From a virus, in the IMG/VR virus record IMGVR_UViG_3300032342_000021, positions 1 through 40,282 of that record: a stretch of DNA of 40,282 bases; one strand, 5' to 3'. The notes under the pieces are model-generated. The model ran no database searches. It had not been told where the DNA came from and was given only the letters and a program-made list of their open reading frames with translations. Both the position numbers and the translations under genes were made by a program. How positions within the stretch are numbered: the first letter of the stretch is position 1; the number at the start of each line of letters is the position of its first letter. Below, one piece after another: positions 1 through 40,282 of the stretch.

Positions 1-127
1 TGTGCGAGGTTGAGAAACAGTTCGACGCAAACACAAAGGGCCGTAAAAATGTTGTCAAAATTAAAGCCAGATCGCTGGATGCTGTTAAAACTTTTGCAGA
101 TCGGTCGATTGATGCGGTGTACATTGA
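1..127. repeat. Terminal direct repeat, left copy
   Basis: These 127 bases are identical to 40156-40282. The length equals a common assembler k-mer size, so the repeat is most simply an assembly overlap showing that the contig closes into a circle. A true short terminal redundancy cannot be excluded from sequence alone. Confidence 0.95.
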
Positions 128-314
128 TGCATCCCGCGATTACCAGTCTGTCAAAAATGATATTGTGGCATGGCTTCCGAAATTGCGGGCTGGCGGGTTT
201 TTGTGCGGGCATGATTACAGTTCGACAAAATTTCCGGGTGTTGTGAAGGCCGTCAATGAGCATAAACGTCCAGACAGGATTTTCCCGGACACGTCGTGGG
301 TGGTCAGGGTATGA
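1..314 (+). CDS. SAM-dependent methyltransferase, C-terminal part (gene continues from 39945)
   Basis: This is the 3' part of the gene that starts at 39945. Joined across the circle it is 525 bases and encodes 174 residues; codons in this part begin at base 3. The segment holds the second half of a class I Rossmann methyltransferase: an AVYIDASRDY stretch after the core strands and a GGFLCGHDY stretch, as in the Methyltransf_24 type that modifies sugars or small molecules. It overlaps the next gene by ATGA. It is the last gene of the sugar cassette before the head-completion genes. The substrate is unknown; methylation of the cassette's sugar is an inference from context. Confidence 0.8.
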   Translation, partial: CEVEKQFDANTKGRKNVVKIKARSLDAVKTFADRSIDAVYIDASRDYQSVKNDIVAWLPKLRAGGFLCGHDYSSTKFPGVVKAVNEHKRPDRIFPDTSWVVRV

Positions 315-634
315 TTGACATGTATTTGACGGACTTTATTGATATTATCTCAATAGCGGTCGATGAATGGGGAACGTCAAATCAATCAGTGGTGTCAAAT
401 GTACCTGCAAGGATTGAGGATACAAACAAGATTGTTTTTGACGCAAACGGAAAAGAGCTGGTTGGTAATATTTTAGTTATGGTAAATTCGATGTATAAAA
501 TAAAAAGTTCGGATAAAATTCGGATACGAAAAAAAGCCGGAGTGTCCTTTGATATTAAAGACAAAATGTTTGCTATAAAATCGTTAGGCGAACAGCAGGG
601 GTTCACCGCAACACATTGGGAGATATATTTGTAA
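311..634 (+). CDS. Head-closure / stopper protein (minor capsid family)
   Basis: A 107-residue protein. The ATG at 311 overlaps the upstream stop (ATGA), which I prefer to an upstream in-frame ATG at 296 because it matches the tight coupling of the neighbours. The middle resembles small head-tail joining proteins of siphoviruses: a region around NVPARIEDTNKIVFDANGKE followed by a beta-rich segment. Position supports this, since it precedes a gp10-like protein, a tail terminator and the tail tube gene, the normal order of connector genes. Predicted to seal the portal after DNA packaging. The family call is moderate. Confidence 0.6.
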   Translation: MIDMYLTDFIDIISIAVDEWGTSNQSVVSNVPARIEDTNKIVFDANGKELVGNILVMVNSMYKIKSSDKIRIRKKAGVSFDIKDKMFAIKSLGEQQGFTATHWEIYL

Positions 635-1143
635 TGGCAACAGTGAAAGGTGTATTCAATAAAAACTGGACTCTCCCTTTAAATGAGGGATTAAAAAATC
701 TTAAAAAACGATTTGCAGAAGAAGATAAAAAAGCAAAAATTGCTGTGGCGTTACAACTTTTAAACTGGGTTGTCAATGGATCCCCGCGGGAGGAAGTCAA
801 GCCTCCGATCCGTGAGGGAATTTTGAGGGGGTCAGGGTCTGTATTTGTTGGCGGGGATTTGATCCACACAACGGCTGAGTTGTACCCAGAAGGAACGCCG
901 GCGAAATCGTTGAGTGAGAAAAGCGATGATGTGATTACGGTTGGATTTAATACGGCGTATGCAGCCCGGATGCATGAGACAACCTGGACGCCGGGAGGAG
1001 AGCCTCCATCTGGACCATCGGTAAAAAATCCTGACATGTTGCGGGGTGTTGGTAATAAATTTATTGAGAAACATTTAATAGCCGACGGAGCGGCGTTGTT
1101 GGAGTTGTATTCAACGCTAATAAAAAAGGCGGCCATGAAATGA
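634..1143 (+). CDS. HK97 gp10-like neck / tail-completion protein
   Basis: A 169-residue protein whose ATG overlaps the upstream stop (TAATG). The YAARMHETTWTPGGEPPSG stretch, followed by a helical C-terminus, is typical of HK97 gp10-like or minor-capsid-2 proteins that sit at the head-tail interface. It begins with a basic helical segment (NEGLKNLKKRF). It overlaps the next gene by ATGA. An upstream in-frame start at 616 exists but would overlap the previous gene more deeply. Confidence 0.65.
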   Translation: MATVKGVFNKNWTLPLNEGLKNLKKRFAEEDKKAKIAVALQLLNWVVNGSPREEVKPPIREGILRGSGSVFVGGDLIHTTAELYPEGTPAKSLSEKSDDVITVGFNTAYAARMHETTWTPGGEPPSGPSVKNPDMLRGVGNKFIEKHLIADGAALLELYSTLIKKAAMK

Positions 1144-1547
1144 TTTATAATCTGGTTGAGCATTTAAAAACGCAATTTGCAAATGAGCGGATTTATTGTA
1201 ATGCTAGAATACAGGTGGCAACCGAAGATTTTATACCTGATAGATGCGTGTTGGTTACAGAAACAGGCGGCGGAGAAACACCGTGGTTCCAATATGTGAG
1301 AAAAACCGTGCAAATTTTGTGTCGGGATTTTGATATTCCGAAGACCCGGAAATTGGCATGGGATATTTATAAATTTATTACAAGTCGGTTTGGATTGATA
1401 TTGCCACAGGTCGTAGTAGACGGTGTGACATACCCGGCAATCCAGACTGCACAAATATCAGCGATGCAAGAGCCATACTGTCTTGGCGCGGATGAAACAA
1501 GTAGAATAGAGTTCACAACAAATTTTATGATTTATTATGTGAGGTGA
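1140..1547 (+). CDS. Tail terminator protein
   Basis: A 135-residue protein with a mixed alpha/beta pattern. It lies directly upstream of the tail tube gene and downstream of the gp10-like gene, which is the conserved slot of the tail terminator (minor-capsid-3 or gpU-like). The C-terminal part ends in beta strands (SRIEFTTNFMIYYVR) as in that fold. It would cap the growing tail tube and join it to the head. Sequence resemblance alone is weak; the assignment rests mainly on order and size. Confidence 0.55.
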   Translation: MIYNLVEHLKTQFANERIYCNARIQVATEDFIPDRCVLVTETGGGETPWFQYVRKTVQILCRDFDIPKTRKLAWDIYKFITSRFGLILPQVVVDGVTYPAIQTAQISAMQEPYCLGADETSRIEFTTNFMIYYVR

Positions 1548-1551
1548 CAAT

Positions 1552-2088
1552 ATGGGGAATCCTCCTATTGGAAATAATTTTTGGGAAGGGCCTCTCGGTG
1601 TTGTCCTGCTTGAGTTTGACGGACTGAAACTCGGGAAAACTACAGAGGACACAAGCATTGAATTTATCGAGGACATTAAAGACATCTTGTATCAGCAGGA
1701 TGGTACACAGCCGTATGATAAAATTCCTACGGGGCAGGCGTGGCAGGTAACTGCAAAATTCGGGGAAATCAAAACGGCCCTTATTGCAAAACTGTACCGC
1801 GGTATAACAATCGGCGGAAACAGCCTGCTTGCTGGCAGGGATTTGTACAGGTCTGGACGTGACAATTTTACAAAGCCGCTTATTATTACTCGAGTTGATA
1901 GCGATGGAGTTGAGTCCACAGACCCGCTTTTTATTTTAAACATTTTTAAGGCGATGCCTTTGCCGACAGGGCAGATTGCATATGGCGCAGACACTCAAAG
2001 AGATGTGGAGATCGTGTTTTATTGTTTTTACGATACTACACACAATGCATTTTTTTACAGTGGGCACGCGTCGAGCGTTGGAATCTAA
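1552..2088 (+). CDS. Major tail (tube) protein
   Basis: A 178-residue beta-rich protein with GAGGTG as ribosome site. It lies between the tail terminator and the tail chaperone genes and is followed by a strong intrinsic terminator at 2095-2127, a pattern expected of a highly expressed tube subunit. Segments such as GQAWQVTAKFGEIKTALIAKL and KPLIITRVDSDG fit a tube-forming beta sandwich. It would polymerise into hexameric rings around the tape measure protein. Confidence 0.75.
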   Translation: MGNPPIGNNFWEGPLGVVLLEFDGLKLGKTTEDTSIEFIEDIKDILYQQDGTQPYDKIPTGQAWQVTAKFGEIKTALIAKLYRGITIGGNSLLAGRDLYRSGRDNFTKPLIITRVDSDGVESTDPLFILNIFKAMPLPTGQIAYGADTQRDVEIVFYCFYDTTHNAFFYSGHASSVGI

Positions 2089-2094
2089 ACAAAG

Positions 2095-2127
2095 AGTGCT
2101 GGTATTTTTATCAGCACTTTATTTTTA
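2095..2127 (+). terminator. Intrinsic terminator after tail tube gene
   Basis: A 10-bp stem (2095-2104 with 2109-2118, one G-T pair), a TTTT loop, then a T-rich tract. It sits inside the late operon, so partial termination probably raises tube protein relative to downstream tail genes. Confidence 0.85.
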
Positions 2128-2140
2128 AAAGGGGATGGAA

Positions 2141-2422
2141 ATGGTAGAACAATTTAGAGAAGATTTTACGCCTATTGAAATTGAGTTAGTCGATTCAACA
2201 GGGAAAAAAGATGTGAAGAAATCAACTTTTATGTCATCGAGGGCGTGGAGGAATACCATGCTGTTTTTAAACGATGATAAAAAAGATGCACTTGAAAAGA
2301 ATATGCTTTTTATGGCTACGGTATTTGGCGGGAGTCCGGGAGATTATGAAAAATATTCCGGGCGGCTTTTGTCAAAAGTTATTGAGTATTACACAAAGAG
2401 GGTGTCAGGCCCTTTGGATTGA
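2141..2422 (+). CDS. Tail assembly chaperone, short form (gpG-like)
   Basis: A 93-residue acidic and helical protein. An ATG at 2135 abuts the AAAAGGGG ribosome site, so the in-frame ATG at 2141 is the better start. It lies between the tube and tape-measure genes, the invariant place of the tail chaperone pair. Its 3' end carries a slippery heptamer at 2410-2416 that allows a -1 shift into the next frame. The short form binds tape measure protein during tail assembly. Confidence 0.75.
   Translation: MVEQFREDFTPIEIELVDSTGKKDVKKSTFMSSRAWRNTMLFLNDDKKDALEKNMLFMATVFGGSPGDYEKYSGRLLSKVIEYYTKRVSGPLD
2410..2416 (+). promoter_or_regulatory. -1 ribosomal frameshift site (C CCT TTG)
   Basis: The heptamer has the canonical X XXY YYZ form (CCC, TTT, G) in the correct phase of the upstream reading frame, three codons before its stop. 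The -1 frame is open on both sides. Confidence 0.75.
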
Positions 2423-2745
2423 CGGGGCGGTTAAAGTCCGTTCTTAATTTGGTTGCAAAGGGGATTAGTTTTGACACACTTGCAAAACTGGACGACAGCG
2501 TTGACTATAGACAGTCGGGTAGCATTGCCGGAGAGCTCGCAAAGATCGCAGAGATCAACAGGCGTGTTGATCAGCTTGATTTTGCCGAGGCGTGCGCTAT
2601 GGGATGCGGGGCAGTGCAGTCAAAAAAAGGGAGTCAGTCGTATAACAAGTGGAGAGCGTCGATGATTCGGGGAATCAGGAAACTTGAGGGTGAAAAGATT
2701 TTGACGGTATGGGATCGCATACCGAAAAAAAGTACAAAGAGGTAG
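2410..2745 (+). CDS. Tail assembly chaperone, frameshift extension (gpT-like part of GT fusion)
   Basis: This frame is open from 2386 and overlaps the end of the short chaperone in the -1 frame. It has no ribosome site; the only early start would be a TTG at 2419. Read through the slippery site it gives a fusion of about 201 residues, of which about 109 come from here. The extension is helical and contains a CAMGCG cysteine pair. Lambda-like phages make G and GT in a fixed ratio this way, the T part recruiting tube subunits. The fusion is inferred, not observed. Confidence 0.75.
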   Translation, partial: PFGLTGRLKSVLNLVAKGISFDTLAKLDDSVDYRQSGSIAGELAKIAEINRRVDQLDFAEACAMGCGAVQSKKGSQSYNKWRASMIRGIRKLEGEKILTVWDRIPKKSTKR

Positions 2746-2749
2746 CAGG

Positions 2750-4822
2750 ATGTCGTTTGATGTTGGTGCGGCAGTTGGGAGATTACTTTTAGACACGCAA
2801 GGTTGGGATAGTGCAATAAATCAGGCTATCGAAAAAGCGACAGGGCTGGAAAATATAACTGGATCACTCGATAGAGTTAAAAACGCTTTTCAGCCGGTCA
2901 TTGCTAAAGCGATGGAGTGGGTCAAGGCGTTCGCGGAGTCGGATGCGGCAACGGCGCGATTAAATGCCGTGCTTGCCGCAACCGGGGGGACTGCCGGGGT
3001 TACGGCGGAGCAGATAAATAAACTTGCAACCGAGATGCAGAGGACGACAATCTATGAGGACGATGCCGTAAAAAATGCGTCTGCGCTTTTGCTTGTCTAT
3101 GACAAAGTCAACAAAAATATTTTTCCGGAAACTATAAAACTTGCGGCGGACATGGCCACTATTTTTGGTGGAGATTTATCAAGTAATGCTCAACAGTTGG
3201 GCAAGGCATTGCAAAATCCGGCTGAAAATTTATCCGTACTGAACCGGACGACGCGAGCGTTTGATGAAGAAACTCAAAAGATGATTAAAACGATGGTCGA
3301 GGCAGGCAGGGTAACGGATGCGCAAAATTTAATTCTTGAAACGTTGGAAAAAAAGGTGGGCGGTGCGGCGGAAGCTATGGGAAAATCGGCGGCCGGTGGG
3401 ATCGCACAATTGACAAACATGATCGAGGATTTAAAAGAGAATCTCGGCGAGGTCGTGTATACTGGATTTAAACCGTTTATAGAGGTTATAAAAACCGTAC
3501 TTGATTCGTTTAATTCAATTGAGGCTGGGGCCGGAAAAACCATAGCGGTATTTATTGCGATAGGTGCGGCATTGACGTTGGCGTTTGGTCCAGCCGGTGC
3601 GATAGTTGCGGGCGTGGTCGGGTTGATAAATTTAGGCAAGGCCCTTGATGACGCGAGCGGGCCTGCAAAAGTTTTAAAAGAACAACTCGAAACGCAAAAA
3701 AAAGCGACAGAAGCCCTTGCCGGGGTACACCGTAAAACGATTGATGGGTATATGCGTATGGGAGAGGCGCAGACTATTGCAAACGAAAACGCAAAAAAAG
3801 AAATCATGCTGCAGTATGATACTGCAATTGCCTATGCCAAAAAAAACGCGGCGATAGACAATGCTTTAGGCATTTCGATTGCGTTGGAAAAAGAAAAAAC
3901 CATGATACAGGCTAAATGGGATTCTGATTCTAAGACGTATGACGAACGGGAGAAAGCGAGAATCGCAGAATTGAACCGGATACGGGCAGATGCGAACGTG
4001 GCAGAACAGGCGAGGCTTGATGTACTTTTTGGTAAATACGAAAAAAACGGAACCATTCAGCAAAAAACCGACAAAGCAAAATGGGCGGCTATCGAGGGAA
4101 ATTCTGCGGCGGCGACCGGGGCGATTATCGAGGATCAGCAATCTATTACTGATGCGCTCAATGCGGAACTGACCAAACAGATACAAAAATATATTGACAC
4201 GTACAATCAAATAAGCGGAGTTGTGGGAACAATTGTAAATGCTATGTTTGCGGGACAACAGCAGGGATTTAAAAACGAAACGATCGCTTTAGATAATGAA
4301 TACAACGTAAAACGAAAATATATCGAGGCCAACGTTGCTGACGAAACTGAACGTACAAAACAAATAGAGACGTTGGAAAAAGAAAAAGCAAAGAAAATTG
4401 CAGACATAAAACGCAGGCAAGCGGAATCTGAAAAGGCCGGAGCAATATTTTCTGCGGTAACATCGGGGATCCAAGCGGTAATGTCAACGTTTTCTACATT
4501 CGGTTGGCCGTGGGGGTTAATTCCTGCGGCGATAATGGCAGGGATCACAGCCGTAAATGTTGCACAAATTATGTCACAACCGATTCCAGAATTTGCGAAA
4601 GGCGGAATAACAACCGGAGGTATGGCGATGGTTGGGGAAAAAGGCCCGGAGCTTGTAAATTTTGGATCATCTGCGAGAATATTTTCTAACGAGCAATCCA
4701 AAGGAATGATGGGAGTCACTGTACAAAACACTTTCACAGGACCAATAAATTCGGAGATTGACATTGACCTTGCCATGCGCAAAGCTGGTAAAAAATTGCA
4801 GAATGCAACGAGGACGATATGA
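2750..4822 (+). CDS. Tail tape measure protein
   Basis: A 690-residue protein, the longest in the genome. It has long helical and coiled-coil stretches (about residues 370-430 and 500-570), a hydrophobic segment near residues 265-295 (AVFIAIGAALTLAFGPAG), and glycine- and alanine-rich C-terminal helices. This architecture, and its place between the chaperone pair and the distal tail protein, is diagnostic. It sets tail length and is thought to enter the host membrane at infection. At roughly 0.15 nm per residue the tail would be near 100 nm. It overlaps the next gene by ATGA. Confidence 0.9.
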   Translation: MSFDVGAAVGRLLLDTQGWDSAINQAIEKATGLENITGSLDRVKNAFQPVIAKAMEWVKAFAESDAATARLNAVLAATGGTAGVTAEQINKLATEMQRTTIYEDDAVKNASALLLVYDKVNKNIFPETIKLAADMATIFGGDLSSNAQQLGKALQNPAENLSVLNRTTRAFDEETQKMIKTMVEAGRVTDAQNLILETLEKKVGGAAEAMGKSAAGGIAQLTNMIEDLKENLGEVVYTGFKPFIEVIKTVLDSFNSIEAGAGKTIAVFIAIGAALTLAFGPAGAIVAGVVGLINLGKALDDASGPAKVLKEQLETQKKATEALAGVHRKTIDGYMRMGEAQTIANENAKKEIMLQYDTAIAYAKKNAAIDNALGISIALEKEKTMIQAKWDSDSKTYDEREKARIAELNRIRADANVAEQARLDVLFGKYEKNGTIQQKTDKAKWAAIEGNSAAATGAIIEDQQSITDALNAELTKQIQKYIDTYNQISGVVGTIVNAMFAGQQQGFKNETIALDNEYNVKRKYIEANVADETERTKQIETLEKEKAKKIADIKRRQAESEKAGAIFSAVTSGIQAVMSTFSTFGWPWGLIPAAIMAGITAVNVAQIMSQPIPEFAKGGITTGGMAMVGEKGPELVNFGSSARIFSNEQSKGMMGVTVQNTFTGPINSEIDIDLAMRKAGKKLQNATRTI

Positions 4823-5583
4823 TTGAGGTTTTGACACTTACTGATTATAACGGTAACGCATATACATTTCCTGGGTCGTTCTGGATTTCAGACGATCCGT
4901 TTTCTAAAAATATTTCAGTACAAAAAACTTTTTACTCGGCGGGCGGGAGAAACATATCGGACAGTACCATCAATCCCCGGACTGTTGGAGTCAAGGGCAC
5001 GCTGTACGCTAATGGCGGACAGACGTATGAGCAACAGCGCACAGCGTTGATGTCTGCAATAAACAAAGGCGGATTTTTATCACGCAATTTCGCCGGTGGG
5101 TCAAATAGATTTTTAGAGGTTGTGATTTTGGATTGCGCTTTTGGCCCAGAAGAGGGGCTGGCTTTAAAAGATGTTGAGTTGACTTTCTCTTGCGAATTTC
5201 CGTTGTGGCAAGAGACTACTCCGATGACAGATACCACGGTTGTGGCCGGGAATGATACGCTGACAATTGACAATAGTTTGTCTGAGCACATTGTCAAACC
5301 GGTTATTACTATCACGGCAGATCAAGCGGCGAATTTGCCGTCTGTAAAAATGATACAAAATTCAGACGGTGGAATGGTCTTTGAATACAATGATCCAAAT
5401 TTTTTAATTGGCGATGTTTTAGAAATCGATTGTGAACATGGAACCGTAAAAAGAAACGGAACCGACTCAATTGCCTTTTTTAAACCTGCCCGTTTTCTCC
5501 GATTGCACCAAATGATAAATAGTATTAATTACGAGGGAGGCGCGTGTACAATTGTATTTACCTATAGGACGGTTTACCTGTGA
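4819..5583 (+). CDS. Distal tail protein (Dit-like)
   Basis: A 254-residue protein following the tape measure gene. The N-terminal half (FPGSFWISDDPFSKNISVQ, then GVKGTLYANGGQTYEQQR and FLEVVILDCAF) has the pattern of siphovirus Dit proteins, which form the ring where the tube meets the baseplate. The C-terminal half is beta-rich, like the galectin-type domain of Dit. Both gene borders overlap by about 4 bases. Confidence 0.7.
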   Translation: MIEVLTLTDYNGNAYTFPGSFWISDDPFSKNISVQKTFYSAGGRNISDSTINPRTVGVKGTLYANGGQTYEQQRTALMSAINKGGFLSRNFAGGSNRFLEVVILDCAFGPEEGLALKDVELTFSCEFPLWQETTPMTDTTVVAGNDTLTIDNSLSEHIVKPVITITADQAANLPSVKMIQNSDGGMVFEYNDPNFLIGDVLEIDCEHGTVKRNGTDSIAFFKPARFLRLHQMINSINYEGGACTIVFTYRTVYL

Positions 5584-6812
5584 GAAATCAAACGTATGGT
5601 GATGACAGATTTGGTAAATATTTATATGGAGGTGGAGTTCCTCCCGCGACGCATGACGCAAATGGGGCGGTATTTGTTGAGGTTTACGATCAAAACGGAA
5701 ATTATAAAACAAATTTTCAGTCTGGAGTTGGTGATTTTTTAGGGTGTAGTTTTACTCACGATGTGTCAGGGTGTAGAGATTTTACGCTAAACTTTTCCAG
5801 CAAACAAAATCTAATAAAAAGGGATAGGATTAAAATATCTATTTTTAATTCAATCGATTGTTTTTTTACCGGGGTTGTCCGAAAAATTCCTATTGATGGA
5901 AGTACGGAAGCAAAATATGAATATACCGGGTTTGGGTATAATGATTTTTTGATACGGATAAATACTGAATCAAAAGTATACGCAAATAAAACGATAAATT
6001 ATGTTGTTATGGATTTACTTGATACCGTGATTGTGGTTAAAAGTCCGATTACAAAAAACCTTGCAAAAATATCTTGTCCGGCGATAACTTTACCAACCTG
6101 TGATTTTGGATACAACAAGATGCAGGATGCTCTTGATGCGTTAAAAAAAATTGCCGCGTCTTCCGGGGTTGAATATATCACGGGGGTTGACAGAGAGGGT
6201 GATTTCTTTTTTCGTCCACGATTGACTGATATACAAAAAACATTGGTTGTGAGCGCGAGGGGAGATGACGGGATTGACGAGTATTCGCCGGAGGAAGAAT
6301 CGGAGCCGAGGTCAAAATATTTTTTATTTGACAAGGCGGGAATTTATATAAATACGATTGCAAGTCTTGACGATATAGATATTTTTGAGGAAAAACTTGT
6401 GGCGCCTGAAATTGACAATGTGTCAGCGGAACTATGGGCCGAGGGCATGATGTTGGAAAAAAACGCTGTTGAAAAACGGGCTACAATCAGATGGAAAATA
6501 GAGCAGAGCTATCCTGTTGTTATGGTTGCGGACGGTACTGTCCGGGTTATCTGTAACATACCACCTACGGATTTGATATTGACAGGGCTTGGTTATGGTA
6601 TGGGATACTACGGCGAGGGTTTGTATGGTGGTGAGCAATACAATGGCAAGGACCTTGATGATATTTTAAAAATAGTGCAGGTAAAATATACGTTAATGCC
6701 GGGAGTTATGATGCGGGATATTGAGTTGGGGAGTCTGCCGGTACGGATGGACGATCAAATTATTTCAGTCAATAAAAATTTAGTTGATTTAAGAATCAGC
6801 TTGGGGAGATGA
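5580..6812 (+). CDS. Tail hub / tail-associated protein
   Basis: A 410-residue protein with GTG start overlapping the Dit stop. It follows Dit, the position of the hub (Tal-like or Gp37-like) protein. It has a glycine-tyrosine-rich start (YGDDRFGKYLYGGG) and a matching GYGMGYYGEGLYGGEQY segment near residue 345; the rest is beta-rich. No peptidase motif is visible. It probably forms the tail tip onto which the following fibre-like proteins dock. Confidence 0.6.
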   Translation: MRNQTYGDDRFGKYLYGGGVPPATHDANGAVFVEVYDQNGNYKTNFQSGVGDFLGCSFTHDVSGCRDFTLNFSSKQNLIKRDRIKISIFNSIDCFFTGVVRKIPIDGSTEAKYEYTGFGYNDFLIRINTESKVYANKTINYVVMDLLDTVIVVKSPITKNLAKISCPAITLPTCDFGYNKMQDALDALKKIAASSGVEYITGVDREGDFFFRPRLTDIQKTLVVSARGDDGIDEYSPEEESEPRSKYFLFDKAGIYINTIASLDDIDIFEEKLVAPEIDNVSAELWAEGMMLEKNAVEKRATIRWKIEQSYPVVMVADGTVRVICNIPPTDLILTGLGYGMGYYGEGLYGGEQYNGKDLDDILKIVQVKYTLMPGVMMRDIELGSLPVRMDDQIISVNKNLVDLRISLGR

Positions 6813-6813
6813 T

Positions 6814-7653
6814 ATGGCAAATTACGCTTTTAGAAAACCGATAATTGGAGCTGACACGAATGCATGGGGGGCTTTTAATGATGCATTTTTGCGGTCTGCG
6901 TTAGGCGAACTATCGGCAGAGTTGTACAATGACGGAGGAGTGTTAAAATTATCCAAAGGGAGAATAGGAATTAATGATGGTGTCGTTGAGGCAATATCTG
7001 TAATTGATACTATCACTACACTATCGCTTGTCGGTTTGACGGCGGGACGGTGGGCGGCGGTAGAAATGGCAGTTGCCGGCACGGTGGTGACAATCTCAAT
7101 TACCAGCATTGCGGCAGGCACCGATGAAGGAACCATGCCTGCGGCGGTCAAGGCGGCGTATGATTACGAAAAAAGAGCATATCATTTGACTGCAGGCAAA
7201 AGGCTGATAGGAATTGCCTTTATAAAATTGGCGGGCACACTCGGATTGGTGATAAATTGCGAAAACGGGAAATTAGGGTTTAAAAATATTGTGACTACTC
7301 AATATATTTCATCTGCCGGAGTATTGACCCTGTCCTATGTTGCATCATACGTGCAAGAGATAGGTGCATGGAATATGGATACTGCTCCTTCGCTGGATTT
7401 GTCGTATAACTACAGGGTTACAAATCCGTTGTCAATCGATGTTGTCATATATCAAGATGCTCCCGGTACACAGCATTTTTCTTTATATAATTTTACAAAT
7501 GCCGCAGACCCTACTTTGATAGCCGGCGGGCTTTTTGGTTTTTCCTCCATCACTTTATCGTTAGCTCGCCGGACCGGAAGTGTTTTTGATGGTGCTGCCT
7601 TTAGCTCTGTTTTGGTGAATCGTGGTTTTGTCTACGTGTCATATTTTTTATAA
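6814..7653 (+). CDS. Tail tip / fibre protein, paralogue 1
   Basis: A 279-residue protein. Its first 150 residues match the next protein in layout: a MAN start, then NAWG, ELYNDGGVLKLSKGRIGIN, IDTITTLSLVGLT, WAAVEMAVAGT and AYHL...KRLIGIAFI. The C-terminal 120 residues differ. It is likely a tail-tip or receptor-binding component, with the shared N-terminus acting as attachment module and the C-terminus exposed. Host receptor unknown. Confidence 0.6.
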   Translation: MANYAFRKPIIGADTNAWGAFNDAFLRSALGELSAELYNDGGVLKLSKGRIGINDGVVEAISVIDTITTLSLVGLTAGRWAAVEMAVAGTVVTISITSIAAGTDEGTMPAAVKAAYDYEKRAYHLTAGKRLIGIAFIKLAGTLGLVINCENGKLGFKNIVTTQYISSAGVLTLSYVASYVQEIGAWNMDTAPSLDLSYNYRVTNPLSIDVVIYQDAPGTQHFSLYNFTNAADPTLIAGGLFGFSSITLSLARRTGSVFDGAAFSSVLVNRGFVYVSYFL

Positions 7654-7662
7654 GGAGTTTTT

Positions 7663-9081
7663 ATGGCAAATATTTTTAAACCTGAACCTATAACTTACGG
7701 GGATTATAACGCGTGGGGTCCTAAAGAATTGGCGCAAAACGAACCCATGACGGGAGTCTTGACAAGCAAATTATATCTTGACGGATTGGCTTTAAAATTA
7801 TCGGTTGGGTCAATCGGATTGAATAACGGGTCAAGTATCGGTATCTGTAAAATAGACACAGTTATAACCATATCACTGGCAGGGCTTACAATTTCGGAAT
7901 GGGCGAAAGTCGAAATGTCCGTAGTGGGTACAACGGTCGTGCTTGCAATAACGTCAATGGGTATCACGACACCGCATATTTTGCCAACCGCTTTTACGGG
8001 TGCTTTTGACGGTGCAAAGGGGGCATACCACATTGTCGCTACAAAAAGATGTTTGGGAATTGTTTTTATCAATGCCGCAGGCGCGTGTGCTGGTATCATA
8101 AATCCAATGTCGTTTATCGATGCATATGATGGATATTCGACAAGCAATGATGGACTTGGATTTTATTATTATTTTAGCAAAAACGTGCAGTCAAGCAAAC
8201 CGGTTAAAGTGCAAAAGGCGTTTATCTTAGACACTACTTTGCCTGACTTGCAGGAGGACACTGAACTTGTGGCGTCTTTGATGGGCGGCAGGCGCGCAAC
8301 ACTGCCGACGCTTGCGGACAATATCGGGCGGGTGATTACGCTTTGGAAATTGGAGGACAATCAATGGTGGTCGGAGGTTGCCGGCGAGGGCGCGGAGACA
8401 ATCAACGGAGATAACATTTATTACCTCCGGCGGGTGCATGATTACATTACCGTAGTCGGGGAGACAACTGGCTGGCATATCATCGCAAACGGCGCGCCGA
8501 AAATTGTTGAACTCGGATGGACAAATGCAACAGATTTTACAAACCAACATATAGGATGCGCAGTGGCATTGACAGCGGCGGCGAATTTTTTAGTTGGAGA
8601 CAAAATAGTCGGCACAACGTCGGCAAATTATGGATGGATAATCGGTAAATCTGGAAATACGGTTTATCTGCGCGATCATACTGACACTTCGACGACGGGA
8701 TGGGCCAACGGAGAAACAATAACGCGATGGACGGTTGATGGTGCAACAGCGACAACGACGACAACTACAGCGGCGAGCAGAAACGTTGACGCTGATTTTT
8801 ACCATGGATTAAATTCAACATTACCAAAAATAAAATTTACACTTTTGCTTTGTATTGCTGTTGCGGTAGCCGAGGCCTCGATGGTTTATAATTTGACAGG
8901 TGTTGGTGATGGAGGTGACGTGACATACGATTCCTCTGGAGTTTCTCTGTATGCCGCTACGGTTAATCAGGCAACAATACAAACTGGTACTGACGGATGG
9001 ACTTACGTTAAAAGCGATGGCACGATAGGAAAAACAGCTGCGCAAGATTGGTTTTTTAATATAATTGCAGAGGTGAAATAA
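7663..9081 (+). CDS. Tail tip / fibre protein, paralogue 2
   Basis: A 472-residue protein with ribosome site AAGGAG. Its N-terminal 150 residues are homologous to the upstream protein. A central region (GRRATLPTLADNIGRVITLW) resembles shaft domains of phage fibres. A threonine-rich linker near residue 365 separates the C-terminal 110 residues, which look like a jelly-roll tip. Best guess is the receptor-binding fibre. Confidence 0.6.
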   Translation: MANIFKPEPITYGDYNAWGPKELAQNEPMTGVLTSKLYLDGLALKLSVGSIGLNNGSSIGICKIDTVITISLAGLTISEWAKVEMSVVGTTVVLAITSMGITTPHILPTAFTGAFDGAKGAYHIVATKRCLGIVFINAAGACAGIINPMSFIDAYDGYSTSNDGLGFYYYFSKNVQSSKPVKVQKAFILDTTLPDLQEDTELVASLMGGRRATLPTLADNIGRVITLWKLEDNQWWSEVAGEGAETINGDNIYYLRRVHDYITVVGETTGWHIIANGAPKIVELGWTNATDFTNQHIGCAVALTAAANFLVGDKIVGTTSANYGWIIGKSGNTVYLRDHTDTSTTGWANGETITRWTVDGATATTTTTTAASRNVDADFYHGLNSTLPKIKFTLLLCIAVAVAEASMVYNLTGVGDGGDVTYDSSGVSLYAATVNQATIQTGTDGWTYVKSDGTIGKTAAQDWFFNIIAEVK

Positions 9082-9082
9082 A

Positions 9083-9406
9083 ATGAAAATACTGACAGAA
9101 CTAACAGGAGTAAAACGTGAAATATTTTCTTTTGGAAACGACCTAAAAGAAACCGAAGGACTTTTTTTAGCGGAAGGGAATTTTGACCTTGACGGAAAAC
9201 GCAAACGGGATTATTTCTACATTCCGGCGACAAACACCATCCGGTTGAAAACGCAAACGGAACTTGACGCGGAAAAAGAAAAAGCGCGGCGGCAGAAAAA
9301 AATAGAAAAAGTATCCGCGAAAATCGGCGTACTGATCGAGGCGGCGGCAACCTACGCGGATTTGAAAGTGGCAGTACAGGCGATACTGAACGAACCGACA
9401 GACTGA
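9083..9406 (+). CDS. Hypothetical protein after fibre gene (possible fibre chaperone)
   Basis: A 107-residue protein. Residues 1-60 are mixed and include an aromatic DYFYIPATNTIRLKT strand; residues 60-100 are a charged helix (ELDAEKEKARRQKKIEKVSAK). A small protein with a helical tail directly after a fibre gene is often an assembly chaperone, but no family motif is recognised. Confidence 0.5.
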   Translation: MKILTELTGVKREIFSFGNDLKETEGLFLAEGNFDLDGKRKRDYFYIPATNTIRLKTQTELDAEKEKARRQKKIEKVSAKIGVLIEAAATYADLKVAVQAILNEPTD

Positions 9407-9416
9407 AAGGTACACA

Positions 9417-9659
9417 ATGGCAAAATGCGAATTTCATGATATGGAGATGGAGACGATAGCGAGGAGGATTGATGGGATGGAAAAGAATCAAGGCGAAATT
9501 TTTACAAAACTTGACGGCATCCGGTTGACCTTATCCGATGCGCTCATGGGTATACAAAAAATGATGAACGGTGTGCTGATAAAAATTATTGTTATAGTCG
9601 GCGCGGGGCTGATTGGTGCAATTATTTTTATCGCTATCGAACTTAAAAAGGGGCCGTGA
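9417..9659 (+). CDS. XhlA-like small membrane protein of lysis module
   Basis: An 80-residue protein. Residues 1-50 form an amphipathic helix (METIARRIDGMEKNQGEIF), and residues 53-75 form one transmembrane segment (IKIIVIVGAGLIGAIIFIAI) followed by a lysine tail. This layout is that of XhlA-type accessory proteins that work with holins. It is followed within 4 bases by the amidase gene. Confidence 0.6.
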   Translation: MAKCEFHDMEMETIARRIDGMEKNQGEIFTKLDGIRLTLSDALMGIQKMMNGVLIKIIVIVGAGLIGAIIFIAIELKKGP

Positions 9660-10264
9660 TGTGCATGGATAAACGATTTTTTGCGATTGACCCGGAGTGC
9701 GAGGGGACACCGATACCGACGGAACGTATATTTCAAAAGCGAAATTGTGCGGTAACGGAACTTGTCATACATCATTCAGCGGGAACGAATTTGCGAGGGA
9801 ACACACCGGAGATCGTGGCCGGAATTTTTGGCACCGAGGGGAAAAAGCTTTTTTACTGGCGAGACAAAGAAAAAAAACTACAATTGATAGAAACTTTTTT
9901 ACTGAATCCTTTTACCGGTGGGCCCACATGGGCGAACGCGCAATTTGCATTGTATAAACCAAATGGTAAATGGGTGTTAGTGCCGCTTGTCAAATATCCG
10001 GTGTCTGATATATGCTGGCACGCGGGCAATCGATATATAAATCAAATTTCATTTGGTGTTGAAATCTGTGGCGACTATACAGGGCAGTACGTCGAGGAGT
10101 CAGCACTCACGGCTATTGCTGATGTGTTTCGTCCGTATTCGGAGGAGCAAAAAAAACAAGGGCGGGTTTTTAATATTTCCGGGCATCGAGATCATTTTGT
10201 TACCGCCTGTCCGGGGATGATATACGAGCAGTTGGGTACACTGCGCAAACTGATGGAGGTGTAA
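9659..10264 (+). CDS. Endolysin: N-acetylmuramoyl-L-alanine amidase
   Basis: About 201 residues. Zinc-ligand motifs of the amidase_2 fold are visible: ELVIHHSAGT near residue 35, a CWHAGNRYINQISFGVEICG region near residue 118, and SGHRDHFVTACPG near residue 175. It cleaves the amide bond between muramic acid and the stem peptide. There is no signal peptide, so release should depend on the nearby holin. The start may be GTG 9656, ATG 9659 or ATG 9665; AAAGGGG upstream suits the latter two. Confidence 0.88.
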   Translation: MCMDKRFFAIDPECEGTPIPTERIFQKRNCAVTELVIHHSAGTNLRGNTPEIVAGIFGTEGKKLFYWRDKEKKLQLIETFLLNPFTGGPTWANAQFALYKPNGKWVLVPLVKYPVSDICWHAGNRYINQISFGVEICGDYTGQYVEESALTAIADVFRPYSEEQKKQGRVFNISGHRDHFVTACPGMIYEQLGTLRKLMEV

Positions 10265-10266
10265 AA

Positions 10267-10551
10267 ATGGACGTGATGCAATTTGTAAAAGCGGGTTTGG
10301 TGTTGGGATTCGTGGGCGTGATCCAGATTATCAAAGCGCTGGTTGATCAGGCGCGGGCAAAAAAAGCGCAGACTCCGATTGACGGTACCGTTTGGATTGT
10401 AGTCGTGGCGGTATCCGGCATCATCATGTCAGTGATTTCCGCGGGGATTGACCAGACATGGGATGTGTGGATCATCGTGCAAGGCTCGTTTATTTACGCG
10501 GCGGCGGCGTCGTATGTGTATCAGGTCGGCAAAGCGGCGGCGGGCAAATGA
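10267..10551 (+). CDS. Holin-like protein
   Basis: A 94-residue protein with two or three hydrophobic segments: about residues 6-25, 42-60 and 68-85. The short charged connector between the first two is QARAKKAQ. Size, topology and place after the endolysin gene fit a holin that forms the lesion for lysis. It overlaps the next gene by ATGA. Confidence 0.65.
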   Translation: MDVMQFVKAGLVLGFVGVIQIIKALVDQARAKKAQTPIDGTVWIVVVAVSGIIMSVISAGIDQTWDVWIIVQGSFIYAAAASYVYQVGKAAAGK

Positions 10552-10748
10552 CAGAGCTAATTGTTTTTTTACTTGGAGCGGTTTTTTCGGCGATAATCCT
10601 ATTTTTTAATTTTACATACAAAGGCGGCAAAAATGAGAAACCTATTGATCCCGGTGTGCCTCTTTTTGATGGCAACGATAGCAAGCGCAGAGCCAAAGTC
10701 AGAGTCAAAAAATTGTTGGACGCTCTCCGAAATGGAAAAAGCGATTGA
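10548..10748 (+). CDS. Small inner-membrane protein, spanin-like
   Basis: A 66-residue protein: an N-terminal transmembrane segment (IVFLLGAVFSAIILFF) followed by a charged tail (KRRAKVRVKKLLDALRNG). Its 3' half overlaps another gene in a different frame, as Rz and Rz1 do. It may be an inner-membrane spanin, but it is shorter than usual and lacks a long periplasmic coiled coil. Confidence 0.45.
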   Translation: MTELIVFLLGAVFSAIILFFNFTYKGGKNEKPIDPGVPLFDGNDSKRRAKVRVKKLLDALRNGKSD

Positions 10749-10917
10749 GGATGTTTGCCAGATCTATGAGGGCGAAATTGATTTAGCACAAGCTGAGATC
10801 TACCGACTACATCAAATAATTATTGCGGTTGAGGTACAAAACGACTGGCTGATTTTTGGCGGTGTGTGTGCGGGCGGGCTGGCGGTCGTGATGTCAATTT
10901 TATATTTTGCGAAATAA
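10633..10917 (+). CDS. Nested exported membrane protein, possible spanin
   Basis: A 94-residue protein starting inside the previous gene with AAAGGCGG upstream. It has a signal-peptide-like start (LLIPVCLFLMATIASA), a helical middle (LSEMEKAIEDVCQIYEGEID), and a C-terminal transmembrane segment (IFGGVCAGGLAVVMSILYF). This order resembles unimolecular spanins, but I see no lipobox cysteine at the cleavage site. It is the last gene of the late operon. Confidence 0.5.
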   Translation: MRNLLIPVCLFLMATIASAEPKSESKNCWTLSEMEKAIEDVCQIYEGEIDLAQAEIYRLHQIIIAVEVQNDWLIFGGVCAGGLAVVMSILYFAK

Positions 10918-10939
10918 CGTTTTCCATTCCCTTCTTTTG

Positions 10940-10967
10940 GGCCGGTTAAATTCCGGCCTTTTTTTTT
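10940..10967 (+). terminator. Intrinsic terminator closing the late operon
   Basis: The stem GGCCGG / CCGGCC has a 7-base loop and is followed by nine T residues. It lies 22 bases after the last lysis gene and marks the late/early boundary. Confidence 0.9.
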
Positions 10968-11268
10968 GCCCGAATGTCCGAGACAATCAAAAAACCATCA
11001 ATATATGTCCGTTTACGGTCTTTTATGGCATATTTTGCCTGTTTTGAAGTAGTTTTAGGCGGACGGCACCAAATCGAGCGGAAAAGATGCTAATATATCG
11101 CCGTGACTGGACGCAGGCCTGTATAGTGGTGTCAACATACCATGCCGATATTGCACGTCGCGGCAGTGCCTTTTTAGTCAATACAGGGCATGCCGATTTT
11201 TGACACAATTTTGCTGTTGGATTAAGCCCGCAAAAGGACAAAAAAAATAAAATATTTTTAAAATGTGC
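10968..11268. other. Non-coding late/early junction with imperfect direct repeats
   Basis: No convincing gene is seen. An imperfect repeat occurs at 11131-11156 and 11177-11206, both starting GTCAA and both containing CATGCCGAT, with 48 bases between the CATGCCGAT cores. A second short repeat, ATGTCCG, occurs near 10974 and 11003. The segment lies between the late terminator and the first early promoter, so an operator, packaging or replication role is possible. Confidence 0.5.
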
Positions 11269-11297
11269 TTGACATTAGGACCGTTCAGGGTTATATT
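11269..11297 (+). promoter_or_regulatory. Early promoter (TTGACA-N17-TATATT)
   Basis: A perfect -35 at 11269, a 17-base spacer and TATATT at 11292. It is the first of six promoters in this genome with the same TTGACA and the same spacing. It drives the early genes from 11343. Confidence 0.88.
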
Positions 11298-11302
11298 ATA
11301 TA

Positions 11303-11328
11303 TAGATAGTGTAAATAAAAACTATCTA
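11303..11328 (+). promoter_or_regulatory. 5' leader hairpin before first early gene
   Basis: Perfect 8-bp inverted repeat TAGATAGT / ACTATCTA with a 10-base loop, at or next to the predicted transcription start and 2 bases before the AAGGAG site. It may stabilise the 5' end of the mRNA or control translation. Confidence 0.7.
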
Positions 11329-11342
11329 AAAAGGAGAACGAA

Positions 11343-11561
11343 ATGAACAGGAATATACAATTTGATATGATTAACGGAGTTACCGAGGTTTTAGATTTTG
11401 ATGAGTCCGCCGATTTTTGCGGATCTTTTTCCGACCATAATGCAGATCGTGAATTTCTCCGCGGATGGTTCGGCGAGGAATTCGACGGCGAGAGGGCTAT
11501 GGAAGTCGGAGAAAAACTTTTCGCCCTGATCGATGCCGAATACGGAATCAAAAAACTATAG
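11343..11561 (+). CDS. Small acidic early protein, unknown function
   Basis: A 72-residue acidic protein, first gene of the early region, with AAGGAG 6 bases upstream. No family is recognised. Its coding sequence carries an 11-bp hairpin with one bulge (11451-11483) and TCCGC / GCGGA (11406-11423). The stop codon runs straight into the hammerhead ribozyme, so the mRNA would be cut 23 bases after it. Confidence 0.7.
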   Translation: MNRNIQFDMINGVTEVLDFDESADFCGSFSDHNADREFLRGWFGEEFDGERAMEVGEKLFALIDAEYGIKKL

Positions 11562-11612
11562 GCCGAAACCGGGGCAACCCGGTCGCAGCGTAATGCGCTG
11601 CCTGATGAGGCC
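11561..11612 (+). ncRNA. Type II hammerhead ribozyme
   Basis: All core bases are present in circularly permuted (stem II open) order. Stem II 3' strand GGCC is 11561-11564, then GAA (11565-11567). Stem III is ACCGGG / CCCGGT closed by GCAA (11568-11583), with C17 at 11584. Stem I is GCAGCG / CGCTGC with a 5-base loop (11585-11601). CTGATGA is 11602-11608, and stem II 5' strand GGCC is 11609-11612. Cleavage is expected between 11584 and 11585. Type II hammerheads are known from bacterial and phage sequences. Activity is inferred. Confidence 0.88.
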
Positions 11613-11614
11613 GA

Positions 11615-11632
11615 CCCGGACGGTAATCCGGG
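11615..11632 (+). repeat. Hairpin preceding ribosome site, copy 1
   Basis: CCCGGA / TCCGGG with loop CGGTAA, directly before a GGAAGGAAG ribosome site. It recurs at 12323-12340 with one loop change, again directly before a ribosome site, so it is probably a reused 5' UTR element. Confidence 0.75.
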
Positions 11633-11645
11633 GAAGGAAGATGTT

Positions 11646-12005
11646 ATGGAAAATTACGAATTTCTATTCCAAGTCACTCCGACAGGAGTGACTGTAGAAC
11701 TGGACGGGGATATTATTTTATCCCCGTATGGGGATAGTCCGCAGGTTTTCGAAAACTTGCGGAAAGCAGGTGCTTTCGTGGCAGAGTTTAAAAAGACTCT
11801 GCCACGGAAACTTTCCAAGGCAGAGGCTTTCCTCGCGGCGGAGATTTCCGCCTTGGAAGGAAAAAACCGCGGACTCGCGGCGGAAATAAGGGACAACGAA
11901 AAGTCCCTTAGTGACTTAAAGGAAAGGGCCCGATGGGCCGCAGAAGAAGCCGATCCGGAGTCGGCTTCTAATCGGCGGGAAGCCGCTACAAGGAGGCGTA
12001 TATGA
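11646..12005 (+). CDS. Early coiled-coil protein, unknown function
   Basis: A 119-residue protein. Residues 1-50 look beta-rich (FLFQVTPTGVTVELDGDIIL) and residues 50-105 are a charged helix likely to form a coiled coil (SALEGKNRGLAAEIRDNEK). It ends in a basic RREAATRRRI tail. Reasonable composition and a GGAAGG ribosome site support it as a gene. Nearly the whole gene can fold into perfect hairpins at RNA level, which constrains codon choice. It overlaps the next gene by a few bases. Confidence 0.65.
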   Translation: MENYEFLFQVTPTGVTVELDGDIILSPYGDSPQVFENLRKAGAFVAEFKKTLPRKLSKAEAFLAAEISALEGKNRGLAAEIRDNEKSLSDLKERARWAAEEADPESASNRREAATRRRI

Positions 12006-12316
12006 CAAGGAATTTGACACCCCATGCGGTGTCAATAATAACTTATTCGGGGGAGATGATCACAATTCTCCCTGAAGAAAAACCGGCAAGGGTGGTCACC
12101 GTGTCGGTACAACTTGCCGTGGTGGACGGCATACAGATCATTCACCAAAAATTTGGGGAGGTAGAAAACCTCCCCGAACCACAGGCCGACCTGTTACTAA
12201 TCGTGTCGCAGGTTGTATTTTCGGCCTGCGGAGACAGGTCTGATCTAGTGTTTCCCGCGGATTTTGTCCGCAATGCGGCAGGGGCGATAATCGCTTGCCG
12301 GGCATTATCTAAATAA
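12002..12316 (+). CDS. Conserved phage protein with NLTPHAV start, unknown function
   Basis: A 104-residue protein preceded by AAGGAGG. The opening TRNLTPHAVSI, the central FGEVENLPEPQ and the closing AIIACRALSK recall a small protein family common in phages of gut bacteria whose function I do not know. Because the protein looks conserved, the many hairpins in its DNA must lie on top of a real coding constraint. Confidence 0.7.
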   Translation: MTRNLTPHAVSIITYSGEMITILPEEKPARVVTVSVQLAVVDGIQIIHQKFGEVENLPEPQADLLLIVSQVVFSACGDRSDLVFPADFVRNAAGAIIACRALSK

Positions 12317-12322
12317 AACCGG

Positions 12323-12340
12323 CCCGGACGGTTATCCGGG
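12323..12340 (+). repeat. Hairpin preceding ribosome site, copy 2
   Basis: CCCGGA / TCCGGG with loop CGGTTA, seven bases after a stop codon and directly before GAGAAGGAG. It is paired with the copy at 11615-11632. Confidence 0.75.
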
Positions 12341-12353
12341 AGAAGGAGAAATT

Positions 12354-12539
12354 ATGAATAAATTTTACAGCACGGGGGAGATGTCCGAGATTCTCGGCGT
12401 CCTCCCGCGGCAGGTTCGGCGAATTGCCGAAAAATTAGGGTGCGGGAAACTGCACGGAGGAATCTGGACGTTCTCGGAAAAGGATTTAAAAAAAATGAAA
12501 AACCGAAAAACCCGTACGGGGGTGAACCGTGGAAAATAA
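12354..12539 (+). CDS. Small helix-turn-helix DNA-binding protein
   Basis: A 61-residue protein. YSTGEMSEILGVLPRQVRRIAEKLG is a MerR/excisionase-type helix-turn-helix, followed by GGIWTFSEKDLKKM, the usual wing and short helix. It could be a regulator of early genes or an accessory recombination factor. Its coding DNA also contains nested hairpins (CCGAG / CTCGG near 12386 and TTCGGC / GCCGAA near 12416). Confidence 0.7.
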   Translation: MNKFYSTGEMSEILGVLPRQVRRIAEKLGCGKLHGGIWTFSEKDLKKMKNRKTRTGVNRGK

Positions 12540-13140
12540 AACTTTCTCCACGGCATTTATCGCGGCGCAAAAAAAACTTCATAACCTGAAAAAAACCGAA
12601 TCGGGATATGCGGACCGATACCAGTACGCCGGACTGTCGGCGTTGCTGGAAATGTTACGGCCAGCATGCAACGCAGAGGGGATTGCGATAATCCAAACAT
12701 GGACCATCGTTGATGGCAGTTTGGCAATGATTACGACACTACTGCACGAGTCGGGGGAAAAATTTGAAACGGCGGCGACAGTCCCGCTTATCGAAAATGA
12801 GAAATTAATGTCTGGCATCCAGCGAGTCGGTGCGACTGTCACCTATCTGCGGAGGTATCAACTTTTTTCACTTTTTGGAATTGACGGGGAGGACGATGAC
12901 GCGGATAAAAAATCGGAAACCGGTAATACGGAAAAATCGGAAACTAAAAATTTAAAATCTTCGGAAATGGCGGCGGGACTTTTGAAACAATTAAAAATCC
13001 TTGCCGAATCTGGATTGCTCGTCGTTGATGAGATAGCTACCATGCGCGAGGAGGCGCAAAAATCTAAAAAAAATACGGAACAGCTTGCGTGTCTGTTGCA
13101 GACATACGGGGATCTTTGTAAATCGAGGGGGGGGCAATGA
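12529..13140 (+). CDS. erf: ERF-family single-strand annealing protein
   Basis: A 203-residue protein with GTG start. The N-terminal half contains an ERF core (YQYAGLSALLEMLRPACNAEG) and the family signature GIQRVGATVTYLRRYQLFSLFGI followed by an acidic GEDDDAD stretch (residues about 92-125). It anneals complementary single strands for phage recombination. It works with the nuclease at 14067 and the SSB-tail protein that follows. The start region lies in a hairpin (CCGTGGA / TCCACGG, from 12527). Confidence 0.88.
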   Translation: MENKTFSTAFIAAQKKLHNLKKTESGYADRYQYAGLSALLEMLRPACNAEGIAIIQTWTIVDGSLAMITTLLHESGEKFETAATVPLIENEKLMSGIQRVGATVTYLRRYQLFSLFGIDGEDDDADKKSETGNTEKSETKNLKSSEMAAGLLKQLKILAESGLLVVDEIATMREEAQKSKKNTEQLACLLQTYGDLCKSRGGQ

Positions 13141-13379
13141 GCGAAGCAAAGAAATCCATTGGGGGACTATGGATTAAAACGGCGAAAGATGAAAGCATGA
13201 AATTTTTTTCCGGAAATATCGAAATTGACGGTAAGAAAATTCCGATTGTGATTTTTAGAAATAAATACAAAGAGGAGGGAACGCAAAAACCAGATTTTTT
13301 AATTTACGAATCGATTCCGCTGGCAAAAAAACCGGAGGCAGTACCGGTTGATGATTTTGAGGATGATATACCGTTTTGA
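13137..13379 (+). CDS. Small protein with SSB-type acidic tail
   Basis: An 80-residue protein. Residues 1-60 have a beta-rich pattern (IGGLWIKTAKDESMKFFSG, then KKIPIVIFRNK) reminiscent of DUF736-like proteins. It ends VDDFEDDIPF, which matches the acidic C-terminal tip by which SSB proteins recruit partners. It overlaps the ERF gene by 4 bases. Likely a single-strand-binding or recruiting factor for the annealing module. Confidence 0.65.
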   Translation: MSEAKKSIGGLWIKTAKDESMKFFSGNIEIDGKKIPIVIFRNKYKEEGTQKPDFLIYESIPLAKKPEAVPVDDFEDDIPF

Positions 13380-13447
13380 CGGACAGCCGAGTTTGCCGGG
13401 TTGCGGGCTGACAGCTAAACCGGAAATTTTAACAGGAGGAATGGAAA

Positions 13448-14077
13448 ATGGAAAATGAAACGATTGTAAAACAAACAACTGACGTGACAGTCAGGGCAAC
13501 GGCCATGTGTATCACGACACAGGATCAATACGTGGATGTGGTAAATTTTGTCAAAGATATTAAAAAATTGACGAAAGAAATTGGAGAGACTTTTGAACCT
13601 ATCGTAAAAAAAGCCCACGCGGCGTGGAAGGAGGCGACACAGCAAATGGCGAAATTTTTATTGCCGGTGGAGACGGCTGAGAAAATTTTAAAACAGAAAA
13701 TGTCAACTTGGACTGCGGCGCAGGAGGCATTGCGACGGGCAGAGGAGAACCGAATAAGGGAAGCCGCACAAAAAGCGGCAGAGAAGGAACGTGAAAAACT
13801 GGCGAAAAAACTTGACCGCAAAGGCGACATAGAGGCGGCAGAGGAAGCGCGCGCGGAAGAAATTTATGTACCGCCGGTCAAAATTGATGCGCCTGTCACC
13901 GAGGGTGTATCCTATACAGAACGGTGGAAATTCGACGTGATCAGCGTTGACGACGTGCCGAGGGAGTACATGATGGTCGATACCGTAAAACTCGGACAGG
14001 TTGTCCGGGCGATGAAAGGGAATGTGACAATTCCCGGCGTAAAAATCTGGGTTGAGAAAACCCCCAATGTCCGATAA
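13448..14077 (+). CDS. Conserved phage coiled-coil protein of recombination module
   Basis: A 209-residue protein with GGAGGA upstream; the ATG at 13441 is too close to that site. A long charged helix (about residues 30-140, rich in Ala, Glu, Lys) is followed by a folded C-terminus with YTERWKFDVI and VPREYMMVDTVKLGQVVRAMKG. Proteins of this shape commonly sit between annealing protein and exonuclease genes in phages. Function unknown. Confidence 0.65.
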   Translation: MENETIVKQTTDVTVRATAMCITTQDQYVDVVNFVKDIKKLTKEIGETFEPIVKKAHAAWKEATQQMAKFLLPVETAEKILKQKMSTWTAAQEALRRAEENRIREAAQKAAEKEREKLAKKLDRKGDIEAAEEARAEEIYVPPVKIDAPVTEGVSYTERWKFDVISVDDVPREYMMVDTVKLGQVVRAMKGNVTIPGVKIWVEKTPNVR

Positions 14078-14627
14078 TTTTATTTATGACGGCGGGGCCC
14101 ATGAACACTATATGGGCCTGCGCCGTATTTATTCCGTGACTCAAATTTTATCCCTTGCCGGGAGAATTGACACCCGGTGGTATAAACGAGGGAGCGCGGA
14201 ACTCGGAACGACAATACACAACCAATGCCATGACCTGCGAAACTGGATTTTTTCGGATGACGAACATCCAAAAGTCGAGGCATTTAAAAACTGGATGAAA
14301 CTGTCAGCGGCTGAATTTGTAATAACGGAAATGGAAATTCCGATGCTTTCAGAACAATTTTATTATTGCGGGAAAATTGACATACTTGCAAAACGGTCTG
14401 GCAAATATTGTGTCATTGATATAAAATCAGGGGCACCGGAAAAATGGCACGAAATGCAACTTGGTGCATACGCATGGATGATCCGGGAGACATACAAACT
14501 AAAATATTTGCCGGACGGGTACGGATTGTATTTAAAAACAGGCGGTAAATTTAGTTTTCCAAAAAAAGACACTACGGTAGGATTCGCGGATTTTAAAATT
14601 TGCATGGCGGAGGTAATTACAAAATGA
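14067..14627 (+). CDS. PD-(D/E)XK nuclease, probable recombination exonuclease
   Basis: About 186 residues from the ATG at 14067, overlapping the upstream stop. The motif set is clear: GTTIHNQCHDL (helix with His), YYCGKIDILAKRSGKYCVIDIKSG (GKID, then D-IKSG, the metal-binding D...D-x-K), then MQLGAYAWMI (Q-x3-Y). This is the RecB/YqaJ-like fold. It would resect double strands to give substrate for the ERF protein. Confidence 0.8.
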   Translation: MSDNFIYDGGAHEHYMGLRRIYSVTQILSLAGRIDTRWYKRGSAELGTTIHNQCHDLRNWIFSDDEHPKVEAFKNWMKLSAAEFVITEMEIPMLSEQFYYCGKIDILAKRSGKYCVIDIKSGAPEKWHEMQLGAYAWMIRETYKLKYLPDGYGLYLKTGGKFSFPKKDTTVGFADFKICMAEVITK

Positions 14628-15052
14628 AAATAGTTTTAATATCAAGTTTATTTGATGCGAAAATCACGGATACTCATTATATGATTCCTTTGCGGTACGA
14701 GAATTTTTTGTATTTAAAAAAAATGGCAGAGAAGGCGGCAACAGACGAAATCATAACTACTATATCCGTAGCAGATAAAAACCGAACGACAGGGGAGAGA
14801 TCGCAGAACCACCACATCAACGGACACATCCAGACGATAGCACAGGAGACGGGATCGGCGTTTGGTGCGGTAAAAGAGCATGTTAAAAAATTGGCGATTG
14901 ATCGAGGGTATCCTTTTACCGAGTTGAGGGACGGAACAATTCTCCCGTGCAGCGAGAGCGATATAACAACAGAGCAAGCAGGATTTTTAATTGAGGCTAT
15001 ACACCAATTTGCGGCCGAATTTGGGATCCAGCTGAAAGGAGGAGATGAATGA
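14624..15052 (+). CDS. Conserved phage protein, unknown function
   Basis: A 142-residue protein with GGAGG upstream; ATG overlaps the previous stop. Its central part RSQNHHINGHIQTIAQETG and the C-terminal LRDGTILPCSESDITTEQAG recall a family found beside NinG in phages. The histidine cluster could bind metal. No function is known to me. Confidence 0.65.
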   Translation: MKIVLISSLFDAKITDTHYMIPLRYENFLYLKKMAEKAATDEIITTISVADKNRTTGERSQNHHINGHIQTIAQETGSAFGAVKEHVKKLAIDRGYPFTELRDGTILPCSESDITTEQAGFLIEAIHQFAAEFGIQLKGGDE

Positions 15053-15414
15053 GAAAACAAACCATGACGTCTCTACGCAAAAAGCTGGACAAGGTTTTTG
15101 CGGAGTACGTTCGCGCGCGCGACGGCAATGTATGCTATACGTGCGGACAACCGGGGAATCAGGCAGGACATTTTTTCTCTCGGAATCATTTTAGCGTCCG
15201 ATGGGATGAGACAAATGTGCATTGCCAATGTGTGCGATGTAATTTGACTTTGGGTGGGAACGTGCATGCATACATACCTAAATTCGTTGAGCAGTACGGG
15301 CGACAGGCATACTACGATTTGCAAATCAAGGCAAACACAATTGCTAAACATAGTAATGACTGGATGCTGGAGCAGATAAATTACTACACAAAAAAAATGG
15401 AGGAATTGGAATGA
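15049..15414 (+). CDS. ninG: NinG/Rap-like recombination nuclease
   Basis: A 121-residue protein. VRARDGNVCYTCGQPGNQAG with HFFSRNH and NVHCQCVRCN gives two CxxC-type knuckles around an HNH-like core, the hallmark of lambda NinG (Rap). It continues with the family-typical YIPKFVEQYG. NinG-type proteins process recombination junctions. Lambda NinG is longer, so this is a compact version. Confidence 0.82.
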   Translation: MRKQTMTSLRKKLDKVFAEYVRARDGNVCYTCGQPGNQAGHFFSRNHFSVRWDETNVHCQCVRCNLTLGGNVHAYIPKFVEQYGRQAYYDLQIKANTIAKHSNDWMLEQINYYTKKMEELE

Positions 15415-15596
15415 CGGACGAAATTGAATATACGGTGCGATTAAAAAATGGAAAAACGCTGACTGTCCGGGCGGAGGATATGACTGACATGCATAAACAA
15501 ATGGCAAAAAAAGGCGAGGCGAAAAAAGATTATTATGTTGTCGGCTGGTTGAGATTGTCTTTGCCGAAACAGCAGGGATTCCCAGAAATTTATTGA
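15411..15596 (+). CDS. Small hypothetical protein
   Basis: A 61-residue protein, overlapping NinG by 4 bases. The start YTVRLKNGKTLTVRAEDM is a beta hairpin pattern; the rest is basic. No family recognised. Its stop codon lies inside the -35 of the next promoter, so transcription units touch without a gap. Confidence 0.6.
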   Translation: MTDEIEYTVRLKNGKTLTVRAEDMTDMHKQMAKKGEAKKDYYVVGWLRLSLPKQQGFPEIY

Positions 15597-15621
15597 CAAG
15601 TCGTTTTATCTGTGCTATTGT
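15593..15621 (+). promoter_or_regulatory. Promoter A (TTGACA-N17-TATTGT)
   Basis: Perfect -35 at 15593 and TATTGT at 15616 with 17-base spacing. It drives leader A and the ParB-methyltransferase unit. Confidence 0.8.
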
Positions 15622-15628
15622 AATATAC

Positions 15629-15698
15629 AATTGTGACAGCAATTAATTTGAGTTTTTGAGCCTGTTGCGATGCTGTCACATTGCGGCAGGCTTTTTTT
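15629..15698 (+). promoter_or_regulatory. Leader A: 5' hairpin kissing the terminator loop
   Basis: Hairpin 1 is AATTG / CAATT (15629-15644) with loop TGACAG. Hairpin 2 is a 13-bp terminator stem (15660-15691) with loop CTGTCA, then seven T. The two six-base loops are exact complements. Including flanks, TGTGACAGCA pairs with TGCTGTCACA for 10 bp, which would break the terminator. So either a kissing complex or an antiterminator switch is possible. Confidence 0.8.
15660..15698 (+). terminator. Leader A terminator, immediately before gene
   Basis: GCCTG-based 13-bp stem with wobble pairs, 6-base loop and a T7 tract, ending 3 bases before the GGAGGT ribosome site. Termination here would silence the following gene. 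Confidence 0.82.
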
Positions 15699-15711
15699 AT
15701 TGGAGGTCAAA

Positions 15712-16962
15712 GTGTTATTAGAAAAAAAAGAATACAGGGATTTGATACCGCCATTGAGCGCTGCGGAATACGCGGGCCTTGAGCAGTCGTGCATAAAAGA
15801 GGGAATCCGGGAAGCGATAATAGCTTTTGACGGCTTTATCATTGATGGACATCATCGGTATGAGATTGCAAAAAAACACGGCCTTGAGTATCGGACAATC
15901 GAAATGGAATTTAATTGTAAGGATGATGTGCTCATCTGGATTATTGACAATCAGTTTGCCCGGCGCAACCTGCTGGACATCGTCAAGGCCGAGCTGGCAC
16001 TGATGAAGAAGGCGATACTGGCAGCGAGGGGGCGAGCGAATATAGCGGACGGACAGGAGCGCAGACGATTGAAAGAGAGCGGCCTAACTTTATCAACAAT
16101 TGATAAAGATACGCACAACACGCAAGCAGAGCTTGCCGGCATGCTTGGCTGGAGCACGGGCAAGTTTGCACAGGCGGAAATCATTATCAAAAAGGCGACA
16201 CCGGAATTGCTAAAAGAGGTGCATCGCGGCGAGAAAAGCATAAATGAAGCGTACACCGAATGCAAAAAAAAAGAAAAAATAGAAAGACTAAAAATTCCTA
16301 TCACTGAAGACACATCAAAAAAAAATATCAAATTGTTTTGTGCTGATATGCTATTAAAAATTCCGACAATAGGTAAATTTGATTTGATAATTGCAGACCC
16401 GCCGTATAATGTGACAGAATGGGAATGGGATAAAATAGGTTCTGATTTTTTACCACAAACAAAAAAATGGTTGCAGGTTTGCAAAGATGCGTTAAAAGAG
16501 CAATATCATTTGTTTTGGTTTTGCTCTCCGTCTTATGCGGCAGATATAGAAATGATTTTTAGAGAATTAAATTTACCTATTTTGTCAAGGATTGTATGGC
16601 ACCGAAGGAATATGAGTATGGGTAGTGTTATAAAAAATAAATTCATTGATTCATGGGAAATGATTTTCCATTCTGGAAATCGTGAATTGAATTTACCTAC
16701 AAAATGGGATGATAAAAGATTCGACGTTCAAACGTTCGCAGTACCGCAAACTAATTTTACCGATATGAAAATACATCCAACACAAAAGCCGATAGAATTA
16801 ATAAAAATACTTGTAGAATTTGGATCTCATGATGGATGCAGAGTTCTTGATCCATTCGCAGGTTCCGGAGTTACTGCTGCAAGTTGTGACCATAGAGAGT
16901 ACGTATTAATTGAAAGGAACAAGGAATATGCAACAACCATCAAAAACAGATTTAATCTTTGA
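15712..16962 (+). CDS. ParB-domain / DNA methyltransferase fusion
   Basis: A 416-residue protein with GTG start after GGAGGTCAAA. Residues 1-110 are a ParB/sulfiredoxin-like domain (IIDGHHRYEIAKKHG, then NQFARRNLLD), and residues 110-190 are helical. From about residue 200 there is a beta-class N4/N6 amino-methyltransferase: IIADPPYNVTEWEWD (motif IV) precedes DPFAGSGVTAA (motif I). ParB-methyltransferase fusions are known in phages and protect DNA from restriction. The second half is visibly more AT-rich than the first, with the change near base 16260. Confidence 0.88.
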   Translation: MLLEKKEYRDLIPPLSAAEYAGLEQSCIKEGIREAIIAFDGFIIDGHHRYEIAKKHGLEYRTIEMEFNCKDDVLIWIIDNQFARRNLLDIVKAELALMKKAILAARGRANIADGQERRRLKESGLTLSTIDKDTHNTQAELAGMLGWSTGKFAQAEIIIKKATPELLKEVHRGEKSINEAYTECKKKEKIERLKIPITEDTSKKNIKLFCADMLLKIPTIGKFDLIIADPPYNVTEWEWDKIGSDFLPQTKKWLQVCKDALKEQYHLFWFCSPSYAADIEMIFRELNLPILSRIVWHRRNMSMGSVIKNKFIDSWEMIFHSGNRELNLPTKWDDKRFDVQTFAVPQTNFTDMKIHPTQKPIELIKILVEFGSHDGCRVLDPFAGSGVTAASCDHREYVLIERNKEYATTIKNRFNL

Positions 16963-17479
16963 AAATAATTGGAGAAGGCAACAAGAAATAAAAGGGCGTG
17001 TCCTGATCGATGTTATTTATAATAAATTATTTTCTACACAAAATTATAAATGCATGATTTTACGGAATGAGAGAGAAGATGCAGATATACTTGATAAACA
17101 TTTCGCGATTGATGTTCAAATAAAAACATTGACGGGGTTGATTCTTGTTGGACAAGAAAAAGTTTTAAGCAATGAATTTGTAAAATTTAAAAGTTTGACG
17201 ATAGAGCATTATCAAAATTGGCGAACTATGGAAATTGGAGATTGGTATAAAATGGCCGTTCAGTTTTATTTTGTTGGTTATCTAAATAAAGAAAAAACTG
17301 GTTTTGAAATATGGGTATTGGTTAATTGGGCAAATATAGTAAAAAGAACTTTTTTAAATGAAATAAAATGGATAGAGCAGCAAAATAAAAAAGAAGGAGC
17401 GAAAGCATCTTTTAAGTATTGTCATTTTGATTCTTTGCCTCCGGATTGTATTATGTATTCTAGTTTGGTTGGCGCATGA
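16928..17479 (+). CDS. AT-rich protein beside methyltransferase, possible nuclease
   Basis: A 183-residue protein. The ATG at 16928 follows AAGGAACAAGG and overlaps the methyltransferase 3' end by 35 bases. FAIDVQIKTLTG preceded by DADILDKH, then VGQEKVLS, could be a PD-(D/E)XK-like core (D...D-x-Q/K), but this is not certain. It is clearly AT-rich compared with its neighbours, like the methyltransferase half before it. The pair may have arrived together. Confidence 0.5.
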   Translation: MQQPSKTDLIFENNWRRQQEIKGRVLIDVIYNKLFSTQNYKCMILRNEREDADILDKHFAIDVQIKTLTGLILVGQEKVLSNEFVKFKSLTIEHYQNWRTMEIGDWYKMAVQFYFVGYLNKEKTGFEIWVLVNWANIVKRTFLNEIKWIEQQNKKEGAKASFKYCHFDSLPPDCIMYSSLVGA

Positions 17480-17530
17480 CTGGCTTCAGTCTGAGGCGTT
17501 TAATTCGGTACGGATTTGAAATCGGCGGGA

Positions 17531-17559
17531 TTGACACCTGAGTTTATCCGTGCTACTAT
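17531..17559 (+). promoter_or_regulatory. Promoter B (TTGACA-N17-TACTAT)
   Basis: Perfect -35 at 17531 and TACTAT at 17554 with 17-base spacing, driving leader B and the replisome organiser gene. Confidence 0.82.
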
Positions 17560-17563
17560 TGAC

Positions 17564-17689
17564 CGTGCAAATAATCAGGGCACGTTATCATGCAAAATCA
17601 AGAGCCCTTTTTTATCGGGGCAAGACTGTTTTTTTGCATGGCAGTCGGCAGGAGTGATTACCTGCACCCGATATAAAAGGGCTTTTTTT
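17564..17689 (+). promoter_or_regulatory. Leader B: branched leader RNA with loop-loop complementarity
   Basis: Hairpin 1 is CGTGC / GCACG (17564-17584) with an 11-base loop that contains TAATCA. The terminator is a long stem (17603-17619 with 17667-17683, one mismatch) enclosing two hairpins: GACTG / CAGTC (17624-17646) and GCAGG / CCTGC (17648-17665). The loop of the last contains TGATTA, the exact complement of TAATCA. The layout matches leaders A, C and D with different bases. Confidence 0.75.
17603..17689 (+). terminator. Leader B terminator (three-way junction)
   Basis: A 16-bp outer stem with one mismatch, two internal hairpins and a T7 tract, ending just before ATTGGAGGG. The downstream ATG is 17 bases after it. 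Confidence 0.8.
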
Positions 17690-17705
17690 ATTGGAGGGTG
17701 TGAAA

Positions 17706-18605
17706 ATGAAAATTGATTGGTTAAAATTAGACGTGAATATTTTAAACGATTCTAAAATAAAACTGATTCGTAACTATCCGGACGGTGATAAATTGGTTGT
17801 TTTATGGATTGGCTTATTATGCCTTGCGATGAAAAGCAATGAGTCTGGTTTAATTTACGTGACGCAGGGTATCCCTTTTTCTGTCACTGATTTGTCGAAC
17901 GAATTTGATATAGAAATTAAAACGGTAGAACTTGGATTGAGTTTATTCCGGCAATACAATATGATTGAAATTGCACAGGGGGGAACAATAGAAATTATAA
18001 ATTTTGAGAAACACCAAAGCCTTGACAGAATTGAAAATATGAAAAAATTAACAAATGAAAGGGTTAGAAAATTCCGGGATAAACAAAAATTGATATGTAA
18101 CGTTACTGAAACGTTACGTAACGCGGATGTAACGCAACAGATTAGACTAGATAAGACTAGACTAGATAAGAATAAAGAAGATAAGACAATCAAACCAGAT
18201 AAACCGACTAAACCAATTAACACAATCGAAAAGAATACTAATTTTATCACTCTTTACAACGCATATCCTAGACATATCGGAAAAGTATTAGCATACAAAG
18301 CATATACAGCGCGGATAAAAGAAGGGGTACTACACGATACACTAGTGATAGCGGTTAAAAATTACGCGGCGGAGGTGGAAAGAAACCGGACGGACGAAAA
18401 ATATATCATGCATCCGGCTACGTTTTTAGGGCCATCGGCGCGGTATGCTGACTATGGCGGGCAGAAAGAGGTAAACCAGAAACCGGAGCTGTTTTGTCCG
18501 GAGTGCGCGGCGGTTATTTCAAAAAACAGTTTTTGCTGGAATTGCGCGAGGACGATGAAAGGGCTTACGAAAAAGCCGAAAATTGAAGAATTAAAGGAGG
18601 GGTGA
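17706..18605 (+). CDS. Replisome organiser / replication initiator
   Basis: A 299-residue protein; ATG 17706 is 7 bases after GGAGGG. Residues 1-115 match the phage replisome-organiser N-terminal domain (WLKLDVNILNDSKIKLIRNY, then LWIGLLCLAMKSNESG and NFEKHQSLDRIENM). A linker RLDKTRLDKNKEDK is encoded by tandem repeats. The C-terminal part (YPRHIGKVLAYKAY, YIMHPATFLG) is helicase-loader-like, and it ends in a zinc ribbon CPECAAV...CWNC. It should open the origin and load the DnaB-type helicase encoded at 19691. Confidence 0.82.
   Translation: MKIDWLKLDVNILNDSKIKLIRNYPDGDKLVVLWIGLLCLAMKSNESGLIYVTQGIPFSVTDLSNEFDIEIKTVELGLSLFRQYNMIEIAQGGTIEIINFEKHQSLDRIENMKKLTNERVRKFRDKQKLICNVTETLRNADVTQQIRLDKTRLDKNKEDKTIKPDKPTKPINTIEKNTNFITLYNAYPRHIGKVLAYKAYTARIKEGVLHDTLVIAVKNYAAEVERNRTDEKYIMHPATFLGPSARYADYGGQKEVNQKPELFCPECAAVISKNSFCWNCARTMKGLTKKPKIEELKEG
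18097..18187. repeat. Iteron-like repeats inside initiator gene, candidate origin
   Basis: GTAACG occurs at 18097, 18118 and 18129, with its complement CGTTAC at 18101 and 18112. It is followed by AGACTAGATAAGA at 18144 and 18159 and an AT-rich purine run. Many phage initiator genes hold their origin inside the linker region, so this is the best origin candidate. Confidence 0.6.
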
Positions 18606-18608
18606 AAG

Positions 18609-18923
18609 ATGGACAGTTTAAATTCAGTGTTGATTGAAGGGACGATTGAGGGAGCGGTCGAAACGGTGCTAAAAGATGAAGCTGCGGTATGCACTTTTAC
18701 AATTTCGTCAAACAGATTTTACAAAAGAGCGAAAGAATACCAAAAAGAGATTTCTTTTTTCACCGTAATGGCATGGGGCGAGGTTGCTATAAAATGCGCA
18801 CTGCTATCACCGGGGCAGGGCGTTCGCATTGTCGGTCGGTTGTGGCAGAGCAACACTGGCGCGGTATTGGTTCGTGCTGAGATTGTGGAGAGCAAACCGG
18901 AGAGCGCGGAAAAAAAGGCTTGA
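18609..18923 (+). CDS. ssb: Single-stranded DNA-binding protein, OB fold (first of two)
   Basis: A 104-residue protein with GGAGG upstream. The opening SLNSVLIEGTIEG, then CTFTISSNRFYKR, EISFFTVMAWG and GQGVRIVGRLWQ follow the SSB OB-fold. There is no acidic DDIPF tail. The start and NRFYKR...YQKEISFF resemble, from memory, spirochaete SSBs. It follows the initiator gene and likely serves the phage fork. Confidence 0.8.
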   Translation: MDSLNSVLIEGTIEGAVETVLKDEAAVCTFTISSNRFYKRAKEYQKEISFFTVMAWGEVAIKCALLSPGQGVRIVGRLWQSNTGAVLVRAEIVESKPESAEKKA

Positions 18924-18948
18924 CAAATTACGCCGGGGCGAGTATAGT
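18920..18948 (+). promoter_or_regulatory. Promoter C (TTGACA-N17-TATAGT)
   Basis: Perfect -35 overlapping the SSB stop codon, 17-base spacer, TATAGT at 18943. It drives leader C, the HTH protein and the helicase. Confidence 0.85.
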
Positions 18949-18960
18949 TATAGATAGTAA

Positions 18961-19089
18961 ATCCCTTGACAGGGATGTTATAACCATGTTTTTAAATGAG
19001 CCGTAAAAGGTTCAGGGTGTTTTGACAGGGGTCACATGGTTCCTCTGTCAGACTGTCAACCCTGAATTTTGTACGGCTTTTTATTTTTT
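18961..19089 (+). promoter_or_regulatory. Leader C: branched leader RNA with loop-junction complementarity
   Basis: Hairpin 1 is ATCCC / GGGAT (18961-18976) with loop TTGACA. The terminator outer stem AGCCGTA / TACGGCT plus TTCAGGGT / ACCCTGAA (18999-19078) encloses a 9-bp hairpin (19023-19050) and a single-stranded GACTGTCA (19051-19058). TGTCAA at 19054-19059 is the exact complement of loop 1. CTGTCA at 19053 is the same hexamer used in leader A. Confidence 0.75.
18999..19089 (+). terminator. Leader C terminator
   Basis: A compound stem of 7 and 8 bp with a short A/T extension between, one internal hairpin, then a T-rich tract ending 1 base before the AGGAGG ribosome site. Confidence 0.8.
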
Positions 19090-19099
19090 AGGAGGTTTT

Positions 19100-19675
19100 A
19101 TGACAACAAAGGAAATTGCGGAGGCGGTTGGAAAAACAGAACGTAGCGTGCGAAACTGGGTAGCGAAGGTGGCGGAAAATTTTTCCGCCGTGGCGGAAAA
19201 ATCTTCCGCGAGCACTTCAACATATCCTGCTGATTATGATTTGGAAGAAACTTGCCTAATTATCGAAGAGGGCATAGGAAAGAATGCCGCCGATCTTTTT
19301 AGGATGGGGGCGAAAAACAATGTAAAGGTAGTTCCACAAAATGTGGCAGGATTTGACAAATTGGCAGAGTCCATTCTGTCGATGGTTTCCGCTGTCACTC
19401 GGTTATGCGACAGACAGGAATCTCAAGAGGGTCGACTTTCCATTCTTGAGAAAAAACCTTTACAAATTGATTTTACTCCAGACCGATATTCGATTTTAGG
19501 ATATTGCAATTTCAAAAAAATACAGATTACATATTCCGAGGCAATCCAGTACGGAAGGAAAGCTGCAAAAATCACGAGGGAAAAAGGATTTGAGGTTCGG
19601 AAAATTGCGGATGAGCGGCATGGTACTGTAGGGAGTTATCCGATCGAGATACTCAATGATATTTTTGAACTATAA
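19100..19675 (+). CDS. HTH DNA-binding protein, antirepressor-like
   Basis: A 191-residue protein, ATG after GGAGGTTTT. Residues 1-25 are a helix-turn-helix (TTKEIAEAVGKTERSVRNW). The C-terminal part (EAIQYGRKAAKITREKGFEV, DERHGTVGSYPIEIL) resembles the C-terminal domain of phage antirepressors. A GGCGGAAAA / TTTTCCGCC inverted repeat (about 19172-19191) lies in the linker DNA. No matching repressor gene is visible here, so its target is unknown. Confidence 0.7.
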   Translation: MTTKEIAEAVGKTERSVRNWVAKVAENFSAVAEKSSASTSTYPADYDLEETCLIIEEGIGKNAADLFRMGAKNNVKVVPQNVAGFDKLAESILSMVSAVTRLCDRQESQEGRLSILEKKPLQIDFTPDRYSILGYCNFKKIQITYSEAIQYGRKAAKITREKGFEVRKIADERHGTVGSYPIEILNDIFEL

Positions 19676-19690
19676 AAAGATAGGTGAAGC

Positions 19691-20911
19691 ATGAGATTAA
19701 ACGAATACGAGCGGGCCATACTTGGATCCGTGTTGATTGATCCGGGGATGATTGATGAGTGCGTGCTTTTGCCTGAGGATTTTACGCAAAAAGAAAATCG
19801 CTCTCTGTTTGCCGTATTGCAACAAATGCGGGTTGATCATAAACCAATCGATTTAGTTACCGTGGCACAGGAGATAGACAAGGAGATTGTGCCTGTACAC
19901 TATCTAGCGGGGTTGCCGGAGCTGTCGGGAAATTTTGAATTTTACGTGCGGGAAATTTTGAGGGTGTCGGTTGCGCGGCGGTTGAAAAAATTACCGCTGT
20001 TGATTGAGGATGCGCTAAAAATTGGAGACGCATACGAGGCTATCGAGATAATTGACAAATATATCCATGAGCACGGCGACCGGAAAGAGAATAATATTTT
20101 CGAGGTGAAAAATTTACTGACACCGGCGATTAACAGGATTGAGGCGGCGTATTCCCGGAAGCCGGGGACTATGAGCGGGATCACGACAGGATTTACAGGG
20201 TTGGATTTGTCAACCGATGGATTTCAAAACGGGGATCTTATTTTTGTTGGGGCGCGGCCGTCAATCGGAAAAACAGCGATTTTGTTACATATGGCAAAGT
20301 CGGCGGCACAGGCGGGGCACGTTGGGGGAATTTTTAGTTTGGAAATGGACAAAAATTCTTTGATGAATCGAATTATTGCGGCGGCTGGAAAAATGGAATT
20401 ACTGGCTATCAGGTCGGGAAAAATGCGGACTAGTGATTTTCATGATTTATTGAACGGCGCGGAACAGATAAACAAAATGAATTTGTTGATTGACGATACA
20501 CCGAACATGCATATTCGAGATTTAAAAGCGAGTGCGAGGAAAATGCACCGGATGGGAGCGCGGATTTTGTATGTGGATTACTTGACGTTGATTAGAGATT
20601 CAAACCGGGGGATGCCGAAACATGAACGGGTCGGGGAAATTACAAAAGATTTACGGCAGATAGCGAGGGAGTTAAAAATTCCGGTTGTTGTTGCCAGTCA
20701 GTTGAACCGAGACGCGGAAGGGAAAAAGCCGAGCTTGGCGGAATTGCGGGCGTCCGGGAGTGTGGAGGAAGATGGGGATGTGGTGATCCTTTTACATCGA
20801 GATCGCAAAGGGGATGATTTTTTTGTGATGTTGGAAAAACAGCGGAATGGCCCGGTGGATGAATTTCAAGTTAATTTTCATAAACCGTCGGCGAGTTTTT
20901 CGGATTTTTAA
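19691..20911 (+). CDS. dnaB: Replicative DNA helicase, DnaB-type
   Basis: A 406-residue protein. The N-terminal helical domain (NEYERAILGSVLIDPGMIDE, residues 4-23) is DnaB-like. Walker A is GARPSIGKT at 187-195, Walker B is ARILYVDYLTLI near 290, then VVVASQLNRDAE and RASGSVEEDGDVVILLHRD. It is slightly shorter than bacterial DnaB. It unwinds the phage fork after loading by the initiator at 17706. Confidence 0.93.
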   Translation: MRLNEYERAILGSVLIDPGMIDECVLLPEDFTQKENRSLFAVLQQMRVDHKPIDLVTVAQEIDKEIVPVHYLAGLPELSGNFEFYVREILRVSVARRLKKLPLLIEDALKIGDAYEAIEIIDKYIHEHGDRKENNIFEVKNLLTPAINRIEAAYSRKPGTMSGITTGFTGLDLSTDGFQNGDLIFVGARPSIGKTAILLHMAKSAAQAGHVGGIFSLEMDKNSLMNRIIAAAGKMELLAIRSGKMRTSDFHDLLNGAEQINKMNLLIDDTPNMHIRDLKASARKMHRMGARILYVDYLTLIRDSNRGMPKHERVGEITKDLRQIARELKIPVVVASQLNRDAEGKKPSLAELRASGSVEEDGDVVILLHRDRKGDDFFVMLEKQRNGPVDEFQVNFHKPSASFSDF

Positions 20912-20929
20912 GGAGGGCGTGAAAAATCC

Positions 20930-20958
20930 TTGACAAAAAGATGAATATGGGTTATGAT
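20930..20958 (+). promoter_or_regulatory. Promoter D (TTGACA-N17-TATGAT)
   Basis: Perfect -35 at 20930 and TATGAT at 20953 with 17-base spacing, 19 bases after the helicase gene. It drives leader D. Confidence 0.87.
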
Positions 20959-20961
20959 TTG

Positions 20962-21040
20962 ATTGACTGATAGGCAGTCAATAAGTATGGTTTTTGAACC
21001 CCTGTGATTTTTGCCTATCAGAAATTGCGGGGGTTTTTTT
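20962..21040 (+). promoter_or_regulatory. Leader D: 5' hairpin kissing the terminator loop
   Basis: Hairpin 1 is a perfect 8-bp ATTGACTG / CAGTCAAT (20962-20982) with loop ATAGG. The terminator stem (20997-21035) has an 11-base loop holding CCTAT, the exact complement. The potential pairing extends to CTGATAGGCA with TGCCTATCAG (10 bp). Same design as leader A with unrelated sequence. Confidence 0.82.
20997..21040 (+). terminator. Leader D terminator
   Basis: AACCCC / GGGGTT stem extended to about 14 bp with wobble pairs, then a T7 tract followed by ATTGGTGAGG. Confidence 0.85.
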
Positions 21041-21046
21041 ATTGGT

Positions 21047-21127
21047 GAGGCGAGGCGCGGCAGGGCGGGGCCGGGCCCGGCGCGGCTTGGCATGGCATGG
21101 CACGGCAGGCACGGCGAGGCAAGGGCG
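21047..21127. repeat. GGCNN pentanucleotide repeat tract 1
   Basis: About 80 bases made almost wholly of GGC spaced every five bases (for example GGCATGGCATGGCACGGCAG). It is non-coding, between leader D and the gene at 21166. A sister tract is at 22261. The G-rich strand is the + strand. Confidence 0.85.
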
Positions 21128-21165
21128 CAGATGCGTACCGAAAAAAAAGAAGAAAGGGAAATATT

Positions 21166-21768
21166 ATGGCAAAAACAAGAGAGACGACGATCGAGTTAAA
21201 ACCGATTAACATTCAGAAAATTTTAATGGAAATAGAAGGGGATTCGCCTTTAATTACCCATGCATGGAGTGCAAAGTCGAAAAAGGAAATGCTGGATAAA
21301 ATGCAGAAGAAAGCAAAAACGGCAAGGGTATCGAGAGACCCGGAGAAAGATTATCAAGAGGCGTTTTATAGATTGCCCGGAGGAGAACCAGGATTCCCGA
21401 CGATAGGATTCAAAGCGGCCGCAGTGAGCGCGGGAGGACGTTTCTCTGAAGGTATGAAAATGACGGAAATGCGCGGATCATTTCACATTGAAGGGGAACT
21501 TGTGGAAATCATAGGTGAACCTGAAATGAGAGAGGACACGGTACGGGTTGGCATGGGATCTGCTGATTTACGGTATCGACCGGAATTTAAAAACTGGAAA
21601 ACGTATCTGCCTATTCGATACAACGCAGACAAAATCAGCCTTGACCAACTCGTTAATATTTTCAATTTGGCCGGGTTTGGTGTGGGTGTCGGCGAGTGGA
21701 GGCCGGAGAAAGACGGTCAATACGGAATGTTTCACGTTGTCTCTATAAAGCAGGAGAAAAAAGCATGA
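21166..21768 (+). CDS. Conserved phage protein, unknown function
   Basis: A 200-residue protein; the ATG at 21166 follows AAAGGG, and the frame upstream is only repeat DNA. The stretch SPLITHAWSAKSKKEMLDK and later FPTIGFKAAAVSAG recall a conserved family found among phage replication genes. It may be a nucleic-acid-binding protein, but no catalytic motif is visible. It overlaps the next gene by ATGA. Confidence 0.65.
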   Translation: MAKTRETTIELKPINIQKILMEIEGDSPLITHAWSAKSKKEMLDKMQKKAKTARVSRDPEKDYQEAFYRLPGGEPGFPTIGFKAAAVSAGGRFSEGMKMTEMRGSFHIEGELVEIIGEPEMREDTVRVGMGSADLRYRPEFKNWKTYLPIRYNADKISLDQLVNIFNLAGFGVGVGEWRPEKDGQYGMFHVVSIKQEKKA

Positions 21769-22250
21769 AAAACAACGGGTATAAAATATCAGGGTATCGG
21801 TATAAAAATAAATGTTCCGCCACTTGGGGTGATGCAAATGACATTGCAGGGGAATTGAGTTTGCTTGAAATTCGGACACCACAAAAAATTGTAGAGTTTG
21901 CGAAAGACAGTTCTACGCATTTGCATAAAATATTTTATAGCATAAAAGATAAAGACGCCGCCGATATTTGGCGGTTGGATGAGGCTCGGCGGTTGTGTCA
22001 AAACATGATTACGATTTATACAAAAAAAGATGAAGAGGATTTTTGTGTAAAAACTTTTGAAAGTATAAAAATTGACATGATACTTGAAGATGAAGATGCG
22101 CCTGCCAGCAGAATGTACATAGATGTTGTTTCCGGGTTGAGAGATAATGATTCCCGGTTAAAGATTTTTGATGAGGTTATAAAATTGCAGAATCAGGCTA
22201 CGGCAAAAATGGTGGCGCTGAGAGACATAGAGTCAAAACTAATCCCGTGA
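21765..22250 (+). CDS. Hypothetical protein
   Basis: A 161-residue helical protein with GGAGAAAA upstream and ATG overlapping the previous stop. No recognisable motif. It is translationally coupled to the gene at 21166, so the two products may act together. Confidence 0.6.
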   Translation: MKNNGYKISGYRYKNKCSATWGDANDIAGELSLLEIRTPQKIVEFAKDSSTHLHKIFYSIKDKDAADIWRLDEARRLCQNMITIYTKKDEEDFCVKTFESIKIDMILEDEDAPASRMYIDVVSGLRDNDSRLKIFDEVIKLQNQATAKMVALRDIESKLIP

Positions 22251-22260
22251 GGGGTTTAGA

Positions 22261-22334
22261 TAGGCGAGGCGCGGCATGGCACGGCTGGGATAGGCAAGGC
22301 GTGGCACGGCGCGGCGAGGCAGGGCAAGGCAGGG
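22261..22334. repeat. GGCNN pentanucleotide repeat tract 2
   Basis: GGC every five bases for about 74 bases, ending in a T8 tract (22335-22342) directly before the AAAGGAGG of the next gene. No stable hairpin is visible, so it is not an ordinary terminator. Confidence 0.85.
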
Positions 22335-22355
22335 TTTTTTTTGAAAGGAGGAAAA

Positions 22356-22619
22356 ATGAAAACAGTATCGGAAAACGTGATAAACAACATTATTAAAGAG
22401 GCGACGGAACGCGGGGCGAATCCGTTTGCTGCGATAAAAATATACTTAAAATATAAACCGATGCCTCCGGCATATCAGTGCATCCGGTGTAAACACCGGG
22501 CACAGGCATACTCCGATCATTTGTCGTGCATGATTATGGGCGTGTCGGCAGACCCGGAATCGTGGGTTGAAAAATACAACGGGTGTATGGTACACCATAA
22601 CGGCGAAGCGTATAAATAA
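22356..22619 (+). CDS. Small cysteine-rich protein, probable zinc binding
   Basis: An 87-residue protein with a strong AAAGGAGG site. CIRCKH near residue 45, then SCMIMG and NGCMVHH, give four cysteines and nearby histidines that could hold one zinc ion. No family recognised. It lies between two repeat-associated leaders and the second SSB. Confidence 0.6.
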   Translation: MKTVSENVINNIIKEATERGANPFAAIKIYLKYKPMPPAYQCIRCKHRAQAYSDHLSCMIMGVSADPESWVEKYNGCMVHHNGEAYK

Positions 22620-22631
22620 AAAGGAGTGGAT

Positions 22632-23030
22632 ATGGACGATATAAATGTAGCGGTATTGTGTGGCCGCTTGACGAGAGATGCGGAACTTTCGTACACGGGC
22701 GGAGGGTATGCAATCGGGAAACTTTCGATTGCGGTGAACAGCAGTAAAAAAAAGGGAGATGAGTGGGAAAAGGTGGTCAGTTTTTTTAACTGCGTAATTT
22801 TCGGAAAACGCGCGGAGGCATTGCAACAGTTTCTGGAAAAAGGAAAACAGATCGTTGTTTCCGGGGCGTTGAGTCAAAATAGGTGGGAAGACAAAGAAGG
22901 GAAAAAACACAGTGACGTAAATGTCATCGTGGAGTCCGTGGAGTTGTGCGGACCTGGAAAAACTGGCGTGAAATCCAACGGGCAGGCGGAAGAACCGAAC
23001 GGGCAGAATTATGAAGAGTGTCCTTTTTAG
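22632..23030 (+). CDS. ssb: Single-stranded DNA-binding protein (second)
   Basis: A 132-residue protein. INVAVLCGRLTRDAELSYTG, SIAVNSSKKKGDEWEKV, SFFNCVIFGKRAEALQQFL and GKQIVVSGALSQNRWED follow bacterial SSB closely. It ends YEECPF, a weak form of the acidic tip. ATG 22632 suits the AAGGAG spacing better than the in-frame GTG at 22626. Together with the genes at 13137 and 18609, the phage has three candidate SSB-like factors. Confidence 0.9.
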   Translation: MDDINVAVLCGRLTRDAELSYTGGGYAIGKLSIAVNSSKKKGDEWEKVVSFFNCVIFGKRAEALQQFLEKGKQIVVSGALSQNRWEDKEGKKHSDVNVIVESVELCGPGKTGVKSNGQAEEPNGQNYEECPF

Positions 23031-23056
23031 AGCGGGAAAAATGCTTGACAATTTGC

Positions 23057-23128
23057 CGCAGGGTGGAGCAGTGGTAGCTTGACGGCCTCATAAGCCGGTG
23101 GACGCCGGTTCGATTCCTGTCCCTGCGT
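23057..23128 (+). tRNA. tRNA-Met (CAT), initiator-like
   Basis: Acceptor CGCAGGG / CCCTGCG (7 bp), D arm GAGC / GCTT with a short GG-containing loop, anticodon loop CTCATAA (CAT at 23089-23091), and T loop TTCGATT. The 5' half resembles bacterial initiator tRNA, including the A11-T24 pair. Departures: C1 pairs with G72, one A-G mismatch tops the anticodon stem, and one C-T mismatch lies in the T stem. CCA is not encoded. It may be functional or slightly decayed. Confidence 0.8.
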
Positions 23129-23287
23129 ATAGTGCGAGAGGTGGCCGCACTTAAAATAAATGCGCCCACGGTCGGAGACGCCTAACAACTCTCACAGGAA
23201 TGTGAACGCCTGACAAAAACGGACGACGGTGTGCGGGTAGAGACGGAGCCCGCTGACGCCGGGAATAGACCGGCAAGTATTTTTAAT
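23129..23287 (+). other. Structured non-coding segment after tRNA
   Basis: About 160 bases without a convincing gene. Local hairpins: GTGCG / CGCAC (23132-23150), TCACA / TGTGA (near 23190), GCGGG / CCCGC (near 23233) and GCCGG / CCGGC (near 23258). It joins the tRNA to a terminator-like hairpin. It may be a structured leader or small RNA; no known family is recognised. Confidence 0.5.
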
Positions 23288-23329
23288 CCGCCGGATGCGC
23301 TGGCTTTGTGCCAGCGCGGCGGGTTTTTT
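23288..23329 (+). terminator. Intrinsic terminator just before alanine-repeat gene
   Basis: CCGCC / GGCGG outer stem, GCGCTGGC / GCCAGCGC inner stem, 5-base loop and a T6 tract, directly followed by AAGGAGGGG. It has the same terminator-then-ribosome-site layout as leaders A to D, but no upstream promoter with a good -10 is visible. Confidence 0.85.
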
Positions 23330-23341
23330 AAGGAGGGGAAA

Positions 23342-23845
23342 ATGAACGCGAAAGAATTTATTGACAATCTGAGTACGATGAAATGGTTTGCAGGCGCGGG
23401 AAAAATTAATCCTGTGTGGAAAATGTTTGACACCCGTGATGCGGCGAGGGATGCAGCGAAGGTTGCGGCGTGGGATGCGGCGCTGGATGCGGCGTGGGGT
23501 GCAGCGAAGGATGCGGCGTGGGGTGCAGCGTTGGATGCGGCGTTGGATGCGGCGAGGGACGCGGCGAAGGTTGTGGAGAGGGATGCGGTGTGGGATGCGG
23601 CGAGGGTTGCGGCGAAGGTTGCGGCGAAGGTTGCGGCGAGGGATGCGGTGTGGGATGCGTCGGGGGATGCGGTGTGGGATGCGGCTCGTATAGCTGGCTG
23701 TTTGGTTGTTGCGGAGTTAATCGACAAAAAACACATAGGTTTTTGTGATGAGGTTGCGGAGATTTGGTCGGCTGGGTATGGTCGATACGCGACGATTGAC
23801 AGCGTTCACTACGTGTATACGAGGCTGGGGCGGAGTGAAAAATGA
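23342..23845 (+). CDS. Alanine-rich tetrapeptide-repeat protein, copy 1
   Basis: A 167-residue protein. Residues 1-30 and the last 55 or so are ordinary sequence; between them are about 20 tetrapeptides of type x-D/V/G-A-A (such as [12 protein letters not shown]). The repeat should form a long alanine-faced helix. Ala-Trp/Arg repeat proteins of this kind are common in phages of gut bacteria, some grouped with putative immunity proteins; function unknown. It overlaps the second copy by 4 bases. Confidence 0.75.
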
Positions 23846-24165
23846 ACGCGAAAGAATTTATTGACAATCTGAGTACGATGAAATGGTTTGCAGGCGCGGG
23901 AAAAATTAATCCTGTGTGGAAAATGTTTGACACCCGTGATGCAGCGTTGGTTGCGGCGTGGGATGTGGCGAAGAATGCGGCGAGGGATGCGGCGTTGGGT
24001 GCGGTGTTGGATGCGGCGTGGACAGCAGCGTTGGATGCGGCGGGGGATGCAGCGAAGGATGCGGTGTTGGATGCGGCGAAGGTTGCGGCGTTGGGTGCGG
24101 TGTTGGATGCGGCGAGGACAGCGGCGAGGGATGCGGCGGGGGATGCGGTATGGGATGCGGCTCGT
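23431..24165. repeat. Two 12-base-unit repeat arrays in duplicated genes
   Basis: Units of the form GATGCGGCGNGG repeat through about 23431-23690 and 23937-24165, flanked by identical sequence. The unit is a multiple of three, so gain or loss keeps the frame. Confidence 0.85.
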
Positions 24166-24327
24166 ATAGCTGGCTGTTTGGTTGTTGCGGAGTTAATCGA
24201 CAAAAAACACATAGGTTTTTGTGATGAGGTTGCGGAGATTTGGTCGGCTGGGTATGGTCGATACGCGACGATTGACAGCGTTCACTACGTGTATACGAGG
24301 CCGGGAGGACAAATAAATGAGTTATAA
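23842..24327 (+). CDS. Alanine-rich tetrapeptide-repeat protein, copy 2
   Basis: A 161-residue tandem duplicate of the previous gene. The first 100 bases and about 150 bases near the 3' end look identical between the copies, while the repeat core differs in order and number. This means a recent duplication with fast change in the array. Confidence 0.75.
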
Positions 24328-24565
24328 TTCAGACTGGCTGAAAAAACATAGCGTGATTCTTGCCGGGAAACGCGAGTGGGTTTATATTTGCGAGGACGCA
24401 GACAGGGAACTCATGGAGATTGTGGCAGAACGTGACGCGGTTATAAAGTCGGCGTGTGTGTGCGGATCGTGCAAACGATGGGAGAGAGAGGATGAACTGT
24501 GTTTAGCTTTCGACAAACACAAATCCCGGAAAGATGCCTGTGACCAATGGGAGGAGATAAAATGA
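24317..24565 (+). CDS. Small cysteine-cluster protein
   Basis: An 82-residue protein. [16 protein letters not shown] with a later DACDQWE gives a possible zinc site (residues 48-78). It begins inside the 3' end of copy 2 of the repeat protein. No family recognised. Confidence 0.6.
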
Positions 24566-24924
24566 AGTTGAATTTATACAGACTATCCCACATCTTGGGA
24601 TCCATAGGCAAACTTACTTTGATTGCGGTCGGTGTCACGGCTGTGTGTTTTTGCGGGTGGCTTGTCTTCGCAGATTTTTTTAAATGTTTTAGCTATCCCG
24701 GAACAGAAATGTTGTCGGCCGCGGCGAGGGAAATGCTGTTGCACATGCTTTTGTATATCCAAATTTTCACATTCGGACTGGCATTCGCATTGTCGTTTTT
24801 AATGCACGACCGGAAGGGCAGAATGAAACGCACATTTTGCAGCGTGGAGCAGTTGGAGCAGGAGCGGGCGTCCATTGATGATGTGATCCGGGTGGCGAAA
24901 GAAAATAGAAAGGGGAAGAAATGA
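24562..24924 (+). CDS. Small membrane protein, two transmembrane segments
   Basis: A 120-residue protein; ATG after GGAGGAG. Hydrophobic segments lie at about residues 17-40 (LIAVGVTAVCFCGWLVF) and 62-85 (LLYIQIFTFGLAFALSFL), then a charged cytoplasmic tail. Function unknown; it lies between cysteine-rich and alanine-rich early genes. Confidence 0.6.
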   Translation: MKLNLYRLSHILGSIGKLTLIAVGVTAVCFCGWLVFADFFKCFSYPGTEMLSAAAREMLLHMLLYIQIFTFGLAFALSFLMHDRKGRMKRTFCSVEQLEQERASIDDVIRVAKENRKGKK

Positions 24925-25478
24925 AAATAACTTTAAACTGGCTTAAAAAACACGGCGCGTGCAGCGCGAGTATGGAAATGTTTGCCGCGCAGCCAGAACG
25001 CGATGCCGCTGCAATTATCAAACTGCTAATCGCAACGAACATGGATTGGGCGAACTGGCTTATCTGTCAAATGTTTACACGCAAACAAAAAATAATGTAC
25101 GCGGTATTTGCAGCAGAGCAAGTGTTGCCTATTTTTGAGTCAAAACACCCGGATGATAACCGGCCACGGCTGGCAATTGAAGCGGCAAAAAAAGTGATAT
25201 TACGGAACTCTATAAAAAATCGTTCCGCTGCCTATGCCGCTGCCGTTGCCGCTGCCGCTGCCGCTGCCGCTGCCGCTGCCGCTGCCGCTGCCTATGCCGC
25301 TGCCCGTACCGCTTCCGCTGCCGATTCCGCTTCCGCTGCCGATTCCGCTTCCGCTGCCTATGCCGCTGCCTTTGCCTCTGTCGCTGTCGATTCCGCTGTG
25401 GATGCCGTTGCTCTCGTCCGGGCAAAAATGCAAACAATTATCACGTACGGGCTGTCGTTGTTGGAGGGGAAAAAATGA
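24921..25478 (+). CDS. Alanine-rich Imm5-like phage protein
   Basis: A 185-residue protein. Residues 1-95 hold the family core seen in many phages (NMDWANWLICQMF, YAVFAAEQVLPIFESKHPDD, RLAIEAAKK). Residues 105-165 are an Ala/Ser repeat encoded by a CCGCTG hexanucleotide run, and the end MQTIITYGLSLL is also typical. The family is annotated as putative immunity-like, without clear biochemical evidence that I know. Confidence 0.7.
   Translation: MKITLNWLKKHGACSASMEMFAAQPERDAAAIIKLLIATNMDWANWLICQMFTRKQKIMYAVFAAEQVLPIFESKHPDDNRPRLAIEAAKKVILRNSIKNRSAAYAAAVAAAAAAAAAAAAAAAYAAARTASAADSASAADSASAAYAAAFASVAVDSAVDAVALVRAKMQTIITYGLSLLEGKK
25224..25380. repeat. CCGCTG hexanucleotide tract inside gene
   Basis: A near-pure run of GCCGCT units (25224-25290) followed by degenerate units. 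Changes in copy number would add or remove Ala-Ala without shifting frame. Confidence 0.85.
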
Positions 25479-25975
25479 AAATAATTTCTTTTGATCCTTC
25501 TTTGCGGCACACCGGCTTTTATTGGCATAACGGAATTGACGGAAATTCCGGAGTGATAGAACCAACGGGAGAACGTATTGACAGTCTTGCACAAATTTTG
25601 ATGGAGGTATCCGCAATTACGCAAAATTTAACCAGTGAATGGGTGTGCGTAGTTGAAGGGTACGCGTTTGCGGCAAAAGGTCAAGCCGTGACAGTACAGG
25701 CGGAGGTTGGCGGGATCATCCGGGCGGTTGCCAGATTAACCGGGATGTACGTAATAGAGATTGCCCCGCAACAGTGGAAAGCTGAAATCATGGGCGCAGT
25801 TGGATGTCAGTTGAAAAAACGAACAAAGGCGGAAATCGCGGAGTATCTAAAATGGGTGCACCTCTCTACCTCCCAAACATTTCTTACTACCCATGAGGCA
25901 GATGCCTATATGATGGCAGAGTACATCCGGCGGAGAAACAGCATAAAAGAACTGTTTCCGAAGGATGCGGTATGA
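25475..25975 (+). CDS. RuvC-like Holliday junction resolvase
   Basis: A 166-residue protein. IISFDPSLRHTGFYWHN (residues 3-19) carries the first catalytic Asp of the RuvC/RNase H fold, VCVVEGYAFAAKG the Glu, and TTHEADAYMMAEYIRR near the end the last acidic pair. It likely resolves branched replication or recombination DNA before packaging by the terminase encoded downstream. Confidence 0.8.
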   Translation: MKIISFDPSLRHTGFYWHNGIDGNSGVIEPTGERIDSLAQILMEVSAITQNLTSEWVCVVEGYAFAAKGQAVTVQAEVGGIIRAVARLTGMYVIEIAPQQWKAEIMGAVGCQLKKRTKAEIAEYLKWVHLSTSQTFLTTHEADAYMMAEYIRRRNSIKELFPKDAV

Positions 25976-26085
25976 TCCGAAACGGTAAAAAACGCGAAAA
26001 AGAAATAAAACCGGGAAACAAGGAAACCGGGGTCAGCATGAGGCAATCAAAAACCGAGGGAATAAATGACAGTAACAGAAATTGA
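25972..26085 (+). CDS. Possible small basic peptide
   Basis: A 37-residue reading frame whose ATG overlaps the resolvase stop (ATGA) and which runs into the next gene in another frame. It is rich in Lys and Arg. No family and only a weak ribosome site, so this is tentative. Confidence 0.3.
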   Translation: MIRNGKKREKEIKPGNKETGVSMRQSKTEGINDSNRN

Positions 26086-26269
26086 CACAGAGATTGTCAG
26101 CCTGAAAGAACAGCTTGCCGCGTGTAGGGGTACGGAGTGTGAGGTGTACGCCCGGATCGTGGGATATTATGCACGAGCAACCAGGGTAAACATCGGGAAA
26201 CAGGAAGAATTAAAAATGCGGGTTCCGTTTGATATTCGAAAAGTGCTTGACCGTATTCCAAATATGTGA
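26066..26269 (+). CDS. Mini NrdD-like protein (glycyl-radical C-terminal fragment)
   Basis: A 67-residue protein. CRGTECEVYARIVGYY...N.GKQEELKMR lines up, from memory, with the C-terminal glycyl-radical segment of anaerobic ribonucleotide reductase NrdD (R-x-x-GY-L, then N-x-G-R/K-x-E). The rest of the reductase is absent. Stand-alone fragments of this kind occur in phages. It may act as a spare radical domain for host NrdD, or as a small zinc protein. Confidence 0.65.
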   Translation: MTVTEIDTEIVSLKEQLAACRGTECEVYARIVGYYARATRVNIGKQEELKMRVPFDIRKVLDRIPNM

Positions 26270-26281
26270 TAACATGGTAAC

Positions 26282-26908
26282 ATGATGATAGAAAAAAAAT
26301 GCTCTATTTGTGATACTGTATACGAGGTTTATCCTTCACATGTTAATAAAAAAACAGTGTGTAGTATTTTATGTAAGCGCAAAAAAGAAGAAATTGAAAA
26401 GATTTTAGTTGCTTGCTTGCAGTGTAAAAAAGAATACAGAGTAAATCCATCGAGGGTTAAAAATGAAAAATATTGTTCGACAGAGTGTAGAAAAAAGTAT
26501 AGAAAAGAATTATTAAAACAAACATGTGTCCAATGCGCCAAAGAGTTTTATAAACAGGATAAAACTATATGTTGCACGATGAAATGCAGAAGTTTGTATT
26601 TTTCTGGAAAAAACAGCCATGCATATAAAACAGGGAAAAGTATTCAATCTACTGGATATTCTCTTGTTTTAACAGGAATAAAAAAATACGAGTTTGAGCA
26701 CAGAAGAAGAATGGAAATAGCAATCGGAAGAAAACTTAAAAGGGGAGAGATAGTTCATCATTTAAATGGTATAAAAACGGACAACCGTTTTGAAAATCTT
26801 TTATTGATGAATAAAGCAGATCACGACAGGATGCATACGGTTGAAAGACATAAAACAGAAAAACTTTTTCGGAAAAGAACGGGTGCTGTTCAAAGTTCCG
26901 GAATTTAA
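26282..26908 (+). CDS. HNH endonuclease with zinc fingers, homing type
   Basis: A 208-residue protein. Three CxxC...CxxxC fingers (CSICDTVY, CLQCKKEY, CVQCAKEF) in the first 115 residues are followed by an HNH domain (FEHRRRMEIAIGRKLKRGE, VHHLNG, DNRFENL, DHDRMH). It is more AT-rich than its neighbours. It sits between the NrdD-like gene and terminase, a common place for mobile HNH genes. Confidence 0.82.
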   Translation: MMIEKKCSICDTVYEVYPSHVNKKTVCSILCKRKKEEIEKILVACLQCKKEYRVNPSRVKNEKYCSTECRKKYRKELLKQTCVQCAKEFYKQDKTICCTMKCRSLYFSGKNSHAYKTGKSIQSTGYSLVLTGIKKYEFEHRRRMEIAIGRKLKRGEIVHHLNGIKTDNRFENLLLMNKADHDRMHTVERHKTEKLFRKRTGAVQSSGI

Positions 26909-26925
26909 AGATTAAATAAAAATAT

Positions 26926-26954
26926 TTGACAAATCTGCATATATGTAATACATT
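26926..26954 (+). promoter_or_regulatory. Promoter for packaging genes (TTGACA-N17-TACATT)
   Basis: Perfect -35 at 26926 and TACATT at 26949. The expected start of transcription (about 26961) is only 2-4 bases before the ATG at 26964, and no ribosome site is present, so the first message may be leaderless. Confidence 0.8.
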
Positions 26955-26963
26955 GTATTACTA

Positions 26964-27353
26964 ATGGGTAAAAAACTTGCAAAGCAAAAGCCAAAACAAA
27001 AAAAACTTGTCGGGAAGGTTGGGCAGTTACCGCAAAATTGGAAACCGGGGCAATCCGGGAATCCTAATGGACGGCCTCGGCGTGAGGAGTGTATTACCGA
27101 CCTGCTGAGAGCGGAGGCGTACGAAAAATTAAAATTTGAAGGAACGTTGATGGAGAAACGGCAAGCGTTGGCGCGGATGGTTTGGAAATTGGCGCTTGAT
27201 CCGGATAATGTGTATAACTGCATGCGGGTATATTTAATCGACCGGGTTGACGGCAAACCAATACAGAGGATTACGGGAGAAGGGGAGGATGGTTCAATTC
27301 CGTTGGAGGTTACGTACAAGGTGATTCCGCGGGTAGTGCTCAATGACGATTGA
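26964..27353 (+). CDS. terS: Terminase small subunit, DUF5681-like
   Basis: A 129-residue protein. It opens with a lysine-rich stretch; WKPGQSGNPNGRPRREE (residues 32-48) is the DUF5681 signature of a small-terminase-like family, followed by helices. It overlaps the large subunit gene by 11 bases. It should bind the packaging site on phage DNA. Start choice rests on the leaderless promoter geometry. Confidence 0.78.
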   Translation: MGKKLAKQKPKQKKLVGKVGQLPQNWKPGQSGNPNGRPRREECITDLLRAEAYEKLKFEGTLMEKRQALARMVWKLALDPDNVYNCMRVYLIDRVDGKPIQRITGEGEDGSIPLEVTYKVIPRVVLNDD

Positions 27354-28602
27354 TTTTTCCGATCTGGACAAAGTTACCAATAAAAAATACCGAAAATATT
27401 ATGATGATTCTAGACGTTTCCAGATATACAAAGGGGGCGCGGGGGCTGGCAAGAGCGTGTTTTGTGCTCAAAAAATTGTGTATAACAGCCTCGTTAATGC
27501 CGGGTATAACGGATTGATACTGCGTAACACGGGCAGGGATAATCATGATTCAACGTTTTCTGAATTGCGAAAATGTATTGCAATGTTTGGGATGCAAGAT
27601 TTATTTGAGGTTAATCGGTCTAGGGGCGCGGAAGAAATAACATGCAAGCTCAACCATAACAAGATGATTTTTCGGGGGCTGGATGATGTTGAAAAGGTCA
27701 AGTCTGTCACGTTTGAGACGGGCGACCTTGTTTTTATTTGGTGCGAGGAAGCGTCCGAAATAGCGGAGGCTGATTTTAATCAACTAAATTTGAGATTGCG
27801 CGGAACCGGGGATATTACGAAACATATTATGCTGTCGTTTAATCCGATTGATGCCGGGCATTGGATAAAGTCGAGATTTTTTGACATACCTCTTGATGCA
27901 AAAGACGGGTTTATCTGTGAGTCTACGTTTCACGATAATGTTTTTTTGGATGATGCGTATAAAGCGGAGTTGGAAAAATTAAAAGATGTTGATTATTACT
28001 GCTATCAAGTGTATGTTCTCAACCAGTGGGGGAGCAGGACGGGGGCACAAGTTTTTAATAATTTGCAGATACATGATTTTGAGGTTATAGAGTACAACAT
28101 GTCAAATATCAGGCATGGATTGGATTTTGGATATAACCATGCAAACGCATATATTCGATGTGGATATAAAGACGGGGAGTTGTGGATATGGAGAGAGCAC
28201 TACGCCAAGCGACAGCTTAACAAAGATTTTATAAAATCTGTGGAGGAGCAACATGCCGATAAGGGCTATCGGATGACAGCGGACAGTGCGGACCCGGATA
28301 AAATCGCAGAATTTAATCAATATGGATTTTTGGTTGACCCTGCGCGCAAAGGGCCTGACAGTCTGCGGCGCGGTGTAGACTATTTAAAATCTTTACCGGC
28401 AATCCATATCCATAAGAGTAATTGCCCTAACACGGCGAGAGAATTTGCGCGGTTTAAGTACAAAGAAATTAAAAGCGGGATAATCCTTGACACTGTAGTT
28501 GAGATAGATGATGATACGATAGCGGCGGTGCGTTATGCCATTGAGGATATGATTGCATCGGAGAGTGCGGACGGCAAACGTCATTTTTTTATGCGGAGGT
28601 AG
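27343..28602 (+). CDS. terL: Terminase large subunit
   Basis: A 419-residue protein. Walker A is GGAGAGKS at 31-38, Walker B LVFIWCEEASE near 128, and the coupling motif LSFNP near 166. The nuclease domain has HGLDFGY near 262, MTADSADPDKI near 310 and an EIDDD segment near 385. It is the PBSX/Terminase_3 type. It cuts DNA and pumps it into proheads through the portal. Confidence 0.93.
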   Translation: MTIDFSDLDKVTNKKYRKYYDDSRRFQIYKGGAGAGKSVFCAQKIVYNSLVNAGYNGLILRNTGRDNHDSTFSELRKCIAMFGMQDLFEVNRSRGAEEITCKLNHNKMIFRGLDDVEKVKSVTFETGDLVFIWCEEASEIAEADFNQLNLRLRGTGDITKHIMLSFNPIDAGHWIKSRFFDIPLDAKDGFICESTFHDNVFLDDAYKAELEKLKDVDYYCYQVYVLNQWGSRTGAQVFNNLQIHDFEVIEYNMSNIRHGLDFGYNHANAYIRCGYKDGELWIWREHYAKRQLNKDFIKSVEEQHADKGYRMTADSADPDKIAEFNQYGFLVDPARKGPDSLRRGVDYLKSLPAIHIHKSNCPNTAREFARFKYKEIKSGIILDTVVEIDDDTIAAVRYAIEDMIASESADGKRHFFMRR

Positions 28603-28603
28603 T

Positions 28604-30010
28604 GTGCATATTTATCAGCGGCAAATTGACAGGATAAAACTCGACGTGCAGGCTATGCAAAAAAAACCATTTCGGAATTTTGGGAAAATCGGGAGAGCTA
28701 AGAAAACGATTGCCGCATTGCAGGAGGCGGGCAGGGATATACTCAATACGGCGATTACAGGGACAGGCACGGTGGAAGGCGAAATTGATCGGAATAATTA
28801 TCGGTCATATGCAAAACAGGTACAGGGGATTTATGATATGTACCGGGGTGTTAAGGATTATGGTGTGGATTTATGCCGGGCAGTTGTGGAGACGCGGGTT
28901 GCGTTTATCAGCGGCGAGGGGTTGTCAATCTACTCCGACAACGATGCCGCACAAGATTTTATAAATGATTTTTTGGATTATAATAAACTTACAGGATCAA
29001 GGCTCGCCGATATTACCACGATAGGGGAGTTAGAGGGCAAAGTTTTGTTAACGTTGACTGGCGATGAAAAAGAGCGGAATATTAATGTTGGAACGATCTC
29101 CTGTTTTAAAAATAAATATGTGATTTATGATGAGGGGCGCCGAGCAACATATTGCGAACCGGAAACAAATATAGAGAAAGATTATGATATGGATAGAATG
29201 GTATATATAAAACTTGGCGGCGATCCGGGGGATTATAACAATACAACAAATCGATTACATTGCATTTTAACCGAGATAGAGAATTTCAGTCGTGCCAAAT
29301 TTGACTTGAGAAAAAACACTCATGTGTTTGGAAAATATATGCCGTATTGGAGGACAGACAAAGACCGGCCGGGGGATGCGGCGGCAATCATGAATGATCT
29401 GGCTGGTAAAAACTGGGCGATCGGGTACGGGTATGCGGGGAGTGCAGAGTTTAGTCTGGTTGAGCCGTCGGGTGCGGCGGGCAAGGCGATCATGGAGGAC
29501 GTGCTTTTAAGCCTAAAATGTATATCGACTACCACCGGGATCCCCATACATTGGTTTGCATGGCCGGAGTTGATGTCAAACCGATCGACGGCAGAAACTC
29601 TGGTTGAGATGATAAGCGCGGCGACAAAAAAAGAACGGTTGGTTTGGGAAGAGTCGATCAAGGAGTTGATTTATAAAGCTATGGTCATTGCTGTTGACTC
29701 CGGGTTTATCACAAACGAGGCTTTGACAAAAGAATTTACCGTAAAATTACCACTTGTGAGTTATGCGGCGTTACAACAGATTACAGATACATGGATTCCG
29801 CTTTTGCAAGAGGGCCTTGTCAGTCGTGCAACGATTCTCGGGATGCTTCCGGGAATTAACCCGAGTGCGGAATTAAAACAAATCGAGATAGAAAAAGAAG
29901 AGGCGGGGAAAAACAGTCCGCTTAATAACGATACAACAGATGATACATTGGACGAATTGCAAAAAAAACCGGAGGACGAAAATGACGCAACAGTTGACAA
30001 TAGGGTCTGA
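28604..30010 (+). CDS. Portal protein
   Basis: About 468 residues from the GTG at 28604, two bases after the terminase stop and close to GGAGGT; an ATG at 28652 is an alternative. It follows TerL directly and has the SPP1 gp6-like layout: AKQVQGIYDMYRGVKDYGVD, LSLKCISTTTGIPIHWFAWPE (wing and stem helices), then an acidic C-terminal tail. It forms the dodecameric DNA gate. Confidence 0.82.
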   Translation: MHIYQRQIDRIKLDVQAMQKKPFRNFGKIGRAKKTIAALQEAGRDILNTAITGTGTVEGEIDRNNYRSYAKQVQGIYDMYRGVKDYGVDLCRAVVETRVAFISGEGLSIYSDNDAAQDFINDFLDYNKLTGSRLADITTIGELEGKVLLTLTGDEKERNINVGTISCFKNKYVIYDEGRRATYCEPETNIEKDYDMDRMVYIKLGGDPGDYNNTTNRLHCILTEIENFSRAKFDLRKNTHVFGKYMPYWRTDKDRPGDAAAIMNDLAGKNWAIGYGYAGSAEFSLVEPSGAAGKAIMEDVLLSLKCISTTTGIPIHWFAWPELMSNRSTAETLVEMISAATKKERLVWEESIKELIYKAMVIAVDSGFITNEALTKEFTVKLPLVSYAALQQITDTWIPLLQEGLVSRATILGMLPGINPSAELKQIEIEKEEAGKNSPLNNDTTDDTLDELQKKPEDENDATVDNRV

Positions 30011-30347
30011 TAGTAATGAGATCAAAGGGGAGCCCGTCTATAACGGGTCTGCGAGTCTGTCTACTACAAATGGGGTATGGGTTTATTCCGATCCAATTGT
30101 AGTACCGGAGGGGATCGGCAAATTTAAGCACTGGCTTATATCTTTGCGTGCATCATCGTCAAACGTGTCCGCGAAAATGATGTATTCCATTTCTCCGCGT
30201 GATCAAATTTTACAGGGTGGTGCAAACTGGGATGACTGGGATGCAGGGCTTGTCACGCAAAACACCACGGATATGATCGGGCCGGTAACGGCGGTAATGT
30301 TGGCGGCAAATGATGGTGATGTGTTTGTGGAGGTGCGGCTAATATGA
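29982..30347 (+). CDS. Hypothetical head-region protein 1
   Basis: A 121-residue beta-rich protein, ATG after GGAGGA, overlapping the portal 3' end. No family recognised. It may be a small virion protein such as a decoration factor, given its place between portal and protease genes. Confidence 0.6.
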   Translation: MTQQLTIGSDSNEIKGEPVYNGSASLSTTNGVWVYSDPIVVPEGIGKFKHWLISLRASSSNVSAKMMYSISPRDQILQGGANWDDWDAGLVTQNTTDMIGPVTAVMLAANDGDVFVEVRLI

Positions 30348-30859
30348 GTTATGCAAATAACGATAAAGTTTTAATCATGGATGTGGATACAAAAATTAGT
30401 GATGTTAAATCTGTAACCGATTTACTGCCCGACGCGGGGGCATTGTCAACCATAGATGCAAATGTTGTTACTACAAAAGACGCTAATATTTTTGCAGAAA
30501 AAGTGTATCCCACTTTGGCAGACGGGGTGTCCTGTGCAAAAAACAATGCAAAGTGGGTGCTTGGCAATCTGGCGCAGGTAGTACCTGCCAATACGATTGC
30601 CGGGGATTTTTATATAACGGGGATCCAGGTTGAAAATGCGACGGTTGTGGGAAAATGGGAGCTTGTATTGTATTATGGCGATAGTAATATTGAGTGCGCG
30701 AGAGTCAGGGCGTGGGTAATATCTGCTGTCGGTATGGTCCCATCGATTAAACACAAGACTCCCGTGATACCGGCAAACAGTAAAATCAGCATTGCTCTGG
30801 CGCAGGATACAGTTGGAGCGGGTACAGTTACGGTATCGCTACGATACCGATTAAAATAA
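30344..30859 (+). CDS. Hypothetical head-region protein 2
   Basis: A 171-residue beta-rich protein. It overlaps the previous gene by 4 bases and ends in a VTVSLRYRLK strand. Regular alternation of hydrophobic residues suggests a jelly-roll-like fold; a virion surface protein is possible. No motif recognised. Confidence 0.6.
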   Translation: MSYANNDKVLIMDVDTKISDVKSVTDLLPDAGALSTIDANVVTTKDANIFAEKVYPTLADGVSCAKNNAKWVLGNLAQVVPANTIAGDFYITGIQVENATVVGKWELVLYYGDSNIECARVRAWVISAVGMVPSIKHKTPVIPANSKISIALAQDTVGAGTVTVSLRYRLK

Positions 30860-30869
30860 GGGAGGGCAT

Positions 30870-31064
30870 ATGACAATATATGACGCGAGGGTAAATATTA
30901 GAAATGAATGGAATAAGACAAACAAAAGTTTGGTGACAGAATCTTTTCAGGTGATTTTAGATGGCGTTCTGAACGCGGACCCGGAGTTGAAGGTGTTATA
31001 TTTAGAGAATCAGAGTTTGCAGAGTCTGGTTGCAACAGTGGTGTCAATCATAGGGAGCAGGTAA
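30870..31064 (+). CDS. Small hypothetical protein
   Basis: A 64-residue helical protein with GGGAGGG upstream. Overlaps the next start (TAATG). No family recognised. Confidence 0.55.
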   Translation: MTIYDARVNIRNEWNKTNKSLVTESFQVILDGVLNADPELKVLYLENQSLQSLVATVVSIIGSR

Positions 31065-31282
31065 TGACAAAAAGCACTCATGCGGACATAGGGGAGTCTA
31101 AAATCAAAGAGGTTCCACAGGAGCTGACTTTGTCTACTGCGACGCTGATACCAAACAGCAGGCCGATAACGGGAGAGGACAACAAGCGAATAAAAGCGGC
31201 GCGCAGAAAAAAGCCGGAAGAACCTAAAAAGCCGGAAAACCCCGTTGAACCTAAAAAGGAAAAAGGGAATAAAAAGAAATGA
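31064..31282 (+). CDS. Small Lys/Pro-tailed protein
   Basis: A 72-residue protein whose last 30 residues are almost all Lys, Pro, Glu and Asn (KKPEEPKKPENPVEPKK). Such tails are disordered and may bind nucleic acid or capsid. No family recognised. Confidence 0.55.
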   Translation: MTKSTHADIGESKIKEVPQELTLSTATLIPNSRPITGEDNKRIKAARRKKPEEPKKPENPVEPKKEKGNKKK

Positions 31283-32376
31283 GATCGGTAATTGCTCTTG
31301 AAATGATGCGTATACAGGCACTCGATACAAACACTATTTTGTCGTTGATACCGGTTGACGTACTCAAAGAGATCAAGGCAAAAGATGGGCATCCGTTTTT
31401 TCAGGCATATTCAATTTGTCACGAGGGTATCAGTAACCCGAGGGTTATAGGAGATACGGCAAAACCTATCTCTTGGACCCGACGGGCAGTGCAGTCGATC
31501 AAAAACGTAATTACAAAAGGGGTTAAGTTTTTTCTAGGACACAATGCCGATAATAGCACAGAGGGCCGCGAGGTTATAGGCGAGGTCGTGGCTGATACGC
31601 AGACAGAGATTGACGGACGATTGCACCATGTGGTAATTTCTTATCATTCACCCGAAATGAAAGAGCGGGTCAAGGATATGGATATTTGCAGTCAAGAATC
31701 TGAGTGGAATTTTTTTGACAACGCCGGCAAACTGGTTGCCGATACGATAGAGAGATTAACAGGGATCGCATTGAGCAATTCCAAAAATGATACCCCTGCA
31801 TTCTCGGGCGCGAAACGCCTCGGGATGGTGCAGGCACTGGAGCCTGTCTTGGATAAGGACGGCGAGATAAAAAAAGGAGAAAGAAATATGACTTTCGCGG
31901 AATTAAAGGATGAGATTAAAAAGATGAACGTTTTCCCGGCTCAACTTTTTACGGTAGACGAGATAAAGAGAGACAGGGAATTTGCTGTTGTATTCACCGG
32001 GTATGATGCGGCGGTAAAAGAGCGTGACGATAAAATTAAATCTTATCAGGATAAAGAGAAAGATTTTGAACATAAATCCCTTGTGTTGACGGCAAAACAA
32101 AGACTTGACGGGATAATCAAGGATAAAAATTTGACCGCTAAGCAAAAGGCGTTCGTTGATAAATCGTATAAAGACACTTTGCCTGATATTTCGGACGAGG
32201 GTCTCAAGAAATTTATAGATGGAAAACTTGATGATTATAAAATAAGCGCGGAAATTTTCGGCGAAACAAAACCGCTGGAAAAGCCTGCTGACAAAAGTAC
32301 AACAGAGGACAAAGACGATTACACAAAGGCTTCAAACAACGAATTTTTGAATGAGGACTTTAACATATTGAGGTAA
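31279..32376 (+). CDS. Prohead protease-scaffold fusion
   Basis: A 365-residue protein. Residues 1-190 have the pattern of a capsid protease: FFLGHNADNSTEGREVIGEV (His), LHHVVISYHSPEMK and DMDICSQESEW (Ser). Residues 203-365 are a charged helical scaffold (VKERDDKIKSYQDKEKDFE) with a DUF4355-like look. A strong internal ribosome site at the junction allows separate scaffold synthesis. Catalytic residues are tentative. Confidence 0.7.
   Translation: MRSVIALEMMRIQALDTNTILSLIPVDVLKEIKAKDGHPFFQAYSICHEGISNPRVIGDTAKPISWTRRAVQSIKNVITKGVKFFLGHNADNSTEGREVIGEVVADTQTEIDGRLHHVVISYHSPEMKERVKDMDICSQESEWNFFDNAGKLVADTIERLTGIALSNSKNDTPAFSGAKRLGMVQALEPVLDKDGEIKKGERNMTFAELKDEIKKMNVFPAQLFTVDEIKRDREFAVVFTGYDAAVKERDDKIKSYQDKEKDFEHKSLVLTAKQRLDGIIKDKNLTAKQKAFVDKSYKDTLPDISDEGLKKFIDGKLDDYKISAEIFGETKPLEKPADKSTTEDKDDYTKASNNEFLNEDFNILR
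31888..32376 (+). CDS. Scaffolding protein from internal start
   Basis: In-frame ATG at 31888, 8 bases after AAAAGGAG (31872-31879), exactly where the scaffold half begins (MTFAELKDEIKKM). The product would be 162 residues. Lambda C/Nu3 uses the same arrangement. The start is inferred from the ribosome site. Confidence 0.65.
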   Translation: MTFAELKDEIKKMNVFPAQLFTVDEIKRDREFAVVFTGYDAAVKERDDKIKSYQDKEKDFEHKSLVLTAKQRLDGIIKDKNLTAKQKAFVDKSYKDTLPDISDEGLKKFIDGKLDDYKISAEIFGETKPLEKPADKSTTEDKDDYTKASNNEFLNEDFNILR

Positions 32377-32380
32377 AAAT

Positions 32381-32770
32381 ATGGCAAAGATTTTTTTGTG
32401 GAAAGATAATATTATTTATGACGAGCTCTGGAATGTTGCTCCTGCAACAGCAGTGCTCGCAGGTGATCCGGCAGTTGTGCAGGATGTTTTTGGGTTTTTT
32501 ATAAAAGATCGGGAAGCGGTTGGCGAGGAAATCTGTTTTGTCTATCGGTGTAGACAGGTTGAGGCGGCCAAGGTGACTGGTAGCGGCGGGGCAATCCTTG
32601 CCGGAGATCGGTTGTATTTTATCGTGGCGCTGAACGCCGTTGCTCCGGACCCTGTCGGTACTGCTGGTGTCGATTCGTATTTTTGCGGTATCGCGAAAAA
32701 GGATGCAGGTGCGTCCGAAACAACCGTGCTCATGGCTTTTGACGGCACGATGTATGATCAAACAATTTAA
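32381..32770 (+). CDS. Capsid decoration protein, DUF2190-like
   Basis: A 129-residue protein. GGAILAGDRLYFIVALNAV and SYFCGIAKKDAGASETTVLM match the DUF2190 pattern of capsid-cementing trimers. It lies directly before the major capsid gene, as usual. Confidence 0.75.
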   Translation: MAKIFLWKDNIIYDELWNVAPATAVLAGDPAVVQDVFGFFIKDREAVGEEICFVYRCRQVEAAKVTGSGGAILAGDRLYFIVALNAVAPDPVGTAGVDSYFCGIAKKDAGASETTVLMAFDGTMYDQTI

Positions 32771-32784
32771 GGAGGGCGTGAAAA

Positions 32785-33795
32785 ATGGGTTATATTGCAA
32801 AAGATGATAATAAGTTTTTTGATGCTCTCGTAACTACCCTGGACAAGGGTGATAAAACTATGGTGTCAAAAATACAGGCGACGCTTAACGCGTTTATCAA
32901 TGCACCAAAAGCGGAGATCAAAAGAAAGATTCAGGCGGTCGGGGTGTCTACTGATTTCGCACAGTTGACGGCGGATGCGTACAACGTAAACATACAGGAG
33001 GACAATTTTGACCTCGGGTATGAAAAAGCGTTTCGCAAAGTTCCGCTGGGAACCAATCAGGATTTTTGGCAGATTTACGACGTGCAGAACGGTTTGTCTT
33101 TCCGGAAAGTTCCGGAGGGCGACAGGATACAGGTTGATGAACTGTCCGGGTCTTTGATTACCGCATATGTGGATTACTACGGCGGAGCGATCGGCTGGAC
33201 TGACAAGATGATCCGGTATCGGAAAGTTGCGGCGATGGTTGACATGGCTATGATTTTCAGAAATCGGTTTTGGTCGAACAAGGCCGACAACCATTATGCG
33301 CTGCTCGCTGCAGCAGCGGCAGGAAATGTAACCGTGTGGCAGGGAACTCCCGCACAGGGGCAGTTGCAGAGGGATATACAGACTCTCAACCATGCGGCGT
33401 TTGACATTGCAGATCGATGCAAAGACAAAGGGTATGGCGACATGGCAAATGCACAGTTCCTTCTTTACTACAATCCTCACAATAAAGCGCGATTGCTTGC
33501 GGCACTTAGAGCTACCGCTCTCGGTGTTGTAACAGCAGGTACTGGACTTGTCCAGCCGTCGCAGGTGCTGGATTGGAATATCACGATGATCCCGACTTTT
33601 AACAGCGCGATTGTCAACAACGAGCCAATTCTTGTATTGCCGATGAACAAAATTCAGGCGGCCGAGGATATGGCACCGACGACGTATACACAGCCGAAAG
33701 ATATACTCACGCTCAACGAGGTACAGAGCGTGTGGGCGATCTACGGCGCGATTGTAGGTGACACTGATCAGTGTCAGGAGCTCTCACTGGTATAA
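32785..33795 (+). CDS. Major capsid protein
   Basis: A 336-residue protein after GGAGGG. It lies between the scaffold and decoration genes and the connectors, and is followed by a strong terminator, consistent with high expression. Residues 50-130 (YNVNIQEDNFDLGYEKAFRK, VPEGDRIQVDELSG) fit the E-loop and P-domain region of HK97-fold capsids. Family not pinned down, role confident. Confidence 0.82.
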   Translation: MGYIAKDDNKFFDALVTTLDKGDKTMVSKIQATLNAFINAPKAEIKRKIQAVGVSTDFAQLTADAYNVNIQEDNFDLGYEKAFRKVPLGTNQDFWQIYDVQNGLSFRKVPEGDRIQVDELSGSLITAYVDYYGGAIGWTDKMIRYRKVAAMVDMAMIFRNRFWSNKADNHYALLAAAAAGNVTVWQGTPAQGQLQRDIQTLNHAAFDIADRCKDKGYGDMANAQFLLYYNPHNKARLLAALRATALGVVTAGTGLVQPSQVLDWNITMIPTFNSAIVNNEPILVLPMNKIQAAEDMAPTTYTQPKDILTLNEVQSVWAIYGAIVGDTDQCQELSLV

Positions 33796-33802
33796 GGTAA
33801 GC

Positions 33803-33834
33803 GGGGGGATGGGCGACCATCCTCCCTTGTTTTT
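33803..33834 (+). terminator. Intrinsic terminator after major capsid gene
   Basis: GGGGGGATGG / CCATCCTCCC (10 bp, one G-T), GCGA tetraloop, then TTGTTTTT. It lies within the late operon and probably raises capsid protein relative to downstream genes. Confidence 0.88.
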
Positions 33835-33848
33835 AAAAGGGGGAATGC

Positions 33849-34262
33849 ATGACGGTCGGTATTGACACATGGGTAACGATGGCAGAGGCAAATTTATACT
33901 TTGCCAACAAATACGGGGCGTCGATGTGGACAACGTTACCAGTCGCAACAAAAGAACAGCTTTTAGTTTCCGCTTTTAACTGGATTCAACAGCAAAAAAA
34001 CTTTTCGATTTCCCCTGCGTCAACGTCTTTAAAAGTCAAGCAAGCACAATTTGAGGCGGCATGGTTTCTCTATAAATTCGGCGATGAGTACGAAAAACGG
34101 AGGGCGTTACACGAGGAGGGAGTGGAGAGTTTTTCCATAAGTAAATTTTCCGAGACGCTTGGAGGCGCGCAATTTCCGTTATTTTTAGCAGACATTCTTG
34201 ACGTATTCGCTACAAAATCCGGAGGTTGTTTTCCATTGGTGTCCAGGAGCTTTGACGACTAA
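33849..34262 (+). CDS. Head-tail connector adaptor (DnaT-like domain)
   Basis: A 137-residue protein. DTWVTMAEANLYFANKYGAS at the start followed by helices (KQAQFEAAWFLYKFG) fits the small adaptor family annotated as DnaT-like in phages. It comes right after the capsid gene. Confidence 0.65.
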   Translation: MTVGIDTWVTMAEANLYFANKYGASMWTTLPVATKEQLLVSAFNWIQQQKNFSISPASTSLKVKQAQFEAAWFLYKFGDEYEKRRALHEEGVESFSISKFSETLGGAQFPLFLADILDVFATKSGGCFPLVSRSFDD

Positions 34263-35212
34263 TGGACAAAGATGACGCTATTAAAAAATTAGTTGCGCGA
34301 ATGAAGGAAATCGGAAAAGAAATTCTTGTGATAGTAAAAGAAATTGACGCAACAGCAGAAACATCATCCGGTTATTGGTTGAAAAAACAACGGGAAATCC
34401 GGGCGTTATACAACGAGGCGCGGAAAATAGCTGGGACGTGGACGGATGAATCAATTCCAGAATTTTATAGACAGGCGATAAAAGACGAACTTACAAAAAT
34501 AAAAAGTCAAAACATAGCCGTTGAAAAAGAAATTGATTACAGGACGCTTGTATCGTCTCCTCAATCTCAAACAGATTTAAATAAATTAATGAAAGAGGTT
34601 CTGAATACTTTTTCCAGCGGGTTTAAAAAAGGTGAAAATACATTGATAAGACTTTCGCGATTGACGCAGCAAATAAATATTAAAGAGGAAAAAGTAATTA
34701 AAGAATTGGCGGAAGGGTTCGAAACAAAAGCAACAAGGAAGGGGGCGTCGAAGAGATTGCAAGAAGAATTAATGAAAAAAGCCATTGACGGAAAATTTGT
34801 AATTATTATAGACAAAAATGGGAATCCGAGGCAATGGAGAATAGACGCATACGCGGAAATGGTGGCACGTACAAAATTACAGGAGGCGTCGTCGCAGGCA
34901 ATGATTAATACGGCTGTTGCTCTTGATCAAGATTTGGTACAGGTGTCATCCCATAATACTCTTACGCCGATGTGTCAGGAGTATGAGGGTAAAATTTATT
35001 CGTTGAGCGGGAAAGATGAGGATTTTCCAGAGCTTCCGGAAACACCGCCTTTTCATCCTAACTGTATGCACACATTGAGTATCGTAATCAAAGAGGCTTT
35101 AGAAAATGATGGAACGCTTGATAAATTTTCAGATTTTTCAAAAGGAAAAACAGAAGAATACCCGGTTGGTCATAATTTTATACCAGTATCGGAGAGAAAA
35201 GAGGCCGAATGA
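34262..35212 (+). CDS. Minor head protein, SPP1 gp7 / Mu F-like
   Basis: A 316-residue protein. The C-terminal HNTLTPMCQEYEGKIYSLSG and PPFHPNCMHTLS form the Cys/His signature of the phage Mu gpF / SPP1 gp7 head morphogenesis family; the rest is helical. Such proteins are usually next to the portal gene; here it lies after the connector gene and just before the sugar cassette. Confidence 0.85.
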   Translation: MDKDDAIKKLVARMKEIGKEILVIVKEIDATAETSSGYWLKKQREIRALYNEARKIAGTWTDESIPEFYRQAIKDELTKIKSQNIAVEKEIDYRTLVSSPQSQTDLNKLMKEVLNTFSSGFKKGENTLIRLSRLTQQINIKEEKVIKELAEGFETKATRKGASKRLQEELMKKAIDGKFVIIIDKNGNPRQWRIDAYAEMVARTKLQEASSQAMINTAVALDQDLVQVSSHNTLTPMCQEYEGKIYSLSGKDEDFPELPETPPFHPNCMHTLSIVIKEALENDGTLDKFSDFSKGKTEEYPVGHNFIPVSERKEAE

Positions 35213-36969
35213 TTTTACAATTGAGAGGCAAAAAAGAGGTTGTCTCTATAAAAAAAGAAGTCCGTCGGGGCGGTGTCGCGCAAACCCACGGGACAAAGGA
35301 GAACACAATGCCAGCGATGGTCAACAAAGTCGGGGTTATGGTATCAAGGGAAAAGTCGTGGGAATGGTTTGCGCAAAAAGGCTGCGTTAATAATAACAGC
35401 CTGATACATCAAAGTTTTGCAGGTATTCACGGGGTGTGGAAAGATCAACCGTGTTATGTGGTAGGAGCCGGTCCGTCGTTAAAAGAATTTTTGTCAACAT
35501 ACGGATGGTCGTATCTTGACGGAAAACATACGATAGGGATTAACCACACGATTGAGGATTACGACGGGTTCGAATGGTTTTTCTTTTTGGATAAACGCTT
35601 TTTGGAAAAGACCACATATGATATGAGCAAATATAAAGGTAGAATTTTTGCACAGTGTACTACTGGGCTTGAGCCAGATAATCGCACTGTCACGTTTTGG
35701 GGTAAGCAGGACGGACCATCAAAAAAGATGCAAGATGGATTGTATTCGACAAACTTTTCCGGGCTGTCTTCCCTTAATCTGGCAATTTTAACCGGTGCAA
35801 ACCCGATTTATCTTTTAGGTTTTGGAAATGGAAAAGGCGCAACAGATGAGGCATATCATTACAAAGATGATTATAACGGAGAGCAAAAAGGTGCAGGGCG
35901 GTTAGAGAAATTCAAACGGTGCTACAAAGGTTTTGAGAATTTTTCAGAATATTTTTCCCGAATTAAGCATGTTACGGAAGGCAATGATATTGGATGTTTT
36001 GACAAAGTGCGAGTTTCGGATTTGGAAACAAAAAACAAAGAAATCAGCTTGAAAATTATTGGAAGGATACCACATATAGCACATTTTTCTTTTACCGATG
36101 ATGTAGCAAAACATGCAGATATTACGCGAGAGATCATTCTACGTGGATACGGCAGGCACACTTTACACAATATCAATAATCCCGTAATTCCGGTTGCTGA
36201 TTTATATGTGCTTGAAGATTTTATGTCAACAAAATTAAAAGTTAATGAATTCCCGTGTAAATATAAAGCAATCAATATAATCCATTCTAACAATTGTATT
36301 CCTTCTCCCGGATTTTTGGCGAATGTCGCATTGACGAAAGCTTGGAAGACTTATTTTCTTGACAAATATTTTATAAAAAATGTTGAGATTATACATGGAG
36401 GAATTGACCTTGATCCGTATAAGTACGTGGCTCCCTGCAATATTGAAAAAGTCTTTGGACGTATTACCCGATGGTCGCCGGCGAAAATCAATCAGGACTG
36501 GAACAGGGTATGTGCGGAAATTCTTGAGGAAATACCCGACAGTCAATGTCTTTTTTACATTGACGACGCAGGGGGGAGAGAAAAATTAACCCATGCACGT
36601 ATGGTGTATAATCGGGAATGTAAAATTGACATGTTTAAAGGAGCATATCTTAAAAACCTGTCAGTATACGTCCATGCGTCTGGCGGATTTAAGGAGACGC
36701 TGTCATTTGCCGTGATTGAGGCTATGGCGACAGGGCTACCGATAGTTTATCTGTCCGAGGGCACGGGCGTGCTGGAGGAGGTTACCGGGAGTGCTGGTAT
36801 ACGATGCGAGACGATGGATGATGTCAAAAAAAATATAAAAATCCTTTTGCTTGACAAAACGAAAAGAAAAGAATACGGGATTCGGTCGAAAGAGCAAGCG
36901 AAGAAGTTTGATATTAAATTATTTTTGCAGAATTTTAACGCATTAGTAAAGCGGTGCTTGAATGCATGA
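35209..36969 (+). CDS. Maf/DUF115-type and GT4 glycosyltransferase fusion
   Basis: A 586-residue protein. Residues about 70-260 (CYVVGAGPSLKEFLSTYGWS, HTIGINHTIEDYDGFEWFFF, NPIYLLGFGNGKG) match the DUF115 core of Maf proteins, which move nonulosonic acids onto flagellin. Residues about 400-586 are a GT-B family 4 domain (FGRITRWSPAKINQDW, then SGGFKETLSFAVIEAMATGLP with the E-x7-E pattern, GTGVLEEV). The fusion could add two sugars in turn. It overlaps its neighbours by 4-8 bases in the virion operon. The acceptor is unknown. Confidence 0.75.
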   Translation: MILQLRGKKEVVSIKKEVRRGGVAQTHGTKENTMPAMVNKVGVMVSREKSWEWFAQKGCVNNNSLIHQSFAGIHGVWKDQPCYVVGAGPSLKEFLSTYGWSYLDGKHTIGINHTIEDYDGFEWFFFLDKRFLEKTTYDMSKYKGRIFAQCTTGLEPDNRTVTFWGKQDGPSKKMQDGLYSTNFSGLSSLNLAILTGANPIYLLGFGNGKGATDEAYHYKDDYNGEQKGAGRLEKFKRCYKGFENFSEYFSRIKHVTEGNDIGCFDKVRVSDLETKNKEISLKIIGRIPHIAHFSFTDDVAKHADITREIILRGYGRHTLHNINNPVIPVADLYVLEDFMSTKLKVNEFPCKYKAINIIHSNNCIPSPGFLANVALTKAWKTYFLDKYFIKNVEIIHGGIDLDPYKYVAPCNIEKVFGRITRWSPAKINQDWNRVCAEILEEIPDSQCLFYIDDAGGREKLTHARMVYNRECKIDMFKGAYLKNLSVYVHASGGFKETLSFAVIEAMATGLPIVYLSEGTGVLEEVTGSAGIRCETMDDVKKNIKILLLDKTKRKEYGIRSKEQAKKFDIKLFLQNFNALVKRCLNA

Positions 36970-37576
36970 TATCGCGATTATTACTATGGCACGGGCTGGA
37001 TCAAAACGGTGTCCTGATAAAATTATCCGGGAGTATAAAGGCAAGCCCTTGTATCTGTGGACGGTCGATACGGCGTTGCAGTTGGGCTATCCATATTTTT
37101 TTTTACATGATTACAATGTTTTGGATATGCCTGCAAGTGTAACCGTTATTAAACGATTGCCGGAGTTTGCGGGGGATGTGCATAAAACATGTCAAGAGAT
37201 TTTATGGACAGGAATTAACGCGGAAATTTATATATTTTTGCAGTGTACCTCTCCTCGTAGAGATGTTGGATTGCTAAAATCTTATATAAAACATTTCGTT
37301 GAATCGGGATATAATGCGGGGGTATGTGCAAAACGATTACGTGATAAATTTTACTACGTGCAAAAGGATGAAATTTTTAATCGTGTTAATTTTGAGCAGC
37401 TTGATAGATCGGATAACGGATGTGATAAAAATTCAGTGTTGAAAGAAACCGGATCATTTTATATCTTTAAAAAATGTCAATTGGAAAAGAAACATATTAT
37501 GGATACGGGTGATTATTACGTATACGATGACCTGTATGATGTTGATATTGACACGGAGGAAGATTTTGAGAACTAA
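36962..37576 (+). CDS. CMP-nonulosonate synthetase (NeuA/PseF/LegF-like)
   Basis: A 204-residue protein. IITMARAGSKRCPDKIIREY with KGKPLYLWTVDTA is the nucleotide-binding P-loop of acylneuraminate cytidylyltransferases, followed by FLQCTSPRRDV and a C-terminal YDVDIDTEEDFEN (metal-binding Asp pair). It activates a nonulosonic acid with CTP. It is a little shorter than bacterial NeuA. Whether the sugar is sialic, pseudaminic or legionaminic acid cannot be told. Confidence 0.82.
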   Translation: MHDIAIITMARAGSKRCPDKIIREYKGKPLYLWTVDTALQLGYPYFFLHDYNVLDMPASVTVIKRLPEFAGDVHKTCQEILWTGINAEIYIFLQCTSPRRDVGLLKSYIKHFVESGYNAGVCAKRLRDKFYYVQKDEIFNRVNFEQLDRSDNGCDKNSVLKETGSFYIFKKCQLEKKHIMDTGDYYVYDDLYDVDIDTEEDFEN

Positions 37577-38414
37577 AATTATCATGGAGCTTGGATGCAA
37601 TCATCAGGGTGATATTGCAATAGCGAAACAAATGATTGACGATGCAAAAAAACTTGGTGCGTGGTCGGTCAAATTACAAAAACGAGACATTGAGGCTATT
37701 CCCGATAATGTCAAAATTAAAAAACGGGATATGTCCAATTCGTTTGGCGAAACATATTATGCGCACCGTAAGAAACTTGAATTTACGGTTGATGAAATGA
37801 TCGAGTTGAAAAAATATATCGAGAGTGCGGGTATGGTTGCGATGGTGTCGGTGTTTGACATCAAGAGTGCGCGGGATATGGTCGATGCCGATTATCGGTA
37901 TATCAAAACCCCTTCTCAACTTTTTACGGATACAGAAATTTGTGAATATTTGCTTGAGGCACGACAGGACAGGATTATAACGTTGATATGCTCGACGGGG
38001 ATGCACACACTATCGGAGTTGTATAAAACGCCGTGGTTTGACCGGTTTGATATTCTGTTGTATTGTCGGTCGATATATCCACATGGTGCGGAGTCAAGCA
38101 CTTTTGGAGCAATGGCCGCATTGCATAAAAATTTGGAGTATTCGCGGCTTGGATATTCATCTCACGACAAAAACGGAGACATGATACCCTATGCGATCAT
38201 CTGCAGCGCGGAGTACGTGGAGCGACACTATACCCTGGACAAAAAAATGAAGGGATCCGATCATAGTACTGTATCTTCGGATTTCGTGGAAATGGAAAAG
38301 ATAATTGAAGGGATAAAAAAAGCTGAATTGATCGTTGGGGAGATAGGGGCGAACGTATCAGAGTTGTGCGATGAGCGCGAACGTGCTGTCAGGATGGTGT
38401 ACCGTGGATTTTGA
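37566..38414 (+). CDS. NeuB-family nonulosonic acid synthase, lacking SAF domain
   Basis: A 282-residue protein. The TTG at 37566 lies 5 bases after GGAGGA and restores the usual KIIMELGCNHQGD start, so it is preferred to ATG 37584. KKLGAWSVKLQKRDI, YIKTPSQLF, YSSHDKNG and VERHYTLDKKMKGSDHSTVSS follow the TIM-barrel synthase of NeuB/PseI/LegI, which condenses a hexosamine with PEP. The usual C-terminal SAF (antifreeze-like) domain, about 60 residues, is missing. Confidence 0.85.
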   Translation: MRTKIIMELGCNHQGDIAIAKQMIDDAKKLGAWSVKLQKRDIEAIPDNVKIKKRDMSNSFGETYYAHRKKLEFTVDEMIELKKYIESAGMVAMVSVFDIKSARDMVDADYRYIKTPSQLFTDTEICEYLLEARQDRIITLICSTGMHTLSELYKTPWFDRFDILLYCRSIYPHGAESSTFGAMAALHKNLEYSRLGYSSHDKNGDMIPYAIICSAEYVERHYTLDKKMKGSDHSTVSSDFVEMEKIIEGIKKAELIVGEIGANVSELCDERERAVRMVYRGF

Positions 38415-39012
38415 CAACGGAATTATCGTATCTATACAGGGCTATACCATAGATACGACAAGGGAGCTGGCAAGGGAAGCTGTTGCAGGCGGAGCTGTCG
38501 GGATAAAAACGGACAAACCTGTTTACATTGACAAGCCGGTAATCGGATGCAACAAAATATCTGTTGAGCGGCCGGAGATGATGCCATATTTGACAAACAC
38601 ACTGGACAGGGTGCAACAGGTTGCGCGATGGGCTAATATTGTGTCTATAGATTATCGCAGGTGCAATCAGCGTAATCTTTTTGATATATCAGGATGGTGT
38701 GAGGATAACAAAATTTTGGTTGTGGCTGATATTGGATGCTGGGATGATTACCGATATGTCAAGGACAATAATTTGTATTTTACATGGATAGCTACAACGT
38801 TTTCGGTTTTCCGGGTTAAACATTCTCCGGATGTTCGGTTTGCGCGAAAACTTGTGCAGTTGGGGGAGCGAGTAATCGCAGAGGGCAATTTTGTGGGAAG
38901 AAAACAGATTGAAGAGGCTATAAAATATGGCATCAAAAATATTTGTATCGGTGGCGCTATTTCCAATGTCTACAAATTGACAAAGAGGTATACCAGTGTC
39001 TATTGTTTGTAA
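38371..39012 (+). CDS. NanE-like ManNAc-6-phosphate 2-epimerase
   Basis: Up to 213 residues; the true start may be GTG 38404. IIVSIQ, LAREAVAGGAVGIKT, LVVADIGCWDDYRYV, FTWIATTFS, RVIAEGNFVG and YGIKNICIGGAIS run in the order of NanE TIM-barrel epimerases. NanE interconverts GlcNAc-6-P and ManNAc-6-P. Here it would supply ManNAc-6-P to the synthase route. It overlaps the NeuB-like gene by about 44 bases (or 11 from GTG). Confidence 0.78.
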   Translation: MSANVLSGWCTVDFDNGIIVSIQGYTIDTTRELAREAVAGGAVGIKTDKPVYIDKPVIGCNKISVERPEMMPYLTNTLDRVQQVARWANIVSIDYRRCNQRNLFDISGWCEDNKILVVADIGCWDDYRYVKDNNLYFTWIATTFSVFRVKHSPDVRFARKLVQLGERVIAEGNFVGRKQIEEAIKYGIKNICIGGAISNVYKLTKRYTSVYCL

Positions 39013-39316
39013 AACTTATGTTGTAGATATTGATGATACGCTTTTAAAATCTGAAAAAAAAGTGTGTAAACATTGTAATAGTGTGATATACTTTAACCAC
39101 AAACCGATTACAGAGGAAATAAAATTTTTGAATCGGTTGCGCAGGAAGGGTAATATTATTATTTTGCATACAGGGCGAAACTGGAATCAATATCAGTTGA
39201 CAGTACGGCAATTAAAAGAGTGTGGAATTTTATATCATGAATTAGTCATGGGAAAACCACAGGGGATTTATGTAGATGCGGATGCAATTAAAAGTTTGAA
39301 GGAGATAGAAAAATGA
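38996..39316 (+). CDS. HAD-family phosphatase
   Basis: A 106-residue protein with GTG start. YVVDIDDTLLKSE carries the DxD nucleophile motif, IIILHTGRNWNQYQ motif II, and MGKPQGIYVDADA the Lys and terminal Asp motif. It is a compact HAD without a cap, of the kind seen in sugar loci. In this operon it may remove phosphate from ManNAc-6-P or from a nonulosonate-9-phosphate. Confidence 0.75.
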   Translation: MSIVCKTYVVDIDDTLLKSEKKVCKHCNSVIYFNHKPITEEIKFLNRLRRKGNIIILHTGRNWNQYQLTVRQLKECGILYHELVMGKPQGIYVDADAIKSLKEIEK

Positions 39317-39948
39317 ATTTAACAGAAAAAATGAAAAACATATGGGAAAATACGGGAACTCGAAATGCTCATCTTGGTCTTGATGGAGAGGCAGAGGAAA
39401 TGTTTGCGCGGTATAAGGCGCTTGTTGCGGATAAACTGTCCGTAAAAAACAAGATCATTATTGATTTTGGATGCGGGGGAGGCCTTCTTGGCAAATATCT
39501 TCTCGAAAATTTTTCAATAAAAAAATACATTGCCTACGATCTATCAGAACGCTCGCTTGAAATTGCAAAAGGAAATACAAAAAATTACGAGAACAAGGAA
39601 TTTAACTATTTGGAAAAGCATGTCTGGAATTTTTCGGAAAAAAAACCTGATATTATTATATGCCTTGCTGTTATGATCCATTTCCCGACACAGATTTACC
39701 TTGATAATTTTTTAAAGACCTGCGATGAGTCCGGTGCAAAAAAACTCGTGCTGGAAATAAGGGATATAGGCAAAGGAAACATTTTTCAGCGCGATCCATA
39801 TGCGACGATTAAACAGACAATCCTTACTTGTGGCACGAATGAACCGTATGTTACGAGTAAACTCGCAAATTACAAATTGATAGAAAAAACCGATGCATCC
39901 ATAGCACCGACTAACTGTCAGGTGTTATGGTACACGAGGGGAAAATGA
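39313..39948 (+). CDS. SAM-dependent methyltransferase
   Basis: A 211-residue protein. IIDFGCGGGLLGKYLLENF is motif I, YIAYDLSERSLEIAK the SAM-ribose Asp strand, and PDIIICLAVMIHFP the motif IV region. It is a class I enzyme overlapping both neighbours by 4 bases. It may O- or N-methylate the sugar made by the cassette; the substrate is inferred only from context. Confidence 0.8.
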   Translation: MNLTEKMKNIWENTGTRNAHLGLDGEAEEMFARYKALVADKLSVKNKIIIDFGCGGGLLGKYLLENFSIKKYIAYDLSERSLEIAKGNTKNYENKEFNYLEKHVWNFSEKKPDIIICLAVMIHFPTQIYLDNFLKTCDESGAKKLVLEIRDIGKGNIFQRDPYATIKQTILTCGTNEPYVTSKLANYKLIEKTDASIAPTNCQVLWYTRGK

Positions 39949-40282
39949 CATTACCTGTACGGACTATAAACAGTTTGAAAAACTTAGAAAAAATGATTGT
40001 GTATATCAGCACGCTATCTCCGGTTATGGATATGTGCATTGTCGAGATCGGAGCATGGGTAGGCGTGAGTACCCGCTTGTTTAGTCAATATTTTATAAAT
40101 GTGATTGCAGTTGACGCGTGGGAAAATGGACTTGGAGATTTGGGAAAATATGATATGTGCGAGGTTGAGAAACAGTTCGACGCAAACACAAAGGGCCGTA
40201 AAAATGTTGTCAAAATTAAAGCCAGATCGCTGGATGCTGTTAAAACTTTTGCAGATCGGTCGATTGATGCGGTGTACATTGA
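39945..40282 (+). CDS. SAM-dependent methyltransferase, N-terminal part (continues at base 1)
   Basis: ATG overlaps the previous stop. CIVEIGAWVGVSTRLFSQYF is motif I and VIAVDAWENG the next strand. The gene runs off the window end at 40282 but reads on in frame at base 128 (40156 equals base 1) to stop at 314, giving 174 residues in total. Confidence 0.82.
   Translation, partial: MTLPVRTINSLKNLEKMIVYISTLSPVMDMCIVEIGAWVGVSTRLFSQYFINVIAVDAWENGLGDLGKYDMCEVEKQFDANTKGRKNVVKIKARSLDAVKTFADRSIDAVYI
40156..40282. repeat. Terminal direct repeat, right copy
   Basis: Identical to bases 1-127. Removing one copy leaves a 40,155-base circle in which the methyltransferase gene is intact. Confidence 0.95.

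Follow-up and report, generated by a model that had tools for sequence, protein, structure and literature searches.

Leader RNAs with mutually pairing hairpin and terminator loops: a putative family of transcription attenuators in phages related to those of Spirochaetota

The usual way to control an intrinsic terminator is through competing stems. In classical leader attenuators and kissing-loop riboswitches, a premature intrinsic terminator is situated before the ribosome site, while in pT181-type attenuators loop kissing determines whether transcription terminates or reads through. To our knowledge, hardly anything is known about gene control in spirochaete phages. The put element of phage HK022 consists of two stem-loops, with sequence common to putL and putR; it binds the zinc-binding domain of polymerase and acts kilobases away (PMC9378689). 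The CI RNA of P4 is a processed RNA that pairs in trans with seqA and seqC (PMC4825925). In engineered orthogonal attenuators, swapping of loop pairs is reported to change specificity (PMC3753616).

The window analysed here, the whole of a 40,282-nt stretch of virus DNA (IMG/VR record IMGVR_UViG_3300032342_000021, positions 1-40,282), contains four leaders with a common layout (Table 1). Each has a near-consensus sigma-70 promoter, then a 5' hairpin, then an intrinsic terminator; the leader's own hairpin pairs with the loop or junction of this terminator. The promoters are the top four sites within 14-24 kb, and both hairpin and terminator are present in the MFE fold of every leader (z = -4.4 to -6.0). 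The loop complementarities described in an initial annotation of this DNA are as stated there, and in two leaders they are longer. The match amounts to 10 nt in the simple leaders 1 and 4, and a nested second pairing, involving the S2 segments absent from that annotation, exists in the double leaders 2 (9 nt) and 3 (8 nt). Promoter, hairpin and terminator had been claimed for all four leaders together with a following ribosome site; the first three elements hold throughout, while the ribosome site directly follows leaders 1-3. Behind the terminator of leader 1 come a U-tract, then GGAGG and a GTG at 15712. Leader 4 has no usable ribosome site and gene start directly behind it, the ATG at 21166 appearing only after a repeat tract. 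The genes that the leader units precede are unrelated; between the leaders themselves only the layout and the pairing are common, and the loop sequences differ.

Table 1. Positions of the leader elements and adjoining genes in the window
Feature	Position	Strand	Details	Basis
NinB/Orf-like gene	14624-15052	+	anchor for locating related loci	
Leader 1 promoter	15593-15621	+	TTGACA-17-TATTGT	promoter scan
Leader 1 5' hairpin	15628-15646	+	kissing word TGTGACAGCA at 15632-15641	MFE fold, word match
Leader 1 terminator	15658-15693	+	loop word TGCTGTCACA at 15671-15680	MFE fold, word match
ParB-like / DNA methyltransferase gene	15712-16962	+	behind leader 1	phrog_67 (4e-44), phrog_4715
Leader 2 promoter	17531-17559	+	TTGACA-17-TACTAT	promoter scan
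Leader 2 5' hairpin H1	17564-17584	+	loop AAATAATCAGG; TAATCA at 17572-17577 pairs with T2 loop	MFE fold
Leader 2 S2	17589-17597	+	single-stranded CATGCAAAA, pairs with T1	word match
Leader 2 branched terminator	17600-17688	+	T1 loop TTTTGCATG at 17632-17640; T2 loop TGATTA at 17655-17660; U-tract	MFE fold
DnaD-like replisome organiser	17706-18605	+	behind leader 2	phrog_4880 (8e-36)
Leader 3 promoter	18920-18948	+	TTGACA-17-TATAGT	promoter scan
Leader 3 5' hairpin H1	18961-18976	+	ATCCC-TTGACA-GGGAT; TTGACA at 18966-18971 pairs with T2 junction	MFE fold
Leader 3 S2	18982-18989	+	AACCATGT, pairs with T1	word match
Leader 3 terminator	18998-19080	+	T1 loop ACATGGTT at 19034-19041; T2 junction TGTCAA at 19054-19059	MFE fold
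HTH gene and DnaB-like helicase	19100-20911	+	19100-19675 and 19691-20911; behind leader 3	
Leader 4 promoter	20930-20958	+	TTGACA-17-TATGAT	promoter scan
Leader 4 5' hairpin	20962-20982	+	kissing word CTGATAGGCA at 20967-20976	MFE fold, word match
Leader 4 terminator	20996-21040	+	loop word TGCCTATCAG at 21012-21021	MFE fold, word match
GC-rich GGCNN repeat tract	21043-21125	+	between leader 4 and its gene	read by eye
Conserved phage protein, function not assigned	21166-21768	+	behind leader 4	phrog_4652

In certain respects these leaders are reminiscent of each of the described systems. They share with classical attenuators and riboswitches the premature intrinsic terminator before the ribosome site, but neither an alternative antiterminator stem nor a conserved aptamer was found in them, the sole conserved thing being the complementarity. 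The presumed tie between loop kissing and the choice of termination or read-through recalls pT181-type and engineered attenuators; in the pT181 type, however, an antisense RNA made separately serves as partner and mutually exclusive stems are switched, whereas here both partners reside in one leader and only loops take part. Like P4 CI and the c4 RNA of P1 and P7 (Rfam RF01695), they are phage leader RNAs with short complementary segments within one transcript and with a predicted premature termination before replication genes, but they pair a 5' hairpin loop with the loop of an intrinsic terminator, one set per unit. HK022 putL and putR are also phage RNA hairpins just behind early promoters, with a cis action on terminators that is predicted here as well. 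What defines the present leaders is that a loop matches the terminator next to it, the sequence of the match being free. Two stem-loops with shared sequence were not found: in simple leaders a single hairpin precedes the terminator, and there is no common loop sequence and no Rfam match.

Further leaders were sought in phage contigs and Spirochaetota genomes by way of the neighbouring NinB-like gene, and about 30 distinct ones were found; leaders and loci from these related sources carry L-numbers. The initial detectors were too strict, so that hairpins with loops of more than 12 nt or with one-G-C-pair stems escaped, as in the L025 leader and leader 1. When the region was compared with phages by megablast, there was no match. 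None of the Rfam 15 families matches the leaders, either in a gathering-threshold scan or at E up to 5; these scans returned tRNA genes and TD-2 only, and the TD-2 match (L114:5095-5191) lies inside an ORF and is unrelated to the leaders. The layout is also undescribed in the literature searched, with subscription journals mostly outside its coverage, and the earlier statement that no such family is known agrees with both searches. In lambda, HK022, P4, P22, Geobacillus virus E2, Streptococcus 315.1 and a 249-kb contig of a faecal phage, no leader was convincing; all that emerged were three matches of 7 nt, in poor contexts. Treponeme prophages carry such leaders, for example of the L119 and L145 types; a DNA search for close copies of one treponeme leader found three places only, in two genomes.

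The pairing exceeds chance. Shuffling of the 5' part gave P = 0.0017, 0.028, 0.028 and 0.0005 for leaders 1-4 (combined 1.2e-6), and among all 24 assignments of the four, the sum is highest when every 5' part is joined with the terminator of its own leader. In a set of 43 leaders, for which promoter, terminator and ribosome site were the sole criteria of choice, matches of at least 7 nt are present in 25, as against 5.9% of mismatched leader pairs, and the observed sum was reached in 0 of 100,000 permutations. The 58 terminators examined in Spirochaetota prophages yielded 13 simple and 4 double matches, compared with 1 and 1 for reversed, 0 and 2 for complemented, and 0 and 2 for same-sense controls.

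Four groups of homologous leaders were gathered by BLAST or gene homology, complementarity not being a criterion. In all of them the stems are kept and the pairing is altered on both sides. The pair TTGGTCTGTT/AACAGACCA of L166 and L178 is replaced by TTGGTGTGTT/AACACACCA in L165, L171, L177, L179 and L180, and the 9-pair kissing helix is 100% paired. L114 has TTGTGGTC/GACCACAA, while L118 and L142 have TTGCGGTT/AACCGCAA. Between leader 3 and L003 both pairings differ, TTGACA/TGTCAA becoming TTGACC/GGTCAA and AACCATGT/ACATGGTT becoming GAACAAC/GTTGTTC. L169 and L181 form a further pair with compensatory change. For leaders 1, 2 and 4, no divergent homologues were found. Recombination at these leader promoters is indicated by L003.

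Homologues keeping the terminator and lacking the complementarity had been named in advance as evidence against a conserved kissing layout with changing sequence; instead, all four loop-changed groups retain the complementarity by compensatory changes, in agreement with such a family. The pairing of differing loops within one genome, previously taken for covariation, is weak alone, as the four leaders are not alignable, but covariation is real in the homologues. Compensatory change, together with the above-chance pairing of each leader with itself, means that, as judged from the sequences, selection acts on the loop pairing as an RNA structure. The DNA itself shows the leader elements, how they pair, that the pairing covaries and that it is used repeatedly before unrelated genes.

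Since the terminator is located between promoter and ribosome site, and pairing of the ribosome site with the terminator interior is not above chance (self mean 2.9, cross 3.3, permutation p 0.945), transcription rather than translation would be controlled. Control by premature termination is the likely function, and the pairing would set how often polymerase passes the terminator. At about even probability, the leaders belong together as RNA attenuators of transcription, a family found in phages and prophages akin to the Spirochaetota ones, in which capture by the hairpin leads to read-through, with feedback in trans. Each early unit begins with a strong promoter and a short leader, which bears the hairpin and then the intrinsic terminator just before the gene. 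The hairpin loop, in the branched type together with a second segment, base-pairs with the terminator loop or loops. The 5' hairpin would fold first; on leaving polymerase, the terminator loop would be captured by it, closure of the terminator would be hindered and the gene would be transcribed. If the hairpin loop were already occupied, for example by the loop of an earlier terminated leader from the same promoter, the terminator would win. The outcome of this putative trans step would be a sequence-specific feedback that is private to each unit. As to the sign of the effect, the preferred reading is antitermination, in which the terminated leader would act as a competitor in trans. In contrast to ordinary antiterminators, loop pairing alone leaves the terminator stem unbroken, and the structure thus does not compel any effect on termination. 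The automatic estimate of linker length and geometry was rough and mis-assigned several hairpins; the sign was not judged by it.

The kissing could also have the opposite effect and aid folding of the terminator, transcription being off by default until an RNA or protein in trans takes one loop and turns the gene on. On paper, kissing and terminator hairpin are compatible, as only loop bases are used, and in the branched type the two arms of the terminator are both contacted by the 5' region, with the contacts nested. Such help seems unneeded, however, for terminators that are already strong by predicted stability, and in leader 2 the S2 segment is only about 2 nt from the terminator stem, which from its geometry would make simultaneous full closure hard; we regard this clamping as rather unlikely. 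It is improbable that the terminated leader is itself the product, that is, a short stable RNA which the kissing folds or protects and which acts in trans, for immunity or to control copy number, in the manner of P4 CI or P1 c4 RNA. A strong promoter and terminator would indeed yield a short RNA, the loop words change fast while the stems stay, as in plasmid antisense RNAs, and P4 CI RNA pairs with sequences of the leader and thereby brings about premature termination (PMC4825925). But kissing words of at least 8 nt have no further copy anywhere in the window, so that a separate partner RNA encoded elsewhere in it is improbable, the Rfam C4 family gave no match at either threshold, and read-through best accounts for a ribosome site that follows the terminator directly.

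A put-like cis antiterminator had been suggested tentatively in the initial annotation; such a leader RNA would bind polymerase and make it ignore terminators, including distant ones, and the phage early units, the position right behind their promoters and the hairpins near the RNA start are in line with it. Yet putL and putR share sequence and need no loop match with a terminator (PMC9378689), while the leaders of one genome have only layout and pairing in common; with pairing to the adjacent terminator and loop sequences free to change, this proposal has become very improbable. Least probable are inverted repeats acting at the DNA level, whether as sites of recombination, as operator half-sites or as palindromes due to chance. 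In DNA the words do form inverted repeats, and the recombination in L003 would suit such sites, but the words vary from leader to leader within one genome, lie in loops of the RNA and change compensatorily, and cross-pair controls fail. The suggestion that the leaders act as a sensor of a phage or host factor is unsupported.

The recurrence of attenuator-like leaders in many related viruses and spirochaete genomes points to an undescribed kind of RNA gene switch. More tentatively, they could belong to a widespread phage class in which a terminator is controlled via its loop, not its stem, by a kissing 5' hairpin of the same transcript; rapid compensatory diversification would provide independent switches within a genome, and terminated leaders would exert feedback in trans solely on the unit they come from. 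A family that conserves a contact to the terminator loop, known from over 30 distinct natural cases in which the paired sequences vary, would reveal a further means of setting termination, and would tell how spirochaete phages time their early genes. Loop-controlled terminators with trans feedback, if true, would be the natural counterpart of engineered orthogonal attenuators, and the family a ready set of naturally orthogonal loop pairs. With the four groups that show compensatory changes, loop swaps offer a direct way of testing the mechanism. Sequestration of the ribosome site by the terminator loop was rejected as a general feature, such pairing being shown only by the L166 group. In that group, GAGGTCTG and GAGGTGTG vary together with the loops.

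No annotated phage is a close match to the 40,282-base window. For each of its four strong early promoters, the predicted fold of the downstream RNA comprises an intrinsic terminator preceded by a 5' hairpin, with z-scores of -4.4 to -6.0. A ribosome site and a gene follow directly in leaders 1, 2 and 3. Here the layout given in the initial annotation, which placed a ribosome site after every terminator, stands, but not in leader 4, where a GC-rich repeat tract separates the leader from its phrog_4652 gene.

Features of the window and of related loci (L numbers: related phage contigs or Spirochaetota loci)
Feature	Position	Strand	Remarks
Anchor gene	14624-15052		NinB/Orf-like protein, phrog_72
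Promoter, leader 1	15593		10-11/12 consensus positions (range for all four), spacer 17; before ParB-like DNA methyltransferase
Promoter, leader 2	17531		spacer 17; before DnaD-like replisome organiser
Promoter, leader 3	18920		spacer 17; before HTH gene, then DnaB-like helicase
Promoter, leader 4	20930		spacer 17; before phrog_4652, unknown function
GC-rich tracts (two)	21043-21125, 22256-22330		GGCNNGGCNN-type repeats (ggcgaggcgcggcagggcggg...), before early genes; one directly 3' of leader 4
tRNA-Met (CAT) gene	23057-23128
ORF-internal direct repeats	23438-24160		visible as multiple BLAST matches to L003
Operator-like dyad	L145 3504	minus
Operator-like dyad	L117 4172
Operator-like dyad	L119 4043	minus
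TD-2 RNA (RF03162, 67 bits)	L114:5095-5191		inside a protein-coding gene, treponeme prophage neighbourhood

The loop complementarities first noted in the four leaders are correct, and some are longer than had been stated. The match extends to 10 nt in both leader 1 and leader 4, while the first hairpin matches over 6 nt in each of leaders 2 and 3 (7 in leader 3 with one flanking base). In leaders 2 and 3 a segment behind the hairpin also matches the terminator's first inner loop (over 9 and 8 nt, respectively), and the two pairings are nested, element 1 with the last loop and element 2 with the first. Leaders with one pairing are referred to as simple, those with two as double.

Such matches are not expected by chance. 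Shuffling of the 5' part gave P = 0.0017, 0.028, 0.028 and 0.0005 for leaders 1 to 4 (Fisher 1.2e-6), and the true assignment of 5' parts to terminators scored highest among 24 (37; runner-up 31). In a set of 11 leaders drawn from several phages, the mean length of the longest match was 8.0 against a leader's own terminator and 4.7 against foreign terminators (0 of 200,000 permutations). Since this set had partly been collected by complementarity, the test was repeated with 43 non-redundant leaders, taken from all fetched loci with promoter, terminator and ribosome site as the only criteria. Matches of at least 7, 8 and 9 nt occurred in 25, 17 and 9 of these, against 5.9%, 1.9% and 0.3% of cross pairs (0 of 100,000 permutations); some of the rest are coding or tRNA-associated terminators.

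Homologous leaders, gathered via BLAST or gene homology, keep the stems and have the kissing pair altered on both sides. L166 and L178 carry TTGGTCTGTT/AACAGACCA, and L165, L171, L177, L179 and L180 carry TTGGTGTGTT/AACACACCA; across the L166-group alignment the 9-pair kissing helix stays fully (100%) paired through a GC-to-CG change at one pair, and none of 500 shuffles, nor any slid version, attains the covariation score of the complete structure. Two positions are compensated between L114 (TTGTGGTC/GACCACAA) and L118/L142 (TTGCGGTT/AACCGCAA). From leader 3 to its counterpart in L003, the first pairing changes from TTGACA/TGTCAA to TTGACC/GGTCAA and the second is wholly swapped (AACCATGT/ACATGGTT to GAACAAC/GTTGTTC), while L169 has GATGAGC/GCTCATC vs GAGTGC/GCACTC in L181. 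Loss of complementarity in homologues, named beforehand as the outcome that would speak against the pairing, was thus not observed in any of these four groups. Comparison of leaders shows, at the level of sequence, that RNA pairing between the loops of the 5' hairpin and of the terminator is selectively maintained. As no divergent homologues of leaders 1, 2 and 4 were found (L003 lacks leader 1, and its versions of leaders 2 and 4 show few differences or none), the case for these rests on the family.

In the L166 and L165 variants listed, the kissing word recurs within the ribosome site (as GGTCTG or GGTGTG) and the two co-vary, so that the terminator loop could pair with that site as well. 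This repetition was not seen in leaders outside the group, and sequestration of the ribosome site by the terminator loop is not general.

The location between promoter and ribosome site would make easy sense only as termination control. The put-like reading proposed initially is unsupported: a shared sequence defines the put antiterminator RNAs of HK022, whereas the leaders lack it. Identity with C4 RNA (P4 CI, P1 c4) is improbable, as the Rfam scans gave no match to it. An attenuator of the pT181 type employs a separate antisense partner, whereas the leaders hold both partners in a single transcript; that type is unsupported, no separate antisense copy of words of at least 8 nt existing within the window. 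Because the window holds no further copy of these words, each leader would be its own partner, whether in cis or through another copy. By analogy, the leaders would work most like a kissing-loop attenuator with both partners in one transcript. Neither Rfam 15 nor the literature covered, mostly open-access journals, yielded a description of kissing-terminator leaders. In the favoured reading, the 5' hairpin would capture the emerging terminator loop and lower termination, and a terminated leader may compete in trans. The opposite sign, capture raising termination, is a live rival; loop pairing, on paper, leaves the terminator stem unbroken.

The window helicase led to L003, which is near, and to L004 (33% identity), where a simple leader, GTGATGG/CCATCAC, precedes the replication gene. 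The anchor gene yielded the viral contigs L026-L063 and L149-L218, and Spirochaetota genomes. Prophages in the latter gave 13 simple and 4 double matches at 58 terminators, compared with 1+1, 0+2 and 0+2 when reversed, complemented or same-sense words were substituted for the reverse complement. Further viral contigs gave 19 simple and 8 double of 124 (controls 2+8, 2+9 and 2+5). With controls reaching 8, 9 and 5 doubles, the double criterion alone is unspecific, and double leaders were therefore admitted only upon inspection, promoter and ribosome site being required. The resulting panel comprises 33 distinct leaders. Several phages have leaders with differing words (four in the window, three each in L003 and L214, two each in L119, L145 and L182), and the genes they precede are of unrelated kinds: methyltransferases, replication initiators, an Ant-domain protein, HTH/excisionase-like genes and many small early ORFs.

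Spirochaetota prophages carry both anchor gene and leaders, and also relatives of the window terminase (27-34% identical); a spirochaete is the likely host. L003 is without the leader-1/methyltransferase unit (window 15276-15617 and 17530-17697 vs L003:1-482); at the junction there, the promoters of leaders 1 and 2 are joined into a hybrid, and the gene behind leader 2 is a different one. The leaders look like modular recombination junctions.

Several treponeme leaders have long operator-like dyads over the transcription start, for example TTACATGTAATCA...TGATTACATGTAA. At L061:954-1200, a promoter is followed by a tRNA-like stretch, a terminator whose complementary segments run in parallel order, and a gene, possibly a different device.
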